A program made the translations under genes and the position numbers. Positions 1 through 64,000 of a stretch of 64,000 nucleotides of DNA are shown in pieces. The notes beneath the pieces are model-generated. The model saw only the letters and a list, made by a program, of their open reading frames with translations. It was not told where the DNA came from and did not search any database. Position 1 is the stretch's first letter; each line of letters begins with the position of its first letter. This stretch comes from Synechococcus sp. BO 8801. GTDB lineage: Bacteria; Cyanobacteriota; Cyanobacteriia; PCC-6307; Cyanobiaceae. The stretch is taken from contig NZ_NQKY01000007.1 in NCBI RefSeq assembly GCF_002252675.1, positions 1 through 64,000 on the forward strand, in the 5' to 3' direction.

Positions 1-422
1 CGCTGCCGCTGGCCCTGGTCGGCTGGGCCGTCGCCCTGGGGGCCCCCCTGCTGCTGGGCCTGCGCCTGCGGGGCCGGCGCGCCTGGCCCCTGGCGGTGGC
101 GATCGGCTGGCTGCTGCCGGGAGCCGCGCTGGCCTGGAGCAGCCACCAGGACGCCGGCGTGTTCACCTATCTGTGGTGGGCGGTCGGCGGGTTGCTGCTG
201 GTGGCCTGGGGCGTGATGGAGGGCCGCTCCGAGCGGGTCAACTTCGGCGCCGCCCTGATCGCCATCGACGTGCTGGCCTTCTACGTCTCCCAGGTGATGG
301 ACAGCCTGGGACGCTCCGCCAGCCTGATCGGGCTGGGGGTGCTGTTCCTCGGCGGCGGCTGGGGCCTGGAGCTGCTGCGCCGCCGGCTCGTGGCCCGGGC
401 CATCGCCAGGGGGACCCCATGA
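1..422 (+). CDS. DUF2157-type membrane protein, C-terminal part (truncated by window edge)
   Basis: The reading frame is open from base 3 and has no start inside the window, so only the C-terminal ~139 residues are present. They form several hydrophobic segments separated by short charged loops and end in a basic tail (LLRRRLVARAIA). The segment containing ERVNFGAALIAIDVLAFY resembles the end of DUF2157 integral membrane proteins, which have no established function. The stop overlaps the next start (ATGA), so the two genes are probably translationally coupled. DUF2157 proteins are often found next to GDYXXLXY proteins, which supports both calls. Confidence 0.7.
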   Translation, partial: LPLALVGWAVALGAPLLLGLRLRGRRAWPLAVAIGWLLPGAALAWSSHQDAGVFTYLWWAVGGLLLVAWGVMEGRSERVNFGAALIAIDVLAFYVSQVMDSLGRSASLIGLGVLFLGGGWGLELLRRRLVARAIARGTP

Positions 423-928
423 TCCCCGGGCCGTCGCGCGGCCTGCTGGTGGCCCTGCTGCAGGGGGGCCTGCTGCTGAGCCTGGGGGGCCAGCTGCTGC
501 TGGATCGGGCCACCCGGCCCCGGGGCTGGATGCTGAGCGAGCCGGTGGATCCCTACCTGCCGATCCGGGGGCGCTACGTGAACCTGGCCCTGCTGGTGCC
601 GGCCCCCGAGGTGCCGGCCGGCCAGTCCAGAGCCTGGTCGGGGGAGCGGCTGGTGCTGCGCAGCGAGGCCGCCCGGGTGCGGGCCACCCTGGCCACGGAC
701 GCCACCCCCCGCTCCAAGAGCCTTGCGGCGACACCGCAGGGCGAAGGCTGGCGCCTGGGGCCCTCGGTGGCCTACTTCATCCCGCCCGGGGTGGCGGATC
801 CCTCCCGCCGTCCGGCCGGCGAGCGGCTCTGGGTGGAGGTGACGCTGCCGGCGCAGGGTCCGCCCCGGCCGATCCGGCTGGGGGTACGGCGGGGCGACGG
901 GCCGATCACCCCCCTCGAACTGCGCTGA
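419..928 (+). CDS. GDYXXLXY-domain protein
   Basis: A 169-residue protein with an N-terminal hydrophobic segment (about residues 8-28) and an exported domain. The family's name motif is present in altered form as GRYVNLAL shortly after the membrane segment, with R replacing the usual D. The start ATG overlaps the upstream DUF2157 stop by 4 nt, which is the usual partnership for this family. Family function is unknown; an envelope location is likely. The start is chosen from the overlap, because longer frames run through the upstream gene. Confidence 0.65.
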   Translation: MIPGPSRGLLVALLQGGLLLSLGGQLLLDRATRPRGWMLSEPVDPYLPIRGRYVNLALLVPAPEVPAGQSRAWSGERLVLRSEAARVRATLATDATPRSKSLAATPQGEGWRLGPSVAYFIPPGVADPSRRPAGERLWVEVTLPAQGPPRPIRLGVRRGDGPITPLELR

Positions 929-993
929 GACTGGCCCTGGGCCAAGGGCTGATGGACACAGTCCGCCCCCGGCAGCCCGCCTAACCTCCGCCG

Positions 994-2370
994 ATGGCCA
1001 CCGCCCCGCCCCTGGAATTCCTGCCGCCCCGCCTGGATGGCCGGGTGCTGGCGCTCGGCCGGCTGGTGCTGCCGCTCTGGCTGCGCTGGCGCTGCCGGAT
1101 TGCGGCGGTGGAGGTGGAGGGCATGGCCACGCTCGTGGAGGCGATGCGCTCCTTCCAGGCCGGGGAGAGCCGGCTGCTGATCGCCTTCCGGCACCCGAGC
1201 CTCGACGATCCCCTGAGCATGGCCCGGCTGCTGTGGGTGGAGCTGGCCGAAGCAGGCCGGCGGCAGGGCCTGCGCTTTGATCCGGCGCCCACCGGCCAGT
1301 TCCTGTTCGATCGCGGCATCCCCCTCTGGGCCGGGCCGGCGATGGGGTGGATCTTCACCCACCTGGGCGGCGCCTCGATCCAGCGCAGCAAGCTCGATCT
1401 GCCCGCCCTGCGCACGGCCCGGAAGCTGCTGCTGGAGGGGCCCCATCCCTTCGCCCTGGCGCCGGAGGGGGCCACCAACGGCCACAACGAACGCCTCAGC
1501 CCCCTGGAGCCCGGCACCGCCCAGCTCGCCTTCTGGACGGCGGCCGACCTGGCGGAGGCCGGTCGCCACGAGCGGATGGACCTGCTGCCGATCGGCCTGC
1601 AGTACAGCTTCATCGAGCCGGTCTGGGAGGCGATCGAGGCGCTGCTCTGCCGCCTGGAGGAAGGGGCCGGCCTGAGCCCCGATCCCGGCCACGACCTCGA
1701 CCCGTCCCGGTTGCACGGGCGGCTGGTGCGCCTCGGGGAGCGGATGCTCGAGCAGATGGAGGCCTTCTACCGCGACAAGGTGCACCTGGCCCTGCCCGAG
1801 GCGTGCGCGACCGCCGCGGACACCGCAGAGCCGGAGCCCGCCTTCGGGCCCCGGCTGCAGCGGCTGATGGATCTGGCCCTGCGGCGGGTGGAGCAGTCCT
1901 TCGGCATGGGGCCCAGCGGCAGCCTCACGGACCGCTGCCGGCGTCTGGAGCAGGCCGGCTGGGACCGGCTCTACCCGGCCCGGCCCCCCGGCGGCGAGCC
2001 CCCCAGTCCCCTGGCCCAGGCCCTGGCCGACCGGCTGGCGGAGGAAACGGCGGCCCAGCTGTGGCACATGCGCGTGGTGGAGTCCTTCGTCGCGGTGAGC
2101 GGGAGCTACGTGCGGGAGCGGCCGAGCCAGGAGCGCTTCGCCGACACCCTGCTGCTCCTCTGGGACACCCAGTGCCGGATCCAGGGCCACACCGCCAACC
2201 AGCGCCCCCGGCTGGGGCGGCGGCGAGTGCGGATCAGCATCGACCGGCCGATCGTGGTGGACGGGCGCCTCGCCGACTACCGCCGGGATCGGCGACAGGC
2301 GGTGCAGGCGCTCACCGAGGAACTGGAGCTCCGGCTGGAGCGGCTGATCGTGCCGTCGCCCCTGGACTGA
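994..2370 (+). CDS. 1-acyl-sn-glycerol-3-phosphate acyltransferase-like protein (PlsC family)
   Basis: A 458-residue protein. The acyltransferase HX4D box is HPSLDD (H67, D72), and a second block, PEGATN (around residues 157-162), fits the EGxR/T-type substrate-binding motif of the PlsC superfamily. The C-terminal ~200 residues go beyond the catalytic domain and are rich in charged helices, as in a cyanobacterial long-form subgroup. The likely role is acyl transfer to a glycerolipid at the membrane, but the acceptor cannot be told from sequence. It stands alone, convergent with the oxygenase gene that follows. Confidence 0.75.
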   Translation: MATAPPLEFLPPRLDGRVLALGRLVLPLWLRWRCRIAAVEVEGMATLVEAMRSFQAGESRLLIAFRHPSLDDPLSMARLLWVELAEAGRRQGLRFDPAPTGQFLFDRGIPLWAGPAMGWIFTHLGGASIQRSKLDLPALRTARKLLLEGPHPFALAPEGATNGHNERLSPLEPGTAQLAFWTAADLAEAGRHERMDLLPIGLQYSFIEPVWEAIEALLCRLEEGAGLSPDPGHDLDPSRLHGRLVRLGERMLEQMEAFYRDKVHLALPEACATAADTAEPEPAFGPRLQRLMDLALRRVEQSFGMGPSGSLTDRCRRLEQAGWDRLYPARPPGGEPPSPLAQALADRLAEETAAQLWHMRVVESFVAVSGSYVRERPSQERFADTLLLLWDTQCRIQGHTANQRPRLGRRRVRISIDRPIVVDGRLADYRRDRRQAVQALTEELELRLERLIVPSPLD

Positions 2371-2386
2371 CCAAAGGACCGGGGCC

Positions 2387-3070
2387 TCAGCCGGCGGCGA
2401 GCCGCGCCACGTAGGCGTCCAGGGTGCCGGCATTGATCCAGCCGGTGGCGATGGTCTTGCTGTGGGTCTGGCTGACGCGGCCCCGGTGCACATGGGAGAG
2501 GCCGGCGGGGAAGATCGCCAGCTTGCCCTTGACGGCCTCCTCGTGGTGGTCCTGCCAGTGGAATTCGGTGCCGGCGTCGGGGACCGTGTTGAGGTAGAGG
2601 ATCCAGGCCAGCACCCGGCGGATCGGCTCGGTGGCCTCATCGCTGGTGTTCCAGTCGCAGTGCCAGCTGTAGAACCCCTCCCCCGGCGCGTAGCGCTGCA
2701 GGTTGAAGATCGGGTTGACGAACAGGGAGCGCTCCGGGCAGCAGGTGAGGAACAGGGGCCGCTCGGCCAGGTAGCGCTTCAGGCCGGCGGAGACGCCGCG
2801 CATGATCACGTCCGCCAGGCCCTGGGCCTCGGGGTCGGAGCGGTCGATCCACACCAGGCTGATGTCGGTGGAGATCTTGCCGGGATCCGCCGCCCCCACC
2901 GCACCGGGATCGCCGTCGCCCGCCTCGGCGCCGAAGGAGAAGGCGACCCCGCGCCGCTGCAGGTCGGCGCGGCGGTCGAAGAAGGCCATCGCCGCATCGG
3001 CCAGGGCCACATAGCCGGGATCCTCGAAGCTGCCGATCAGCCGCATCCGCGCCCAGATCCTCTCGGACAT
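2387..3070 (-). CDS. 2OG-Fe(II) dioxygenase (prolyl 4-hydroxylase-like)
   Basis: A 227-residue cytosolic protein. The iron-binding HxD is H137/D139 in WHCDWN, the distal His is most likely H195 in SHVHRG, and a basic residue about ten positions later (K205) could bind the 2-oxoglutarate carboxylate. The spacing is normal for 2-oxoglutarate-dependent oxygenases. The ATG at 3070 is preferred because the longer frame would overlap the divergent gene starting at 3180. The substrate is unknown; it could be a protein, lipid or small molecule. Confidence 0.75.
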   Translation of the reverse strand: MSERIWARMRLIGSFEDPGYVALADAAMAFFDRRADLQRRGVAFSFGAEAGDGDPGAVGAADPGKISTDISLVWIDRSDPEAQGLADVIMRGVSAGLKRYLAERPLFLTCCPERSLFVNPIFNLQRYAPGEGFYSWHCDWNTSDEATEPIRRVLAWILYLNTVPDAGTEFHWQDHHEEAVKGKLAIFPAGLSHVHRGRVSQTHSKTIATGWINAGTLDAYVARLAAG

Positions 3071-3179
3071 GGAACCTAGAACGCAGGCCCGACGTCCACC
3101 GGGGGTGTCCTCGGCGTCTTGACGGGGCCCGCAGGATCGGCAGAGTGCCGCCTGTCGCCTCCCCCGGACCGTCTTGCCG

Positions 3180-4505
3180 ATGACGCCGTCGCCGCTGCAC
3201 CCCGCCTCCCGCCAACGTCCGCTCCGGCCTGGCCATGGGCTGCTTGGCCTGGCCCTGGGGGCCTGGGCCGTCGCCGGCCTGCTGGCCGCAGGCGCCCCCG
3301 CCGACGCCGCTCCGTACCGGGTCCGGACCCTGGCGACGGGGCTGGAGAATCCGCGCGGGCTGACGATCGCGCCGAACGGCAACCTCGTGCTCAGTGAAGC
3401 GGGCCGGGGCGGCAGCGGCCCCTGTCTCGTCGCCGGCAGCGGCGCCACCCTCTGCTTCGGCACCACCGGGGCCGTCGGTCTGTTCGACCGCACCACCAAC
3501 GTCTATTCCCGGGCCCTCTCCAACCTGCCCTCCCTGGCGAACCAGTCCTCCCCACTGTTCCCGGAGGGAACGGGCCTGGCGGACCTCGCCTTCAACGGCT
3601 CCGGCCAGCTCTTCGGCGTCTTCGGCTTCGGCGCCAACCCCACCCTGATCCCCGGCGCGGGCAGCTCCCTCTTCGGCCAGACGGTCGCCATCGACCTGAC
3701 CGCCGGCAGCCTGACGCCCCTGGCCGACATCGCCGGTTTCGAAGCGACCCAGAACCCCGACGGCAAGGATCTCAACAGCAATCCCTTCGCCCTGGTGGTG
3801 CGCGGGGACGACACGTACGTCACCGATTCCGGCGGCAACAGCCTGGTGAAGGCCGACGGCGCCAACCAGGTCTCGCTGGTGAACGTGTTCCCGGAGGAGC
3901 TCGTCACCACCCCGCCGCTGCCCTTCCCCTTCCCGTTTCCGGAAGTCCCGGCCCAGGCCGTGCCCACCGGCATGACCATCGGCCCCGACGGGGCGCTGTA
4001 CATCGCCCAGCTCTCCGGCTTTCCCTTCGCCCCCGGGACCGCCGATGTGTTCCGCTACGACTTCACCAATCCAGTGACGAAGTTCGCCGGCGGCTTCAGC
4101 AACCTGATCGACATCGCCGCCGGGCCGGATGATGCGCTCTACCTGCTCCAGTACAGCGATGACTTCTGGGGCCCCCCGTCGGGCAGCATCCTGAGGCTGG
4201 GCCTCGATGGCAGCGTCCGCACGATCTTCGACGACCTGGTCAGCCCCACGGGCCTGGCCGTCGGCCGCGACGGCACGATCTACGTGGCCAACGATGGCGA
4301 CGGGGTGAACGGCCAGCTGCTCGCCCTCACCCCGTCGCCGGTGCCCGGCCCCCTGCCCCTGCTCGGCGTCGGCGTCGCCTTCGCCCAGGCCCGGCGCCTG
4401 CGGCGCCGCTGCGCCGGCCTCAGCCCTGCCCGTTCCGCCAGGGCGCGGCGACCAGCGCCTCCAGCGACTGCCAGCGCCCTCGATCGGGCGACACCAGCGG
4501 GCTGA
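3180..4505 (+). CDS. ScyD/ScyE-like beta-propeller protein with PEP-CTERM-like tail
   Basis: A 441-residue secreted protein with an N-terminal signal region (hydrophobic stretch ending in ADAAPY). The body has repeated propeller blades (NPRGLTIAPNGNLVLSE, PTGMTIGPDGALYIAQ, PTGLAVGRDGTIYVAN), typical of ScyD/ScyE proteins of the scytonemin cluster and of NHL-like propellers. Near the C terminus, VPGPLPLLGVGVAF followed by RRLRRR is a PEP-CTERM/exosortase-type sorting signal. About 30 more residues follow it and run 86 nt into the convergent gene. Such signals normally end the protein, so an ancestral stop may have been lost. No other scytonemin genes are in the window. Confidence 0.7.
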   Translation: MTPSPLHPASRQRPLRPGHGLLGLALGAWAVAGLLAAGAPADAAPYRVRTLATGLENPRGLTIAPNGNLVLSEAGRGGSGPCLVAGSGATLCFGTTGAVGLFDRTTNVYSRALSNLPSLANQSSPLFPEGTGLADLAFNGSGQLFGVFGFGANPTLIPGAGSSLFGQTVAIDLTAGSLTPLADIAGFEATQNPDGKDLNSNPFALVVRGDDTYVTDSGGNSLVKADGANQVSLVNVFPEELVTTPPLPFPFPFPEVPAQAVPTGMTIGPDGALYIAQLSGFPFAPGTADVFRYDFTNPVTKFAGGFSNLIDIAAGPDDALYLLQYSDDFWGPPSGSILRLGLDGSVRTIFDDLVSPTGLAVGRDGTIYVANDGDGVNGQLLALTPSPVPGPLPLLGVGVAFAQARRLRRRCAGLSPARSARARRPAPPATASALDRATPAG

Positions 4506-4899
4506 GGCCCACCGCCTCGAGGGCGGCGGCCACCCGCTCGGGGGCGATGGTCTCCGGGGTGCCGGTCGCGGGCCCGGGCTCCAGGGGCAGCACCAGCACC
4601 TGCTGCTCGGCCGGATCGGCCATCACCCGCAGGTTGAGGTCGGGGAGTTCCCGCTCGAAGAACAGCCGCCGCATGCGGGCCGTGAGGGCCGGACCCAGGG
4701 CCGCCGCGAAGGCCTCCAGGGCCCGGGTATCGCCGGAACAGCCGCAGCTGAGGGCCAGCCAGATGAGCAGCTTGGCCCAGCTCTCCGCCGTCCACAGGGG
4801 CGGGAAGCTCTGCCGATGCTGGCGCACCAGCTCGGCAATGGCGAAGTCGAACAGGGTGCCCTGCAGGGAGGCCACCGATGGCAGGGGTTCCTGATCCAT
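4420..4899 (-). CDS. Conserved cyanobacterial hypothetical protein
   Basis: A 159-residue soluble protein starting MDQEPLPSVASLQGTLFDF; an in-frame upstream ATG at 4926 is possible. It has an alpha-helical N-terminal half with a Cys pair (SCGCSGD) and a C-terminal part with alternating strands and helices. I do not recognise a family. Its normal codon use, and the fact that the plus-strand neighbour's poorly conserved tail is what overlaps it, argue that it is real. It is divergent from the small gene at 4962. Confidence 0.55.
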   Translation of the reverse strand: MDQEPLPSVASLQGTLFDFAIAELVRQHRQSFPPLWTAESWAKLLIWLALSCGCSGDTRALEAFAAALGPALTARMRRLFFERELPDLNLRVMADPAEQQVLVLPLEPGPATGTPETIAPERVAAALEAVGLSPLVSPDRGRWQSLEALVAAPWRNGQG

Positions 4900-4961
4900 C
4901 CAGCCATCCTGACGGCCAAGCGGCAAACTGCAGGGGCAACGACCGTCCGTGGAGACGCCCG

Positions 4962-5216
4962 ATGGCCCTCGATCTGAACGATCCTGAGCTCGAGTTCGCC
5001 GATCTCGTCACCGCCTACCAGAGCTGGGTGATGGCCGTGATCAACGACGAGAAGCTGGGGGGCGACAAACTCCTCACCGACGACATCGCCGACGACGCCC
5101 TGAACGCGATGCGCTTCCTGCCGGACGTGGTGACCAGCGCCATCGAGACCACCCTGGCCCGTGTCTACGACGTGGACCCCGACGAGCTCGCCGAACTGCT
5201 CTACCCCGAGGACTGA
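4962..5216 (+). CDS. Small acidic conserved hypothetical protein
   Basis: An 84-residue, strongly acidic, probably all-helical protein (starts MALDLNDPELEFADLVTAY, ends in LLYPED). The codon pattern is coding-like and the composition sober, and I recall similar short proteins in picocyanobacteria, but no function. It lies 14 nt upstream of a methyltransferase gene on the same strand, so the two are likely co-transcribed. Confidence 0.6.
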   Translation: MALDLNDPELEFADLVTAYQSWVMAVINDEKLGGDKLLTDDIADDALNAMRFLPDVVTSAIETTLARVYDVDPDELAELLYPED

Positions 5217-5230
5217 GCGGCGCCCGGCCG

Positions 5231-6100
5231 ATGACCCCAGGCGACACCCCAGCGGGCAGCTACGTCCTGGGGACGGAACCGGAGGAGCAGGAGCGGCTGC
5301 GGCTGCAGCATGAGCTCTGGCGACCGGCCGCCACTGCGGCCTGGGAGCGGGCCGGCCTGGGGCCAGGCCAGCGGGTGCTCGATCTCGGGGCGGGGCCCGG
5401 CTTCTGCGCCCTGGATCTGGCCCGCATCGTCGGCCCCGGCGGCCAGGTTCTGGCCCTCGAGCGCAGTGGGGCCTACGTCGCGGCGGCCCGGGCGGCGGCG
5501 GCACAGGCGGGCTTCCACCAGCTGGAGGTGCGGGCCGTCGACCTGGGGGGGCCTGCCGCCCCGGCCCCCCTGGGCAACAGCGCTCCCGGGATCGGCACGG
5601 GGGGCTTTGATCTGGCCTGGTGCCGCTGGCTGGCCATGTTCCTGCCCCGGCTCGAGCCGCTGCTGGATCTGGTGGCCACCAGCCTGCGGCCCGGCGGCGT
5701 CCTGGTGGCCCATGAATACGTCCACTGGAACACCTTCGGCCTCCATCCCGATGGCGCCGCGATCGCCCGCTTCCGCGACGCCGCCATCGCCAGCTTCCGC
5801 GGCGCCGGCGGCGATCCCGATGTCAACCGGCGCCTGCCCAGCCTGCTGGCGGCCCGGGATTTCGGGATCGAGGAACTGCTGCCCCTGCCGGTGCTGGGTC
5901 GGGGCGGTGACCCCTGGGCCCGCTGGCTGGAGCGCTTCGTCACCCTCTACGGGAACGAGCTGATCCGCCAGGGGCTCTGGTCGGCCGAGGAGGCCGCCGC
6001 TGCGGCCGCGGCCATGGCCAGGGCGCGCCTGGATCCAGGGGCCTACTGGGTCGGCCCCACCGTGCTGGCCCTGCGGGCCCGCCGCGGGCAACACCCCTAA
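5231..6100 (+). CDS. Class I SAM-dependent methyltransferase
   Basis: A 289-residue protein with the Rossmann methyltransferase motif I VLDLGAGPGFCALDLA near residue 50, an acidic motif II in LALERS, and a motif IV region around FDLAWCRWLAMF. The N-terminal segment and ~100-residue C-terminal part presumably shape the acceptor site. It sits downstream of the small acidic protein with a short gap. The acceptor cannot be inferred; it could be a small molecule or lipid. Confidence 0.75.
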   Translation: MTPGDTPAGSYVLGTEPEEQERLRLQHELWRPAATAAWERAGLGPGQRVLDLGAGPGFCALDLARIVGPGGQVLALERSGAYVAAARAAAAQAGFHQLEVRAVDLGGPAAPAPLGNSAPGIGTGGFDLAWCRWLAMFLPRLEPLLDLVATSLRPGGVLVAHEYVHWNTFGLHPDGAAIARFRDAAIASFRGAGGDPDVNRRLPSLLAARDFGIEELLPLPVLGRGGDPWARWLERFVTLYGNELIRQGLWSAEEAAAAAAAMARARLDPGAYWVGPTVLALRARRGQHP

Positions 6101-6109
6101 CCTCCCCAT

Positions 6110-7417
6110 GTGATCCCCCTCCTCCGCCGCTCCCCCACCCCGCCCGGCCAGGGCCGACGCCAGGCCCGGATCACCCGGCTCGCCGTGGGGCTCGCCATCC
6201 CGTTGCTGGCCTCCCTGGGGGGCTGCCAGGGGCAGCGGCTGCAGCCGATCCTGCGCCCCCTCGAGGGCACCCTCTACATCGCGGTTGGGGTCAGTCAGGA
6301 GGCCCTGGACACCGAACTGCAGAAGGAAGTCCGTGAACGCACGGCCCTGCTTCAGGCCTCGTTCCGCACCCTGCAGCCGCGGGTCAGGCTCCAGGTGGAA
6401 ACCTTCACCGAGGAACGGCTGCGCAATGAACTCCTCGTCCGCAACCGGACCGGCCTGAGCCCCGACCTGCTCCTTGTGAACGAGTCCACGGCCCAGGAAC
6501 TGGCCCGGGAACGGCTCATCAGCACCGTGTCCTTGCCGGCCGCGGTGCTGGATCAGCTGGATGCGGGTTCGGTGGTACGGGTCCGGCGCAGGGACGGCAC
6601 CCTGACGGGCATCCCCCTGGAGCTGCAGCCCCTTGTGGCCTGCTTCGATCGGCGCCGCGTCAGCCGCAGCCCCGCCACCCTCAGCGAGCTGCTGGCCTTC
6701 AGTGCCAAGGGGATGGAGGTGGGGCTGTCTCTCGATGCGGTGAGCCTGGCCTGGACCCTGGGCCCGCTTGGGGCGATCGACGCCGTCAGCGACCTGCTGG
6801 CCGGGAAACCGGTGACCCCGGCGATGCGGACCAGCCTGGATGGCTGGCTGCAGTGGTTGCGCGAGGCCGACCTGCAACAGCACGTCACCGTTTACCCCAC
6901 CGAGACGGAACTGCTGAAGGAGCTGATGGTGGGGACCCTCGACTGGATTCCCTGCCGCAGCATCAACATCACCCGGCTCCGGTCGCGCCTGGGCACGAAC
7001 CTGGGCGTGTCCCCCCTGCCCTCCGGCCCCTTCGGCACCGCCAGCCCGATCACCCGGGAGCGGGTGCTCGCCTTCGGGGTCAACTCCAGTCCGGGCCAGC
7101 GCCAGCTGGCCCTGGCCCTGGCCCGGTTCGCCATCAGTCCGCTGCACCAGCGAGACATGGTCCTTCGCAACCAGTACGTGCTGCCGGTGAACCGGAAGGT
7201 GGCTCCGCCGGTGAGCAGTTCCTCCGTGGTGGCCGCCATGGTGGAGGGCCGAAAGCAGTCGATCAAGAGCTCGACGCTCCGCCTGGAGGGGAAGACCAGC
7301 AAGAGCCAGAGGGACGCCTGGCAGGCGCTGCTCACCCGTTTCCTCTTTGATGACCTGAGCCAGCAGGACGCCCTCAAGGGCCTGATCGACCTGCTGGGTG
7401 GCGAGAGGTCCCGATGA
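6110..7417 (+). CDS. Extracellular solute-binding lipoprotein (family 1-like)
   Basis: A 435-residue protein with GTG start, basic N terminus, hydrophobic core and lipobox LGGC around residue 38, so it is predicted to be a periplasmic lipoprotein. The mature part has the two-lobed look of ABC-type family 1 binding proteins (for example SPDLLLVNESTAQELARE, and GIPLELQPLVACFDRR at the hinge). No ABC permease or ATPase is adjacent. Instead the stop overlaps the start of an MscS channel (ATGA), an unusual partner. The ligand is unknown; sensing or gating of the channel is a speculation from context. Confidence 0.7.
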   Translation: MIPLLRRSPTPPGQGRRQARITRLAVGLAIPLLASLGGCQGQRLQPILRPLEGTLYIAVGVSQEALDTELQKEVRERTALLQASFRTLQPRVRLQVETFTEERLRNELLVRNRTGLSPDLLLVNESTAQELARERLISTVSLPAAVLDQLDAGSVVRVRRRDGTLTGIPLELQPLVACFDRRRVSRSPATLSELLAFSAKGMEVGLSLDAVSLAWTLGPLGAIDAVSDLLAGKPVTPAMRTSLDGWLQWLREADLQQHVTVYPTETELLKELMVGTLDWIPCRSINITRLRSRLGTNLGVSPLPSGPFGTASPITRERVLAFGVNSSPGQRQLALALARFAISPLHQRDMVLRNQYVLPVNRKVAPPVSSSSVVAAMVEGRKQSIKSSTLRLEGKTSKSQRDAWQALLTRFLFDDLSQQDALKGLIDLLGGERSR

Positions 7418-8646
7418 ACATGCTGCTGCTGGAGATCCTCGGCTGGTTCGGCTACCTGCAACGCATGGAGGTGCGTGTCCAGCTGATCCTGTTGCTGCTC
7501 GTGTTCCTCGGCCAGGGGCTGCTGGGCCCGCGGCTGGCCCCGCGGTTTCCCCCGGCAGGGCGGCCGAAGCTGGTGATCCCCACGCTGCTGGGCCTGCTGT
7601 CGCTGGCCCTGGGGCTGGGCGGGCAGCCCTTCGGCCTGGTGCTGCTGGGGCTGCTCCTGTACCTCGGCTGGCTGGGGCTGGGCGGGGTGCGACTGCTCCT
7701 GGGCCGCTTCATCCAGCCCCAGCCGATGCAGTTGCTGGAGACGCGCCTGATCCGCCCGGCGTACCTGCTGGTCGCCGCTTTGCTGGTGATCCGGGTGTTC
7801 GACAACCCCCAGGATCTGGCCCTGATCCCCATCGGCGAATGGTTCGGCTCAGAAGTGACCGTGGGCAGCTTTTTGCTGGCGGTGGTGATCCTGTACGTGC
7901 TGGCCATGGGCACCGGGCCGCCGGCCCAGGGTGTGGCCTGGCTGGTGCAGCGCAGCGTGGGCATCAGCAACGGCAGCCGCCGGGCCCTGGCCCTGATGAT
8001 CCGCTATGCGGCGGTGGCCGTTGGCATCGTCTGGGCCCTCGATCACGTGGGCTTCAACCGCACCGCGATCCTGGCGGTGGCCGGCGGTCTTTCGGTGGGC
8101 CTGGGTTTTGGCATCAAGGAAGTCTTCTCGAACTTCGTCAGCGGCCTCTGGCTGTTGTTCGAGGGGTCGGTGCGGCCTGGGGAGGTGCTGTTCATCGACG
8201 GTGATCCCTGTGAAGTGCGCAGCCTCGGCCTGCGGGCCGCCGTGCTCTGGCGCGACCGGGATAACGCCGAACTGGTGATCCCGAATCAGACCTTCTTCAC
8301 CAGCACCACCGTCACCTACACGGGCACCGACACCCTGCGGCGCAGCCAGGTGCTGGTCAGTGCGGCCTACCACCACGATCCCGACGACGTGATCGCCCTG
8401 CTGGAAGCCACGGCCCGCGGCCAGAGCCGGATTCTGGCCACCCCGGCGCCGAAGGGCCTGCTGCTGCGTTATGGCGATTCCTCCATCGACTACGCCCTGC
8501 GTTTCTGGATCGCCAACCCGATGGATAACGTCTCCATCTGCAGCGAAGTCCAGGCCGCCATCTGGCGGGTCTTCCGGGACCGGCAGATCGAGATCCCCTT
8601 CCCCCAGCAGGTGCAGTACCAGGTGGAGGGTCCACCCAAAAGCTGA
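7414..8646 (+). CDS. Mechanosensitive ion channel, MscS family
   Basis: A 410-residue protein with about five hydrophobic segments in the first ~230 residues. The pore-lining/beta-domain junction is typical of MscS: GGLSVGLGFGIKEVFSNF, followed by RPGEVLFIDGDPCEV, and the conserved IPNQTFF in the beta domain. The C-terminal alpha/beta vestibule is complete. Likely role: release of solutes on hypo-osmotic shock in the inner membrane. It is translationally coupled to the preceding solute-binding lipoprotein. Confidence 0.85.
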   Translation: MNMLLLEILGWFGYLQRMEVRVQLILLLLVFLGQGLLGPRLAPRFPPAGRPKLVIPTLLGLLSLALGLGGQPFGLVLLGLLLYLGWLGLGGVRLLLGRFIQPQPMQLLETRLIRPAYLLVAALLVIRVFDNPQDLALIPIGEWFGSEVTVGSFLLAVVILYVLAMGTGPPAQGVAWLVQRSVGISNGSRRALALMIRYAAVAVGIVWALDHVGFNRTAILAVAGGLSVGLGFGIKEVFSNFVSGLWLLFEGSVRPGEVLFIDGDPCEVRSLGLRAAVLWRDRDNAELVIPNQTFFTSTTVTYTGTDTLRRSQVLVSAAYHHDPDDVIALLEATARGQSRILATPAPKGLLLRYGDSSIDYALRFWIANPMDNVSICSEVQAAIWRVFRDRQIEIPFPQQVQYQVEGPPKS

Positions 8647-8680
8647 ACCTGGCTCCCCTGGCGATCGCAGGCCCGAGTTG

Positions 8681-8686
8681 TAGAAT
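8681..8686 (+). promoter_or_regulatory. Possible -10 element of the cyAbrB gene
   Basis: TAGAAT matches the sigma-70 -10 consensus at five of six positions and lies about 30 nt upstream of the cyAbrB ATG. No convincing -35 is seen 17 nt upstream. A HIP1 octamer lies at 8661-8668. Confidence 0.3.
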
Positions 8687-8714
8687 TTCGCCCAATACCA
8701 ACCGCCATTGCATC

Positions 8715-9083
8715 ATGCTCAAAGGTGCCGATCTGCTCGCCAAGGTGAAAGAGCTGGGCGATGCCTCGAAGTCCGATCTGGTGCGCAGCTGCGGCTACGT
8801 GAGCACCAAGAAGGACGGCAACGAGCGCCTGAACTTCACGGCCTTCTACGAAGCGCTTCTCGATGCCAAGGGGATCAACCTCGGCGACGGCGTCGGCAAG
8901 GCGGCCACCAAGGCCGGCCGCAAGCTCGGCTATACCGCCAAGGTCCAGTTCAACGGCAACCTGCTGGTGGGCAAGGCCTACACCGCGATGCTGGGCCTCG
9001 AGCCGGGCGATGAATTCGAGATCAAGCTCGGTCGCAAGGCGATCCGGCTGGTGCCCGTGGGCGGCTCCGACGACGACGAGTGA
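8715..9083 (+). CDS. AbrB-family transition-state regulator of cyanobacteria (cyAbrB)
   Basis: A 122-residue protein with the cyanobacterial AbrB layout: an N-terminal cyanobacteria-specific part (MLKGADLLAKVKELGDASK, then CGYVSTKKDG) and a C-terminal swapped-hairpin DNA-binding region (NLLVGKAYTAMLGLEPGDEF, then EIKLGRKAIRL). An acidic tail (GGSDDDE) ends the protein. cyAbrBs are DNA-binding global regulators of carbon/nitrogen balance in other cyanobacteria. The gene is monocistronic, with its own likely promoter and a strong hairpin about 100 nt downstream. Confidence 0.9.
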   Translation: MLKGADLLAKVKELGDASKSDLVRSCGYVSTKKDGNERLNFTAFYEALLDAKGINLGDGVGKAATKAGRKLGYTAKVQFNGNLLVGKAYTAMLGLEPGDEFEIKLGRKAIRLVPVGGSDDDE

Positions 9084-9179
9084 AGCTTTGTACGGCGTAC
9101 CGCTGTCGCCGTCGCTTCCGATCTAAACCAAAGGTGCGGGGCCGGGGAGATTGATCAACTCCCCAACGCCTTCGCAAAG

Positions 9180-9212
9180 TAGCCCCCCTCGGGTCATGCT
9201 CGAGGGGGGCTA
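9180..9212 (+). terminator. Strong hairpin, candidate terminator for cyAbrB
   Basis: A perfect 12-bp inverted repeat, TAGCCCCCCTCG and CGAGGGGGGCTA, with a 9-nt loop. No U-tract follows (the next bases are CGTGTGTTCG), so it is either an L-shaped terminator or an mRNA 3'-end stabiliser. Confidence 0.55.
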
Positions 9213-9319
9213 CGTGTGTTCGGGGTCCGGGCCCTGTGCTTTGGAATGCACACGACGGGGCGAATCGTCAACCAATCCGCAACCTTCTGTTACGTTGAAG
9301 GCCGCTGCGTGGTCCATCC

Positions 9320-9532
9320 ATGCCTCACCCCCCATCCCATCCGGCAGCAGCCCTGCACCCCGGCAGCTTCGTGGCGCTGGGCAGCCGCCAGGGCGGCACC
9401 TACCAGGTGATCAGCATCGACGAGGAAACCGACAGCTGCTGGGTGCGGCGCTGGCCCCTCACCCGCCACGGATCCCCCGCCTTCTCGGCCGCCCTGCCCG
9501 ATCTGCGTCCCCTGCACCGCCCCTCCCACTGA
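9320..9532 (+). CDS. Small conserved cyanobacterial hypothetical protein
   Basis: A 70-residue protein. The core, FVALGSRQGGTYQVISIDE followed by CWVRRWPLTRHG, looks like a compact all-beta barrel (SH3/KOW-like strand pattern), similar to short picocyanobacterial proteins of unknown function. The C-terminal tail is Pro/His-rich. Only one in-frame start exists. It is monocistronic or linked to the short ORF that follows. Confidence 0.55.
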   Translation: MPHPPSHPAAALHPGSFVALGSRQGGTYQVISIDEETDSCWVRRWPLTRHGSPAFSAALPDLRPLHRPSH

Positions 9533-9566
9533 GCCCTTTCCCCTTGCCCTGCACCGGAGTACAGCC

Positions 9567-9695
9567 ATGATCCCGATGGGTTTCGTCATCACCTCACGGC
9601 TGTTCTGCCGCGCCGGTCGCCTGGCCCTGCTGGCGGCCTCCCTGGCCCTGGTCGCGGAGGCCCTGGACCTGGCGCTGGCCCACACACTCTCCTGA
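9567..9695 (+). CDS. Possible 42-residue membrane peptide
   Basis: A short ORF with an ATG and a GGAG about seven bases upstream. The peptide starts MIPMGFVITSRLFC and has an Ala/Leu-rich hydrophobic stretch (RLALLAASLALVAEAL), fitting a single-pass membrane peptide. It lies between two plus-strand genes. No homologue is recognised, and it could be chance in GC-rich DNA. Confidence 0.35.
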   Translation: MIPMGFVITSRLFCRAGRLALLAASLALVAEALDLALAHTLS

Positions 9696-9758
9696 GGTTG
9701 CACACGAGCGCCCTGGGTACCCTGAGCCGATGGCAGCGACGGACCGGGGACAGCACCC

Positions 9759-10607
9759 ATGACCGAGGGCATGGCAGGGGCATCGACCCTGGTGGAGCTG
9801 CTCCAGCTCCCCTTCATGCAGCGGGCCCTGCTGGGCGGTCTTCTCAGCGGCGCTCTCGGCGGCGTGCTGGGCAGCTTCGCCGTGCTGCGCCAGCTCTCCT
9901 TCTTCAGTGACGCCCTGGGCCATTCGGCCCTGCTCGGCATCACCCTGGGCCTGCTGCTGGGCATCGATCCCACCCTGGTGCTGATCCCCTTCGCGGTGCT
10001 GTTCGCCCTGATGACGAACCAGCTGGTGCAACGCAGCAAGCTGCCGGCCGATGCCCTGCTGAACATCGTCTATTCCTCTTCGCTCGCCATGGCCGTGGTG
10101 GCCCTGAGCCTGCTGCACGTCTACAAGGGCGGCATCCAGCAGCTCCTGTTCGGCGACATCCTGGGGGTCACCTGGCTCGACCTGGCCCTGATCGGGGCCC
10201 TGCTCGTCGTCACCACCGGCTACCTCACCCTCACCCGGCGCGACCAGGTGCTGCTCACCCTCGACGAACCCCTCGCCCGCTCCCGAGGGGTGGCCGTCTC
10301 CCTGCACCGGTTGCTGTTCCTGGTCCTGCTGGCCGTGGTGGTGGCCATCTCCGTCAAGGCGGTGGGGGTGCTGCTGATCAGCGCCTTCGTGGTCATCCCC
10401 GCCTGTGCCTCGCGGCTGGTCAGTCGGCGCTTCGGCACCTATGTGGCCCTCTCCGCCGGACTCGGGGCCGCCGGCGCCGTGCTCGGCCTGCTGCTGTCGG
10501 CCGCCTTTGCGCTGCCCTCCGGCCCCTGCGTCGTGATCGCCCAGCTGGTGGCCTTCCTGGTCGCCCTGGCGGTGGCACCGCTGCGGGGCCGGGCGGCGAC
10601 CTCCTGA
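9759..10607 (+). CDS. Metal ABC transporter permease (ZnuB/MntB-like)
   Basis: A 282-residue ABC-3 family permease with about eight hydrophobic segments. Family landmarks are FMQRALLGGLLSGALGGVLG at the N terminus, the SDALGHSALLG motif (around residues 48-58), and the late VGVLLISAFVVIPACAS segment. Partners in this family are zinc, manganese or iron uptake systems. No ATP-binding or metal-binding partner is in the window, so those subunits must be elsewhere. It is convergent with the cupin gene 7 nt away. Confidence 0.85.
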   Translation: MTEGMAGASTLVELLQLPFMQRALLGGLLSGALGGVLGSFAVLRQLSFFSDALGHSALLGITLGLLLGIDPTLVLIPFAVLFALMTNQLVQRSKLPADALLNIVYSSSLAMAVVALSLLHVYKGGIQQLLFGDILGVTWLDLALIGALLVVTTGYLTLTRRDQVLLTLDEPLARSRGVAVSLHRLLFLVLLAVVVAISVKAVGVLLISAFVVIPACASRLVSRRFGTYVALSAGLGAAGAVLGLLLSAAFALPSGPCVVIAQLVAFLVALAVAPLRGRAATS

Positions 10608-10614
10608 ACCGCGA

Positions 10615-11313
10615 TCAGCCGGGCGGGGAGGCCGTCCCCGGGTCAAGGTGGCCGGTCTTGACCCAGATCAGGCAACCGCCCCCGCTGAAGGGCGCATGGC
10701 GACTGCCGGCCGGATTGCGCAGCCAGGTCCCGGCCGGGTAGGCCCCCTGCTCGTCCTCGAACACCCCCTCGAGCACGAAGATCTCCTCGCCCCCCGGGTG
10801 GGCGTGGAGGGGGAAGCGAGTTCCGGGCTCCCAGCGCACCAGGGCCACGTGCTCCAGGCCGAAGCCATGCAGGGGCAGGACGCTCAGGCCGGGCACCAGG
10901 CCGGGCACGAAGGTGGAGGAGCCGGTGTCGATCACGACCCGCGTCTGGTCGGCCGGATCCATCTGGCGGAGCTTCACCAGGATGGTGCAGCCGGCCGCAC
11001 TGAAAGGGGCATGGGCGGAGCCGACCGGGTTACGCACGTAGGTGCCGGGGCCGTAGTCGCCCTGCTCATCCGAGAAGACCCCCTCGAGCACGAGAAACTC
11101 CTCGCCGCCGTCGTGCCCATGGGGGGAGAAACGGCTGCCGGGGGCGTAGCGGACAACCGAGGTGGCCCGGGCGACCTCCCCGCCGTCGCGCTCCAGCGGG
11201 CGCCGCTCCACCCCGGCCAGGGGTGAGGGATACCAGGGCAGGGAGCCGCTGTCGACGACCACCCGCAGGGCCGGATCGGCATGGAGCTGGGTGGGGAGGG
11301 GGGCGGGGGCCAT
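10615..11313 (-). CDS. Double-cupin protein related to ChrR
   Basis: A 232-residue protein made of two ChrR-type cupin domains. Each has the metal-binding signature, HGHDGGEE in the first half (about residue 68) and HAHPGGEE in the second (about residue 176), and each ends in a similar RNPxGSxHAPFS block, showing internal duplication. In Rhodobacter, ChrR is a zinc-binding anti-sigma factor for singlet-oxygen response with a C-terminal cupin. Here the anti-sigma function appears to be in the separate RskA-like gene 3 nt upstream, so this is probably a sensor or effector of the same operon. Confidence 0.75.
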   Translation of the reverse strand: MAPAPLPTQLHADPALRVVVDSGSLPWYPSPLAGVERRPLERDGGEVARATSVVRYAPGSRFSPHGHDGGEEFLVLEGVFSDEQGDYGPGTYVRNPVGSAHAPFSAAGCTILVKLRQMDPADQTRVVIDTGSSTFVPGLVPGLSVLPLHGFGLEHVALVRWEPGTRFPLHAHPGGEEIFVLEGVFEDEQGAYPAGTWLRNPAGSRHAPFSGGGCLIWVKTGHLDPGTASPPG

Positions 11314-11316
11314 CGT

Positions 11317-12018
11317 TCAGAGGGAGCTGGTGAGCAGCATCGGGCCCCTGGGCGCCGGGCCGTTGGGGTCGCCTTCAACGCTGACGCTGACGGCGCTGGC
11401 TTGGCTGGTGGGGGAGAGGGGGATGGGCATGGCCACCTGGCCGCTGGCGTTGGGCACAAAGTGGACGCAACCGACGGTCTTTCCCCCCACGGTGGCCCAG
11501 AGGCGGTAGGTGCGCTGCGGCGGCAGGGGGGGGAGGTGGCTGAGGGTCAGCAGGTTGTGGGTGCGGTTGCCGGTGACCAGCACCTCACCGGCCGCCTTCT
11601 GGCCGGGCTGCACGGCCTGCAGCGGCAGCAGGCGGGGATCGGCGAGCGGTGCCGGCGCCAACTGCCGCTGCAGACCCGCCAGCTGCTGGCGGGTCTGGTG
11701 CAGCTCGCCGGCCAGCACCAGCAGGCCGGCCGCCAGCAGGGAGGGCACCAGCCAGAGGCGCCAGGGCCCCGGCCGGGAGCTGGGCTGCAGGAGGCGCCGG
11801 CGCAGGGCGGGCGGTGGCACCGCCGTGGCCGGCAGTGCCAGGGGCAGCAGTTCCAGGGTGGTGCTGAACTCCTCGAGCCGCTGGCGCAGCTCGGGCCGCT
11901 CCCGCAGGAGCAGGGCCAGCTGCTCCCGCTCGGCCTCCTCGAGGTCCCCCAGGGCATGGCCGGCGAGCAGGGCGTCGATGCCGGCGGCATCGGGGGTGGG
12001 GATGGCGTCGGGAGTCAT
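11317..12018 (-). CDS. RskA-family anti-sigma factor
   Basis: A 233-residue protein with an N-terminal helical sigma-binding domain (DALLAGHALGDLEEAEREQL), one membrane segment (about residues 90-106, LWLVPSLLAAGLLVLAG) and a periplasmic RskA C-terminal domain. The domain order is that of anti-sigma K. Its ATG overlaps the stop of the ECF sigma gene by 4 nt, indicating coupled synthesis. It presumably holds the sigma factor at the membrane until a periplasmic or redox signal acts. Confidence 0.8.
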   Translation of the reverse strand: MTPDAIPTPDAAGIDALLAGHALGDLEEAEREQLALLLRERPELRQRLEEFSTTLELLPLALPATAVPPPALRRRLLQPSSRPGPWRLWLVPSLLAAGLLVLAGELHQTRQQLAGLQRQLAPAPLADPRLLPLQAVQPGQKAAGEVLVTGNRTHNLLTLSHLPPLPPQRTYRLWATVGGKTVGCVHFVPNASGQVAMPIPLSPTSQASAVSVSVEGDPNGPAPRGPMLLTSSL

Positions 12019-12596
12019 GGCTGGGCGGGCGAATCGTGGAGGAGGGCGCGCAGGCGGATCAGGCCCTGGCGGGCGCGGGTCTTGACGGTGCCGAGGGGCA
12101 ACTCCAGCAGCGCTCCGATCGCCGACTGGCTGAGTCCTTCGTAGTAGGCCATCTCCAGCACCTGGCGCTGGTTGGCGGGGATCGCCGCCAGGGCCCCCCG
12201 GACCCTGTCGGCCAGATCCTCGGACTCGGCACGGTCGTGGGGCGTGGGCACGGCCGCAGGGAACAGGTGCTCCGACCAGCGTTGCACCAGCTGCCAGCGG
12301 TTGGCGCGCTGGTTGAGGCGGTTGATGGCCATCGAGCGGGTCAACAGCAGCAGGTAGGCCAGCACCGGACCCCGAGCGGGGTCGTAGCGCCCCTGCTGCC
12401 AGTAGCGCAGGAAGACGTCATGGGTGAGGTCTTCGGCCTCCTGGCTCGAGCGGCACAGCCGCAGGGCCAGGCGGTACACCGGACCGCTGCAGCTGTCGTA
12501 GAGCGCGCCCAGATCGCCGGCCTCGCCAGGGGCCCCCGAAAGGGAGCCCCGCAGCGGCGGCCGTCTGGGGGGGGCTTCGGCGTCGGAGGGGTTCAC
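12015..12596 (-). CDS. ECF-type RNA polymerase sigma factor (SigK-like)
   Basis: A 193-residue protein with a sigma region 2 core (EAEDLTHDVFLRYWQQG), an interdomain linker, and a region 4 helix-turn-helix (MAYYEGLSQSAIGALLE, GTVKTRARQGLIRLR). No ATG exists in the right place; the GTG at 12596 gives a normal ECF length, whereas longer starts would run into the EamA gene. It is coupled to RskA and the cupin downstream. The likely output is a stress regulon; the signal (photo-oxidative or organic peroxide) is inferred only from the ChrR-like partner. Confidence 0.8.
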   Translation of the reverse strand: MNPSDAEAPPRRPPLRGSLSGAPGEAGDLGALYDSCSGPVYRLALRLCRSSQEAEDLTHDVFLRYWQQGRYDPARGPVLAYLLLLTRSMAINRLNQRANRWQLVQRWSEHLFPAAVPTPHDRAESEDLADRVRGALAAIPANQRQVLEMAYYEGLSQSAIGALLELPLGTVKTRARQGLIRLRALLHDSPAQP

Positions 12597-12609
12597 GACC
12601 GGGGGGTGT

Positions 12610-13608
12610 TCAGCGGGAGTGCCGTTCTTCGGATACCGGCGAAGGCTGCGATCGGATGGGGCCCGGCCGGCGGCTGACGAACACGCCGGCCAGCACCAGG
12701 GCCGCACCGGCCAGCACGGGGATGCCCAACGGTTCCCCCAGCAGCAGGGCGGCACTGAGGACCGCCACCACCAGGGCCAGCGAGCTCCAGAGGGAGACGA
12801 CGGCCACGCTGCAGCGGCGGTAGGCCTGGCGCAGGGCCAGCTCCCGACCCAGGGAGAGGGTGACGGCATAGACGCCGATCACCCCCACCACCCACCAGAG
12901 CCGCAGCAGGAGGAAATGCTGCGGTCCGAACAGCACCAGGGCGATGGCGCCGAAGACCAGGGCGCTCAGCAGGGTGGGCACCCCCACACTCACGGCCGCC
13001 GGCCAGCGGCGGGCGGCGATGGCGCGACCGCTGACGGCCGAGCCGGCGAAGGCCAGCACCCCCACCAGGGCCCAGGCGATGCCGGCGGCGTCATCCATCC
13101 GGCCGCTGCCCATGGCCGTGGCCGCCTGGGGCACGACCAGCCCGGCAGCGATCAGCACCAGGCTGAGCCGGAAGCCGGCGGGGAGCGCCTCCCCGAGCAG
13201 CCAGCGCGCCAGCAGGGCGGAGACGGGCAGCACCAGGGCGAACAGCAGGGTCTGGCTGATCACCGACAGGGATTCCAGGGCGAGGTAGTAGGCCACAGGC
13301 CCGAGAAACAGGCCCAGGCCCCCGTGCAGGGCGAGCAGGCGCCGATCGGCCGGCCCCAGCTGCGCCAGGTCGTTGCCCAGGCTGCGCCGTCCGGGGATCA
13401 GGGCCGCCAGACCTACCGTGAGCTGGGCCAGGAAGAAGACATTGCAGAAGCTGATCGGGTTCTCACCATCCACCGGATGGGCCATCCCGTGGTCCTGCAG
13501 GCCCTTGAGCACGGTGGCATCCAGCCCCCGCAGCAGCACGTAGAGCAGCAGCGGCAGCAGGCCCGGGATCGGCCGCGGTCGCCCGTCCGATGGATCTGGG
13601 AGCCTCAT
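12610..13608 (-). CDS. EamA/DMT-family permease
   Basis: A 332-residue inner-membrane protein with about ten hydrophobic helices arranged as two EamA repeats. The ends of both repeats carry the family's glutamate signature (ARWLLGEALPAGF, ALLLGEPLGIPVLAGAALVL). Substrates in this superfamily are metabolites or amino acids and cannot be predicted here. Only 13 nt separate it from the ECF sigma gene, so it may be the first gene of the sigma operon. Confidence 0.75.
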   Translation of the reverse strand: MRLPDPSDGRPRPIPGLLPLLLYVLLRGLDATVLKGLQDHGMAHPVDGENPISFCNVFFLAQLTVGLAALIPGRRSLGNDLAQLGPADRRLLALHGGLGLFLGPVAYYLALESLSVISQTLLFALVLPVSALLARWLLGEALPAGFRLSLVLIAAGLVVPQAATAMGSGRMDDAAGIAWALVGVLAFAGSAVSGRAIAARRWPAAVSVGVPTLLSALVFGAIALVLFGPQHFLLLRLWWVVGVIGVYAVTLSLGRELALRQAYRRCSVAVVSLWSSLALVVAVLSAALLLGEPLGIPVLAGAALVLAGVFVSRRPGPIRSQPSPVSEERHSR

Positions 13609-13711
13609 CGGCTCAGGATGGCGCCCTCCAGGCCACCAGGGAACAGCCGGAGAGCGGCCCGGAGCGCTGGGCCGGGACCCCTACTGTTCCTGCGTCGGGC
13701 TCCGGGTCCTC

Positions 13712-14587
13712 GTGCGCCTCTCCACCGTCCTCAACCAGCTGTCGCGGCCAGCACGCCGCACCCTGGATCACCAGCGCAGCCCCTGGACCAGCCTCTGGCG
13801 CCAGCCGGTGTCGATGGCGATGCGGATGCCATGGCCGGTGTTCTTCCTGGCGATGACGCTCATCTACCTGGCGGAGGTGCTGATCTTCGCCCTGGCGTTC
13901 CAGCTGGATGCCGGCCATGTGGAGGCGGAGGGGGCGATGGGGCTGCCCGCCAGCGGCATCTTCGCCCTGCAGAACATGTTCAGCGCCAGCTTCCAGTCGG
14001 CCAGGGTGAACTCGCCCTACACCCTGGGCCTGGCGGCGGGCCAGCGGATCATCGGCATCCTGACCACCGCCATGGTCACAGGTCTGTTCTTCCTGCGCTT
14101 CACCCAGGTGGATTCCCCGCTGCGGTTCAGCCGCCAGCTGTGCCTGAGCTGCTGGCCCGGTGGTCACCTCAGCTGCCGCTTCGTCACCACCGACCCCAGC
14201 TACTGGCTGAAGGTGTCGTACACGATGGCCCTGTTCGTGGATGAGGAGATCGAACCGGGGCTGTGGCAACGCCGGGTGCACCCGCTGCCGTTGCTGAACC
14301 CGTCCACGCCCCAGCTGCATGTGACGGCGGTGCTGACCCACCCGCTCACCCCGGAGAGTCCCCTGGTCCAGCTGGGTCTCGACGCCATCGCCCGGGCCAG
14401 CGGTGCCCTGATGGTGCTGGTGGAGGGTTCCGACGAGGTGACGGGATCGTCCCTGCTCCAGGTCCACCACTACCGCCTCGAGGACATTCTCCAGGGCCGG
14501 ACCTTTGCCGATCTGGTGTCCGTCGACGGCCGGGGGCGTCGCCAGGTGAATCTCGACGCCCTCCACCACACCGTGCCGATCACCTGA
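13712..14587 (+). CDS. Kir-like protein without the K+ selectivity signature
   Basis: A 291-residue protein with the inward-rectifier layout: TM1 (about 42-64), re-entrant pore helix (about 82-92), TM2 (about 105-131) and a cytoplasmic immunoglobulin-like Kir domain (132-291). The latter is recognisable from LTHPLTPESPL, GALMVLVEGSDE, YRLEDILQGRTFADLV and NLDALHHTVP. Where KirBac has TIGYG, this protein has SFQSARV (about 93-99). Potassium selectivity is therefore unlikely; it may be a non-selective channel, an inactive paralogue, or a sensor. Monocistronic. Confidence 0.75.
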   Translation: MRLSTVLNQLSRPARRTLDHQRSPWTSLWRQPVSMAMRMPWPVFFLAMTLIYLAEVLIFALAFQLDAGHVEAEGAMGLPASGIFALQNMFSASFQSARVNSPYTLGLAAGQRIIGILTTAMVTGLFFLRFTQVDSPLRFSRQLCLSCWPGGHLSCRFVTTDPSYWLKVSYTMALFVDEEIEPGLWQRRVHPLPLLNPSTPQLHVTAVLTHPLTPESPLVQLGLDAIARASGALMVLVEGSDEVTGSSLLQVHHYRLEDILQGRTFADLVSVDGRGRRQVNLDALHHTVPIT

Positions 14588-14697
14588 ACCGGCACCGGAT
14601 CGAATCCGGAGCGGCCGCCCATGGGTATCTGCTGGTGAGCGCGGGTTCTGGCGTCGCAACGCCTGGCCTGTCCCTCGCCCCTCACACCCCATTCGCC

Positions 14698-15201
14698 ATG
14701 ACCCGCTCCCCCCGCACCGTCCTCACCGGCGCCCTCACCCTGGTGGCGGCGGCGGCCTTCTCCGGCACCGTCCTCCCCGCCCGCAGCCTCGGCCTCCCCG
14801 CCGTCGAGCCGATCACCCCCGCCCTGGCTTCCCTGGCCCAGGCCATGGCGAAGGCCAGCGGCAGCTTCCGCAAGGCGGAGGCTCCCGTCAGCGGCGGCTT
14901 CTCGATCAGCGAGCAGGGCGGCAAGACGGTGCTCACCCTCAGCGGCGACTTCAAGACCAACGCCATGGCCCCGGATCTGTGGGTGGCCTTCAGCCCCTCC
15001 GCCACGCCCCTGGCGATGAGCAAGGCCCCCGCCTTCCCCCTCAAGCCCGGCAGCTACACGCTGCTGTCGAAGCTGAAATCCAGCAAGGGGGGCCAGAGCT
15101 ACGTGATCCCCGCCTCGATCGACCTCAAGGCCCAGAAATCGGTGCTGATCTGGTGCCAGAAGTTCAACGCCACCATGGCCTGGGCGCCCCTCAAGCCCTG
15201 A
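14698..15201 (+). CDS. Secreted DM13-domain protein
   Basis: A 167-residue protein with an N-terminal signal peptide (hydrophobic stretch ending near LPARSLG) and a C-terminal DM13 domain: SGGFSISEQGGKTVLTLSGD, DLWVAFSP, SYVIPASIDL, and the near-terminal single Cys in LIWCQKFNATMAWAPL. DM13 is a proposed redox domain with a conserved Cys. It lies next to a molybdopterin oxidoreductase/cytochrome b pair on the opposite strand (convergent), consistent with periplasmic redox chemistry. Confidence 0.75.
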   Translation: MTRSPRTVLTGALTLVAAAAFSGTVLPARSLGLPAVEPITPALASLAQAMAKASGSFRKAEAPVSGGFSISEQGGKTVLTLSGDFKTNAMAPDLWVAFSPSATPLAMSKAPAFPLKPGSYTLLSKLKSSKGGQSYVIPASIDLKAQKSVLIWCQKFNATMAWAPLKP

Positions 15202-15224
15202 GCGTCAGGCCCCTCAGCGTCCAC

Positions 15225-15926
15225 TCAGAGTCCGGCGAACCACTCGTAGCCCCTGTCCTCCCAGGTGCCGAGACGGTCGCCGAGGCTCGTCATCAGCTCC
15301 AGGCCGGTGACCCACTTGCTCTGCTTGTAGCCGAGCTTGATGGGGCTCGCCAGCCGCACGGGGGCGCCGTTGGCCACGGGCAGCGGCGCCCCGTTCATGT
15401 GGGTGGCGAGCAGGGTCTGGGGGTGCAGGGCGGAGGCCAGATCCCAGGTCTCGAAGTACTGGTCGGCGGAACGGATCGCCAGATAGGCCCCGAGGGGAGA
15501 CGGGCCCGCCAGGGCCAGCACATCGGCCAGCCGCGGGCCCGACCAGGCGACGATCGCCGCCCAGCCCTCCACGCAGACGTGGCGGACGACGCACTCCCGC
15601 TGGGGCAGGGCGGCCAGGGCGGCCAGATCAAGGCGCAGGGGGCGGCGCACCGCCCCGTTGACCACGAGCCGGTAGCTCTCGGGCGGGAGGTTGGGCGTGC
15701 CGTTGAAGCTGTTGACCAGCAGGGCGGCCGGCTCCACCTGGCTGCGCCGGAATTCGGGCAGCGGCCCCTTCCCCTGCAGCAGGGCCTCGATCCGCTCGTT
15801 CAGCGGCTGGGTGGCGGCGCCCACCGCGTTGCTCCAGCGGTTGAGGCCACAGCCGCCGAGCAGCAGGGAGGAGCCGCCGGAGACCAGCAGGCCGAGGGCA
15901 CGGCGGCGGCCGGGGTCGCTGCCCAT
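15225..15926 (-). CDS. Molybdopterin-dependent oxidoreductase (sulfite oxidase/MsrP fold)
   Basis: A 233-residue exported protein with a twin-arginine-like N terminus (DPGRRRALGLLV) overlapping a lipobox-like LLGGC. The catalytic domain has the Moco-ligating Cys in VVRHVCVEGWAAIVAWSG and later substrate-loop blocks (PVRLASPIKLGYKQSKWV). It resembles the YedY/MsrP and sulfite-oxidase-like catalytic subunit. Its start overlaps the stop of the upstream cytochrome b gene (TGATG), forming an oxidoreductase/membrane-anchor pair. Substrate unknown; sulfite or oxidised methionine are family options. Confidence 0.8.
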   Translation of the reverse strand: MGSDPGRRRALGLLVSGGSSLLLGGCGLNRWSNAVGAATQPLNERIEALLQGKGPLPEFRRSQVEPAALLVNSFNGTPNLPPESYRLVVNGAVRRPLRLDLAALAALPQRECVVRHVCVEGWAAIVAWSGPRLADVLALAGPSPLGAYLAIRSADQYFETWDLASALHPQTLLATHMNGAPLPVANGAPVRLASPIKLGYKQSKWVTGLELMTSLGDRLGTWEDRGYEWFAGL

Positions 15927-16546
15927 CACAGGGCCATGCGCCGCAGCAGCCGCAGGCCGCCCACCCGCCAGGAGAGCCCCACGTGGGCCACCAGCAGCAG
16001 GGCGATGGCGGGGATGGTGGCCAGGTGACAGACCCGCAGCGTCTGCCAGCTGGAGTGGCCGGCCGGCTCGGCGAAGGCGAACAGGGACACCAGCCACCAC
16101 AACTGGGCCGGCTTGTACATGGCCAGGCCCGTGATCAGGCTGAAGGCCAGCACGACCAGCATCAGGGTGTAGGTGATCCGGTGGCTGGCCAGGCGGCGCC
16201 GGGGGGGACTGGCGCTGCGGCGCAGGGTGCCCAGATCGCCGCCGTCGGCCAGGCGCCGGTGGCGGCGCTGCAGCAGCAGGCCGATCCAGAGCCCCAGGTT
16301 GGCGGCATACAGACCCATGACGCCGAAGTGCCAGTCGCGGCCGCCGGCCAGCCAGCCGCCGAGGGTGAGCCACTCGGGCACGGTCGCCCCCGCCCGGCCG
16401 CCGAAGACCGGATTGGCGTTGTAGATCTCCAGGCCGCTGCCGGCCATCAGCAGCAGCACCAGCAGGTTGAAACCGTGGAAGGCCCTCGTCCACAGGGGGT
16501 GGGCGCCCGGGCGAGCGGAGCCGGAGGCGTCAGAGAGCGTGATCAC
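15926..16546 (-). CDS. Cytochrome b561-type membrane subunit
   Basis: An integral membrane protein of ~206 residues with four hydrophobic helices and heme-ligand candidates in HPLWTRAFHGFN (first helix), GRDWHFGVMGLY and LATIPAIALLLVAHVG (last helix). This is the Ni/Fe-hydrogenase or formate-dehydrogenase gamma type of cytochrome b. It should pass electrons between the quinone pool and the Moco protein encoded 1 nt downstream. The GTG at 16546 is chosen; upstream starts would overlap the divergent HPP gene. Confidence 0.75.
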   Translation of the reverse strand: MITLSDASGSARPGAHPLWTRAFHGFNLLVLLLMAGSGLEIYNANPVFGGRAGATVPEWLTLGGWLAGGRDWHFGVMGLYAANLGLWIGLLLQRRHRRLADGGDLGTLRRSASPPRRRLASHRITYTLMLVVLAFSLITGLAMYKPAQLWWLVSLFAFAEPAGHSSWQTLRVCHLATIPAIALLLVAHVGLSWRVGGLRLLRRMAL

Positions 16547-16661
16547 CGGCTGACGCCAAGGGAACGCCGTCAGTCTGCCGAGCTGTCCTTGTACCCGCTG
16601 CCACACGATCCAGCGGCAGAACTCACCACAATGGCCGGTCAACCCCTTGCGGTTGCCTCCC

Positions 16662-17273
16662 ATGACTCTCCGGGCCGGGCCATCGGCTCCTGAACGCCAG
16701 CACCCTCGCGTTGCAGGCTCCGGCGCCCGTGGGACGGGCACATGGTGGTTGGGGCGACTCCTGGCTTCCGTTCACACAGAGCGAGAGAGGGGCAGGGCCT
16801 ACCAGCCGCGTTTCACCCGCGACCACCTGGCCTTCTCCTGGCTCGGGGCTTTGCTGTCCCTGGCCCTGCTCGGTGGTCTCAGCGCCTGGAGCGGCTACCT
16901 GCTGATGGCGGCCCCGCTGGGGGCGTCCTCGGTGCTGTTGTTCGGCCACCCCCGCAGCCCCCTGGCCCAGCCCCGCAACATCGTTCTGGGCAACGGACTG
17001 GGGGGCCTGATCGCAATTCTGGTGGTGAGCTGCGGCTGGTCCGGTGCCTGGGGTGTGGCCCTGGCGGTCGGGCTCACGATCGTGGTGGGGCAACTGGGTC
17101 GCTGCCTCCACCCTCCGGCCGGCGGCGTCGCCTTTCTCGGGGTCTTTCTCAAGGCCGGTCCCGGATTCGTGCTGTTTCCCGTGCTCTCGGGGTCGGTGCT
17201 GCTCGTGTTGCTCGCCTGGCTGTTCAGCCGGGGGGTCCGAGGAGCCTCTGCGTACCCGGCGCACTGGCTCTGA
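16662..17273 (+). CDS. HPP-family membrane protein
   Basis: A 203-residue protein with four to five membrane helices and both HPP-family hallmarks: a SPLAQPRN block just after the second helix and LHPPAGGVA later. HPP proteins have been linked to nitrite uptake in cyanobacteria and plastids, but the family is broad. It is divergent from the cytochrome b gene and convergent with the ArsR gene. A TTG start at 16647 is possible; the ATG is preferred. Confidence 0.75.
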   Translation: MTLRAGPSAPERQHPRVAGSGARGTGTWWLGRLLASVHTERERGRAYQPRFTRDHLAFSWLGALLSLALLGGLSAWSGYLLMAAPLGASSVLLFGHPRSPLAQPRNIVLGNGLGGLIAILVVSCGWSGAWGVALAVGLTIVVGQLGRCLHPPAGGVAFLGVFLKAGPGFVLFPVLSGSVLLVLLAWLFSRGVRGASAYPAHWL

Positions 17274-17281
17274 TCCGGGCC

Positions 17282-17626
17282 TCAGGCGGAATGGAGCTGG
17301 TCGAGCTGCTGCTGCAGGCGCTGCTTCATGCGCGTCTGGACCAGGTGGCAGAGCTCCTCCACCAGCTCGGCGTCGGCGCGGTAGATCAGGCGGACCCCTT
17401 CGCGCTCGCAACTCACGAGGCCGGCCCGCTGCAGCTGGGAGAGCTGGCGGCTGATGTGGGACTGGCTGAACCCGGTGGCCTCGATCAGGGAGGCGACATC
17501 GCAGGGACCCTGCCGCAGATGGCAGAGGAGCTGGAGCCGGGCCGGCTCGCTCAGCAGCCGGAAGAACTGGCTGAACTCCTCCAGCAGCTCCGGACTGGGA
17601 ATCGAACCGGGACCGACCACGCCCAT
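17282..17626 (-). CDS. ArsR/SmtB-family regulator
   Basis: A 114-residue winged-helix regulator: dimer helix, HTH helices (CDVASLIEATGFSQSHISRQLSQ) and wing (REGVRLIYRADAE). It has four cysteines (C35, C42, C73, C93). A pair around position 42 and helix alpha-5 is reminiscent of the sulfide/persulfide sensors BigR/SqrR rather than of As(III) sensors. It is divergent from a TauE/SafE-OsmC-like gene pair, which fits a sulfur-responsive repressor. The sensing role is inference. Confidence 0.8.
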   Translation of the reverse strand: MGVVGPGSIPSPELLEEFSQFFRLLSEPARLQLLCHLRQGPCDVASLIEATGFSQSHISRQLSQLQRAGLVSCEREGVRLIYRADAELVEELCHLVQTRMKQRLQQQLDQLHSA

Positions 17627-17813
17627 GCCAGATCACTATGACGCTAGCGACATTATGCAGCGCCGTTCCCGCCGATGGGGCGCAGACAGCGGCAGCTTTC
17701 ACTCTTTTGCCGTTGTATGCGTGTATGGTCATAATCACCAGCCCAAGCCCCGCGATGTCCGCCGTCCCCGCATCGCCACGCCATGCCGCCCGGTCCCGGC
17801 GGAGGGGTCGGTC

Positions 17814-18647
17814 TTGAGCATCCCGCTGCTGCTGCTGATGGCCGCCGGCGGTGCCGTGATCGGATTCCTGCTGGCGGTGCTCGGCGCCGGCGGCTCGATC
17901 CTGCTGCTGCCCCTGCTGATCAGCGGCGCCGGGCTGCCCACCCGTGAGGCGATGCCCCTGTCGCTCCTGGCCGTCACCCTGCTGGCGGTGGCCAACGCCG
18001 GCCCCTACCTGCGGCGGCGCCAGGTGGCGCCCCGGCCCGCCCTGATCCTGGGGGTGCCGGCCCTGGCGGGCAGCTGGATCGGCGGCTCCCTCGTCAAGCA
18101 GGGGCTGATCCCCGAGCCGGTGCAGCTGGCGGTGTTCGCCGCGGCCGCCCTGGTGGCCGCCTGGTTGCTCTCACGGCGGCAACGCGGCCCTGGCGGCGAC
18201 AGGCACGCCACCGGATCCCGGCGGCCCGGAGGGAGCCTGGCCCTGGCGGGGCAGGGGGTGCTGGTGGGCCTGCTCACCGGCATCGCCGGCGTGGGCGGCG
18301 GCTTCGCCATCGTGCCCGCCCTGGTGCTGCTGGCCGGTCTGCCGATGCCCCTGGCCAGCGGCACCAGCCTGGTGCTGATCGCCACCAACAGCCTGGTGGC
18401 CCTCGGGGCCCTGGGGCACTGGCCGGCGGCCGGCCTGCCCCTGCTGGCGCCCCTGATCGGCGGCGGACTGCTGGGCGCGATCGGCGGCCAGGCCCTGGCC
18501 CCCCACCTCTCCGATCGGCACCTGCGCCAGGGCTTCGCCGCCCTGCTGGTCGGCTCGGCCCTGCTCACGGGCGCCGAAGCCCTCCAGCGCCAGCGCAGCC
18601 TCGGCGCCGCCAGTCCCCCCACCCACACCGTCCCGCACCAGCGATGA
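17814..18647 (+). CDS. TauE/SafE-family sulfite/sulfonate exporter
   Basis: A ~277-residue permease with about eight hydrophobic helices and duplicated halves; glycine-rich family signatures are FLLAVLGAGGSILLLPLL (first half) and GLLTGIAGVGGGFAIVPAL (second half). TauE/SafE proteins export sulfite, thiosulfate or organosulfonates. The TTG start is chosen because GGAGGGG lies 6 nt upstream. The stop overlaps the next start (ATGA). The divergent ArsR gene is the likely regulator. Confidence 0.8.
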   Translation: MSIPLLLLMAAGGAVIGFLLAVLGAGGSILLLPLLISGAGLPTREAMPLSLLAVTLLAVANAGPYLRRRQVAPRPALILGVPALAGSWIGGSLVKQGLIPEPVQLAVFAAAALVAAWLLSRRQRGPGGDRHATGSRRPGGSLALAGQGVLVGLLTGIAGVGGGFAIVPALVLLAGLPMPLASGTSLVLIATNSLVALGALGHWPAAGLPLLAPLIGGGLLGAIGGQALAPHLSDRHLRQGFAALLVGSALLTGAEALQRQRSLGAASPPTHTVPHQR

Positions 18648-19081
18648 GCCAACTCCTGTTCCAGTTCCAGTTGCAGAGCCGCCACGGCGCCGCCGGCGAG
18701 GCCCTCAGCGTCGATTTCCGCAACGGCGAGCAGGAGCCGTGGCAGCCGCTGGAGCCCAGCCTGCAGACCCCCGGCTTCCGGCTCTTCCTGCTGTCGCTGC
18801 TGCTCTGCCAGCACCACTACCTGGTGGCCAACGCCCTCGAGCGGCACCTGCCCCTGGCGGCCGTGGACGGGGTGCTCAACGTGACCGCCTCCGCCGACTG
18901 GATGGTCGAGGCGGTGGAGGGCACCTTCCAGGTGCGGCTGGAGGCGGCCGATGGGGCGGCGACGCCCGCGCTGGATGGGCCCAGCCGGGCCTTTCTGGAG
19001 CGGCGCATGAAGGTCTGTCCGGTGTCGCGGAATCTGCCCGGTACGGTGACCAAATCGATCGTGGTGCAAGCGGCGGGATGA
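18644..19081 (+). CDS. OsmC-like protein
   Basis: A 145-residue protein. The C-terminal peroxidatic Cys motif of OsmC/Ohr-like proteins is present as KVCPVSRNL; a second Cys is in LLLCQHHYLVANALERH. OsmC-like proteins reduce organic hydroperoxides or act in persulfide metabolism; variants fused to sulfur-handling domains are common. The gene is coupled at both ends (4-nt overlaps) to the TauE/SafE exporter and a GNAT gene. Confidence 0.65.
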   Translation: MSQLLFQFQLQSRHGAAGEALSVDFRNGEQEPWQPLEPSLQTPGFRLFLLSLLLCQHHYLVANALERHLPLAAVDGVLNVTASADWMVEAVEGTFQVRLEAADGAATPALDGPSRAFLERRMKVCPVSRNLPGTVTKSIVVQAAG

Positions 19082-19563
19082 TCCGGGCTTACGAGCCGGC
19101 CGACTGGCCAGGGGTGTGGGCGGTGCTGGAGCCGGTGTTCCGTGCCGGCGAAACCTTCCCCCACGACCCGGCCATCGACAGCGACGCCGCCCATCAGGCC
19201 TGGGTGGGGGCCGTCGCCGCCACCTTCGTGGCCACCGATGCGGACGGCGCCATCCTGGGCACCTACTACCTGCGCCCCAACCAGCCGTACCTGGGCGCCC
19301 ACGTGGCCAACGCCGGCTATGTGGTGGCCGAGGCCGCCCGGGGCCGGGGCGTGGGCCATGCCCTCTGCCGCCACTCCCAGGAGGAGGCGCGGCGGCGGGG
19401 CTTCACGGCGATGCAGTTCAACCTGGTGGTGAGCACCAACAGCGCCGGCGTGGCCGCCTGGAGCCGCAACGGCTTCCGCACCATCGGCCGGCTGCCGGGG
19501 GCGTTCCGCCATCCCCGCCTGGGGGAGGTGGATGCGCTGGTGATGTTCAAGACCCTGGCCTGA
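19078..19563 (+). CDS. GNAT-family N-acetyltransferase
   Basis: A 161-residue protein with the acetyl-CoA-binding motif A in VAEAARGRGVGHALCRHS and the downstream helix/strand (NSAGVAAWSRNGFRTIGRLP). The single-domain length is normal. Substrate unknown; the placement downstream of OsmC and TauE/SafE suggests a stress-linked role but nothing more specific. Confidence 0.8.
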   Translation: MIRAYEPADWPGVWAVLEPVFRAGETFPHDPAIDSDAAHQAWVGAVAATFVATDADGAILGTYYLRPNQPYLGAHVANAGYVVAEAARGRGVGHALCRHSQEEARRRGFTAMQFNLVVSTNSAGVAAWSRNGFRTIGRLPGAFRHPRLGEVDALVMFKTLA

Positions 19564-19565
19564 GT

Positions 19566-20054
19566 TCAGGGGGTCGGGTGTTCCTCGCAGGGCATCCAGA
19601 GCGATCCCATGGCGTGGGCCCCTTCGCAGCCGAGTTCCTTCGCCTTCCTGAGGGCCTCCTCGCGGCTGGGGTAGGCGTAGAGGTTGGGCTGGCCCTGGCC
19701 TGAGCTGTGGTTGTGGTGATGGTGCACCTGGCCGCTCGGGCTCCCCAGCCGGTAGGGGCCCATCCCCTCCATCCCCACCCACCAGACGCCCATCACGTTC
19801 ACACCGGCGATGAGGATGCCCATGCCGACCACAGAGGCGTTGATCACCCCCATCGCCACCGCCCCCAGGCTCAGCACTCCCATCGGCACGACGCCGATGC
19901 TGACCACCCCCATGGGCACGATGCCGATCGAGATGATGCCCAGGGGGGCGATGCCGATGGCCAGGATCTTCGGCCGGCCACCGCAGGCCGAGGGGCCGCT
20001 GGAGGGAGGGGCGCCGCCGGAGGGTGGATTCTCGGGCGCGGCTGGGTCAGGCAT
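19566..20054 (-). CDS. DUF3721 protein with seven hydrophobic decapeptide repeats
   Basis: A 162-residue protein in three parts: a Pro-rich N terminus (1-28), seven tandem 10-residue units (31-100) with glycines at fixed positions 4 and 9 (for example ISIGIVPMGV, VSIGVVPMGV, LSLGAVAMGV), and a C-terminal DUF3721 domain with GCEGAHAMGSLWMPCEEH. A His-rich linker (VHHHHNHSSG) joins them. Periodic Gly/Met/Val repeats suggest a solenoid or a tightly packed membrane structure. The start overlaps the stop of a second DUF3721 gene, so they form an operon. Confidence 0.7.
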   Translation of the reverse strand: MPDPAAPENPPSGGAPPSSGPSACGGRPKILAIGIAPLGIISIGIVPMGVVSIGVVPMGVLSLGAVAMGVINASVVGMGILIAGVNVMGVWWVGMEGMGPYRLGSPSGQVHHHHNHSSGQGQPNLYAYPSREEALRKAKELGCEGAHAMGSLWMPCEEHPTP

Positions 20055-20308
20055 CAGTGGGAGCCGTGGCCGGACGTCCCGCCTTTGGTTTCGCCATGGG
20101 TGGCACAGGGCATCCACTGGTTGCCCATCTTGTGCGCCCCGGTGCAGTTGAAGTGCTTGGCGGCGGCTTCGGCTTCCGCCTTGGTGGCGAACACCGCCTT
20201 CTGGGCCCCATGGCCGGGCTGCTGGGCCAGGGCGGGGGCGCCGCCCAGCGCGGCCAGGAGGCCGGCGGCGGCGGCCAGGGGAGCAAGGGGCGGCCGAAGG
20301 AGAGACAC
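20054..20308 (-). CDS. Secreted DUF3721 protein
   Basis: An 84-residue protein with a signal peptide (hydrophobic region ending in APALAQQ) and a DUF3721 domain, CTGAHKMGNQWMPC, with two conserved cysteines. The GTG start at 20308 has an AGGA box 7 nt upstream; an upstream ATG at 20332 is possible. It is coupled to the larger DUF3721 gene by a 1-nt overlap. DUF3721 proteins are frequent in marine and freshwater Synechococcus; function unknown. Confidence 0.65.
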   Translation of the reverse strand: MSLLRPPLAPLAAAAGLLAALGGAPALAQQPGHGAQKAVFATKAEAEAAAKHFNCTGAHKMGNQWMPCATHGETKGGTSGHGSH

Positions 20309-20539
20309 GACGATTCCTGAAACGACAATCATTCTGGCAGTGCTGATCTCAGGCAGTGCTGGCGCTGGGAGTTCAGGGGTTGTCATAGCTGGGCACGATG
20401 GGATCGCCGTCCCGGCCGAGGCGCCGGCTCGCCATTTCCCTGGCGCCGGTGGCCGGTTGATGGGTTCCGGCCCGGGCCCTCGATCCGGGCGGCGTAACGG
20501 CCGGGGTCGTTGGGGCGCATGGGAGGAAGGGGCCAGCCG

Positions 20540-20821
20540 TCAGAGCGTGCCCGCCTCCAGCTGATGCAGATAGAGGAACTCCGGGGATTCGACACCGGCC
20601 TGCCGACGAATCTCCACCAGCTCGGGGGACTCGAAGAACGCCTTCGCCCTGGCGATCGATTCCCAGCGGGAGAAGTGCACCACCTTGTTGGGGTCGCTCG
20701 CATCTCGGAGCACCTGGAACGACCGCTCGCCGGCATCACGGCGCAGGCCGGCCGCCGCGTCGAACACCTGTTTCCAGGCCTCGTAGTCCCGCACGGCGTG
20801 GATGATCAGCACATGGTCCAT
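20540..20821 (-). CDS. ABM/EthD-like ferredoxin-fold protein
   Basis: A 93-residue protein with the antibiotic biosynthesis monooxygenase-type dimeric alpha/beta-barrel pattern: VLIIHAVRDYEAWKQVFD, then a strand (KVVHFSRWESIARAKAFF) and a terminal strand. The catalytic role is unproven; such proteins may degrade small aromatics or be structural. It is downstream of a BASS-type transporter with 6 nt between them. Confidence 0.65.
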   Translation of the reverse strand: MDHVLIIHAVRDYEAWKQVFDAAAGLRRDAGERSFQVLRDASDPNKVVHFSRWESIARAKAFFESPELVEIRRQAGVESPEFLYLHQLEAGTL

Positions 20822-20827
20822 GGGAGT

Positions 20828-21703
20828 TCACGCCCGGCAGGCCGAGGGGATGAGGCGCCGGCCGCAGAGGACCGCGCCAAAGCCGAACACATACATCAGC
20901 AGGCTGTAGACCGCCGCCGGCACCGCCATGTCGGGATTGTTGAGCAGGCCGGCGGTGATGGCGATCGCCAGGGTTCCGTTCTGAATCCCCACTTCGATCG
21001 CGATGCACACCTGCTGGGCCAGCGGCAGCCGGAACAGCCGGCCGGCCAGGAAGCCCGCAAGCATGGCCAGCACGTTGAGCAGCGCGATGGCCAGTCCCAT
21101 CTGGGCCAGAAACCCCGGCAACTTGGGGGCCTCGCGGATGAACAGCAGCAGGATGATCAGCGCCAGCAGGCCCCCGGCCAGGCGGCCCATCTGCTTCTCC
21201 AGGCGTCGGGCTGGCCCGGGAAAGCGGTGGCGGATGGCCATGCCGACGGCCGTCGGCAGCAGGGTGATCAGCACGATCTGCAGCATGGTGGTGCCGATCG
21301 GCAGGGCGATCGCGGCCCCCTCCCCCAGGAAATACTGGAGGGCCAGGTTGGTGAACAGCGGAATCGTGACCACCGTGACGATGCTGCTCACGGCCGTCAG
21401 CGTCACCGACAGGGCCACATCCCCCCGGGCCAGGTAGGTCATCAGGTTGGACGACGGGCCGCCCGGGCAGACGGCCACAACCACCAGTCCCACCGCCATC
21501 ACCGGTTCCATCGGCACCAACAGGGCGATGAGGGCCCCCAGCAGCGGCAACACCAGGGTCTGGCAGACCGTGCCCACCGCGACCGCCCTGGGGTAGCGGG
21601 TGATGCGCTGGAAGTCCTCGGGCACCAGGCTGAGGCCCATGCCCAGCATGACGATGGCCAACGCCAGAGGCAACAGGACCACCGTGAAGACGCTGCTCTG
21701 CAT
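20828..21703 (-). CDS. Bile acid:sodium symporter (BASS) family transporter
   Basis: A 291-residue inner-membrane protein with about nine hydrophobic helices. Family landmarks are the GMGLSLVPEDF opening, PGGPSSNLMTYLARGD (Na+/substrate site) and IEVGIQNGTLAIAI. Substrates in bacteria include organic acids such as pyruvate or pantothenate precursors. Its start overlaps the stop of an SDR gene (TGATG) and it precedes an ABM-like gene: a three-gene operon. Confidence 0.8.
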   Translation of the reverse strand: MQSSVFTVVLLPLALAIVMLGMGLSLVPEDFQRITRYPRAVAVGTVCQTLVLPLLGALIALLVPMEPVMAVGLVVVAVCPGGPSSNLMTYLARGDVALSVTLTAVSSIVTVVTIPLFTNLALQYFLGEGAAIALPIGTTMLQIVLITLLPTAVGMAIRHRFPGPARRLEKQMGRLAGGLLALIILLLFIREAPKLPGFLAQMGLAIALLNVLAMLAGFLAGRLFRLPLAQQVCIAIEVGIQNGTLAIAITAGLLNNPDMAVPAAVYSLLMYVFGFGAVLCGRRLIPSACRA

Positions 21704-22509
21704 CAGTGGATGGCCATGCCCCGCATCACCGTGCCCATGATGCTCACCCGCGCCCAGCGCGGCAGGGGCACCAGCGACCAGCTCAGCAGCTTGGAGAGGG
21801 CGCCCGGCAGCACCGTGGTCTGCCGCCCCAGGGCCGCGAGGATCGGCTGGGCGATGGCCTCCGGGTCCATGGCCGCCCCCATCCGCATCCCGGCCCGGGC
21901 GGCGAAGCCGCTGTGGGTGGGGCCGGGCGCCGCGGCCAGCACGGCCACGCCGTCGCCCCGGAGTTCCACCTGCAGGGCCTCGGCCAGGCTCTGCACGTAG
22001 GCCTTGGTGGCGGCGTAATGGGCCGCGTAGGGCATCCCCTGGAAGGCGGCGATCGAGCTGAGCAGCACCAGGCCGCCCCGACCCCGCTCCCGCAGGCGAC
22101 GGCCGAAGTGGTGGCAGGCCTGCAGCACCGCCCGGCCGTTGACCATCAGCATCTCGGTTTCGCTGGTGATGTCGGACTCCAGGAAGGGGCCGGAGCTGCC
22201 GAAGCCGGCGGAGGCCACCAGCAATCCCACCTCCAGCGGGTCGGTGACCCGGCGGATCGCTTCGAGGTGGTCCTCCCGGGCCAGGTCCACGGCGACGACC
22301 TGCACCTGCACGCCGTGGCTGGCCATCAGGTTGGCCGCCAGGGTCTCGAGCCGGGGGCGATCGCGGGCCACGAGCACCAGGTTCAGGCCGGCATCGGCCA
22401 GGCGGCAGGCCAGGGCGCGGCCGATGCCGGAGGAGGCTCCGGTGACGACGGCCCAGGGGCCGTATTGATCCAGGAAACGCCGCTGGCGTCGGGTCGGGGC
22501 GGATGACAT
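21703..22509 (-). CDS. SDR-family NAD(P)-dependent oxidoreductase
   Basis: A 268-residue classical short-chain dehydrogenase/reductase: nucleotide-binding TGASSGIGRALACRLA, NNAG replaced by ASAGFG, and catalytic Ser and Tyr/Lys in LSSIAAFQG and YAATKAYVQ. The N-terminal extension and C-terminal hydrophobic stretch (PRWARVSIMGTVMRGMAIH) suggest a membrane-associated ketoacyl- or lipid-type reductase. First gene of the SDR-BASS-ABM operon. Confidence 0.8.
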   Translation of the reverse strand: MSSAPTRRQRRFLDQYGPWAVVTGASSGIGRALACRLADAGLNLVLVARDRPRLETLAANLMASHGVQVQVVAVDLAREDHLEAIRRVTDPLEVGLLVASAGFGSSGPFLESDITSETEMLMVNGRAVLQACHHFGRRLRERGRGGLVLLSSIAAFQGMPYAAHYAATKAYVQSLAEALQVELRGDGVAVLAAAPGPTHSGFAARAGMRMGAAMDPEAIAQPILAALGRQTTVLPGALSKLLSWSLVPLPRWARVSIMGTVMRGMAIH

Positions 22510-22540
22510 CGCGGCTTCGGTGGATGGGTTGCTCAGGCGC

Positions 22541-22915
22541 TCAGCAGGGGCTGCAAATGTCGATGAGGCAACCGTTGGGATCGACGGTCAGGAAGCGGCG
22601 CTGTCCATAGAACTCATTCCTGGGCTCCTGGTGGATCGAAAGCCCCAGGCCCAGGGCCTTGGCGTACACAGCATCGACGTCAGGAACAACGAAGGTGAGG
22701 TAGATCCCGGCAGGCGCCTGCTGAAAGGGCTCGGGAACGAGCTCACTGGATCGCGCGATGATGCCGAGCTCAAGCTGAGGATGGGTGGGGCTGCGCAGCT
22801 GGACATACCAGTCACTGTCGTAGTTCACCTCGAACCCGAGAAGCGAAACATAGAAATCGCGGCTCTCGCCCAGACGGTCGGAGCAGAGGTTGGTCAGCAA
22901 TCGCGTGAAAGCCAT
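22541..22915 (-). CDS. VOC-family protein (glyoxalase/bleomycin-resistance fold)
   Basis: A 124-residue single VOC domain with paired beta-alpha-beta-beta-beta modules: MAFTRLLTNLCSDRLGESRD, then FVVPDVDAVYAKALGLGL, and the final FLTVDPNGCLIDI with the metal-site Asp region. Function (metal-dependent lyase, isomerase or drug binding) cannot be assigned. Composition begins to look less GC-rich than to the left, near the edge of the accessory region. Confidence 0.7.
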   Translation of the reverse strand: MAFTRLLTNLCSDRLGESRDFYVSLLGFEVNYDSDWYVQLRSPTHPQLELGIIARSSELVPEPFQQAPAGIYLTFVVPDVDAVYAKALGLGLSIHQEPRNEFYGQRRFLTVDPNGCLIDICSPC

Positions 22916-22954
22916 GGGAGCCCGCCAGCTCGGCATGGAGCGCAGTCTGAAGCC

Positions 22955-23197
22955 TCACACGGAGGTGGAATCCAGCGCCCTGGAAAGGGCCTCAAGAAAG
23001 CGGCCGCCCCACAGACAGCCCATCACTCCTGAGGTGGTAATCACCAGGGCGGCAGCGACCACCTCAAGGCTGCTGAGCTGGAAAGTGTGACCCGCGGCGA
23101 AGGGCAGCGAGGCGATCAGCACACCTATGGCGGCGCCAGCGGCGAAGCGCCGCGCGATGGCGGAACGTGTCGTGCTGGCGGGCGTTTCGGGAGGCAT
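22955..23197 (-). CDS. Small membrane protein, unknown function
   Basis: An 80-residue protein with two hydrophobic helices (AAGAAIGVLIASLPFAAG and LEVVAAALVITTSGVMGCLWG). No family recognised. The interval 23198-23425 to the right contains only weak short ORFs and no clear attC site. Confidence 0.5.
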   Translation of the reverse strand: MPPETPASTTRSAIARRFAAGAAIGVLIASLPFAAGHTFQLSSLEVVAAALVITTSGVMGCLWGGRFLEALSRALDSTSV

Positions 23198-23425
23198 CAG
23201 TGTGCTCAGGACATCACTCGCGGGAGTTTAGGCGAGGTAAGTCCTGCGTCAGGCCCATGGCTGAGGCTCCTTCCCATCCATCAGGACGCTCCAACTTGGC
23301 TGGGCCTCCAGATCAGCAATTGACTTGAAAGCCCAGGTGCTCACTGCCAGAGCAACGGTGGTCCAGCTCCGCGAAGAGCGGGTGCCCGTGATGGCCATCC
23401 TGAGTCTGAAAGGGGGAGCTCATGA

Positions 23426-24415
23426 TCAGAAAGAGCTGACCAAACGTCTGATGTACTGATTCGAAGCGCCATAACTGACGATAGCCACATCAAGATCAGC
23501 GTGTCGGTGAAGGTTCAATGCCCGTTCAATGCCCTTCAGAATCCAGTCGGTTTCATTGCCGAAAGCCCCGCCACCGAGCAACGTGAGAAACACTCTGTTG
23601 CTCCCATGCTGGACCGTGTTCAGGATGGCGGTGCAGATCGTTGCCTCATAGGAGGCCTCCAGGACGAGCCGTGCGAAGGGGGCCCAGAGGTTCGACGCAT
23701 GCCGGGAATAGGCAACGGGCAAGGCGGAGCCGTAGACCTGTGAAACGAGGTGCTCGCAATCCTTCAACGTCACCTGCGTTCTCCACTGAATTCCAATTCG
23801 CAGCAACCGTCGCAATGCGTCGCATTGATCGTCGTCCGCCGACTTCAGGTGCTCTGAGATCTCCACCAGGCCAGCGCGCGAGGCCAAAGGGTAGCCATTC
23901 CTCATCTCCCAGAGGCGGCCCTCTGTGTTTCCCAGGGCGATGCCGAGGTCAGCGAGGCAGTCGATCTGGTGGCGCGCTGATTGACCGGGTTGCCCGTTGA
24001 CATCCGCGAAGTAGTTGCGATAGATCGTTCCTGCCCCAGCTGCCATGGCACACGCCGGCCCCTGGGTATGGTCATGTTCATAGATTCCCACGCCGTGCTC
24101 TGGCGTCACATCTGGAGACACCATCTCAAGCAGGTTGAACTGCGAGGCCACCTGAAAGAGCGCCATCGCGTTCGCCTCGTCTGCATGCAGATGTTGCACA
24201 TTGGCGACGACTTCTCGCACCCTCAGGGTGCCGGGCGGATAGCCGCTGGCCTGAACACGCTCTCGCAAGTCAGCCAACGTTGGCGTTTCCAACCGGCCAC
24301 AGGCGAGAACCCTCCCATTCACATGGGACTGCAAGTTCTCGTCTTCAACCGTGATCTTCCCCCGAACTTGATCTGGGGAAAGCTCTGAGAAGCCGGTCAG
24401 TTCTTCGAACCACAT
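23426..24415 (-). CDS. Possible macrodomain/PARG-like protein (terminal cassette candidate)
   Basis: A 329-residue soluble protein. Conserved-looking blocks are HDHTQGPACAMAAGAGTIYR (about 113-132) and LTLLGGGAFGNETDWIL (about 275-291), the latter like the glycine-rich phosphate loop of macrodomain/PARG and MavL-type ADP-ribosylhydrolases. This similarity is from memory and short; I am not certain of the fold. It follows a candidate attC (24417-24507) directly, so it may be the last cassette. If the assignment is right it could remove ADP-ribose from proteins or nucleic acid. Confidence 0.45.
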   Translation of the reverse strand: MWFEELTGFSELSPDQVRGKITVEDENLQSHVNGRVLACGRLETPTLADLRERVQASGYPPGTLRVREVVANVQHLHADEANAMALFQVASQFNLLEMVSPDVTPEHGVGIYEHDHTQGPACAMAAGAGTIYRNYFADVNGQPGQSARHQIDCLADLGIALGNTEGRLWEMRNGYPLASRAGLVEISEHLKSADDDQCDALRRLLRIGIQWRTQVTLKDCEHLVSQVYGSALPVAYSRHASNLWAPFARLVLEASYEATICTAILNTVQHGSNRVFLTLLGGGAFGNETDWILKGIERALNLHRHADLDVAIVSYGASNQYIRRLVSSF

Positions 24416-24416
24416 G

Positions 24417-24507
24417 ATTCAACGACATCCGGGGGGACTGGACGCAGGACGAGCAACAGGCTCCAGCGCACTATCAAGGTGATGCTCGGGGAGCTCAACG
24501 GTTAGCT
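24417..24507 (-). other. Candidate attC site
   Basis: Ends on the plus strand are ATTCAAC (24417-24423, matches RYYYAAC) and GTTAGCT (24501-24507, one mismatch to GTTRRRY). The 91-bp length fits neighbouring sites, but the arms pair poorly. The right core supplies the TAA stop of the GFA gene. Confidence 0.4.
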
Positions 24508-24906
24508 CTGCGGAGGAAAGCGCTGAAACTGGGGAAGTTCGTGGGCGCTCTCCATCCAGGCAATGCGTTCCGCCACCTGGATCTGAATGCGCGCTGGCAC
24601 GGCCTCCGGTGAATCGTAGGTAGCACTCTGGATATCGACAATTCCAGGAAGCCCTTCGGGGTTGTAGTAGAAGAGCCCAGTACCGCAGTCGCCACAGAAG
24701 TGCCGTTGGGCCTGCTGCGACGACGCGTAGATCTTGGGAACACCCCGAGTCACTCGCAGGGCAGTCTCGGCATACATCGTCCAACCCACCACCGGTGCGC
24801 CGGCATGGCGGCGACAATCAGAGCAGTGGCAGAGGGCGTGGGTGAGCGGATCACCTTCGACTTCGTAGCGAATGGCGCCGCAGTGACAGCCACCGGCGAG
24901 TTTCAT
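24502..24906 (-). CDS. GFA-family protein (CENP-V/GFA zinc domain)
   Basis: A 134-residue protein with the GFA zinc pattern: GGCHCGAIRYEV, CHCSDCRRHAGAP and FCGDCGTGLFYY. The family name comes from glutathione-dependent formaldehyde-activating enzyme, but most members have no proven activity. The start ATG at 24906 gives the standard beginning MKLAGGCHCG. The TAA stop lies in the candidate attC core. I see no clear attC between this gene and the cNMP-binding gene, so they may share a cassette or the site has decayed. Confidence 0.8.
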   Translation of the reverse strand: MKLAGGCHCGAIRYEVEGDPLTHALCHCSDCRRHAGAPVVGWTMYAETALRVTRGVPKIYASSQQAQRHFCGDCGTGLFYYNPEGLPGIVDIQSATYDSPEAVPARIQIQVAERIAWMESAHELPQFQRFPPQS

Positions 24907-25037
24907 GTTCCAGGTCCTCCAGGGATGGGACGAAAGGTGAGGGAGAGTGGGGGATCGATCCATTGCGTCGTAACTGTGTCGATCCTGAATCGCCCCCTCT
25001 AGGGAATAGGCGCAGATACAGAGCAAAAGACGCCCAT

Positions 25038-25475
25038 TCAGATGCTGAATCCATAGGGAGCGGTGGTGACACGCAAGCGGCGGGCCAATTCCTTGACGAT
25101 CCCCTGCACGACCTCGGGGTGTTCGGCCATCAGACTGTGTAAGGTCGACTGCTCGATCTGATAGAGCGTACTCGGGTCGATCGCGCTCACCGAGGCCGAG
25201 CGGGGTTCCGGGTCGAGAGCAGCCAGCTCGCCCACGATCTCACCAGCCGAGAGTTCAACGATGGTCTGGCTACCGATGTGGACCCGCACCAGGCCCGTAG
25301 CGATCACGTACATCGAGGTACCGTGGTCTCCCTTGGCGAACAGCTGCTGGTTGGGCGCAAGCTGCACTTCTTCCACGGCATCAGCCACAGCAGCCAGAAC
25401 GTCGTCGGGGGTGGAGGCGAAGATACTGGCTCGCCTGAGCCGCTGAATCTTGTCGTGCGGGGCCGTGCTGGTCAT
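25038..25475 (-). CDS. Single cyclic-nucleotide-binding domain protein
   Basis: A 145-residue cNMP-binding (Crp-type beta-roll) domain. It has the sensor loop GEIVGELAALDPEPRSASV with the E/R phosphate cassette and a terminal helix, but no helix-turn-helix or other effector domain. It could bind cAMP or c-di-GMP or serve as a structural module. Located within the accessory region; no adjacent partner gene is evident. Confidence 0.75.
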   Translation of the reverse strand: MTSTAPHDKIQRLRRASIFASTPDDVLAAVADAVEEVQLAPNQQLFAKGDHGTSMYVIATGLVRVHIGSQTIVELSAGEIVGELAALDPEPRSASVSAIDPSTLYQIEQSTLHSLMAEHPEVVQGIVKELARRLRVTTAPYGFSI

Positions 25476-25506
25476 GGCACTTGGAGAAGGAGCGTCTGAG
25501 GGCGGT

Positions 25507-25752
25507 TCAGACCGAGGACAATGACGTCAAATTTAGCGTGCTTGCCAGCTGTAGCAAGCTCGGCGAACAGATCCCATCGCATTCTTCCATTCGACAGTCA
25601 TCACGATTGACCGAGCTAAACACAAACAGCTTCTCAACGTTGTGCAGGCGACAAATCGCAGCCCTGGCGTCTTGTTGATTCTCTAGAGCATCAATCGAAA
25701 TCACATCCGGATTGACTCCAATGAAAACAGGTCTGGGCGGACTTGTGGTCAC
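25507..25752 (-). CDS. Possible 81-residue hypothetical protein
   Basis: GTG start; a soluble, reasonably protein-like sequence (FIGVNPDVISIDALENQQDA, EKLFVFSSVNRDDCRMEECD) with alternating strands and helices. No family recognised. Ribosome-binding site weak. It lies just after the attC at 25774-25832 on the minus strand and could be a cassette gene. Confidence 0.35.
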   Translation of the reverse strand: MTTSPPRPVFIGVNPDVISIDALENQQDARAAICRLHNVEKLFVFSSVNRDDCRMEECDGICSPSLLQLASTLNLTSLSSV

Positions 25753-25773
25753 TGTATCTTTGGCATGTGGCCA

Positions 25774-25832
25774 GGCCAACGTTCAGGCTAGGCTTTCATC
25801 CCTAGCGGGTCAGCTTGAGCGACGGGTTAGGC
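25774..25832 (-). other. Short attC-like site
   Basis: 59 bp with left core GGCCAAC (25774-25780) and right core GTTAGGC (25826-25832, matches GTTRRRY). Inner arms TCAGGCT and AGCTTGA pair partly. This is at the short end of attC lengths. Confidence 0.5.
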
Positions 25833-25866
25833 CTCCCGTGCGTGACTCGGCCATACTGAACACAGC

Positions 25867-26350
25867 ATGCGGGAGCTACAGACTGCATTGATTTCAGTCA
25901 TCCTCGGCTTGATCCTCGCCGCCACTTTGGGAGGCGGAAGTTACTTGTTGTCGCGCAACGTCCCGATGGCCAATGAGGGATGGCGTTCCCAGTATTGGCC
26001 AGCCGTGGCGGGGTGCTGTAGGAACATATGTCGTGGTGCTGCACTACGAGTTTTCCCTGATGGGGCGAACGTACTCAGGCACGCGCCAAAGCCTTGACGA
26101 CGTAGGAATCATCAAGAGCGCCGAGGTTGCTCAGCGTGAGGCTGATGCTTTACCGGCGGGACGCTCTGTACAAATCTTCTACGAACCCAAAGACCCCAGC
26201 AAGTCTCTACTGAAACCGGGAGTGCCGGTTTCCGGGGTGCCAGGAAGCCTCCTCGGAGCGCTGCTGGTTGCAGGAGGTCTGGCGCTGGTCGCGATCGGCC
26301 TACATTTGCACTCGTACCATGCCAAGAGGCGCAGGAAACGGCAGACCTAA
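25867..26350 (+). pseudogene. DUF3592-type membrane protein, frameshifted
   Basis: Frame A (25867 on) gives an N-terminal membrane helix (LISVILGLILAATLGGGSYL) and the start of the domain up to SQYWPAVAG. Frame B (from about 26000) continues the DUF3592-like body (YVVVLHYEFSLMGRTYSGTR, RSVQIFYEPKDPSKSLL) and a second helix. Joining them needs one base removed in the GGCGGGG run at about 26007-26014. The gene is on the plus strand, opposite to the surrounding cassettes. DUF3592 function is unknown. Confidence 0.65.
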
Positions 26351-26429
26351 TCTCAAGATCAGCGGCGGGCAGGAGCTAAGTGCGCTTACACGGCGTCTCG
26401 GCCCCAGCCATTAGATCTTGATGCCAGGC
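26345..26429 (-). other. attC-like site with mutated cores
   Basis: 85 bp. Left end ACCTAAT (26345-26351; final C changed to T) and right end GCCAGGC (26423-26429; GTT changed to GCC). The arms retain the CTCAAGATCAGCGGCGGGC and ATCTTGATG pairing also seen at 30847 and 31882. Both recombination cores appear destroyed. Confidence 0.55.
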
Positions 26430-26446
26430 ATCTCGCTCATGATGAA

Positions 26447-26797
26447 CTACACCGGCTCGAAGCCCAATGCTGCGGGAGAAACGACGGAAACGAAAACAAG
26501 CGGTTCTTGACCGGTGTTCAGAACACCGTGGACTTCTCGGCGATGGGCTACCAGCACATCTCCCTGGGCGATGGCAATCGACTCTCCGTTAGCACTAAGG
26601 CGGTACTCGCCGCAACCCGAAAGGATGGTCCATGTATCTTGGCCATCAGGATGCACATGAGCCGAGATCTGCTGGCCAGGCTTGACAGTCCAAGCAACGA
26701 CCGCTGCGTCAGCCGACTCGGTGATGACTGAGCGAATGGGCTCACCATCTGCGGGTTGGAGAAAGTCTGTGACCTTGAACAAACGCTGGGAGCTCAT
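26447..26797 (-). CDS. Single-domain cupin protein
   Basis: A 116-residue cupin: first metal motif HVHPDGQDTW with flanking strands, second motif in HGVLNTGQEPLVFV. It starts MSSQRLFKVTDF; a longer start at 26839 is disfavoured because it lies in the attC-like interval. Substrate unknown. Typical cassette-sized gene. Confidence 0.75.
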   Translation of the reverse strand: MSSQRLFKVTDFLQPADGEPIRSVITESADAAVVAWTVKPGQQISAHVHPDGQDTWTILSGCGEYRLSANGESIAIAQGDVLVAHRREVHGVLNTGQEPLVFVSVVSPAALGFEPV

Positions 26798-26831
26798 TAT
26801 GGACTCGATGGAACAGGGTTTGGCGGGGTTT

Positions 26832-26928
26832 AGCAACAATGGCGGCCCAGCGGTACTTGGAGGCCGAACGCCTGGCAGATGAACTCTATGCGGAACAACG
26901 GTTGAACCGTTCGATCGGCATGTTGGGC
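26832..26928 (-). other. Weak candidate attC site
   Basis: Right core GTTGGGC (26922-26928) matches GTTRRRY; the left end AGCAAC lacks a full core. Arms CAACAATGGCGG and CCGATCGGCATGTTG show partial complementarity. It separates the cupin and GNAT genes, where a site is expected. Confidence 0.35.
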
Positions 26929-26929
26929 A

Positions 26930-27430
26930 TCAGCGAACGGTATCAAGCGTATCCAGATGCTTCGTGAAGATCACGCGATCTTGACTCTCCCCGTCATAGC
27001 CCACGGCGATGGGCACCCCGTCAACCTTGTCGTCGGAGTCAAGAAGAGAGAAGCCAAGGCGACGATGGAAGGCAATCGAGTCGCGATTGACCGGAGCGGT
27101 CACGCATTGGGCCGTGCGGCAGCCATGCGAGGCAGCCGTGGTAAAGAAATGCTCATAGAGGTGGCGCCCCAAGCCCTCTCCACGTCGTGCGGGATGCACG
27201 CCGAGGAAGTGGATATAGGCCTGGTCGGGAAAGGTCTGCGAAACGAAACCGATGAGGAACCCAACGATCTGACCATCATCGACGGCGGTGAAGCTGGTAG
27301 AGCGGAAGTGGACGAAGAAGAGCTTGGGGAGCATGGCGGCCATAGGCCGACCACCCCACCATTCGTCAACAACCGAGATGATCGAATGATAGTCGTCCGG
27401 CTCCAGATGTCTGATGACAACCTCGGTCAT
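26930..27430 (-). CDS. GNAT-family N-acetyltransferase (cassette)
   Basis: A 166-residue acetyltransferase with motif A in VHPARRGEGLGRHLYEHF and motif B in NRDSIAFHRRLGFSLL. GNAT proteins are common integron cargo (aminoglycoside, phosphinothricin and protein acetyltransferases), but the substrate cannot be read from sequence. It is followed on the left by the weak attC and preceded by a degenerate attC at 27455. Confidence 0.8.
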   Translation of the reverse strand: MTEVVIRHLEPDDYHSIISVVDEWWGGRPMAAMLPKLFFVHFRSTSFTAVDDGQIVGFLIGFVSQTFPDQAYIHFLGVHPARRGEGLGRHLYEHFFTTAASHGCRTAQCVTAPVNRDSIAFHRRLGFSLLDSDDKVDGVPIAVGYDGESQDRVIFTKHLDTLDTVR

Positions 27431-27454
27431 AGCCTCCTATTCAGCAGACAGCAT

Positions 27455-27544
27455 GCTTAACGTTGCCACTGGGTGGCAGGCAAGAAGCTATCGCTATCGA
27501 AGCGGACTCGACGGCGGCCTGTCCACTCCAGGAGCCTTTTCGAA
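27455..27544 (-). other. Degenerate attC site
   Basis: Left core GCTTAAC (27455-27461, matches RYYYAAC). Arm GTTGCCACTGGGTGGCAGGC and right arm GCCTGTCCACTCCAGGAGCC pair and match the site at 28900, but the right core has become TTTCGAA. Confidence 0.6.
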
Positions 27545-27597
27545 GGTGTCGCATCTCCCCAGGCAGCCTGTGCGGACCTACACCGCCTAAACAGAGC

Positions 27598-27906
27598 TCA
27601 AGTCACCTCCGCTTCACTTCTCACACTGGCGCTCAACTTCAGTCCAAGGGCCGAGACGACCTTCAGGATGGTGTCAAAGCTCGGGCTGCGCTCTCCAGAT
27701 AAGGCCTTGTAGAGGCTTTCCCTGGAAAGTCCTGAATCTCTGGCCACCTGGGTCATTCCCTGGGCCCGTGCGATGTCGCCCAGGGCCTTGGCAATGAAGG
27801 CAGCATCACCATCCGCCTCCTCGATGCAGGCTTCCAGGTAGGCCGCCATCTCCTCCGGTGTGCGTAGATGCTCGGCAACGTCGTATGAGGTCGTCGTGGT
27901 TTTCAT
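27598..27906 (-). CDS. Antitoxin with HTH (putative addiction module antidote, HigA/XRE-like)
   Basis: A 102-residue protein with an XRE-type helix-turn-helix, MTQVARDSGLSRESLYKALS, and the family's N-terminal region (VAEHLRTPEEMAAYLEAC). It matches the probable addiction-module antidote family that pairs with a RelE/ParE toxin. The toxin gene should be immediately upstream; it is there, joined by a 1-nt overlap, but broken (27906-28206). The antitoxin is intact and may act as an orphan regulator. Confidence 0.85.
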   Translation of the reverse strand: MKTTTTSYDVAEHLRTPEEMAAYLEACIEEADGDAAFIAKALGDIARAQGMTQVARDSGLSRESLYKALSGERSPSFDTILKVVSALGLKLSASVRSEAEVT

Positions 27907-28206
27907 CAGGTCTCCTCCGCCAGGTTGTCTGCCATCAGAAGGGCCTCATCAATGTCCTTGGCTTTTGAGCTCTTGTCTCCGCCAGCCAAAAGGATGATCA
28001 AGGCGGTTCCCCTCTGCAGGTAGTAGACCCTGTATCCAGGGCCGTAGTTGATCCGCAGCTCCGATACGCCAGCCCCAACGGGCTTGACGTCACCAGGATT
28101 GCCGCCGATGAGACGCTCGATCCTGGCCAGAACCTTCGCCCGGTCTCAGATCACGGGGACCAGCGAACCATCGGACGCCCCACTATGTCTGGCGGACTTC
28201 AACCAT
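27906..28206 (-). pseudogene. RelE/ParE-type toxin (Gp49-like), nonsense and frameshift mutations
   Basis: The start gives MVEVRQT, then a TAG stop at codon 8. The same frame continues to WFAGPRDLR, after which the body resumes in another frame (AKVLARIERLIGGNPGDVKP, SELRINYGPGYRVYYLQRG, LAGGDKSSKAKDIDEALL) to the TGA at 27906. An apparent 2-nt loss near the join explains the shift. Full-length relatives are ~100 residues with this same order. The toxin is therefore inactivated while its antitoxin remains. Confidence 0.75.
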
Positions 28207-28278
28207 GCACCAACTGTAGCCCCCTGGCTACGATCGCGCAACGCTGCCTTGCTGGCTCCCATCAAGGACGATACATCC

Positions 28279-28368
28279 TTCGAACGCTCGCCATCACCTG
28301 GCCGCAAGGAGACAGTGGGGTTTGCAGGGCTCACTTGGAGGCGGCTCAGGTGAATGGCGGTGTTAGCT
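28279..28368 (-). other. attC site
   Basis: 90 bp. Arms CGCCATCACCTGGCCGCAAGG and GGCGGCTCAGGTGAATGGCG pair well, right core GTTAGCT (28362-28368) has one mismatch, left core TTCGAAC is degenerate. Closely similar to the site at 29799. It supplies the stop of the DUF2442 gene. Confidence 0.7.
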
Positions 28369-28623
28369 GACCAGTGCCTTTGCCTGGGGGGCTGGCGCAC
28401 CACGAAGTAGGCCTTCCACACTTAAATCCTCATCGACAGCTGGCCAGTGAATTCCGTAGCCAGCCCCAGCAATCTCCCAGTTGTCACGCTCCTGAGATGT
28501 TGCATGCAGAAGCCTTGGGAACCAGGCCAATGGCACCGAGATAGAACGACCATCAGCCAGGTCGACGATCAGCCTGTCTTCTGTCAACGCAACGTCAGTG
28601 ACCTGCTCACCAGGGTTAGCCAT
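28363..28623 (-). CDS. DUF2442 protein
   Basis: An 86-residue protein with the DUF2442 pattern: VTDVALTEDRLIVDLADGRS, then VPLAWFPRLLHATSQERDNW and a GIHWPAVDEDLSVEGLL end. It overlaps the DUF4160 gene by 8 nt. The DUF4160-DUF2442 pair is common on mobile elements and suspected to be toxin-antitoxin-like, but the mechanism is not established. Its TAA stop lies in the attC core. Confidence 0.85.
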   Translation of the reverse strand: MANPGEQVTDVALTEDRLIVDLADGRSISVPLAWFPRLLHATSQERDNWEIAGAGYGIHWPAVDEDLSVEGLLRGAPAPQAKALVS

Positions 28624-28849
28624 GAAACTCCTCCCATGCTTTCAGAAGGATAGCTCTGTTCAAGCTGACCAGCCGTTCAATTTCGCGCAGATCTCTGGCG
28701 CTGAAACCAAGGCTCGAGGACAATGCAACAGAAACAAGCCAGACCTTGCAAGAAGCCTTATCTCTGTCGACATGAACATGGGGAGGCTCGTTTGGCTCGT
28801 GACTGTAGAAGTAGACCCTATAAGGACCGCTTCTGAGGATTGTCGGCAT
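28616..28849 (-). CDS. DUF4160 protein
   Basis: A 77-residue protein with the DUF4160 core: RSGPYRVYFYSHEPNEPPHV, followed by a basic helix and a C-terminal AWEEFHG. It is translationally linked to the DUF2442 gene. The two form a complete two-gene cassette between attC sites at 28279 and 28900. Confidence 0.85.
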   Translation of the reverse strand: MPTILRSGPYRVYFYSHEPNEPPHVHVDRDKASCKVWLVSVALSSSLGFSARDLREIERLVSLNRAILLKAWEEFHG

Positions 28850-28899
28850 CCGAAAGCGCCACCATCACATCAACGATACCGACCTCGGCCTTCCTGTGC

Positions 28900-28989
28900 A
28901 GCTAACGCTGCCCCTGAGTGGCAGGCAAGAAGCCATCACAACATGAGAAGACATCTGGGTGGTCTGCCCACTCCAGGGGCTTGTTAGAT
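28900..28989 (-). other. attC site
   Basis: 90 bp. Right core GTTAGAT (28983-28989) matches; left core AGCTAAC has one mismatch. Arms CGCTGCCCCTGAGTGGCAGGC and GTCTGCCCACTCCAGGGGC pair. Same family as the site at 27455. Confidence 0.8.
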
Positions 28990-29002
28990 GTTCGAGATCG
29001 CA

Positions 29003-29719
29003 TTAGGTCTGCTCCAGAGTCTCATAAAGCATGCACTCAGCCAGAACGGATTCCAACTCTGCCTCATTCATGCAGAAAATCTCTGTATCGGGTCTGCGGA
29101 GAGAGGAGAATTTAGAATGCAGTTCTGCCTCTACTCTGAGGCTGTCCTGCTCTGTACTCAATTGTATGGACTTAATAAGTCGACAAGGGCCAAACTGCTT
29201 GATTCTTCTTGGAATTGACTTGGCCTTTCCTATCTTGTAGTAGTGCTGCCCAGCTGCCGTTTTTTGAAAAGTCAGTAGCTGAACTAGATACACGTGGCTG
29301 TGCGTCACATCTTGAAGATCATGCAAAGTGAAAGCAGGACCGCCCTCTTGCCTTAACCTCATTGGCGGGGTCGCCCACCTTGAGACAATATGGGCCATTA
29401 GCCGCTTGGTGGCCATAGGGCTCGCCAAATACATGTACTCCTCAGTATCAGAATAAATTGCATACCACTTCCTGCCTCGCGCTTTTGTAAGGCTTGGCCG
29501 GTGGCCGGTCTGCCTCCATGGAATCTCTTCATCCTGTCTTATCCCTCCTGCTTCTTTGAGCTCTCTAGAATGATATAGCCAAACGGTCCCCTTTGCTCTG
29601 TCCTCAGGATCTTTCCAAAAGACAGAATAGACTTCAATCTTGTTAGGCTTTCTTGGTGGCGCTGGTTTCGGTGGACCACCTCGGGGATCGCCTGAATACC
29701 TGCGTCTCTTGATAGGCAT
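29003..29719 (-). CDS. T5orf172/GIY-YIG-like protein (cassette)
   Basis: A 238-residue protein with a basic N terminus (MPIKRRRYSGDP) and a C-terminal T5orf172/MUG113-type domain: VYLVQLLTF, then YYKIGKAKSIPRRIKQFG, then LRVEAELHSKFSSLRRPDTE. This is the GIY-YIG nuclease fold (Y, K, R, H and E residues in the expected order). The first ~120 residues are unassigned. A DNA-targeting role such as defence or anti-element activity is plausible but unproven. Low-GC compared with the chromosome. Confidence 0.7.
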   Translation of the reverse strand: MPIKRRRYSGDPRGGPPKPAPPRKPNKIEVYSVFWKDPEDRAKGTVWLYHSRELKEAGGIRQDEEIPWRQTGHRPSLTKARGRKWYAIYSDTEEYMYLASPMATKRLMAHIVSRWATPPMRLRQEGGPAFTLHDLQDVTHSHVYLVQLLTFQKTAAGQHYYKIGKAKSIPRRIKQFGPCRLIKSIQLSTEQDSLRVEAELHSKFSSLRRPDTEIFCMNEAELESVLAECMLYETLEQT

Positions 29720-29798
29720 TGAAGTCTGTTGTGACTTAGGCCGAGAAGTATACGTTCAATTCAAGACAGTTGCGATCATGAGCAGCACGCTCGATGAC

Positions 29799-29888
29799 AT
29801 CTAACGCTTGCCATCACCTGGCCGCAAGGAATACCGGGATCGAGACAAGTGATCAAGGTGGCGGCTCAGGTGAATGGCAGTGTTAGAT
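29799..29888 (-). other. attC site with intact cores
   Basis: 90 bp. Left core ATCTAAC (29799-29805) and right core GTTAGAT (29882-29888) both match the consensus. Arms CGCTTGCCATCACCTGGCC and GGCTCAGGTGAATGGCAG pair. The right core provides the TAA of the RAMA gene. Confidence 0.85.
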
Positions 29889-30818
29889 AGTTCCTGATGA
29901 ATCAGAGGCCAAGAACTGGCTTCGGATGTCTGCGAGAGTTCGACCATCTGCAACCAACCAGCTTGTCCAGCCGTTTACAGTCTTTCTATCGCTGCCAGCG
30001 TCATTAATTCCGCGGAGAGCAGCATAGCTTGGACTTGAATAGGTCTGACCCATAAAGTCAATGGATCCATCTTCGCACAATATGGAATTATATGTTCGTT
30101 GCTCACCGCCACGAGGCTTGTAACGCATCACCAGCTCTTGTCCTGCATTCATCAAGCCGGCACCAATCAAATCGGCCAGAGTTGCCTCGTAGACCGCATA
30201 TTTATTCTTGTCCTCGCCTTCGGGTGCTGTGTCAACGCTCGGGGTAAATTCGTCTGGAATCTCATAGGCTATTTGCGTTGGGTTATCAAAGTCCACAAGC
30301 TTACGAATTTCCCAAAGGCGAACCTCGGCTCTCTGTTGCTCAGCCCACAATCGCAAGTCGCGGCTGATCGAATCAATAGGTATAGCAACAACCGGCGGAC
30401 AAGACAGGATATCGTTGACTACGGAGCGAACGTCTATTTGCTGGATGCCGTGTTCATCAAACTTGACTCGAACAGAATCATCACGCAAGTAAAGATCCAC
30501 GAGCACCTGCTCTAAAACTGACTTAGTGGCTGGCTGAATAGAAGCCGCAATCTGCTTGGCGACTTGAGGCGCTATGTGTGCCCATACTCCGTGCCCCAAT
30601 AACTCAGCTTCGACTAGATACCATTTGCGCTGTTGCAAATCAAGTGCGAACGCATCAGGAATGGTCCCAGCGCCATTTGGGCTGCGAATCAGCTTTTTAG
30701 GCAGCAGGACAGAGTCAGGGCCAAATATGTACTCATAATTCTCCAGCAAAACAGTCTCAAGCTCACTCTCACTGGTGAACGGAGATTGAATGAAACGCCG
30801 GCTATCAAGAAGCAGCAT
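29883..30818 (-). CDS. PD-(D/E)XK-like protein with C-terminal RAMA domain (cassette)
   Basis: A 311-residue protein. The N-terminal ~180 residues contain IPDAFALDLQQRKWYLVEAE, with D55 and E70/E72 where a PD-(D/E)XK-type nuclease has its catalytic acidic residues, although the usual Lys is not obvious. The C-terminal ~95 residues match the RAMA/DUF4357 module: LADLIGAGLMNAGQELVMRY, DFMGQTYSSPSYAAL and NGWTSWLVADG. RAMA is predicted to bind modified DNA. A sensor-nuclease of modified DNA is a reasonable hypothesis. Stop is in the attC core. Confidence 0.65.
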   Translation of the reverse strand: MLLLDSRRFIQSPFTSESELETVLLENYEYIFGPDSVLLPKKLIRSPNGAGTIPDAFALDLQQRKWYLVEAELLGHGVWAHIAPQVAKQIAASIQPATKSVLEQVLVDLYLRDDSVRVKFDEHGIQQIDVRSVVNDILSCPPVVAIPIDSISRDLRLWAEQQRAEVRLWEIRKLVDFDNPTQIAYEIPDEFTPSVDTAPEGEDKNKYAVYEATLADLIGAGLMNAGQELVMRYKPRGGEQRTYNSILCEDGSIDFMGQTYSSPSYAALRGINDAGSDRKTVNGWTSWLVADGRTLADIRSQFLASDSSGTI

Positions 30819-30846
30819 TGGATACCTTGGCTCGATGGTGGAGTCT

Positions 30847-30931
30847 ATCTAACGCTCAAGATCAGAAGCGGGCAGAGGCTTCAGCATTGGCAGGACCATG
30901 CGCACCCGTCTTCTGCATCTTGATGTTAGGC
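30847..30931 (-). other. attC site with intact cores
   Basis: 85 bp. ATCTAAC (30847-30853) and GTTAGGC (30925-30931) match the consensus. Arms CTCAAGATCAGAAGC and CTTCTGCATCTTGATG pair. Family shared with 31882 and 26345. Confidence 0.85.
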
Positions 30932-30932
30932 C

Positions 30933-31865
30933 TCACTCGGCGAAAGATGAGGATTTTGTGGGAGCGATCCTGTACTCCAGGCGGACTTCGTCAAGGGCAT
31001 TTCCAGGACCACGAACCTGAATAGAGAGAACCTTGGTGGCGAGGAAGTAACCTGCCGTGTTCTGCCAGATAAGGATTTCACCCAGGTAGGGCGTACGCAC
31101 CCGCGAAGACGGATCGTACTGGGTTGCGTCTTGTATCTCAGATATCTCTTGGGCACCAACTGCAATTGCCACGCTGCGGATACTCGGCGGATCGGTGTAT
31201 GCGTGAATCGAGTTGCCTCCAGCTCGCGACCAGGCGGTCTCGAATGCCATGTCACCAGCGCCGAATGTGAAGCGCCCGTTGTTGTTTGAATAGTCAAAGG
31301 CGACCACGCCTCTAATGGCTGGAGACAGATAGCGTTCGGCGCCGAAGGAGACGACTGGTGCGATCGCAGGTGTTGTGACCGTGAAGGGATTCGCGCCAAG
31401 TGGTGGTCGCGGTTTCACTTCTTGACCATGGATATCACGTATCAGTTCAGCATACTTGGCTTCAAAGGCCAAGTCGTCTCTGAAGTCGATGTGAACTCGC
31501 GAAGACAAGAAGGTAGGAACAGGTGGAGTCAGAGTGTTTGCCCGAACAACAGGAATGATTCGCTCAGACGTGACGTCCTGCATCAGCTGTGCAGTCAAGA
31601 TCATCTTTTCGTACCCAACGCCACCGCGGCCAGCATTTGCCTTCTGCACGTATGGCTCCGTACAGACAGAAAGAACTCGCTCTGCAGAAGAGAGGCCCTG
31701 CTCCATGAACCTTGGGAGGTCGCTCCCAAGAGAGAGATCCCATTGATCAAGGATTACGTCCACTCCGTTCGCAACCAGACGCGTTGCCAGTGCGAGCACC
31801 CAATCCTTGTGCGGCTCGCTGTCGTGCGAGTAGGAGAGGAAGACCTTGGGCGCAGTGGTTGCCAT
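30933..31865 (-). CDS. SEFIR/TIR-type protein with uncharacterised C-terminal domain (cassette)
   Basis: A 310-residue protein. Residues ~6-110 match the SEFIR/TIR fold: KVFLSYSHDSEPHKDWVLAL, then DVILDQWDLSLGSDLPRFME, then VLSVCTEPYVQKANAG. The remaining ~190 residues, after RPPLGANPF, look like a mostly beta domain of no family I know. Bacterial TIR/SEFIR proteins are NAD-consuming or signalling effectors in antiphage defence. This one stands alone between two intact attC sites, so it would be a single-gene cassette. Confidence 0.75.
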   Translation of the reverse strand: MATTAPKVFLSYSHDSEPHKDWVLALATRLVANGVDVILDQWDLSLGSDLPRFMEQGLSSAERVLSVCTEPYVQKANAGRGGVGYEKMILTAQLMQDVTSERIIPVVRANTLTPPVPTFLSSRVHIDFRDDLAFEAKYAELIRDIHGQEVKPRPPLGANPFTVTTPAIAPVVSFGAERYLSPAIRGVVAFDYSNNNGRFTFGAGDMAFETAWSRAGGNSIHAYTDPPSIRSVAIAVGAQEISEIQDATQYDPSSRVRTPYLGEILIWQNTAGYFLATKVLSIQVRGPGNALDEVRLEYRIAPTKSSSFAE

Positions 31866-31881
31866 GGGGGTGGTTTGTAGG

Positions 31882-31968
31882 ACCTAACGCTCAAGATCAG
31901 CGGCGGGCAGAAGCTCTGTGCGCACTTCAAGCATGATTTCCCCCGCCCGCTGAATCTTGATGTTAGAT
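31882..31968 (-). other. attC site with intact cores
   Basis: 87 bp. ACCTAAC (31882-31888) and GTTAGAT (31962-31968) match the consensus. Arms CTCAAGATCAGCGGCGGGC and GCCCGCTGAATCTTGATG pair strongly. Confidence 0.9.
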
Positions 31969-31994
31969 TGATGAGATGAGATGAGAGAGCTTGT

Positions 31995-32543
31995 CTATCG
32001 CAGCTCTCTCAGCTGGACATCTTTTATTTTATTCTTTATTACTTTATCCCTTGGGTCATTGGCTGGTAAGCGTTCGTCGATGATGCCTAGGTAGTAAGCC
32101 GCTTTGGCATAATCCTTCCGCGCCTCTGCTGACTCAGATAGCATCCTAAGCTCGCGTATTGACACTGAATCAAGTGACTTGGTTGTGTCCTGATTCGAGA
32201 AAAGTAAACGAGGTCCAACAAGTAACGCAAAGATAATCACAAGATACCTCATCAACTCTGAGTACCAAGCCTGCCGATCCCGCTGGTCAGACATTGCTGC
32301 AGCCAAGAGAAGAAGGAAAAATGCAGAGATGAACAAGCCTACAACTACTGTGCTCCAAGTTATGGCAAGTCCTAGACTTATTCTGGAAGGCTCAAATGCT
32401 CTAATCAGGCTGCCAAGGAATATCCCAAGCGAAATCAAAGCGAACTCCTTCCGGTGCTTACCAAGCTTCGGAAAGACGTCAAACATCTGGATTCCGAAAC
32501 CAATCAGCGACGCAATCCCGGTAACAATGGTAAACGACTCCAT
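31995..32543 (-). CDS. Membrane protein of unknown function (first cassette)
   Basis: A 182-residue protein with four hydrophobic segments in the N-terminal ~120 residues (TIVTGIASLIGFGIQMFDVF, ALISLGIFLGSLIRAF and two more) and a soluble helical tail (YAKAAYYLGIIDERLPANDP, resembling a TPR-like repeat). No known family. It occupies the position next to attI and intI, so it is the most recently inserted cassette if the array grows in the usual way. Confidence 0.6.
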   Translation of the reverse strand: MESFTIVTGIASLIGFGIQMFDVFPKLGKHRKEFALISLGIFLGSLIRAFEPSRISLGLAITWSTVVVGLFISAFFLLLLAAAMSDQRDRQAWYSELMRYLVIIFALLVGPRLLFSNQDTTKSLDSVSIRELRMLSESAEARKDYAKAAYYLGIIDERLPANDPRDKVIKNKIKDVQLRELR

Positions 32544-32556
32544 GGTTTTTAGGGTA

Positions 32557-32732
32557 ATCTAACAGTATTTCGGCGAGTCCGGTATTCATCCCGCTCGGGG
32601 GGCTCCGGCGGCATAAGAAACCTGCGAGACCATGATCAAGCCTTGGAGCTCGCTCCAGCGTAAGGCTTTTCTCTGGCGGTGCTCTTGGGTAACGGAGACA
32701 TGGGCGGGTCCGGGAACCAGATGCTCGCTTGG
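32557..32732 (-). other. Probable attI region
   Basis: Between the first cassette and intI. The cassette side begins with ATCTAAC (32557-32563), a match to the core site, preceded by the integrase-proximal sequence ACAGTATTTCGGCGAG and a GC-rich stretch. The cassette promoter and IntI-binding repeats cannot be assigned with confidence. Confidence 0.5.
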
Positions 32733-33550
32733 TTACAGAAGGTCCACCGGGCTCATCACCCCACAGGGGCCACGATTCAGCACATGCGTATAGATCATCG
32801 TGGTCTTCACGTCGCTGTGCCCCAGCAATTCCTGGATGGTGCGGATGTCCTGGCCACGCTCCAGCAGGTGAGTCGCAAACGAGTGGCGAAAGGTGTGGCA
32901 GCTGGCAGGCTTGCTGATTCCGGCCCGCAGGATTGCCCGCTTCACCGCCTTCTGAATCACGGACGGGTCAATGTGGTGCCGGCCTTCCGTTCGAGTCCCT
33001 GCGTCACGCCAACGGTGCGATTGTGGGAAGACCCACTGCCAGCCCCATTCCGAGGCAGCGTTCGGGTACTTCCTTCCCAATGCCATCGGCAGCACCACCA
33101 GCAGATGATTCTGCAAGGGCTCCATAAGGCTGGCGGGGAACACGGTGACCCGGTCCTTGTCGCCTTTGCCACTGCGGACGGTCACTTGCCGGGCTTCGAG
33201 ATCCACATCCTGCACCCGGAGCCTCAGCGCTTCCATCAGCCGCAGTCCGCAGCCATAGAGCATCTGCGCCACGAGGTGTTCGGTTCCCTTGAGCTGCTGC
33301 AGCACGGCCCTCACCTCCGCCACCGTGAACACCACCGGCAACCGCTTGGGCTGCCGGGCGCGCACCACCCCTTCCAGGTTGCCCACATCTCCCCCAAGCA
33401 CGTGCCTGTAGAGAAAGAGCAGGGCGGATAACGCCTGGTTCTGCGTGGAGGCACTCACTTGCCCCACCGTGGCCAGGGGATGCCGCATCCCGTGAAAGCG
33501 CAGAAAGCGATTCACCCACTGGGCATGAGTTCCTCACGGTAACGATCCAT
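32733..33550 (-). pseudogene. intI: Integron integrase IntI, degenerate N-terminal domain
   Basis: The catalytic part is convincing: an IntI-specific [13 protein letters not shown] insertion (residues ~152-164 from the GTG at 33515) and the tyrosine-recombinase residues R92, H207, R210, H233 and Y242. The N-terminal core-binding domain is defective. RHP runs directly into [14 protein letters not shown], so about 14 residues of the usual helix are missing. Upstream, an in-frame TGA precedes THAQWV, while MDRYREEL, likely the original N terminus, lies in another frame. Whether the remnant is translated from the GTG and active is unknown. Confidence 0.75.
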
Positions 33551-33598
33551 CAGCCTCGGGCCGGGAGTCGGAGCCATGGGAACAGGGCGGACCCGCCT

Positions 33599-34507
33599 TC
33601 AGGGTTCCCCGCCCCGGTCCCCCCGCACCCGCTCCAGCGTCGCCTCCAGCTCCTGCCGCCATTCGCCGGGGGCGAAGTGGTGCCAGCGGCCGTGGCCGGG
33701 CAGGAGCCAGCGCACGTCCAGATCCAGGAGCCGCTCCACCGAGCGCACCTGCTCCTGCCAGTCCCACCAGCAGTAGCGGCGGGAGACCACCACCCCGGGG
33801 GGATCCACGCCCCACCAGAGGTGGTCGCCGCTGAACAGCACCTGGCCGGCGAAGAGCACCGCCACCGACCCGGGGGTGTGGCCCGGCACCGGCAGCACCA
33901 GCAGGTCGTCGTCGAGGGTGATGGGTTCGCTTCCCTTGAAGCGGTGCTCCGCCTCCGGGGCGGCGTCGGCATCGGCGGTGTGGATCCAGCGTTCGGCGCC
34001 GAAGTGTCGGGCCCAGGCGTCGTGGTCGGCCACGTCGTCGCGGTGGCTGAGCAGGATCCGGCCCACGCCTCCAAGGGCCCCGATCCGGCGGGCCAGGGCG
34101 CCGCTCCAGCGCGGTGAATCGATCAGCACGTTGTTGGGCCGGCCATCGGCGTGGCGTCGGGTGATCAGCCAGCTGCTGGCCCCGAAGCTCTTGCGCGAGG
34201 CACAGCCGCAATAGTGCGCCTCCCCCGCCAGCAGGCTGCACACCAGCGACGGGAAGCCATCGGCCGGGCTCCGGGCCAGCAGCTCCCTGCTGGTGCCGAT
34301 CGCCGCCACCGGGCAGGCCTGCAGGGCCAGCAAGGCCGCGCGGATCTCCCCTTCGCCCTGGGGCTGGGCCCACACGTGCGACGTGCGGCCGGTGGGGGCG
34401 AAGTGGGCCGGATCGAACTGCCAGCAGGTGCCGCAGTCGATGCAGGCCCTGTCCACATAGAACGGCCCCTCCGCATTGGCGGCCAGGCGCTGCTGGGGAC
34501 GGGCCAT
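33599..34507 (-). CDS. Ferredoxin-metallo-beta-lactamase-fold hydrolase
   Basis: A 302-residue protein. The N terminus has ferredoxin-type cysteines (CIDCGTCWQF, then CPVAAIG), predicted to hold an Fe-S cluster. The C-terminal MBL domain has the metal ligands in LLSHRDDVADHDAWARHFG, PVPGHTPGS, FSGDHLWW and LLPGHG. Such fusions occur in cyanobacteria and plants; reaction and substrate are unknown. It is divergent from the kinase fusion at 34543. Confidence 0.75.
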   Translation of the reverse strand: MARPQQRLAANAEGPFYVDRACIDCGTCWQFDPAHFAPTGRTSHVWAQPQGEGEIRAALLALQACPVAAIGTSRELLARSPADGFPSLVCSLLAGEAHYCGCASRKSFGASSWLITRRHADGRPNNVLIDSPRWSGALARRIGALGGVGRILLSHRDDVADHDAWARHFGAERWIHTADADAAPEAEHRFKGSEPITLDDDLLVLPVPGHTPGSVAVLFAGQVLFSGDHLWWGVDPPGVVVSRRYCWWDWQEQVRSVERLLDLDVRWLLPGHGRWHHFAPGEWRQELEATLERVRGDRGGEP

Positions 34508-34542
34508 GGGAGGGTGGCGGCAACGCCCCTAGCCTGATCCCC

Positions 34543-35847
34543 ATGGCCCATGCCCTGGCGCTGCTGGCAAGTGCGTCGCGTCGTGAGGCGCTGCTGGACT
34601 GGCTCGACCGGCAGTCGCTGGCGGTGGCCGGCTTCCCCCTGCTGGCCAGCGCCGAACTGGCGGAACGGCTCCGCAGCGACCCGCGCACCGCCCAGCTGCG
34701 GGTCACGCCGCTGGCGGCCCTCGCCGAGGGGGGTGACATCCAGTTGGCCGCCGAGGTGCTGGCCGGTGCGGTGGACCTGGTGGTGGCCTTCCTCGATCCG
34801 GCCGCGCCGGCGGGCACGTCGCCCGACGCCGGGCTGCTGATCCGCGCCTGCGATCTGGCCGCCGTGCCCCTGGCCCTCAATGCCGCCACCGCCGAGCTGG
34901 CCCTGCGCGGCCTGTCCCACGGCCGCTCGGCCTACCTGCTGTTCAATCCCGTCGCCGGCCAGGGGGATGCCAACGCCGATCTGGCCCTGATCCGCTCGAT
35001 CCTCGAACCCCAGCTGCTGGTGACGGTGCTGCTCACCCGGGCCGGCACCGACCCGGCCGACCAGTGCCGGGAACTGGTCGAGCTGCTCCAGGCCCGGCCG
35101 GCCGACGAGGCGGGCAACGCCATGATCGTGGCCTGCGGCGGCGACGGCACCGTCTCGGCGGTGGCGGGGGCGGTGGCGGGCACCGGCATTCCCCTCGGCG
35201 TCATCCCCCGCGGCACCGCCAACGCCTTCGCCTCGGCCCTGTTCATCCCCACCGACCTGGTGGCCGCCTGCGAAACGATCCTGGCCGGCCACACCCACGT
35301 GGTGGACGCCGCCCGCTGCAACGACGTACCGATGACCCTGCTGGCCGGGGTCGGCTTCGAGGCCGGGATGGTGGATCGCGCCACCCGCGAGCTCAAGACG
35401 ATGCTCGGCCCGCTCGCCTACGTGCTCGCCGGCGCCCAGCAGCTGGCGTCCCAGCAGCCGTTCCGGGCCCGGGTCGAGATCGACGGCACCGTCACCGATG
35501 TGCAGGCCGCCGCCATCACCGTGGCCAACGTGGCCCCGGCCACCTCGGTGCTGGCCCAGGGCTTCGGGCGGGTGATCCCCGACGACGGTCTGCTGGAGGT
35601 CACCATCGCCTCCCCCGCCACCCGCCTGCAGGGCCTCAACGCCCTCGCCTCCCTGCTCACCTCCGCCGTGGTGCAGTCGCCCGCCAACCACCCCGATCTC
35701 CTGTGTCTACGAGCCAGCCGCATCACGATCACCACCGACCCGCCCCAGCGGCTGGTGATCGACGGCGAGATGCTCGAGGCCGACCCGGTCACCTTCACCT
35801 GCCTGCCCGGCGCCCTGACGGTGTTCGCGCCGCTGCCGCCACCGTGA
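34543..35847 (+). CDS. Methylglyoxal synthase-like/diacylglycerol kinase-family fusion
   Basis: A 434-residue protein. Residues 1-~125 resemble methylglyoxal synthase (HALALLASASRREALLDWLD at the start, then an anion-binding region). Residues ~128-434 form a YegS/DgkB-type lipid kinase: LFNPVAGQGDAN, the nucleotide loop CGGDGTVSAV, and a C-terminal beta sandwich. The N-terminal domain may be regulatory rather than catalytic. Likely cytosolic, acting on membrane lipid. An operon with the metallophosphoesterase is likely (gap 10 nt). Confidence 0.75.
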   Translation: MAHALALLASASRREALLDWLDRQSLAVAGFPLLASAELAERLRSDPRTAQLRVTPLAALAEGGDIQLAAEVLAGAVDLVVAFLDPAAPAGTSPDAGLLIRACDLAAVPLALNAATAELALRGLSHGRSAYLLFNPVAGQGDANADLALIRSILEPQLLVTVLLTRAGTDPADQCRELVELLQARPADEAGNAMIVACGGDGTVSAVAGAVAGTGIPLGVIPRGTANAFASALFIPTDLVAACETILAGHTHVVDAARCNDVPMTLLAGVGFEAGMVDRATRELKTMLGPLAYVLAGAQQLASQQPFRARVEIDGTVTDVQAAAITVANVAPATSVLAQGFGRVIPDDGLLEVTIASPATRLQGLNALASLLTSAVVQSPANHPDLLCLRASRITITTDPPQRLVIDGEMLEADPVTFTCLPGALTVFAPLPPP

Positions 35848-35857
35848 CCGCGCCCCC

Positions 35858-37384
35858 ATGAACCTGGCCACCGAGGCGGGCGTCGCCACCAAGATCCGCC
35901 GCATGGCCGACCGGGTGCGCTGGGGCCATCCCGCCCTCGCCCGCCACGGCATCGACCCCTGCCGCCTGGCGATCGACGGCGATCCGGGCAGCCCCGAGGC
36001 CTTCTCCTTCCTCGTGCTCGGCGACAGCGGCACCGGGCTGCATCGCCGCGACACCCCCCAGCGGCGGGTGGCGGAGCAGCTGCTCGCCCATGGCGCCGAT
36101 GCCCGCTTCCTGCTCCACACCGGCGACGTCGTCTACCCGGTGGGCTCCAGCGAGCAGTATCCCGACAACTTCATCCGTCCTTACCGGGAGTGGATTGTGG
36201 GCGGCGAGGACTGGGAGCAACTGCGCTACGACCGGCTCGTCTTCCGGGTGCCGTTCCTGCCGGTGCTCGGCAACCACGACTACTACGACCTGCCGCTGCC
36301 GCTGGGGCTGCTCGCCGGCGTCACGGCACCGCCGCGGCGGCTGCTGCGCTCCTGGATCCAGCTGGATGTGGGCTGGCACGGCTCCTTCGTGGGCCAGGCC
36401 TGGGCCCGCGCCTTCCTCGATGGGCTGGGCGCCGTGCCCGAGGCCGAGCTGGAGGAGCACCTCGTCCGCACCCGCACCGCCAGCGTCGACGGGGCCCGCT
36501 GCCTGCTCTACCGCCCCGGCGCCTTCACCCGCCTGCCCCACCGCCACTACAGCGTCCGCTGGGCCGGGGTCGATGTGTTCGCCCTCGACTCCAACACCTT
36601 CAACCAGCCCCTGCCGGCCGGCGCCGACGACGGCCAGCTGCGCCGGCGCCGCCAGCGGCTCGACGCCGAACGGGCCACCCTGCTGCTTTCCCTGGGCCCC
36701 CTCGGCGGCGACGAGGACGCCCGCGACGACCGGGCCGCCAAGGCCGAGCAACTCGACGAGCAGATCCGGGACATCGACAAGCAGCTCGAAGGCGGTCCGC
36801 CGGCGGTCGACCAGGAGCAGCTCGACTGGTTCGCCGACGCCCTGATCGCCTCCTGGCGCAACCCGGACGTGCGGGGCCGGCTGCTGGTGCTGCACCATCC
36901 CCCCTACGTCACCGAAACCAGCAAGTGGGACCAGGGCCAGACCCTGGCGGTGCGGGCCCGGCTGCGCGGCGTGCTGGATCGCGTCGCCGCCGCCCTCGGG
37001 CCACTGCCAGCCGGGCGGCCCCTGATCGATCTGGCCTTCAGCGGCCATGCCCACTGCATGGAGTTTCTCCAGACCGCCGACACCGGCCACGGCGACGCCC
37101 ACATTCCCTGGCTGATCTGCGGCGGCAGCGGCTACAGCCTGCGCCGCCAGCGGCGCGAGGGGCCGGACCTGCTGGAGGGTCCGGCAGGCAGCGAGCGGGT
37201 CGTGGCCCGCTCCCGCCTCTTCCTCGGCCGCAGCGGCCGGGGCTCCAGCCTGCGCCGCTCCTACTCCGCCCTGCGGGTCGACGTGGCGGCCGGCACCCCC
37301 CTCAAGCTCACACTCACCCCCCTGGTGGCCGAGAAGGCGGAGGGCCGCTGGCGGCCCTACCGCGGAGCCGGCATCGCGGTGTAG
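35858..37384 (+). CDS. Calcineurin-like metallophosphoesterase
   Basis: A 508-residue protein with the phosphoesterase motifs LVLGDSGTG, LLHTGDVVYPVGS, LPVLGNHDYYD, VLHHPPYVT and FSGHAHCMEF in order. The insert between motifs and the long basic C-terminal region are typical of a cyanobacterial subgroup. Substrate unknown (nucleotide, phosphoester or polyphosphate options). Cytosolic, no signal peptide seen. Confidence 0.85.
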   Translation: MNLATEAGVATKIRRMADRVRWGHPALARHGIDPCRLAIDGDPGSPEAFSFLVLGDSGTGLHRRDTPQRRVAEQLLAHGADARFLLHTGDVVYPVGSSEQYPDNFIRPYREWIVGGEDWEQLRYDRLVFRVPFLPVLGNHDYYDLPLPLGLLAGVTAPPRRLLRSWIQLDVGWHGSFVGQAWARAFLDGLGAVPEAELEEHLVRTRTASVDGARCLLYRPGAFTRLPHRHYSVRWAGVDVFALDSNTFNQPLPAGADDGQLRRRRQRLDAERATLLLSLGPLGGDEDARDDRAAKAEQLDEQIRDIDKQLEGGPPAVDQEQLDWFADALIASWRNPDVRGRLLVLHHPPYVTETSKWDQGQTLAVRARLRGVLDRVAAALGPLPAGRPLIDLAFSGHAHCMEFLQTADTGHGDAHIPWLICGGSGYSLRRQRREGPDLLEGPAGSERVVARSRLFLGRSGRGSSLRRSYSALRVDVAAGTPLKLTLTPLVAEKAEGRWRPYRGAGIAV

Positions 37385-37409
37385 ACCGGCAACGCACCGC
37401 CCCGCTTCG

Positions 37410-38429
37410 ATGGACCCCAGCCCGGATCTCTCCGGCCTTTTCCTCCAGCTGGCCTGCGGCAACTGGGTGACCCAGATGCTGCATGTGGCCGCCGAACTGG
37501 CGATCGCCGACCATCTGGCCGCCGCCGGGCCGGAGGGTCTGGCGGCCGAGGAGCTCGCCGGCCGCTGCGGCGCCGACGGGGAGTCCCTGTTCCGGCTGCT
37601 GCGGGGTCTGGCCAGCCTGGGCGTGTTCGCCGAGAGCGGGAGCCAGCCGCGCCGCTTCGTGCTCACCCCCCTGGCGGAGCTGCTGCGCAGCGACCACCCC
37701 GGCTCCCTGCGCCAGTTCGTGCGCATGCTCGGCGGCGAGCACTACGACGCCTGGACCGACCTGCTCCACAGCGTCCGCAGCGGCGAGAGCGCCTTCCGCC
37801 ACCACTTCGGCGAACCCGTATTCGACTGGTACGGCCACAACCCCGAGCGCGGCGCCATCTTCGACGGCGCCATGACCGACTTCTCCCGCGTCGAGACCGA
37901 GGGGCTGCTGGCCACCTGGGACTTCAGCGCCTCCCGCCACCTGATCGACGTGGGCGGCGGCCGCGGTGGACTGCTGCAGGCGGTGCTGCGCCACCACGGC
38001 CACCTGCGCGGCACCCTCTTCGACCAGCCGGCGGTGGTGGCGCCGGTGACGGTGCCGCCGGAGATGGAGGGGCGCTTCAGCGTCGTCGGCGGCGACTTCT
38101 TCACCAGCGCGCCGGCCGGCGGCGACACCTACCTGCTCAAGCACATCCTCCACGACTGGGGCGATGACGCCTGCCTGACGATCCTCGGCCACATCCGCGC
38201 CGGCCTGGCCCCGGGCGGGCGGCTGCTGATCCTCGAGCAGGTGATCCCCCCGGGCAACGCTCCGGCCCCGGGCAAGCTGCTCGATCTCAACATGCTGGTG
38301 ATGACCGAGGGCGGCCGGGAGCGCACCCCCACGGAGTACGGCCAGCTGCTGGAACGCGCCGGCCTGCGCCTGGCGGGGATCCACCCGACCCCGTCACCGG
38401 TCGCGGTGGTGGAGGCGGTAGCGGCCTGA
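37410..38429 (+). CDS. O-methyltransferase (plant-type/hydroxyneurosporene-like)
   Basis: A 339-residue protein with an N-terminal dimerisation helix bundle and SAM site (LIDVGGGRGGLLQAVLRH), the metal-independent O-methyltransferase motif ILHDWGDDACLTIL (catalytic His) and IP/LE motifs. It resembles acetylserotonin/caffeic-acid-type O-methyltransferases. Substrate unknown; a carotenoid or aromatic is possible in a cyanobacterium. Confidence 0.8.
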   Translation: MDPSPDLSGLFLQLACGNWVTQMLHVAAELAIADHLAAAGPEGLAAEELAGRCGADGESLFRLLRGLASLGVFAESGSQPRRFVLTPLAELLRSDHPGSLRQFVRMLGGEHYDAWTDLLHSVRSGESAFRHHFGEPVFDWYGHNPERGAIFDGAMTDFSRVETEGLLATWDFSASRHLIDVGGGRGGLLQAVLRHHGHLRGTLFDQPAVVAPVTVPPEMEGRFSVVGGDFFTSAPAGGDTYLLKHILHDWGDDACLTILGHIRAGLAPGGRLLILEQVIPPGNAPAPGKLLDLNMLVMTEGGRERTPTEYGQLLERAGLRLAGIHPTPSPVAVVEAVAA

Positions 38430-38443
38430 GCGCGGGCCCCGCG

Positions 38444-38638
38444 TCACACCAGCAGACCGACCACCAGGGCGATGGCCCCGCCGATGGGGCCGAAGAAGAA
38501 GAAGCTGCCCATCGCCGCGGCCAGCTCGCGGTCATGGCGGGTGTAGAGCTGCAGCACCAGCACATAGCTGATGCCGGTGCTGAGCAGGAAGCCCGCCAGG
38601 CCGAACAGCAGCCCCCGTCCCAGCCGTTTCCAGCTCAT
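38444..38638 (-). CDS. Small two-helix membrane protein
   Basis: A 64-residue protein with two hydrophobic segments joined by a short charged loop (LYTRHDRELAAAMG). No family recognised. Its own gene, with no close partner on the strand. Confidence 0.5.
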   Translation of the reverse strand: MSWKRLGRGLLFGLAGFLLSTGISYVLVLQLYTRHDRELAAAMGSFFFFGPIGGAIALVVGLLV

Positions 38639-38732
38639 CCCCGGGCTCTCCGCTTGGCCTGCGTTCCTCGACAGTCAGTGTGCCAGAGGCGCTCCGCGAC
38701 CTAGCGTCGGAGCCAGCCCAGCCCCAGGATCC

Positions 38733-39233
38733 GTGAGCCTTGCCATCGCCCTGCTCACGGTTTCCGACACCCGCACCCTCGCCGACGATCCCTCGGGCGA
38801 TGCCCTGCAGCAGCGGCTCGAGGCGGCCGGCCACCGGCTGCTGGAGCGCAGCCTGGTGCCCGACGACCGCTACCGCATCCGCGCCGAGCTGAGCCGCTGG
38901 ATCGCCGACCCCGCCGTCCAGGTGGTGATCAGTTCCGGCGGCACCGGCCTCACCGGCCGCGACGGCACCCCCGAGGCCGTGGCGCCCCTGCTCGACAAGA
39001 CGATCGAGGGCTTCGGCGAACTGTTCCGGGTGCTCTCCTTCGAGACGATCGGCACCAGCACCCTGCAGAGCCGCGCCCTGGCCGGGGTGGCCAACGGCAC
39101 GGTGGTGTTCGTGCTGCCGGGCTCCCTCGATGCGGTGTCCACCGCCTGGGACCGGCTGATCCGCGCCCAGCTCGACGCCACCACCCGCCCCTGCAACCTG
39201 GTGCAGCTGCTGCCGCGGCTCACGGAAACCTGA
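38733..39233 (+). CDS. MogA/MoaB-family molybdopterin biosynthesis protein
   Basis: A 166-residue protein with the MoaB/MogA core: [35 protein letters not shown], and [18 protein letters not shown]. It adenylylates molybdopterin before metal insertion. A GTG start with AGGA about 6 nt upstream is chosen since the longer frame lacks family similarity. Its stop overlaps the MscS start (TGATG). Confidence 0.85.
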
Positions 39234-40987
39234 TGCGGCCCCGTGTCCTGCGGCGGCGGACCCGGCCCTGGTGGCTGGGGGCCCTCGCCCTGCTGCTCGC
39301 CGTCGGGCTCTGGTGGCTGCCGCCGGCCGGGGCGATGGCCGCCGCCACGGCCGATGGCAGCGGGGCCCGTGGGCCCGGGACAGGCCCGGCCGACCCCGGC
39401 GGCGTGGTGGCCGCCGGCAGTTTCGAGCTGGCCAAGGTGCGGATCCTCGGCGTTCCCGCCCTCACCGTGGCCTCTCCGGTGGTGGGCCATCAGGACAATG
39501 CGCCCGACGCCCGGCGCCGCGCCGAGGTGATCGAAGGCAACCTGCGCCTCCTCTACGACCCCGAGCACCTCTGCAGCGAGAGCGAACAGATCGCCGAGTG
39601 GATCCTGGTGCGGGTGCTGGGGGGAAGTGATGGGGCCTGTGAGCCGTCGCCGCTCCAGCGGGTGAGCGGCAGCGCCCCCGAGAAGCTGGTGGTGGAACGC
39701 CGGCAGCTGCCGGGGGGCGATGTGGTGCTCGAAGCCAGGGTGCCGGAACGCTCCGAACCCCTGCCGCTGCTCACGGTCACCCGGGCCGACGCCAGCCTCA
39801 ACGGCGTCAGCGCGTTGGCCCTCGGGGAACGCTGGCAGCAGCGGCTGCAGCGCCGCCTGCGCCATGCCCGCAAAGTGATGCAGCCGGCCGATCTGCGCCG
39901 CCGCTGGCAGTTCACCCTCACGGTGCAGCTGGCTCTGGCCCTGCTCACCGCCGCCACCCTCTGGCTGTGGCGCTGGAACCGGGTGCGCTGCGCCGCACTC
40001 ATCAGCCGCCGCAGCCCCACCCCTGATCGGGCCCTGGAGCAACGCCTGCAGCTCCACCAGGTCTTCGGGCTGGTGCTGCTGCTGCTGGTGCTGCTGCAGC
40101 TGATGGTCATGCTGGCCCTGGGGGTGATGGCCGTCCCAGGCAAGGTGCCCCTGGGGCTGCAGTTGCTGCTCCAGCCGGTTCATTCCCTGCTCAAGGTGCT
40201 GATGGTGGGGCTGGCCGCCCTGCTGGCGCGCTCCCTGGCCACCTTCCTGCTACACCAGTGGGCCGACGGCTCCAGGGTGCCGGTGGAGGAGCAGGCCCGC
40301 CGGGAGCAGCGGCACCGCAGCCTGCTGCGGGTGAGCCATCGCCTCATCGATCTGGTCTGCATCCTGCTGGCGGCCGGCTGGATCCTGATCGACATTCCCG
40401 GGATCCGGGCCGCCTCCTCCTCCCTGCTGCTGGCCGGCGGCGCCCTGCTCGGCGGCCTGGCCCTGGTGTTCCAGGGGCTGCTACGGGACTTCGTCGCCGG
40501 CCTCGCCGTGCTGATCGAAGACCGCTACGCCATCGGCGACTGGGTGGAGATCAATGGCCTCGAGGGGGACGTGGTGGATGTGGGTGTGCTGAGCACCCAG
40601 CTGCACTGCTTCGACCACCGGGTGGCCGTGGTCCAGAACAGTGCGTTCGACCGGGTGGTGAACCACACCAAGCTGCGCTCCGGGGAGGAGGTGAAACTGC
40701 TCATCTCCCACCGCTGCACCTCCATCGGCCAGGCCCTGTCGGTGGTGGCCGAGGAGCTCGCCGCCTTCCACACCGACCCCACCTGGGGACCCCGCCTGCT
40801 GACGCCCCCCCTGCTGCGGGGCGTCAGTGCCACGGGCCCGCTGGGCATCACCGTGAGCGTCCTGCTCACCACGGTGACCGGCGAGCAGTGGGCCTGCGCC
40901 CGTGAGCTGCAGGGGCGTCTGGTGGCCCGCTTCCAGCGGGAGGGGATCCCCCTGGCCGATGGCCTGGAGCTGGTCGGGCGGGGCTGA
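39233..40987 (+). CDS. Mechanosensitive ion channel, MscS family (large N-terminal region)
   Basis: A 584-residue protein: probable signal peptide or first helix, a ~200-residue periplasmic-like N-terminal domain, then four to five membrane helices and the MscS pore/beta domain ([60 protein letters not shown]). The N-terminal domain has paired cysteines (ehLCSESEQ, GACEPSP region). Coupled to the MogA/MoaB-like gene. Likely osmotic release or signal-linked channel. Confidence 0.8.
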
Positions 40988-41002
40988 TCAGGGTGGGCCC
41001 GT

Positions 41003-41392
41003 TCACCGCGGATCGCGCCAGAGCAGCAGGCCCTCGCGGCGCCGCTCATGGAAATCGCCGGCCCGACCATCGCCCCCGCCGGTGAGGCCTCCGTCCGGGG
41101 CAGCGATCACCCGGCCCTCGGCATCGAAGAGCGTGCTGGTCTGGTCGCAGCACTGGGGCGGCAGGTAGTACACCACCTGGCCCCGGTAGCGATAGCGCCA
41201 CACGGTCTGGGGCGGATTGCCGCGCGGCTGGGCCTTCATCTGCCCGATCAGCCGCTGCAGCCACGGCGGGGCGGCCGGGGAAGCCAGGGCCGTGGGGGCA
41301 AGGGCGCCCAACGCCAGGGAGCTCACCATCAGCGTGGCAGCGGCCAGGCCCGCCCCCCGCAACGGCCCGCAGCGGGCGGCACTCCCTGCCAT
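41003..41392 (-). CDS. Small exported protein (DUF6970-like)
   Basis: A 129-residue protein with a signal peptide (LAAATLMVSSLALGALAPTA ending in ALA) and a body carrying YRGQVVYYLPPQCCDQTSTL, as in small DUF6970 proteins. The double Cys suggests a disulfide. Function unknown. Start chosen at MAGSAARCG. Confidence 0.6.
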   Translation of the reverse strand: MAGSAARCGPLRGAGLAAATLMVSSLALGALAPTALASPAAPPWLQRLIGQMKAQPRGNPPQTVWRYRYRGQVVYYLPPQCCDQTSTLFDAEGRVIAAPDGGLTGGGDGRAGDFHERRREGLLLWRDPR

Positions 41393-41470
41393 CGGCGGCC
41401 CCTGGCGTGATCTCGAAAGGGAGGCTGCCACGGCCGGCGCGGCTACGGTGGGGCGTGCGCAGGAAGGTTC

Positions 41471-41962
41471 ATGGCTGCAGCGACGCCGGACCACGAGACC
41501 TTCATCCGCCAGGCCATCGCACTGTCCCGCAAAGCAGCCCTGGAATACGGCACCGGAGGGGCCTTCGGGGCGGTGATCGTCAGGGATGGCGTGGTCATCT
41601 CCCAGGGGATGAACCGCGTCGTGGCCAGCCACGATCCCACCTGGCACGGCGAGATGGAGGCGATCCGGCTGGCCTGCATCACCCTGCAGAGCTTCAAGCT
41701 GCCCGGCTGCATCCTCTACACATCCGCCGAGCCCTGTCCGATGTGCATGGCCACCTGCTACTGGGCCGGCATCGAGGCGGTGTATTACGCCGCCACCGTG
41801 GAGGACGCCCTCCAATACGGCGACTTCGACGATCGACCGATCTACGAGCAGCTGGCCCTGCCGAAGGAGCAGCGCTCCATTCGCCTGACGCAGATCCTGC
41901 GGGAGGAGGCGGTGGAGGTCTGGAAGGAGTACCAGGCCAAGCCTGACCGGGTTCGTTACTGA
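41471..41962 (+). CDS. Nucleoside/guanine deaminase-type protein (CDA fold)
   Basis: A 163-residue protein of the cytidine deaminase fold. Catalytic zinc residues are H59 with E61 (TWHGEMEAIRLAC) and C89, C92 (SAEPCPMCMATCYWAG). The closest type is bacterial guanine/nucleoside deaminase rather than tRNA adenosine deaminase, because the TadA substrate-pocket residues are not evident. Likely role: purine salvage. Confidence 0.75.
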   Translation: MAAATPDHETFIRQAIALSRKAALEYGTGGAFGAVIVRDGVVISQGMNRVVASHDPTWHGEMEAIRLACITLQSFKLPGCILYTSAEPCPMCMATCYWAGIEAVYYAATVEDALQYGDFDDRPIYEQLALPKEQRSIRLTQILREEAVEVWKEYQAKPDRVRY

Positions 41963-41997
41963 GACCCCCGCGGCTCCGAGGGGAAGGGGGAGGGCGC

Positions 41998-42660
41998 TCA
42001 GGTGCTGGTGGCCGGCAGGACCCGGAACAGCAGCAGCAACAGCCCCAGGCTCGCCAGGATCGCCGTCAGAGTGAGCCGCTGGCCACGCCGGCTGCCGGTG
42101 CCCTCCAGCCACGGCCGGCACAGCCGGCTCACCCAGGGCACCAGCCACCAGCCGGTGAGGGCCACGCTGCAGACATTGGCCAGCAGCAGGCCGCTGGGAC
42201 CATCCAGCGGCAAGGGCCGGAGCAGCACCCGCAGCACCTCCACGGTGGGGTAGAGCACCAGCAGCACCAGCAGGTTCACCTTCCAGACGGGCACCCGGCG
42301 GCGCACCGCTTCCCCCAGCCAGCGGGCATAGCCGTCCCAGTCGCCGTCCCCCGCGTAGCGGTAGCCGCCGCGCTCGGCCGGGTTGAGCAGGGTCCGCCGC
42401 TCCGGGCTGTCCATCCAGCCCAGAAAATCGGCCAGGCTGGCGAAGGTCAGCGACGATTCGTAGAGCAGCTCCCCGTTGTCGGCCTGGCCCAGGGGGTTGG
42501 GCAGGCTCTCCTCCACGAAGCCGGGGTAGCCGCGGGCCGCGGTCCGCAGCCGTTCCTCCAGCTCCAGGAAGCCGGTTCGGGCCGTCGGCGCGACGCGGTG
42601 CAGGAACCGGTAGTGGAAGGGTGGGCCAGGGGTGTCGGGACTGGATCGCGTCGGGGGCAT
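41998..42660 (-). CDS. Membrane protein with ABM-like N-terminal domain
   Basis: A 220-residue protein. Residues ~16-110 resemble an antibiotic biosynthesis monooxygenase-like domain (HYRFLHRVAPTARTGFLELE, ELLYESSLTFASLADFLGWM). Three C-terminal membrane helices follow. No known function; the same architecture occurs in cyanobacteria and actinobacteria. Divergent from the deaminase gene. Confidence 0.6.
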   Translation of the reverse strand: MPPTRSSPDTPGPPFHYRFLHRVAPTARTGFLELEERLRTAARGYPGFVEESLPNPLGQADNGELLYESSLTFASLADFLGWMDSPERRTLLNPAERGGYRYAGDGDWDGYARWLGEAVRRRVPVWKVNLLVLLVLYPTVEVLRVLLRPLPLDGPSGLLLANVCSVALTGWWLVPWVSRLCRPWLEGTGSRRGQRLTLTAILASLGLLLLLFRVLPATST

Positions 42661-42726
42661 CGCAGCGGCACCGGGGCCGGCTCACCTTGGGTCATCCTCC
42701 CGGGGAGTGCCACGCGGGGGGCACCC

Positions 42727-44271
42727 TCAGGCCGCCCGCAACCAGCGGTGCCGGGCCCGGTCGCTGAGGTCCTCGCCGGCCAGGGTGAGCAGGGCGTAGA
42801 CCGCCACCAGCGCCAGCAGCTGGTCCCAGGCGAAGGAGCTGAGGCTTTCCAGCAGCTGGCTGCCCAGCCCGGTCGCCCCCACCAGACCCACCACCACCGA
42901 TTCCCGCAGGATCACATCGGCCCGGTAGGCGCCGTAGGCCAGGTAGGGCCGGGCCAGGGCGCTGAAGCGGCCGTAGAGCAGGGCCAGCCGCGGCCCGCTG
43001 CCGCCGCAGGCCATGGCCTCCTCAGCGGCCGGGTCGGTGGCGTCGACACTCTCCAGCAGCAGCCGGCCCAGCACCCCCAGGTTGTGGAAGCCCAGGGCCA
43101 GGGCGGCGGTGATCACCCCCGGCTGCAGCACGAACAGCAGCAGCAGGGCCGTCAGCGGCGGTGGCCACAGGCGGCCGAGGGCCCAGAGCAGCCGCAGCCC
43201 CTGCCGCGCCCAGCCCACCGGCGCCACCACGAGCAGCAACAGCGGCGCCAGCCCCACCGCCAGGCAGGCCGCCAGGGCGGTGAGCAGCAGGGTGCCGCCC
43301 ACCAGCCGCGGCCAGGGGAGGGCCCAGGTGGCGGCCCAGTCGCCGCCGCCCAGGCCCGGCAGCGGCTGCCAGTTGAGCAGGGCCGCCGGATCCACCCCCA
43401 GGGCCCGGCCCACCAGGACGCACAGGGGCACCAGGGCCGCCAGGGCCAGCAGCATCTCGCGGCTGCGCTCGCCCACCCCCCGCCGGGCCAGCACGAACCG
43501 GCCGGGCACCAGCCAGCGCCGCCGCAGCAGGCTGATGCCCGCCTCCAGGGCCAGCATCACCGCCAGCAGCAGCCACAGGCCGCTCCAGAGTTCATGGAAC
43601 TCCAGCGACTGCAGCGTGAGTTTGAGGTCGGTGCCGAGGCCCCCGAGGCCGAACACCCCCAGCAGGGTGGCGCTGCGCAGGGCGCACTCCAGCCGGTAGC
43701 CGCCGTAGCTGAGCACCCCGGGCAGCAGGGCCGGACCCAGGGCCGTGAGCAGGGCGGCCGGCGCCGGGGCGCCCGCCGCCCGCAGGGCCTCCAGGCCGGT
43801 CGTGGGCAGGGCATCGAGCAGGTCGGACAGCACCCGGGCCACCAGGGCGCCGAAGGGCAGGGCGATCGCCAGCACCGCCACCGCCGGCTGCAGCCCCACC
43901 AGCTGGAGCAGCAGCAGCCCCCAGATCAGCTCATGGATCGCCCGGGGCAGGGCCAGCAGGCGGCGGATCAGCTCCGCCGGCAGGGCGCTGCCCGTCAGGG
44001 TTCGCCAGACGGTGCGGGAGCTGCACGCCCCCAGCAGCAGGCCGAGCACCAGGCTGCCGGCCCAGCCCAGCAGGGCCATGCCGACCGTCACCCCCAGCCC
44101 CTTCAGCAGCGACGCGAGCACCACCGGATCCAGCGACGGGGTCACCGCCGCCAGCGCGAAGCTGCCGATCAGCTCCCAGCCGCCCCCGTGCACCAACGGC
44201 GGCAGCAGGACGGCCAGGGGCACCAGCACCAGGGCCGGCAGCAGCATCAGCAGCGGCGGCGCCGGTTTCAA
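42727..44271 (-). CDS. ABC transporter permease, PhnE-like with duplicated permease domains
   Basis: A 514-residue protein with two complete ABC permease halves; each has the EAA-type loop (ALRAAGAPAPAALLTALGPA in the first; EEAMACGGSGPRLALLYGRF in the second). Fusion of both halves in one chain is typical of PhnE-like permeases. It overlaps the ATPase gene by 4 nt. With the PhnD-like protein at 48461, it is a candidate for selenate or phosphonate-type uptake. Confidence 0.75.
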   Translation of the reverse strand: MKPAPPLLMLLPALVLVPLAVLLPPLVHGGGWELIGSFALAAVTPSLDPVVLASLLKGLGVTVGMALLGWAGSLVLGLLLGACSSRTVWRTLTGSALPAELIRRLLALPRAIHELIWGLLLLQLVGLQPAVAVLAIALPFGALVARVLSDLLDALPTTGLEALRAAGAPAPAALLTALGPALLPGVLSYGGYRLECALRSATLLGVFGLGGLGTDLKLTLQSLEFHELWSGLWLLLAVMLALEAGISLLRRRWLVPGRFVLARRGVGERSREMLLALAALVPLCVLVGRALGVDPAALLNWQPLPGLGGGDWAATWALPWPRLVGGTLLLTALAACLAVGLAPLLLLVVAPVGWARQGLRLLWALGRLWPPPLTALLLLFVLQPGVITAALALGFHNLGVLGRLLLESVDATDPAAEEAMACGGSGPRLALLYGRFSALARPYLAYGAYRADVILRESVVVGLVGATGLGSQLLESLSSFAWDQLLALVAVYALLTLAGEDLSDRARHRWLRAA

Positions 44272-45038
44272 GGGGCCGCGCCGGGGGGGGTGCCCCCATA
44301 GAGGTCCGCCAGCAGGTCGGGGTTCACCTGGCCCACCGGCCCGTCGAACAGCACCCGGCCGTCCTTGAGGCCCACGGCCCGATCGAAGCCGTCGAGCAGG
44401 TCGGGGCGGTGCAGGCTCAGCAGCAGGGCCCGGGGGGCCGCCGCCTGGGCCAGCAGCAGGGCCAGCAGCTCGCCGGCCAGGCGCGGATCGAGGCTGGCCA
44501 GGGGCTCATCGGCCAGCAGCAGGGTGGGCTCCTGGCGCAGCAGGCGGGCCATCGCCACCCGCTGGCGCTGGCCGCCGGAGAGGGCCGTCACCGGTTGCTC
44601 CAGCAGGGCCGGATCCAGATCCATCGCCCGCAGGGCCGCCGCGCAGGCCTCGGTGTCGAGCGGCAGCAGCAGGTTGAGCACGGCCCGGGGCCAGCCCCAG
44701 CGGGCCAGGCGGGCGGCGTTGAGGTTCTGCTGGACGGTCAGCTCCTCGATCAGGCGCAGGTCCTGCCAGAGGGTGCCGATGCGGGCCTGCTGGAGCCGCC
44801 GGCCGCGGCGGGAGCGGGCGGGGGGCTGGCCCTCCCAGAGCACCGTGCCCGCCGCCGGCGCCAGCAGGCCGTTGGCCACCGCCAGCAGGGTGCTCTTGCC
44901 GGCGCCACTGGCCCCCAGCAGCGCCACCCGCTCGCCGGGGGCCAGGCTCAGGTCGACGTCCTCCAGCCGCGGCCGCCCGCGGCCGGCCACACGAACACCC
45001 CGCAGCGCGAGCACGGCGGTGGCGGGGCCGGCGGCCAT
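44268..45038 (-). CDS. ABC transporter ATP-binding protein, PhnC-like
   Basis: A 256-residue ATPase with Walker A GASGAGKST, signature LSGGQRQRVAMARLL and Walker B LLLADEPLASLDP. It is coupled to the duplicated permease. It has no own substrate-binding partner adjacent; the PhnD-like gene 3.4 kb to the right on the same strand is the likely one. Confidence 0.8.
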   Translation of the reverse strand: MAAGPATAVLALRGVRVAGRGRPRLEDVDLSLAPGERVALLGASGAGKSTLLAVANGLLAPAAGTVLWEGQPPARSRRGRRLQQARIGTLWQDLRLIEELTVQQNLNAARLARWGWPRAVLNLLLPLDTEACAAALRAMDLDPALLEQPVTALSGGQRQRVAMARLLRQEPTLLLADEPLASLDPRLAGELLALLLAQAAAPRALLLSLHRPDLLDGFDRAVGLKDGRVLFDGPVGQVNPDLLADLYGGTPPGAAP

Positions 45039-45152
45039 GGGGAGCAGGAAGCACGTAGGTCCGATCCAGATTGCCAGCCGTCAGGCCGGGGCCCCCAGGC
45101 GCGTCAGGCCCAGGGGAGCCCCAGCAGAATTCCCCCATCCGCACGGCAAGCG

Positions 45153-45524
45153 ATGACCTCCTCCACCGGGTCCCGACCCTCCCTCCTCGATGGCATCGCC
45201 CGGGTGCTGCTGTGCCTGGTGTTCCTCCACGCGGTGATCGGCAAGCTGACGGGCTTCGCCGGGGTGGCTGGGATGATCGCCGGCCGGGGCATCCCCCTGG
45301 CGCCGGTGCTGCTGGCGGCGGCCGTGGCCCTGATGGTCGTGGGGTCGGTGCTGGTGATCAGCGGCATCCGGGCCCGGCTCGGGGCGATCCTGCTGCTGCT
45401 GTTCCTGGTGCCCACCACCCTGCTGTTCCACAACGATGTGGCCGACCCCCAGGAGCGGATCGCGCTGCTGAAGAACCTCTCGATCATGGGGGGCCTGCTG
45501 CTGGTGGCCGAACGGCGCCCCTGA
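45153..45524 (+). CDS. DoxX-family membrane protein
   Basis: A 123-residue protein with four hydrophobic helices and the DoxX pattern (GIARVLLCLVFLHAVIGKLT, then AGRGIPLAPVLLAAAVALM). DoxX proteins are linked to quinone/thiosulfate redox in archaea, but most bacterial members are uncharacterised. Start ATG at 45153 is the first with the family beginning. Divergent from the ABC genes. Confidence 0.75.
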   Translation: MTSSTGSRPSLLDGIARVLLCLVFLHAVIGKLTGFAGVAGMIAGRGIPLAPVLLAAAVALMVVGSVLVISGIRARLGAILLLLFLVPTTLLFHNDVADPQERIALLKNLSIMGGLLLVAERRP

Positions 45525-45615
45525 ACGGGCCAAACCGCGACCCCACGGGGCGCCGGGGCCAGGCTGGGCGAGCATGGACGGGCGGCATCCTCCCCCTGGC
45601 GACCGGTCCGATCCC

Positions 45616-46524
45616 ATGGTCTTCGCGTCTCCCCGCTCCTACATCCTTCTTTCGGTGGCGGCGGCGGTGGCCACCATCGTGCTCAAGACGGCCGCCTGGC
45701 GATACACCGGCTCGGTGGGCCTGCTCTCGGATGCGATGGAATCCGGGGTGAACCTGGTGGCGGCCCTGGGGGCCTTCTGGGCCCTCAGCCTGGCGGCCAA
45801 GCCGGCCGACCGCACCCATCACTACGGCCACTTCAAGGCCGAGTACTTCTCCAGCGGCCTGGAGAGCGTGCTGATCGTGCTGGCGGCCCTGGCGATCATC
45901 CACGCCGCCGTGGGGCGGCTGCAGGCTCCTGAGCCCCTGGAGCAGCTGGGGCTGGGCATGGCCCTCTCCCTGGTGGCCACCCTGCTCAACGGCGTGGTGG
46001 CCTGGGTGCTGCTGCGGGCCTCCCGCCACTTCCACTCGATCACCCTGCGGGCCGACGCCCACCACCTGTTCACCGACGTCTGGACCTCCGCCGGGGTGCT
46101 GCTGGGCATCGGCCTGGTGAAGCTCACCGGCCTGACGATCCTCGACCCGCTGATCGCCATCGCCGTGGCGCTCAACATCACCCTGACGGGGTGGAATCTG
46201 CTGCGGGAGACGGCCACCGGCCTGCTCGACCGCTCGCTGCCCATCGACGAACAGGAGAAGCTGGAGGCGCTGCTGGCCTCCCATGAATCGGAGGAGATCC
46301 GCTTCCATGCCCTGCGCACCCGGGTGGCCGGATCGCGCCGCTTCGTCGCCCTGCACGTGCTGGTGCCCGGCCGCTGGACCGTGCAGGCCGGCCACGACCT
46401 CTGCGAGCGGCTGGAAGAGGAGATCGCCGTCGCCCTGCCCCGCAGCGATGTGCTGACCCACCTCGAGCCGATCGAGGACCCGAAAGCCTGGGACGACCAA
46501 GGGTTCCGCTGGGAGGAGGGCTGA
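45616..46524 (+). CDS. Cation diffusion facilitator (CDF) transporter
   Basis: A ~302-residue CDF protein (start at 45574 also possible): six membrane helices, metal-site residues SVGLLSDAMESGVNL and RADAHHLFTDVWTSA (HxxxD), the RTHHYGHFKAEYFSSG loop, and the cytosolic C-terminal domain (FHALRTRVAGSRRFVALHVL). It exports Zn2+, Cd2+, Mn2+ or Fe2+ depending on residues; selectivity is not assigned here. Confidence 0.85.
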   Translation: MVFASPRSYILLSVAAAVATIVLKTAAWRYTGSVGLLSDAMESGVNLVAALGAFWALSLAAKPADRTHHYGHFKAEYFSSGLESVLIVLAALAIIHAAVGRLQAPEPLEQLGLGMALSLVATLLNGVVAWVLLRASRHFHSITLRADAHHLFTDVWTSAGVLLGIGLVKLTGLTILDPLIAIAVALNITLTGWNLLRETATGLLDRSLPIDEQEKLEALLASHESEEIRFHALRTRVAGSRRFVALHVLVPGRWTVQAGHDLCERLEEEIAVALPRSDVLTHLEPIEDPKAWDDQGFRWEEG

Positions 46525-46568
46525 GCCCCATACGATCCAGCCAGCCGTCGCACCGCCGCCCCGTCCCC

Positions 46569-47234
46569 ATGGCCACCGTTCTGATCACCGGCACCAACCG
46601 CGGCATCGGTCTGGAGTACTGCCGCCAGCTCCAGGCCAGGGGCGACACGGTGGTGGCGGTCTGCCGCACCCCGTCGCCGGAACTGGAGAGCCTGGGGATC
46701 CGCATCGAGGCGGGGATCGACCTCACCGATGGGACCGCCATCGACGCCCTGGTGGAACGGCTCGACGGCCTCCGCCTCGATGCCCTGATCCTGAACGCCG
46801 GGATCCTGGAATCCACCAGCCTGGGGGGCCTCGATGCGGAGAGCCTGCGGCGCCAGTTCGAGGTGAACGCCATCGCCCCCCTGCGGCTCACGCGGGCCCT
46901 GCTGGGCCATCTGGGCGAGGGCGCCAAGGTGATCCTGATGACGAGCCGCATGGGCTCGATCGACGACAACGGCTCCGGCGGCTCCTACGGCTACCGGATG
47001 TCGAAGGTGGCGCTCAACATGGCCGGCAAGTCCCTGGCCATCGACCTGCGCCCCCGCGGCATCGCCGTGGCCCTGCTTCATCCCGGCCTGGTGAGCACCC
47101 GCATGACGGGCTTCAGTTCCCAGGGCATCAGCCCCGAGGAGTCCGTGCGCGGCCTGCTGGCCCGCATCGACGCCCTCAGCCTGGAAACGAGCGGCACGTT
47201 CTGGCACGCCAACGGCCAGGTGCTGCCCTGGTAG
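46569..47234 (+). CDS. SDR-family oxidoreductase (C-factor/carbonyl reductase-like)
   Basis: A 221-residue short-chain dehydrogenase with the nucleotide site ITGTNRGIGLEYC, LNAGILE, catalytic Ser in LMTSRMGSID and YRMSKVALNMAGKS (Tyr/Lys). The shorter length and C-terminal end resemble the C-signal/carbonyl reductase-like subgroup. Substrate unknown. Confidence 0.8.
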   Translation: MATVLITGTNRGIGLEYCRQLQARGDTVVAVCRTPSPELESLGIRIEAGIDLTDGTAIDALVERLDGLRLDALILNAGILESTSLGGLDAESLRRQFEVNAIAPLRLTRALLGHLGEGAKVILMTSRMGSIDDNGSGGSYGYRMSKVALNMAGKSLAIDLRPRGIAVALLHPGLVSTRMTGFSSQGISPEESVRGLLARIDALSLETSGTFWHANGQVLPW

Positions 47235-47249
47235 GGCCGGAGCGAGCTC

Positions 47250-48344
47250 TCAGGGGCCTGGCGCCAGGGGCAGGGCCAGCTGCAGCGGCAGGAGCCGGCC
47301 ATCCCGCCGCAGGGTGAGGCCGAGGGGCCGGCCCACGGGGTGCGCGGCCACCCGCTCGATCACCTGGCGGGCGCTGCTCACGGACTGGTCATCGACCGCC
47401 GTGATCCCATCGCCGACCCGTAGGCCGGAACGCTCCGCCAGCGAGCCGGGGGCCACCTGGCGGATCTCCACCCGGCCGGCGTGGGTTTCCAGGTAGACCC
47501 CCAGCCGCAGGCCCACCGGCGGTGGCGTCACCACCCCGTACACCGCCGTCGCCAGAGCCGGCTGCAGCGCCGCGCAGTCGAGGTTGTCCTCCCAGGGCAG
47601 CAACCAGGCGGCCTCCGCCAGGCCCAGGGCCCGCAGCTGGTGGGGCACGCCGTGGCCCCCGGCCAGGTGGCCGTTGCCGATCAGGGCCACCACCGGGGCC
47701 CCGGGGCGCCGGCGGCGCTGCTCGGCGATGGCCTCGGCCATGGCCCGGTCCCACAGCAGCTGGCTCTCCACGAAGCGGCCGAAGGAGGGGTCCTCCAGCC
47801 CCGGCAGCCCCTGGCCGCTGCTGGGCACGAAGGGATGGTGCCGCCAGAGCCGGTGCAGCTGGGCCCGGTAGGCGGCGCTGGCCGGCGCCGGTTGCCCCAC
47901 CCCCTCCCGCTCACTGGCGGGCACCGCCGCAAACCCCTCGGCCCGCACCCGCCGCACCAGCCGGCGCTCCACGTTCAGCGCCAGCAGCGGCACGCGCCGG
48001 TCGCGGGCGAAGCGCAGGATCGGCAGGTAGAGGTCGGCGTCGTAGCCCCAGATGGCCGGCCAGTCGAGGGCGTCGAGGAAGGCGCGCTCCTCCAGGGCCC
48101 CGGCCACCCAGCGGTCGAGCACCGGCTGCAGCCGGCGCGGCACCATCTCCAGGCCGAGGCTCAGGCCGGGGCTGCGCTCCTGCAGCGCCTGGAGCGTGGC
48201 CAGCTGCCAGCGGTGGTGGGCGGCGCTGTCGTGGCGCTCCCCCAGCAGCACCACCGGACGCCGGGCCAGGCGATCCAGCAGCTCGCCCGCCGCCACGGTG
48301 CGGGGACCGGCGGCGCTGGGCTCCACCCAGGCGCCCGCGGGCAC
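47250..48344 (-). CDS. ChaN-family lipoprotein-like protein with PDZ domain
   Basis: A ~364-residue protein (annotated from GTG 48344). It has a ChaN/DUF399 domain (VVLLGERHDSAAHHRWQLAT, GLEMVPRRLQPVLD, LIGNGHLAGGHGVPH) and a C-terminal PDZ domain (APGSLAERSGLRVGDGITAV). Upstream of the GTG the frame stays open through a hydrophobic stretch LALGLAALLGAPGPAAASAC that looks like a signal peptide with lipobox-like Cys, but has no ATG, GTG or TTG start. The true start may be non-canonical, or the signal was lost. ChaN binds iron or heme in other bacteria. Confidence 0.7.
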   Translation of the reverse strand: MPAGAWVEPSAAGPRTVAAGELLDRLARRPVVLLGERHDSAAHHRWQLATLQALQERSPGLSLGLEMVPRRLQPVLDRWVAGALEERAFLDALDWPAIWGYDADLYLPILRFARDRRVPLLALNVERRLVRRVRAEGFAAVPASEREGVGQPAPASAAYRAQLHRLWRHHPFVPSSGQGLPGLEDPSFGRFVESQLLWDRAMAEAIAEQRRRRPGAPVVALIGNGHLAGGHGVPHQLRALGLAEAAWLLPWEDNLDCAALQPALATAVYGVVTPPPVGLRLGVYLETHAGRVEIRQVAPGSLAERSGLRVGDGITAVDDQSVSSARQVIERVAAHPVGRPLGLTLRRDGRLLPLQLALPLAPGP

Positions 48345-48460
48345 ACAGGCGCTGGCGGCCGCGGGCCCCGGCGCCCCCAGCAGGGCGGCCAGGCCCAGGG
48401 CCAGCCCGGCGGCCCTCGGCCCGCGGCGGTGCCAGCGACCGTGGCAGCGGAAAAGCGGGA

Positions 48461-49408
48461 TCAGCGGATCTTGCCGATCTGGCGGCCCACCTTCTCGATG
48501 GGGCTGTAGGCCGCCGCATTGGCGGGGATGAACCGCTGGGCGCCGAACAACGCCAGCACCTCCTTCTGCCTGGGATTGGTGGTGCGCCAGCTGAGGATCG
48601 CCGTCCTCATCCTGGTGGTGAAGCCCTTGCCGAAGCGCTTGTCGAGATCGGGCTGGGCAATCCAGTGGTAGTTGGGATAGCCGGGGGTCTTCCAGATCGG
48701 AATCACCTTGGCGCGGTTGACCTTGCCCTCGCTGAGGCTGCTGCGCCAGACCTCTTCGCTGACGGCGCCGGCCTGGTAGGCGCCGCTCTGCACCAGGGCG
48801 ATCGTGGCGTCATGGCTGCTGCTGAAACCGGGTGCACCGCCGGCGAAGTCGCTCAGCTTGACCCCGGCCTGACTCAGATAGAACTGGGGCATCAGGCGGC
48901 CGGAGGTGGAGCTCTCCGAGCCGAAGGTGAAGCGCTTGCCCTTCAGCTCCGCCAGCCCCTTGACGTTGCTGATCGGCTTGAGGCCGCTGCTGGTGTTGGC
49001 GATGAAGACGCTCTGGAACGACGCGTCGATGTCGCGCTGGGCGATCACCAGGGCGCCGGGCTTCTGCAGGCGTGCCTGCACCCCTGTGAGACTGCCGAAC
49101 CAGACCAGATCCAGGCCACCGGTGCGGAAGGCACTGACGGCGGCGGCGTAGTCGACCACCGGCACGTAGACCACCTTGACCCCCAGCTGACGGCTGAGTT
49201 CATTGGCCACCAGGGGGTAGAGCCGGTTGAGCGTCTCGGGCTTCTGGTCGGGGATGGCGCCGATGCGCAGCACCTTCTGGCTCTGCTGGGCCGCCGCCGG
49301 AGCCAGCAGGCCGGGAAGGGGGGCGGCGGCGGGGGCCACCAGGGGCAGCAGCGCCAGCGACACCCCCATCAGGGCGGCGCTGGCGGTGGCGCGGATCCGG
49401 AGAAGCAT
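48461..49408 (-). CDS. PhnD-like periplasmic binding protein, putative selenate ABC transporter
   Basis: A 315-residue protein with a signal peptide (hydrophobic, ending near APAAAQQ) and a PhnD-like binding domain: LRIGAIPDQKPETLNRLYPL, YAAAVSAFRTGGLDLVWFGS, and ALVQSGAYQAGAVSEEVWRS. This type is recognised as the proposed selenate-transport binding protein found with selenium genes. It lies beside the SelU gene, with SelD just beyond. Phosphonate or another oxyanion is an alternative. The likely ABC partners are at 42727-45038. Confidence 0.7.
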   Translation of the reverse strand: MLLRIRATASAALMGVSLALLPLVAPAAAPLPGLLAPAAAQQSQKVLRIGAIPDQKPETLNRLYPLVANELSRQLGVKVVYVPVVDYAAAVSAFRTGGLDLVWFGSLTGVQARLQKPGALVIAQRDIDASFQSVFIANTSSGLKPISNVKGLAELKGKRFTFGSESSTSGRLMPQFYLSQAGVKLSDFAGGAPGFSSSHDATIALVQSGAYQAGAVSEEVWRSSLSEGKVNRAKVIPIWKTPGYPNYHWIAQPDLDKRFGKGFTTRMRTAILSWRTTNPRQKEVLALFGAQRFIPANAAAYSPIEKVGRQIGKIR

Positions 49409-49513
49409 CGGGCTCGGGCAGGGGGTAGACCGTTGCTCCACTATGGCCATCAGGTGGGTGCCGGCCCGCGGCCTTCGTCCTCGCCAGGCGCCCCCGTCCC
49501 AGCCGCGAGCCCC

Positions 49514-50554
49514 ATGGCGCCCTGCCTTCCCATCGATGCGTTCCTGGCGGGGGGTGGCGCCGTGCTCGACGTGCGCACCCCGGCCGAATTCCGCCAGGGC
49601 CACATCCCCGGGGCCGCCAATCTGCCCCTGTTCAGCGATGCCGAACGGGCCGAGGTGGGCACCCTCTACAAGCAGCAGGGCCGCCAGGCCGCCGTGCAAC
49701 GGGGTCTGGCCCTGGTGGGGCCGCGGATGGAGGCCCTGGCCGCCGAACTGGTGGCCTGGAGCGAACGCTCGGCCGGGGCGCCCCTGCGGCTGCACTGCTG
49801 GCGCGGCGGCATGCGTTCGGGCAGCGTCGCCTGGCTGGCCCAGCAGCTGGAGCTGCCGGTGCTGCTGCTGGAGGGGGGCTACAAGAGCTACCGGCGCTGG
49901 GTGCTGGAGCTGTTCGAGCGGCCCTGGCCCGTGCGGCTGCTGGGGGGCCGCACCGGCAGCGGCAAGACCGAGCTGCTGCTGGCCCTGCAGGGGCTGGGGG
50001 CGGCGGTGGTGGATCTGGAGGGGCTGGCGCACCACCGCGGCAGCAGCTTCGGCGGGCTGGGCCTGCCGGAGCAGCCCAGCAGCGAGCACTACGAGAACCG
50101 ACTGGCCGCCGCCCTGGCCCCCCTGGCCGGGGCGGAGCAGATCTGGCTGGAGGCCGAGAGTGCCATGGTGGGCCGCTGCCGCATCCCCGCCGGCCTGTGG
50201 CGCCAGATGAAGGCCGCGCCGGTGCTGGCGGTGGAGCGGCCCCTGCAGGAGCGGGTGGACCACCTGGTGGAGATCTACGGCGCCCAGGATCCCGTCGCCC
50301 TGGCGGAGGCCACCCGGCGCATCGCCAAGCGGCTGGGGCCCCAGCGCACCGCCCTGGCCCTGGAGGCGATCGAGCAGGGCGACTGGGCCACCGCCTGCCG
50401 GCAGATGCTCGATTACTACGACCGCTGCTACGACCACGACCTCGACGGCCATGCCTGCTCGGCGGTGGATCTGGGCGGTCTGGCGGCACCGGAGGCCGCC
50501 CACGAGCTGATCAGCCGGGGGCTGGTGACGCTGCGGCAGCCGCCCGCCGGCTGA
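49514..50554 (+). CDS. selU: tRNA 2-selenouridine synthase
   Basis: A 346-residue protein. The N-terminal rhodanese domain has the catalytic Cys C95 in RLHCWRGGMRS, and the C-terminal P-loop domain has Walker A GGRTGSGKT (144-152). It replaces sulfur by selenium at U34 of Lys, Glu and Gln tRNAs using selenophosphate, via a geranylated intermediate. Start ATG at 49514 is preceded by GAGCCCC. It is divergent from the selenate binding protein and convergent with selD, whose 3' end overlaps by 44 nt. Confidence 0.9.
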   Translation: MAPCLPIDAFLAGGGAVLDVRTPAEFRQGHIPGAANLPLFSDAERAEVGTLYKQQGRQAAVQRGLALVGPRMEALAAELVAWSERSAGAPLRLHCWRGGMRSGSVAWLAQQLELPVLLLEGGYKSYRRWVLELFERPWPVRLLGGRTGSGKTELLLALQGLGAAVVDLEGLAHHRGSSFGGLGLPEQPSSEHYENRLAAALAPLAGAEQIWLEAESAMVGRCRIPAGLWRQMKAAPVLAVERPLQERVDHLVEIYGAQDPVALAEATRRIAKRLGPQRTALALEAIEQGDWATACRQMLDYYDRCYDHDLDGHACSAVDLGGLAAPEAAHELISRGLVTLRQPPAG

Positions 50555-52625
50555 CCACCCGCCCGATCACCGCCGCCGCCCCGAAGCCTTCTGCGCGCAG
50601 GGCCGCCAGGGCGGCGGGTGCCTCGGCCGCCGGCAACGCCGCCAGCAGCGGCCCGCAGGTCTGGGGATCGATCAGCAGCCCCGCCAGCCCACCGGCCGCC
50701 GCCCCCACCAGCCGCACGGGCCCCTCCAGCCGGGCCAGGGCGGCGGCGTTGGCGGGGGCCAGGGTGCTGGCGAAGCCCCGCTCAAGCAGCTCCAGGGCGC
50801 CGGGATAGGCGGAAATGGAGGCGGCGTCGAGCTCCACCGCCACCCCCGCGCCGCTGGCGTCCAGCATCTCGCCGAGGTGGCCCAGCAGGCCGAAGCCGGT
50901 GATGTCGGTGCAGGCGCGGCAGCCGTGGGCGGCCAGCAGCGGCACCAGGGGCGCCTGGCTGTGCTGCATCCCCTCCAGCAGGGCTTCCATCCAGGCGGGC
51001 GCGGCGGCGCCGGCCATGGCGGCGGCGAACAGCACGCCGCTGCCCAGGGGCCGGCTGAGCAGCAGGACCTCGCCGGGCCGCAGAGGCCCCTTGCCCCAGT
51101 GGGCCGCCGGCGCCACCCGGCCGTTGACGGTGAGAGCCAGGGCCAGCCCCGCCCCGTCGCGGCCCTCCAGGGTGTGGCCACCAACCAGGGCAGCGCCGAG
51201 GGGCTCCAGCACCGAGCACACCCCGGCCAGGGTCTGCAGCAGCAGCTCCTCCTGCACGGTCGCCGCAGCCTCCGGCACCGTCACCAGGGCCTGCACGCTG
51301 TCCACGGCGGCGCCGCTGGCCCAGAGGTCGCTGCAGGCATGGAGGGTGGTGAGCCGCCCGTTCAGCCAGGGGTCGTCCACCAAGGCGGGGAAGCCGTCGA
51401 CGCTCTGCAGCAACAGGCCGCCGTCGGCACCGCTGCCCACCACGGCCGCGTCCTCCACCGGCCGCGGTGGTCCGTCGGGGTCGAGGCGGGCCAGGGCGGC
51501 CGCCAGGGGGGCGGCCCCCAGCTTGGCGGCACAGCCGCGGCAGGCCATGGCGGCTGCGGCCATCGGCTGGAGCGCGGCGAAGCGGGCCATGAAGGCCCGG
51601 TCGATGCGCTGCTTCCAGCGCCAGATCCACCCCGATGGCCCCAGGGCCACGGACCCGTAGAACGCCAGGGCCCGGGGGCCATCGGGGTGCCAGCCGCCGT
51701 CGCCCAGCAGCTGCAGGGCCCGCGCCTGGGGCCGCCAGGGCCGCAGCGGTTCGGGGGGCTCGGCCAGGCTGCGGCGCAGGTTCTCCGCCAGCACCGGCGC
51801 CGAGCGCACGGCCCACACCCCCGAGGGGGGCCGGGGATCGGCGGCGATCAGGCCGCAGTCGCCGCTGGCGAACAGCTCCGGATGGCCGATCACCGCCAGG
51901 GTGGGGTGGGTCAGCACCCGGCCGCTGCCGGGGTCCACCGGCAGGCCGGCGGCCGCCAGCCAGGCGGGGGCGCGGCTGCCGGTGCAGGCCAGATCGGCCG
52001 GGGCCTCTGCTGGCGCCCGGCGCCGGATCGGGATGGCGGCCTGGGCCAGCAGCCGTTCACCGGCCCGGTTCGCCGCGGCCGAGCCCAGATGCAAGCGCTC
52101 CCCCTGGAGCAGCAGCTGGCAGGCCATCCCCCGGGCCCGGAAGGCCAGGGCCAGCTCCACGGCGGCGGCCCCGCCCCCGCGGATCACCAGGGGCTCGCCG
52201 GCACTGCGCCGCTCCGCCCAGACCAGGAAAGGCTCCAGCGGCTTGACGGCCATCGCCTGCCCCGGGATAGCGGTCACAGCGCCCAGATCGAGGCTGAGCC
52301 GGTCGTAGCGCAGGGGCGGACGGCCCGCCAGCTGCAGCTCCCGGGCCGCCGGATCCAGCCCGGTGATCTCCGCCTGCACAAAGGTCACGCCCGCCAGGGT
52401 GCAGAGGCGGCGCAGGTCGACGGCGGCCGCCTCCGGGGGCTCCAGAGCCGCCACCACGGCGGGCAGCAGGCCCGAATAAAGGGCGGTGCCGTGGCGACTC
52501 ACCAGGGTGATGCGGGTGCGCGGCGGCCGGGTGTGGGGGCGCATCAGCCAGCGCCGCAGCACCAGCACGTGGCTGTGGCCGCCCCCCGCCAGGACCAGCA
52601 GGTGGCGCTCGGGAGCGTCGTTCAT
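50511..52625 (-). CDS. selD: Selenide, water dikinase with N-terminal flavoprotein domain
   Basis: A 704-residue fusion. Residues 1-~345 form an FAD/NAD-dependent oxidoreductase (HLLVLAGGGHSHVLVLRRWL at the dinucleotide site; late FASGDCGLIA). Residues ~357-704 form SelD, with catalytic C365 and K368 in ACRGCAAKLG, then VVGSGADGGLLLQ and GGHTLEGRDG. Selenophosphate feeds SelU. The N-terminal domain may supply selenide or control its redox state. It overlaps the SulP gene by 4 nt and selU by 44 nt. Confidence 0.9.
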   Translation of the reverse strand: MNDAPERHLLVLAGGGHSHVLVLRRWLMRPHTRPPRTRITLVSRHGTALYSGLLPAVVAALEPPEAAAVDLRRLCTLAGVTFVQAEITGLDPAARELQLAGRPPLRYDRLSLDLGAVTAIPGQAMAVKPLEPFLVWAERRSAGEPLVIRGGGAAAVELALAFRARGMACQLLLQGERLHLGSAAANRAGERLLAQAAIPIRRRAPAEAPADLACTGSRAPAWLAAAGLPVDPGSGRVLTHPTLAVIGHPELFASGDCGLIAADPRPPSGVWAVRSAPVLAENLRRSLAEPPEPLRPWRPQARALQLLGDGGWHPDGPRALAFYGSVALGPSGWIWRWKQRIDRAFMARFAALQPMAAAAMACRGCAAKLGAAPLAAALARLDPDGPPRPVEDAAVVGSGADGGLLLQSVDGFPALVDDPWLNGRLTTLHACSDLWASGAAVDSVQALVTVPEAAATVQEELLLQTLAGVCSVLEPLGAALVGGHTLEGRDGAGLALALTVNGRVAPAAHWGKGPLRPGEVLLLSRPLGSGVLFAAAMAGAAAPAWMEALLEGMQHSQAPLVPLLAAHGCRACTDITGFGLLGHLGEMLDASGAGVAVELDAASISAYPGALELLERGFASTLAPANAAALARLEGPVRLVGAAAGGLAGLLIDPQTCGPLLAALPAAEAPAALAALRAEGFGAAAVIGRVVSRRAAAAASPAPG

Positions 52626-54334
52626 GGGCCCGGCAGCGGCGCCCCGGTCGTCCGGGCCTGGAAGGCAGCGATCGCCGTGGGCAGGGTGGGGAAGAACAGG
52701 CGCGGCCCGATGCGCTCCACCAGGCCGGCCCGCTCCAGCTGGCCGTAGAGGTCCTGCTTGACCCGCGCCAGGCCGAAGGTGATGCCCCGGGCGGTCAGCT
52801 CCCGCTGCAGCTCCTCGAGCACGTCGGCCGCGGTGATGTCGATCTCCACGATCGCCTCGGCATTGAGCACGAACCAGGCCACCGGCTGGGACTCGGCGGC
52901 GATCGTCGCCAGCACCCGCTGGCGGAAGTGCTCGGCATTGGCGAAGCACAGCGGGGCATCGAAACGGAACAGCACCAGGCCAGGGATGGTGCGCGCCCCC
53001 TCCCAGTCGCGCACGTCGTGCAGGCCCGCCAGCCGGGGCACGATCCCCATCACGGCGTCGTGGGGACGCACCAGGCGGGCGAACAGATCGATCACCGACA
53101 GCCCCACCGCCAGGGCCACGCCGGTGAGCAGGTCGGTCAGCAGCACCCCCAGCAGCGTGATCAGGGCGAGGCGGAATTCACTGGGGCGAAAGCGCTGCAG
53201 CCGCAGGAACTCGGGGATGTCGATCAGGCGCAGGGCGGCATAGATGACGATCGCCCCCAGGGCCGCCGTGGGGAACAGGGCCAGCACCGGCCGCAGCCAC
53301 AGCAGCACCGCCAGCACCATGGCCAGGGCCACCAGGGAGAACAGCTGGGAGCGGCTGCCGAGCGAATCGCCGATGGCGGTGCGGCTGCCGCTGCTGCTCA
53401 CCGGAAAACCCTGCATCAGCCCGTTGCCCAGGTTGATGGTGCCCAGGGCCAGCAGTTCCTGGTTGGCGTCGATGCGGTAGCCGCCCCGGGCGGCGAAGGC
53501 CCGGGCCGTGAGCACGTTGTCGGAGTAGCCCACCAGGGCGATGCCCACCGCGGCGGTCAGCAGGGAGCGGAGCTGGTCGCCCGACACCGGTGGCGGCAGG
53601 GATGGGTGGGGCAGCCCGGCCGGGATGGCACCGATCACCGCCACCCCCTGCTGGTCCAGGTGGGCCCCCGCCACCACCGCCATCGCCAGCAGCACCGCCA
53701 GCAGGGGGCCCGGGGCCCGGGGGAAACGTCGCTGCACCAGCAACAGGAACACCAGCACCCCCAGGGCCAGCAGCAGGGTGGGCCGGTGGATCTCCCCCAG
53801 CCGGCCCAGCAGCTCCACCAGCTGGCCGGGGAGCGCATCGGCCTGCAGCTTCAGGCCGCTGACCCGCCCCAGCTGGCCGCCGATCATGATCAGGGCCACG
53901 CCCCCCAGGTAGCCCACCAGGATCGGCCGGGAGAGCAGATCGGCCAGAAAACCGAGCCGGGCCCAGGCGCCGGCGCAGCAGACGAGCCCCACCAGCAGGG
54001 CCAGCAGGCTGCAGAAGCCCGCGTAGGCCAGCGGATCCCCCGCCACCAGCGGCCCGACCGCCGCGGCCGTCATCACGGCGGTGGTGGATTCCGGCCCCAC
54101 CGACAGCTGGGGGGACGAGCCCAGCAGGGCATAGAGAAAGAGGGGCGGCAGGATCGCCCACAGCCCCGCCACCGGGGCCAGACCGGCCACCTCGGCGTAG
54201 GCCATGCACTGGGGCACCAGGTACGCCGCCACGGTCACGCCCGCCAGCAGGTCAGGCCGCAGCCAGCTGCGCTGGTAGCCCAGCAGCCGCGCCAGGCCCG
54301 GCAGCACCACCGCCAGGCCCTGGCGCGGCTCCAT
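52622..54334 (-). CDS. SulP-family anion transporter with STAS domain
   Basis: A 570-residue protein. The SulP membrane domain has its N-terminal signature (WLRPDLLAGVTVAAYLVPQC, MAYAEVAGLAPVAGLWAILP), about 11 helices, and a C-terminal STAS domain (~445-560; AWFVLNAEAIVEIDITAADVL). SulP proteins carry sulfate, bicarbonate or other oxyanions. Here the 4-nt overlap with selD suggests a link to selenate or selenite uptake, though sulfate/bicarbonate are the usual substrates. Confidence 0.8.
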   Translation of the reverse strand: MEPRQGLAVVLPGLARLLGYQRSWLRPDLLAGVTVAAYLVPQCMAYAEVAGLAPVAGLWAILPPLFLYALLGSSPQLSVGPESTTAVMTAAAVGPLVAGDPLAYAGFCSLLALLVGLVCCAGAWARLGFLADLLSRPILVGYLGGVALIMIGGQLGRVSGLKLQADALPGQLVELLGRLGEIHRPTLLLALGVLVFLLLVQRRFPRAPGPLLAVLLAMAVVAGAHLDQQGVAVIGAIPAGLPHPSLPPPVSGDQLRSLLTAAVGIALVGYSDNVLTARAFAARGGYRIDANQELLALGTINLGNGLMQGFPVSSSGSRTAIGDSLGSRSQLFSLVALAMVLAVLLWLRPVLALFPTAALGAIVIYAALRLIDIPEFLRLQRFRPSEFRLALITLLGVLLTDLLTGVALAVGLSVIDLFARLVRPHDAVMGIVPRLAGLHDVRDWEGARTIPGLVLFRFDAPLCFANAEHFRQRVLATIAAESQPVAWFVLNAEAIVEIDITAADVLEELQRELTARGITFGLARVKQDLYGQLERAGLVERIGPRLFFPTLPTAIAAFQARTTGAPLPGP

Positions 54335-54353
54335 CAGCGTCCCCCGTGGCGGC

Positions 54354-54689
54354 TCATTTCCGGCGGGGCGGCAGCACCTGGCTGGGGCACAGGGATTTGT
54401 CCTCCTCGACGCCCTTCATACCGGCGAGCACCCCCTCCAGATCGTCCTTGGTGGAGGGGTCGCCGCCGATCACGGCGAGCTGCTCGTTGGCCAGCTTGGC
54501 GCGGGTGGCGGTCGAGATGAACCCGTCCTTCTCCAGGTTGCAGAGGGCGCTCATGTAGCCGGAGCCCACCCCCACCATCACCATGAACTCCTCCCGCGGG
54601 CTGAGCTCCCCACCCTGGGGCTGGGCCTCGGCGAGCCGCGGCGTCGTATCGAGGAGCGCCAGGAGCATCAGGGCGAAAGAGGTGGGCAT
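54354..54689 (-). CDS. Small secreted protein, unknown function
   Basis: A 111-residue protein with an N-terminal signal-like stretch (FALMLLALLDTTPRLAEA) and a helical acidic/basic body with two Cys. I recall no named family. It lies just downstream (minus strand) of the Ca2+/cation antiporter gene with a 54-nt gap. Confidence 0.5.
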   Translation of the reverse strand: MPTSFALMLLALLDTTPRLAEAQPQGGELSPREEFMVMVGVGSGYMSALCNLEKDGFISTATRAKLANEQLAVIGGDPSTKDDLEGVLAGMKGVEEDKSLCPSQVLPPRRK

Positions 54690-54743
54690 GCCGGAGCCGT
54701 GGCGTTGCCGTCAGGGTAGGGGGGTACCACGGTCCGCAACACC

Positions 54744-55688
54744 TCAACCGATCAGCCCCCGGCCACGCACGATCGCCAGGACATAAACGCCGTACAAGGT
54801 CAGCAGCAGCCAGCCGCGCCAGCGTTGCAGGACGTCAGAGCCTTTGGGGAGGATCAGCAGGAACAGCGCCGCGAGGCCGAAGCCAAGGACCAGCTGCACC
54901 TCCTGGAGCGGCACGGCAATCGGGCTGATGGTGGCGGCGACGCCCACCACCCAGAGCCCGTTGAAGATGTTGCTGCCGAGGATCGTGCCCAGGCCGACCT
55001 CAGCCTGACCCCGCCGGGTCGCGATCAGCGACGTGGCCAGCTCCGGCATCGAGGTGCCGATCGCCACAAGGGTGGCGCCAACCAGGAAGGCATCGATGCC
55101 GAAGGACTGGGCAAGACCCCGGGCCCCCAGCACCACCAGCCTCCCGGCCACCAGCAGAAGCCCCAGGCCGACGCCACAGAACAGGACGGCAGGCCAGCCG
55201 CGCCGCTCCCCCCGAAGCACCTCGGCGACGCTGCGTTGCCGACGCACCTCCTGCACCACGCCCGTTATCCAGAGGAGGAAGACAACCAGAAGCAGGACGC
55301 CATCCAGCCGCGAGAGGGTGCCGTCGAGAAGCAACAGCCCTGTCAGCAGCGGGCCCGCCAAGGCCACCGGCAGATCGCGACGGGCGCCCTCCGCAGGCAT
55401 GCGCTGCCCTGAGATCGCCACCGTGAGGCCCAGGATCAGGGCCACATTGACAACGTTGCTTCCGAGGGCATCCCCCAGCGCGATCTGGGGCTTGCCTTCG
55501 AGCGCCGCCATGGTCGCCACCGACAATTCCGGGCTGGATGTGGCAAAGGCCGCCACCGTGGCCCCGACGATCCCGGGTGAGAGGCGTGCCCAGTGGGCCA
55601 GGCCCACGGCGCCACGCACGAAAAGCTCCCCGCCCACACCGGCAGCCAGGACGCCGGACCCAAGCAACACAAGGTCAGCGGTCGCCAT
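54744..55688 (-). CDS. Ca2+/Na+ (K+)/H+ antiporter, CaCA superfamily (YrbG type)
   Basis: A 314-residue membrane protein with the two alpha repeats: FATSSPELSVATMAALEGKP in the first half and VAIGTSMPELATSLIATRRG in the second, each with the PEL cation site. About 10 helices. It exports Ca2+ in exchange for Na+ or H+. Confidence 0.85.
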   Translation of the reverse strand: MATADLVLLGSGVLAAGVGGELFVRGAVGLAHWARLSPGIVGATVAAFATSSPELSVATMAALEGKPQIALGDALGSNVVNVALILGLTVAISGQRMPAEGARRDLPVALAGPLLTGLLLLDGTLSRLDGVLLLVVFLLWITGVVQEVRRQRSVAEVLRGERRGWPAVLFCGVGLGLLLVAGRLVVLGARGLAQSFGIDAFLVGATLVAIGTSMPELATSLIATRRGQAEVGLGTILGSNIFNGLWVVGVAATISPIAVPLQEVQLVLGFGLAALFLLILPKGSDVLQRWRGWLLLTLYGVYVLAIVRGRGLIG

Positions 55689-55729
55689 GGGGACTCCGAT
55701 GGCTGGACAGGGAGCGTATGGTGCCCGGT

Positions 55730-57159
55730 TCAGGCCTCCTGGTACACCGACACGTAGACGGTTCCCTGCTCCACCAGCGGCAGCAGCTTGTCGCGCAGAT
55801 CCTCGTTGTGCAGCCGCACGCAGCCCAGGGTGGCGTGGAGGGGCTGGCGCGGCGCCCAGGCCCCGGGCCAGCCGCAGGCGCTGCCGCCGCCGTGCACCAT
55901 GATCCCGGCCCGGCCGAAACGCCGCTCCTGCATCTCCAGATCCTCCAGATCGAAGCTGTACCAGCCATAGCTGCGGCGATCATCCGAGTAGGTGGGGCTG
56001 GGATCCTGCTCGTAGTCCCGGTAGACCTTCTTGGCGATGCGGTAGATCCCCGGCGGGGTGTCGGTGGAGGTGTCCCGGTACTGGTCCTCCCGGCCCTGGC
56101 CGCGCGCCAGCGCCGGGATCTCCCAGAGCAGCCGGCCCTCCACGTCGTAGGCCCGGGCCGTCTCGCTGGCGTCGTTGACCACCACGTGGCTGTCGGATCC
56201 GCTGAAGCCGAAGTCCCGGGGGGTCTTCTTCGGACCCACCAGCCCGGGGAGGTCGGCGGGACGATCAGGAGCGGGCGCGGGCGCGGCGGAGGCGGCGGGC
56301 GGGGCCGCGAGGGACTTGGCCGCCGATGCCGGGCCGGCAGCCTCCTGCTTCAGCCGCTGCTCCCAGGCTTCGCAGTCGGCCGGGGTGCGGATCTCCCGCT
56401 CCGCCTGGGCGCAGGCCACCGCGGGCTCCATGCCGCCCCACACCAGCCCCTCGGCCCGGCGGCGACGACCCAGCCCCACCTCCACCGTCTCGCCGGGATT
56501 GCGGTAGAGCATCAGGGCCGAGGGAACGGCCGACCAGCGGCGTTCCCGCAGGTGGCGATCCAGGGTGTCGTGGTACCCATCCCCGTGGAAATGGGCGCCG
56601 TTGTTGTAGGCGAAGCTGCAGAGGGCGGCCCGCTGGCGATCCCCCATCTCCGCCCAGAAGGGGATCGTGGCCGCGAGCACCTGCCAGAAGCGCTCGCGGC
56701 AGTTGTGCTCGTAGAGCGCGTCGGCCTGCTCCTGGGTGATCACATCCCCCAGCCGGATCGGGGAGCCGTCCTGGTAGAAGGTGCTGCCCCAGCCGATCGT
56801 GATCGGGGCGCCGCCGGTGCGGGGATCGGGGTAGGCCTGGAGCCGGCAGCCCTCGTAGTGGTGGTTGAGCTGGGCCACCTCCGGGGGCAGCGCCCCGCCA
56901 CCGGACGCCGGCAGCCAGGCCTCATCGGGAATGATGAAACGGGCGGGATTGAGGTAGCGCTGCTCGCCGTCCGGCAGCGGCACGGCGCCGCCGGGGCAGG
57001 TGTAGGGCCCCGCCAGCCGCGCGATCGCCAGGTCCGTGCCGGGGGCGGGACGCACCCAGGCCACGGCGATGCGGGAGCCGGACGCCACGTAGGAGTCGGC
57101 ATCGGCGGCGGCGGGGCTGGGGCTGAGCCCCGCATCCTGGCGGGCGGTGATGTAGGGCA

Positions 57160-57160
<1 letters not shown>
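55730..57160 (-). CDS. GH24-type lysozyme fused to L,D-transpeptidase
   Basis: A 476-residue two-domain protein. The lysozyme domain has catalytic E103, D112 and T121 in HYEGCRLQAYPDPRTGGAPI (T at 121 in TIGWGS). A linker with Ala/Pro-rich sequence follows (~285-310), then an L,D-transpeptidase (YkuD) domain with IMVHGGGSACGWPG and HATLGCVRLHNEDL (H423, C447). It would cleave glycan strands and crosslink peptides. No signal peptide is apparent; export may depend on the membrane partner upstream (TGATG overlap). Unusual combination. Confidence 0.8.
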
Positions 57161-60059
<2,899 letters not shown>

Positions 60060-60064
60060 ACGCC

Positions 60065-61051
60065 ATGAACCCCCTGCTCTCTGCGCAACCGCCCCCGGAA
60101 CGCCGCGAGGCCATCGGCCGGGCCGGCCTGGGCAGCCTGCTGGCGATCGCTGCCGAGGGCGGGCCGCCCAGCCCCATGGCCCTGCGCACGATCACCGCCA
60201 TCCGGGACCACCTGATCCACCTGCCCATTCCGCTCGAGGAGCTGGAGCCCCTGACGCCGGAGCAGCTGGCGGCGGCGGTGCCGGAGCCCGAGTGGCGCCA
60301 GCGGATCCTGCGCGGCATGACCGTGCTGGCCCTGCTCGAGGACTCCCCTGGCGAGGCCCGCCTGGCCCGGCTCGAGGCCACGGCCCGGGCACTGGCCATC
60401 GACGATGCCCCGGTGCAGGCCTTCCGCCACGTGCTCGAGCACCAGTTCAACCTGGTGCGCCTCGACATCCTGCGGCGAGGGTTCCAGCGGGGGGCCGCCT
60501 CGGCCTACGTGCGCGATGAGGGCCCCGCCGGAGCCCTGCAGATCGCCCGCTCGCTGCTGAAGCAGGAGGATCCCGCCCTCGCCCGCCGCTACCGGGCCCT
60601 GGCGGAACTGCCCCGCGGCAGCCTCGGCCGGGCCTACCTGGCCTTCATTGAGGCCAACGGCTTCAGCGTTCCCGGCGAGCTGGGCGGGCCGCCGCCGCCG
60701 GTGGTGCGCCACGACTGCTGCCACGTGCTCGGCGGCTACGGCACCAGCCCCAGCGAGGAATGCGGCGTGCTCGGCTTCCAGGCCGGCTTCGGCCGCAACG
60801 ACCCCTTCTTCACGATCCTGTTCGGCCTGGCCCAGTTCCAGCTGGGCATCGGCTCCACTCCCGTCACGGCGGCCGAGACCGGCCAGGCCGATCCGGAGGT
60901 GATCTTCCGCGGCCTGGAGCACGGCCTCGGCGTCACCCGGGACCTGATCAGCGACTGGGATCCCTGGGACGACTTCCCCCGGCCCCTGGAGGAGGTGCGC
61001 CGTCAGTACGGCATCCGGCCGCGTCAGGCGGTGGGGGCTCCCCCGTCGTGA
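60065..61051 (+). CDS. Coq4-like zinc-site protein with TerB-like N-terminal region
   Basis: A 328-residue protein. The C-terminal half has the Coq4 metal motif HDCCHVLGG with E232 (HDxxH-x11-E: H216, D217, H220), which in Coq4 supports ubiquinone biosynthesis. The N-terminal half (IHLPIPLEELEPLTPEQLAA, MTVLALLEDSPGEARLARLE) has the helical pattern of TerB-like proteins. It lies in an operon-like position after katG (5 nt). Cyanobacteria make plastoquinone, not ubiquinone, so the role is unclear; a link to peroxide defence is a guess. Confidence 0.65.
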   Translation: MNPLLSAQPPPERREAIGRAGLGSLLAIAAEGGPPSPMALRTITAIRDHLIHLPIPLEELEPLTPEQLAAAVPEPEWRQRILRGMTVLALLEDSPGEARLARLEATARALAIDDAPVQAFRHVLEHQFNLVRLDILRRGFQRGAASAYVRDEGPAGALQIARSLLKQEDPALARRYRALAELPRGSLGRAYLAFIEANGFSVPGELGGPPPPVVRHDCCHVLGGYGTSPSEECGVLGFQAGFGRNDPFFTILFGLAQFQLGIGSTPVTAAETGQADPEVIFRGLEHGLGVTRDLISDWDPWDDFPRPLEEVRRQYGIRPRQAVGAPPS

Positions 61052-62258
61052 TGGCGAAGGGCCGCTCCGGCAGGGCCCCCAGCAGGTCCTGCGGCTGCAC
61101 CTGCTCGCCGAACAGGGCCAGGGCCCCGGGCCAGATGTAGGCGGTGTTGTAGGCGTTGGCCCCGTGCTTCACCCCGCCGAAGAACTCGAACAGGGCGTCG
61201 TCGTAGAAGCGGGTGCAGGTGACGGCCTGGTTGTGGAAGGCGCACAGCGGCGGGCTGGCGTGCGGATCGGAGCAGGAGAAGTAGATCGCCTTGGTCTGGC
61301 TGGCGATGGCGGAGAAGTTGGTGCCGCCGCCATCGATCGGGCCCACCCACTGGGCCGGCGGCACCAGGTCGTCGTCCGCGCCGTGCAGGATCGCCATCGG
61401 CTGGCAGAGCTGGGGGCCGGTCTGGCGGATCCGCAGGGGATCGGCGGTGAAGGGGGCCCCGAACAGCCTCAGCAGCGCGATGGCGAAGCGGGGAATGCCC
61501 ATCTCCGACGCGGCGGCCGGATCGGCCACCACGATCACCCGCGGCCGGAAGCGGGCGGACGGATCGTGGCGCAGGGCCCAGGGCAGGCTCAGGCTCAGCA
61601 GCCCGCCCAGGGAGTGGCCGAAGCCGTAGACCATGGGTTGGGCCTGCCGCCAGTGGGCGTAGGCCGGCTGCCTGGCCAGATCGTCCCAGCCCGCCTCCAC
61701 CAGGGCCAGGGCCTGGGCCAGCCAGTCCTTTGGCGACGAAGTCAGGCTCCTGGCCACGGTCCAGAGCAGGTGGCTCAGGTTCCTGGCGTAGGTGCGCCGG
61801 AACCAGCCGATCACCACCAGGATCAGCTCGATCAGGAGCAGCGACAGCACCACCCGGCGCAGGTCCCCCAGCGCCTCCGGACCGGCCGCGCCCTGGGGCC
61901 GGACGGCGACGCGCAAGGCCTTGCTCGTCCAGGGGCCCGCCTTGGGCACCTCCTGCCAGGTCGGCACGGGGTCCCCGGGGGCCGGGGAGGGGTAATCGCT
62001 GCACTGGAAATCCGGGAAGAACACGATGTATCCCTCAGCCGCCAGGGCCAGCAGGTGGCTCTCGTAGAACGAGGGCATGCACAGGGCGAAGCCGTGCAGG
62101 TAGAGCACCGCCCGCAGGGGCTGCTCCGCTCTTGCGGCGGCATCCGGCACATACACCCGCAGGTAGTTGCCCTGCTCGTGGCAGCCCCGTTGCCAGATGG
62201 TGCAGGCGTGCCCTTCCACGTGGACGCAGCGCCAGTCGGTCGTGGTGGGCTCGCTCAT
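60948..62258 (-). CDS. Alpha/beta hydrolase with central membrane segment
   Basis: A 436-residue protein. The hydrolase core has VLYLHGFALCMPSFYESHLL, nucleophile elbow GFGHSLGG, and the Asp/His region (MAILHGADDDLVPPAQ, FFGGVKHGANAYN). A long insertion with a hydrophobic helix (LRRVVLSLLLIELILVVIGW) lies before the elbow. The start MSEPTTTDW is chosen. The gene overlaps the preceding plus-strand gene by 104 nt at the 3' ends. Lipase/esterase function assumed; substrate unknown. Confidence 0.7.
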   Translation of the reverse strand: MSEPTTTDWRCVHVEGHACTIWQRGCHEQGNYLRVYVPDAAARAEQPLRAVLYLHGFALCMPSFYESHLLALAAEGYIVFFPDFQCSDYPSPAPGDPVPTWQEVPKAGPWTSKALRVAVRPQGAAGPEALGDLRRVVLSLLLIELILVVIGWFRRTYARNLSHLLWTVARSLTSSPKDWLAQALALVEAGWDDLARQPAYAHWRQAQPMVYGFGHSLGGLLSLSLPWALRHDPSARFRPRVIVVADPAAASEMGIPRFAIALLRLFGAPFTADPLRIRQTGPQLCQPMAILHGADDDLVPPAQWVGPIDGGGTNFSAIASQTKAIYFSCSDPHASPPLCAFHNQAVTCTRFYDDALFEFFGGVKHGANAYNTAYIWPGALALFGEQVQPQDLLGALPERPFAITTGEPPPPDAAGCRTDGAPPPGAGGSRPRDPSR

Positions 62259-62313
62259 CGGATCAGGCGCAGCGGCGACGCACTGGCCGCGATCGGCCCG
62301 GGGGACCGGCGCG

Positions 62314-63591
62314 TCAGGGACGCCCAGCATGACGACCCTGGCCGGGATCGTCAGGGAACGGCGCCGGGAAGCCCGCCCTGGCCCGCTGGCCCAGGAACGC
62401 CCGCACCGCCGGATCGTCCGCCAGGGCGATGGCGCGCCGGTAGGCCAGCTGGGCCTGGCTGGCCTGGCCGGTGCACTGCAGCAGGTGGGCCCGCAGCGCC
62501 CACCAGGGCTGGTGCTCCTTCAGGGCCGGCTCGGCGGCCGCCAGAGCCTCCAGTTCGGCCAGGGCCATGGTGGGGCCCGCCAGCTCCGCCAGCACGGCGA
62601 TCCGGCTCACCCGGGCCCCCGCACTCGGGGCCAGGGCCAGCAGGGCGTCGTAGAGCCCCAGCAGGGCCGGCCAGTCGACCCTGCCGCTGACGGCGCGGTG
62701 GGCATGGAGCGACTGGATCGCCGCCTCCAGCTGGAAGCGCCCGGGCCGGCCCGCCCGGGAGGCCTGGGTCAGGACCGCCTCGGCTTCGGCGATCAGGCCG
62801 GCGTCCCACAGGGCAGGCTCCTGCTCCAGCAGCGGCACGTAGCTGCCGTCGGCGGCCCGGCGGGCCCCGTGGCGCGCCTCGCCGTGCAGCAGCAGGGCCA
62901 GCAGGCCGCGGGCCTCCGGCTCCTCGGGCAGCAGGGCGGCGCACAGCCGCGCCAGCAGCAGCGCCTCCTGGGTCAGCCCCCGGTCGCGGCCGTCGTCGCC
63001 CTGACCATCCCAGCCGGTGGTGTAGGCCGCGTAGATCGCCTGCAGCACCGCCGCCGAGCGGACGGGCAGGGCCTCGGCACCCGGCAGCACGAACGGAATG
63101 CGGGCCTCACGGATCTTGGCCTTGGCCCGCACCAGCCGCTGGCCCATGGTGGCCGGCGCCACCAGGAAGGCTGCGGCGATCCGGGAGGCGTTGAGCCCCA
63201 GGACGGTCTGGAGCATCAGCGGCGCCTGGATCCCCGGATCGATCGCCGGGTGGGCGCAGAGGAACAGCAGCCGCAGCCGCTCGTCGGGGAACTCCATGGG
63301 CGGTTCAGGGGTGTCGGGATCCGTGGCGACGGCGTCCAGCTCCGGCAGCAGCATCTCCAGGGTCCGGTCGCGGCGGGCCCGGTCGATCAGACGCCGGCGG
63401 GCCACCACCAGCAGCCAGGCTTCGGGGGCCCGGGGCACACCCTCGACGGGCCAGCGCCGCAGGGCGGCGAGGAAGGCATCGCCGAGGGCATCCTCCGCCG
63501 CCGCCACATCGCCGCAGCGGGCGGTGAGCCAGGCCACCAGCTTGCCGAAGGACTGCCGTGCCGCCAGCTCCGCCGCCCGCCGCCCCTCCAT
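62314..63591 (-). CDS. ECF42-type sigma factor with C-terminal TPR-like region
   Basis: A 425-residue protein: sigma region 2 (AEDALGDAFLAALRRW), region 4 (LNASRIAAAFLVAPATMGQR) and a ~250-residue helical C-terminal domain (DUF6596/TPR-like) typical of the large ECF42 group. Its partner, a DGPF/YCII protein, is encoded 1 nt away upstream. ECF42 proteins do not use a classical anti-sigma factor; the C-terminal domain may control activity. Confidence 0.8.
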   Translation of the reverse strand: MEGRRAAELAARQSFGKLVAWLTARCGDVAAAEDALGDAFLAALRRWPVEGVPRAPEAWLLVVARRRLIDRARRDRTLEMLLPELDAVATDPDTPEPPMEFPDERLRLLFLCAHPAIDPGIQAPLMLQTVLGLNASRIAAAFLVAPATMGQRLVRAKAKIREARIPFVLPGAEALPVRSAAVLQAIYAAYTTGWDGQGDDGRDRGLTQEALLLARLCAALLPEEPEARGLLALLLHGEARHGARRAADGSYVPLLEQEPALWDAGLIAEAEAVLTQASRAGRPGRFQLEAAIQSLHAHRAVSGRVDWPALLGLYDALLALAPSAGARVSRIAVLAELAGPTMALAELEALAAAEPALKEHQPWWALRAHLLQCTGQASQAQLAYRRAIALADDPAVRAFLGQRARAGFPAPFPDDPGQGRHAGRP

Positions 63592-63592
63592 C

Positions 63593-63934
63593 TCAGGAGG
63601 CGGCCATGGCGAGCACCGGCCGCACCTCCACGGCGCAGCGCTCCGCCGCCGGGCAGCGGGCGGCCCAGATGAGGGCGGCGTCGAGGTCGGGCACGTCGAT
63701 CAGGAAGAAGCCGCCCAGCTGCTCCTTGCTGTCGGGGAAGGGCCCGTCCTGCACCTGCCGCTCGCCGTGGCGCAGGCGCACGGTGGTGGCGGTGTGGGGA
63801 GACTGCAGGGCCTCGCCGCCGGCCATGTGGCCGGCCTCGGCCAGGGCCTGGGAGTAGGCGGCGTAGGCCGGCATCAGGCCAGGACGGTCAGCGAAGTCCT
63901 GCTCGCTTTCGAAGATCAGAACGGCGTACTGCAT
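63593..63934 (-). CDS. YCII/DGPF-domain partner of the ECF42 sigma factor
   Basis: A 113-residue protein with the YCII pattern and the DGPF signature (QVQDGPFPDSKEQLGGFFLI, D and H of the putative active site). It is cotranscribed with the ECF42 gene (1-nt gap). A role in signal sensing or enzymatic control is likely but not proven. The start MQYAVLIF is chosen; an upstream ATG at 63967 would give a longer form. The remaining 66 bases to the window end may hold the operon promoter. Confidence 0.8.
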   Translation of the reverse strand: MQYAVLIFESEQDFADRPGLMPAYAAYSQALAEAGHMAGGEALQSPHTATTVRLRHGERQVQDGPFPDSKEQLGGFFLIDVPDLDAALIWAARCPAAERCAVEVRPVLAMAAS

Positions 63935-64000
63935 GGGGGGCACTCGAAAGGTTGGTGGGGGACACACTCCCGAAGGGCGTGCGTCATCTCCATGACGGAC

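Follow-up and report, generated by a model that had tools for sequence, protein, structure and literature searches.

What would a 311-residue protein with a RAMA domain at its C-terminal end do for the cyanobacterium that carries it in an integron? The question arises from a gene of Synechococcus sp. BO 8801 in the window, the whole 64,000-nucleotide stretch of contig NZ_NQKY01000007.1 that was analysed. RAMA has been proposed as a reader of modified bases, and the published binding results conflict as far as the accessible texts go. This compact two-domain protein has no evident DNA-recognition part other than RAMA, so that it would offer a clean test of the target of RAMA. The features discussed below are located in Table 1.

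Table 1 Positions of the cassette array features and of the parts of the 311-residue protein in the window.
Feature	Position	Strand	Basis
Gene cassette between two recombination points	29805..30852	-	attC scans; DNA common to L002 and L003 ends within 15 bases
311-residue gene, predicted nuclease-fold module and RAMA	29883..30818	-	Intact ORF, ATG start
Predicted N-terminal nuclease-fold module, residues 1-190	30249..30818	-	AlphaFold2 pLDDT 91.1; EndoMS/NucS Z 9.8
Signature P54-D55 ... E70-x-E72 ... H76 ... H81-I82 ... Q85, residues 54-89	30552..30659	-	48-sequence alignment
RAMA domain, residues 204-305	29904..30209	-	Pfam; same place in host-genome search; MPND and CcrM fold matches
attC of the RAMA-gene cassette, overlapping the stop codon	29799..29888		Motif and hairpin scans
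attC of the preceding (SEFIR) cassette	30847..30931		Motif and hairpin scans
attC separating the SEFIR cassette from the 31995-32543 ORF	31882..31968		Motif and hairpin scans
attC after the T5orf172 cassette	28900..28989		Relaxed hairpin scan
attC after the DUF4160/DUF2442 cassette	28279..28368		Relaxed hairpin scan
Integron integrase gene, apparently short at the N-terminus	32733..33515	-	TIGR02249, model 53-314 of 315, E 4e-107
SEFIR/TIR protein cassette	30933..31865	-	PADLOC bSEFIR match, E 3.7e-75
T5orf172/MUG113 protein cassette	29003..29719	-	Pfam

The whole window contains four RYYYAAC...GTTRRRY pairs, three of which fold as long imperfect hairpins (29799-29888, 30847-30931, and 31882-31968). 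When the attC scan was relaxed to a minimum of 15 end pairs, it returned seven sites, five of them with 20-24 end pairs. Chance probably accounts for the sites at 12258 (15 end pairs) and 26878 (17), because shuffling the window three times gave 5, 1, and 5 sites at an equal threshold. Integron recombination cuts between the G and the TT of GTTRRRY, and the limits of the RAMA-gene cassette were set on this basis. DNA common to the window and the two closest relatives (L002 and L003) extends in the main blastn match from 29790/29801 to 30853/30854. The shared unit thus roughly coincides with the cassette, which is good evidence for movement as one unit. The G+C content of the cassette is 0.50, while that outside the array is 72%, with 264 equal-length segments there ranging from 0.59 to 0.78. 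The gene had been described as cassette cargo, and this is borne out by the flanking attC-like hairpins that bound it, by the limits of the shared DNA, and by a nearby integron integrase gene, though the latter is apparently shortened.

A stricter attC scan (18 end pairs) of the loci detected none next to the gene in L002, L003, or any further relative; the sites found in L017, L030, L037, and L050 are all away from the family gene. Among the loci scanned, an attC next to the family gene occurs in the window only. Judged by eye, the DNA downstream of the gene in L002 and L003 seems to be the same attC site with altered end boxes. Short further blastn matches connect L002 and L003 with attC-like and other places of the window. 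A second common stretch (L003 3666-4445 and window 9789-10568, 75% DNA identity) lies away from the cassette.

The integrase gene is without about the first 52 positions of TIGR02249, and by eye the stretch before VSASTQNQ is missing. Such an enzyme may no longer be active, and the array would then be frozen. In a classic integron the integrase is opposite in direction to the cassettes; here it has the same orientation as the cassettes (31995-28363, minus strand). In the SEFIR/TIR protein (310 residues) the bSEFIR match extends over residues 3-232 and leaves 78 C-terminal residues unmatched, and Pfam gave nothing at E <= 1 for the first 150 residues of the T5orf172/MUG113 protein. DUF4160 and DUF2442 genes lie together (28363-28849, minus strand) between two attC sites. 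The array also holds an addiction-module antidote-like protein, a GNAT acetyltransferase, and a cupin.

The RAMA domain that had been placed in the C-terminal half of the protein is clearly present at residues 204-305, with a Pfam match to PF18755 (E 1.3e-16) scoring 60.9 bits against the curated cut-off of 35.2. A profile search of the host genome gave the 311-residue gene as its sole PF18755 match at E <= 0.001, and RAMA was found in all 33 aligned family sequences, the window protein included, at E <= 1. Structure comparison of the predicted model matched this domain to MPND (Z 14.3, rmsd 1.3, 88 residues) and to the C-terminal part of CcrM (Z 12.5, rmsd 2.0, 87 residues). An NCBIfam scan of the whole protein gave no family. 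PDB sequence searches gave non-significant matches: MPND alone (E 1.2) with the family profile, and AcrIF25 (E 0.071), MPND (E 0.42), and two weaker entries with RAMA alone.

The N-terminal half, which had been called nuclease-like, matched no family above the cut-off in a Pfam scan. Structure prediction of this part had been suggested, and AlphaFold2 modelled residues 1-190 alone with a pLDDT of 91.1 and a pTM of 0.86 (83.8 and 0.63 for the full-length protein). Both models contain an alpha-beta-beta-beta-alpha-beta core, and the predicted elements are helix 17-32, strands 36-40, 56-60, and 65-69, helix 78-93, strand 143-148, helix 153-160, and strand 166-170. The matches listed by VIA-align and Foldseek are the basis of the fold comparisons. 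At the top of the VIA-align list is EndoMS/NucS (2vld_B, rmsd 2.6 over 108 residues, 13% identity) with a Z of 9.8, only somewhat higher than the 7 to 8 typical of models without a clear match. It is followed by a further EndoMS/NucS entry, 5gke_A (9.5), and then by Upx (8.8), AF1548 (8.4), the BspD6I small subunit (8.4), and HamA of Hachiman (8.1). Five of the seven listed entries with Z >= 8 are nucleases (2vld, 5gke, 5gkj, 2p14, and 8vxy, the last being HamA, which we take to be a nuclease), Upx and AF1548 not being so named. Lower in the list are Shedu (6.8), SdaI, PaqCI, an McrBC entry, MspJI, and unrelated proteins. Foldseek gave no match at E <= 0.001, the best being 5gke (0.039, probability 0.97). 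Taken together, the topology, the run of nucleases atop the list, and the motif described below suggest that the module has a PD-(D/E)XK-type fold in an ExE variant, which we do not file as a canonical member. At the level of prediction, the module is thus nuclease-like as had been claimed, with EndoMS/NucS closest.

Distant relatives of this module carry other C-terminal parts. That of L049 is a diverged RAMA (E 0.0013, under the Pfam cut-off), and a DUF5655-like C-terminus is over the cut-off in L052, just under it in L054, and weak in L051; the three DUF5655-like proteins scanned match PADLOC PDC-S18. An unnamed conserved domain of about 122 residues occurs in L043-L045 and L055-L058, and L050 has yet another C-terminal part without a name. 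Pfam covered 10 of the 13 distant proteins (L045, L053, and L058 were outside) and gave no match above the cut-off for the unnamed domain in the five members scanned. This domain matches two plasmid proteins annotated as ‘GIY-YIG nuclease family protein’ (49-52% identity). A PDB search with alignment A4 on the nature of this domain gave nothing convincing (best E 0.016), and a viral scan with the domain alone gave no relative. Two relatives of the module with other C-terminal domains, L059 and L060, are on IMG/VR viral contigs. DUF4357 is described in the accessible part of one study as occurring with GIY-YIG and T5orf172 domains (PMC4619093). The overall picture would be one of mixing of nuclease modules with DNA-recognition modules.

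The gene neighbourhood is not conserved. Clustering of proteins over 40 loci placed the family cluster in 38 and the next shared cluster in 4, and there is neither a conserved neighbour gene nor a steady methyltransferase partner. Among the matches listed, some relatives are near restriction or methylase genes and others near housekeeping genes.

What RAMA would contribute depends on what it binds. In the accessible texts, the RAMA of MPND showed no preference for sequence in binding duplex DNA and was unaffected by 6mA, contrary to an earlier pull-down that reported a preference (PMC9963953), and the C-terminal domain of CcrM contacts the backbone at phosphates of the non-target strand (PMC6787082). 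The role of RAMA as a 6mA reader is a prediction. By eye, the conserved residues reported for the studied RAMA domains line up with conserved ones here. By analogy, DNA binding by this domain is well grounded, and reading of a modified base is not.

The explanation we tentatively favour, giving it somewhat less than an even chance as a whole, is a defence nuclease encoded by one gene and mobile as an integron cassette, which RAMA would steer to DNA and which would cut in a modification-dependent manner. RAMA would clamp the protein onto duplex DNA via phosphate contacts of the conserved S262/S264, N282, W284, and R299, and the N-terminal module would bind a metal by D55, E70, and E72 and then cut. 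Cutting might, less surely, be confined to DNA with a base modification absent from the host, a type IV-like logic, since a nuclease acting alone, with no methyltransferase partner, has to spare the host somehow. The parts of this explanation differ in strength. The protein is quite probably a DNA nuclease; a defence role, suggested by context and mobility, is somewhat likely; modification dependence of the cutting is plausible but slightly less likely than not. The protein may instead be a defence nuclease for which RAMA is a general duplex-DNA clamp and the switch is infection, DNA ends, or DNA structure. Backbone binding by the studied RAMA domains and the unresponsiveness of the MPND domain to 6mA (PMC9963953, PMC6787082, accessible parts) argue for such an enzyme, as do the presence of HamA and Shedu among the fold matches and the replacement of RAMA by a DUF5655-like domain. 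The 40 loci show no conserved trigger or regulator gene next to it, and we consider this account unlikely, if by no means negligible.

The favoured defence nuclease would need a working active site. A PD-(D/E)XK-like motif had been proposed from the string IPDAFALDLQQRKWYLVEAE, which corresponds to residues 53-72. D55, E70, and E72 are invariant in all 33 aligned sequences, the window protein included; the motif is therefore not a chance one, and the three candidate catalytic residues picked in the preliminary description are the right ones to mutate. In a larger set of 48 sequences (the 33 RAMA-bearing proteins and 15 that carry a different C-terminal part), P54, D55, E70, H76, H81, I82, Q85, and D149 are invariant. 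Two further positions vary in a single sequence each: E72, present in 47, is replaced by D, and D60, also present in 47, by N. The family signature is thus PD...Ex(E/D)...H...H...Q, and in the window protein PD-x14-ExE is followed by two histidines and a glutamine. The PD and the acidic pair expected of PD-(D/E)XK (D55 and E70) are kept in 48/48, and this part of the proposal stands; the lysine at the third catalytic position is absent throughout, so that the motif is to be read as PD...ExE. A catalytically dead DNA-binding protein, such as a regulator or protector keeping the nuclease fold, would account for the missing lysine (47 E and one D in its place). However, this lysine is usual rather than universal, BamHI having an ExE active site with E at that position, and invariance of D55, E70, H76, H81, and Q85 despite several C-terminal domains would be unlikely for a decayed site. 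A dead enzyme is accordingly improbable. The module may define a superfamily, as yet without a name, whose members would be one-gene nucleases sharing a PD...Ex(E/D)...H...H...Q site and differing in swapped C-terminal sensors (RAMA, diverged RAMA, DUF5655-like, the unnamed GIY-YIG-associated domain, and at least one more), for which the chance is close to even but on the lower side.

One genome-contig scan gave 40 relatives of the protein, with titles naming Cyanobacteria, Bacteroidetes and kin, Deltaproteobacteria, Spirochaetes, Verrucomicrobia, Thermotogales, and others; these taxon labels are uncertain because nearly all relatives are metagenome bins. L025 and L026 are identical in protein with similar neighbours, and the labelling of their bins as Bacteroidales and Marinamargulisbacteria is probably a binning error. 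The 33-row alignment comprises the window protein and 32 of the 37 relatives L002-L038, leaving out L031, L037, and L038 (frame breaks), L033 (contig end), and L026 (duplicate of L025). Breakage of the gene by frame changes or stops in L031, L037, and L038 fits accessory genes in turnover. Protein identity to the window copy is 95% for L002 and 93% for L003, and it falls to 47-53% in the remaining 30 aligned relatives. Among the window copy, L002, and L003, dN/dS amounts to 0.062-0.076 over the whole gene, with 0.024-0.047 in the part for residues 1-190 and 0.134-0.197 in that for RAMA. These values indicate strong purifying selection, with more constraint on the nuclease-fold half, and therefore argue against a decaying gene. 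The N-terminal module is rare and patchy in the phyla scanned: scanning with its profile at E <= 1e-5 gave 4 matching genomes for the host phylum (292 genomes), 13 for that of L021 (296), and 6 for that of L008 (198), the host and the other centre genomes included. The RAMA form is present in the host only among the four host-phylum genomes with the module, and tblastn and pattern scans of phage, plasmid, and IMG/VR collections gave no RAMA-form copy at the sensitivity used. This distribution bears on the idea of an EndoMS/NucS-like DNA repair nuclease for mismatches or damage, to which the top structural match points. Its patchiness is at odds with such a role, as are the lack of a conserved neighbour and carriage by a cassette whose array also contains bSEFIR-like and addiction-type genes, and repair is slightly less probable still than a dead enzyme.

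For the favoured modification-dependent defence nuclease, the methylases of the host and of the neighbouring genes are of interest. A motif search was added to the clustering because unlike methylases need not cluster. With crude patterns and many short contigs, an amino-methyltransferase-type motif in an ORF of > 150 residues was found in 3 of 37 loci (L009, L012, and L024), and the one C5-type pattern tried was found in none. We also scanned 45 neighbours (43 of the 66 listed immediate ones, mostly > 100 residues, and two next-nearest). Among the best 25 of 75 Pfam families, N6_Mtase and MmeI each occur in one neighbour and Eco57I in two; among the best 25 of 82 PADLOC families, a type I methylase and a type IIG enzyme each occur in one. 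That the protein is the nuclease partner in a type II restriction-modification system is very improbable: BspD6I, SdaI, and PaqCI (type II or IIS) are among the fold matches and the type IIG enzyme and type I methylase are among the neighbour matches listed, but methyltransferase-type motifs are present in so few loci and no methyltransferase lies inside the cassette. The host genome has no PF01555, PF02086, or PF00145 match and two PF02384 N6-methylase matches, from which its DNA may carry 6mA. In its genus 13 of 37 genomes match PF02086 and 24 do not (host counted, some incomplete). This absence is ordinary in the genus, and host methylation, once considered as proof of type IV logic, gives it weak support.

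If the superfamily is real, it would be a family of restriction-like enzymes with interchangeable sensors, spread by cassettes and other routes, and the exchanged C-terminal domains would be a way to test the little-known DUF5655-like and unnamed domains as DNA sensors. An integron with a bSEFIR-matching gene would gain another candidate single-gene defence cassette.

The closest solved fold among the matches listed is the C-terminal catalytic domain of EndoMS/NucS, a DNA endonuclease with RecB-like motifs according to the accessible text (PMC8228993). NucS has its DNA-binding domain first, whereas the present protein has no DNA-binding domain ahead of its nuclease-fold module and RAMA comes after it; the window protein also differs in its glutamate for lysine and in being patchy and mobile. 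Two PADLOC models match the RAMA part. PDC-S14 aligns residues 200-306 with model positions 176-275 of 280 (E 5.8e-15), leaving the first 175 unmatched; the PDC families derive from ‘guilt-by-embedding’, and PDC-S14 is stated in the part available to overlap GAO_29, which appears restriction-like (PMC10855318). The PtuB1 model of Septu aligns positions 325-390 of 391 with the RAMA-like end, residues 239-306 (E 4.5e-4), and the PADLOC scan found no other Septu feature. The C-terminal domain of CcrM and the RAMA of MPND share the fold, but are joined to a methyltransferase and an MPN domain, respectively, and not to a nuclease. In the accessible open literature (PMC) we found no description of the present N-terminal module fused to RAMA. 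Prokaryotic fusions of RAMA with Mrr PD-QXK and an NTPase and of GIY-YIG with RAMA are described in part of one text as type IV candidates (PMC11037411), and a RAMA-HNH fusion is named in an author biography (PMC12707154). RAMA-nuclease fusions have thus been reported; the present protein resembles them in joining RAMA to a predicted nuclease and differs in its PD-ExE-H-H-Q module without an NTPase, and what is new here is this nuclease module, as yet without a Pfam or NCBIfam name.
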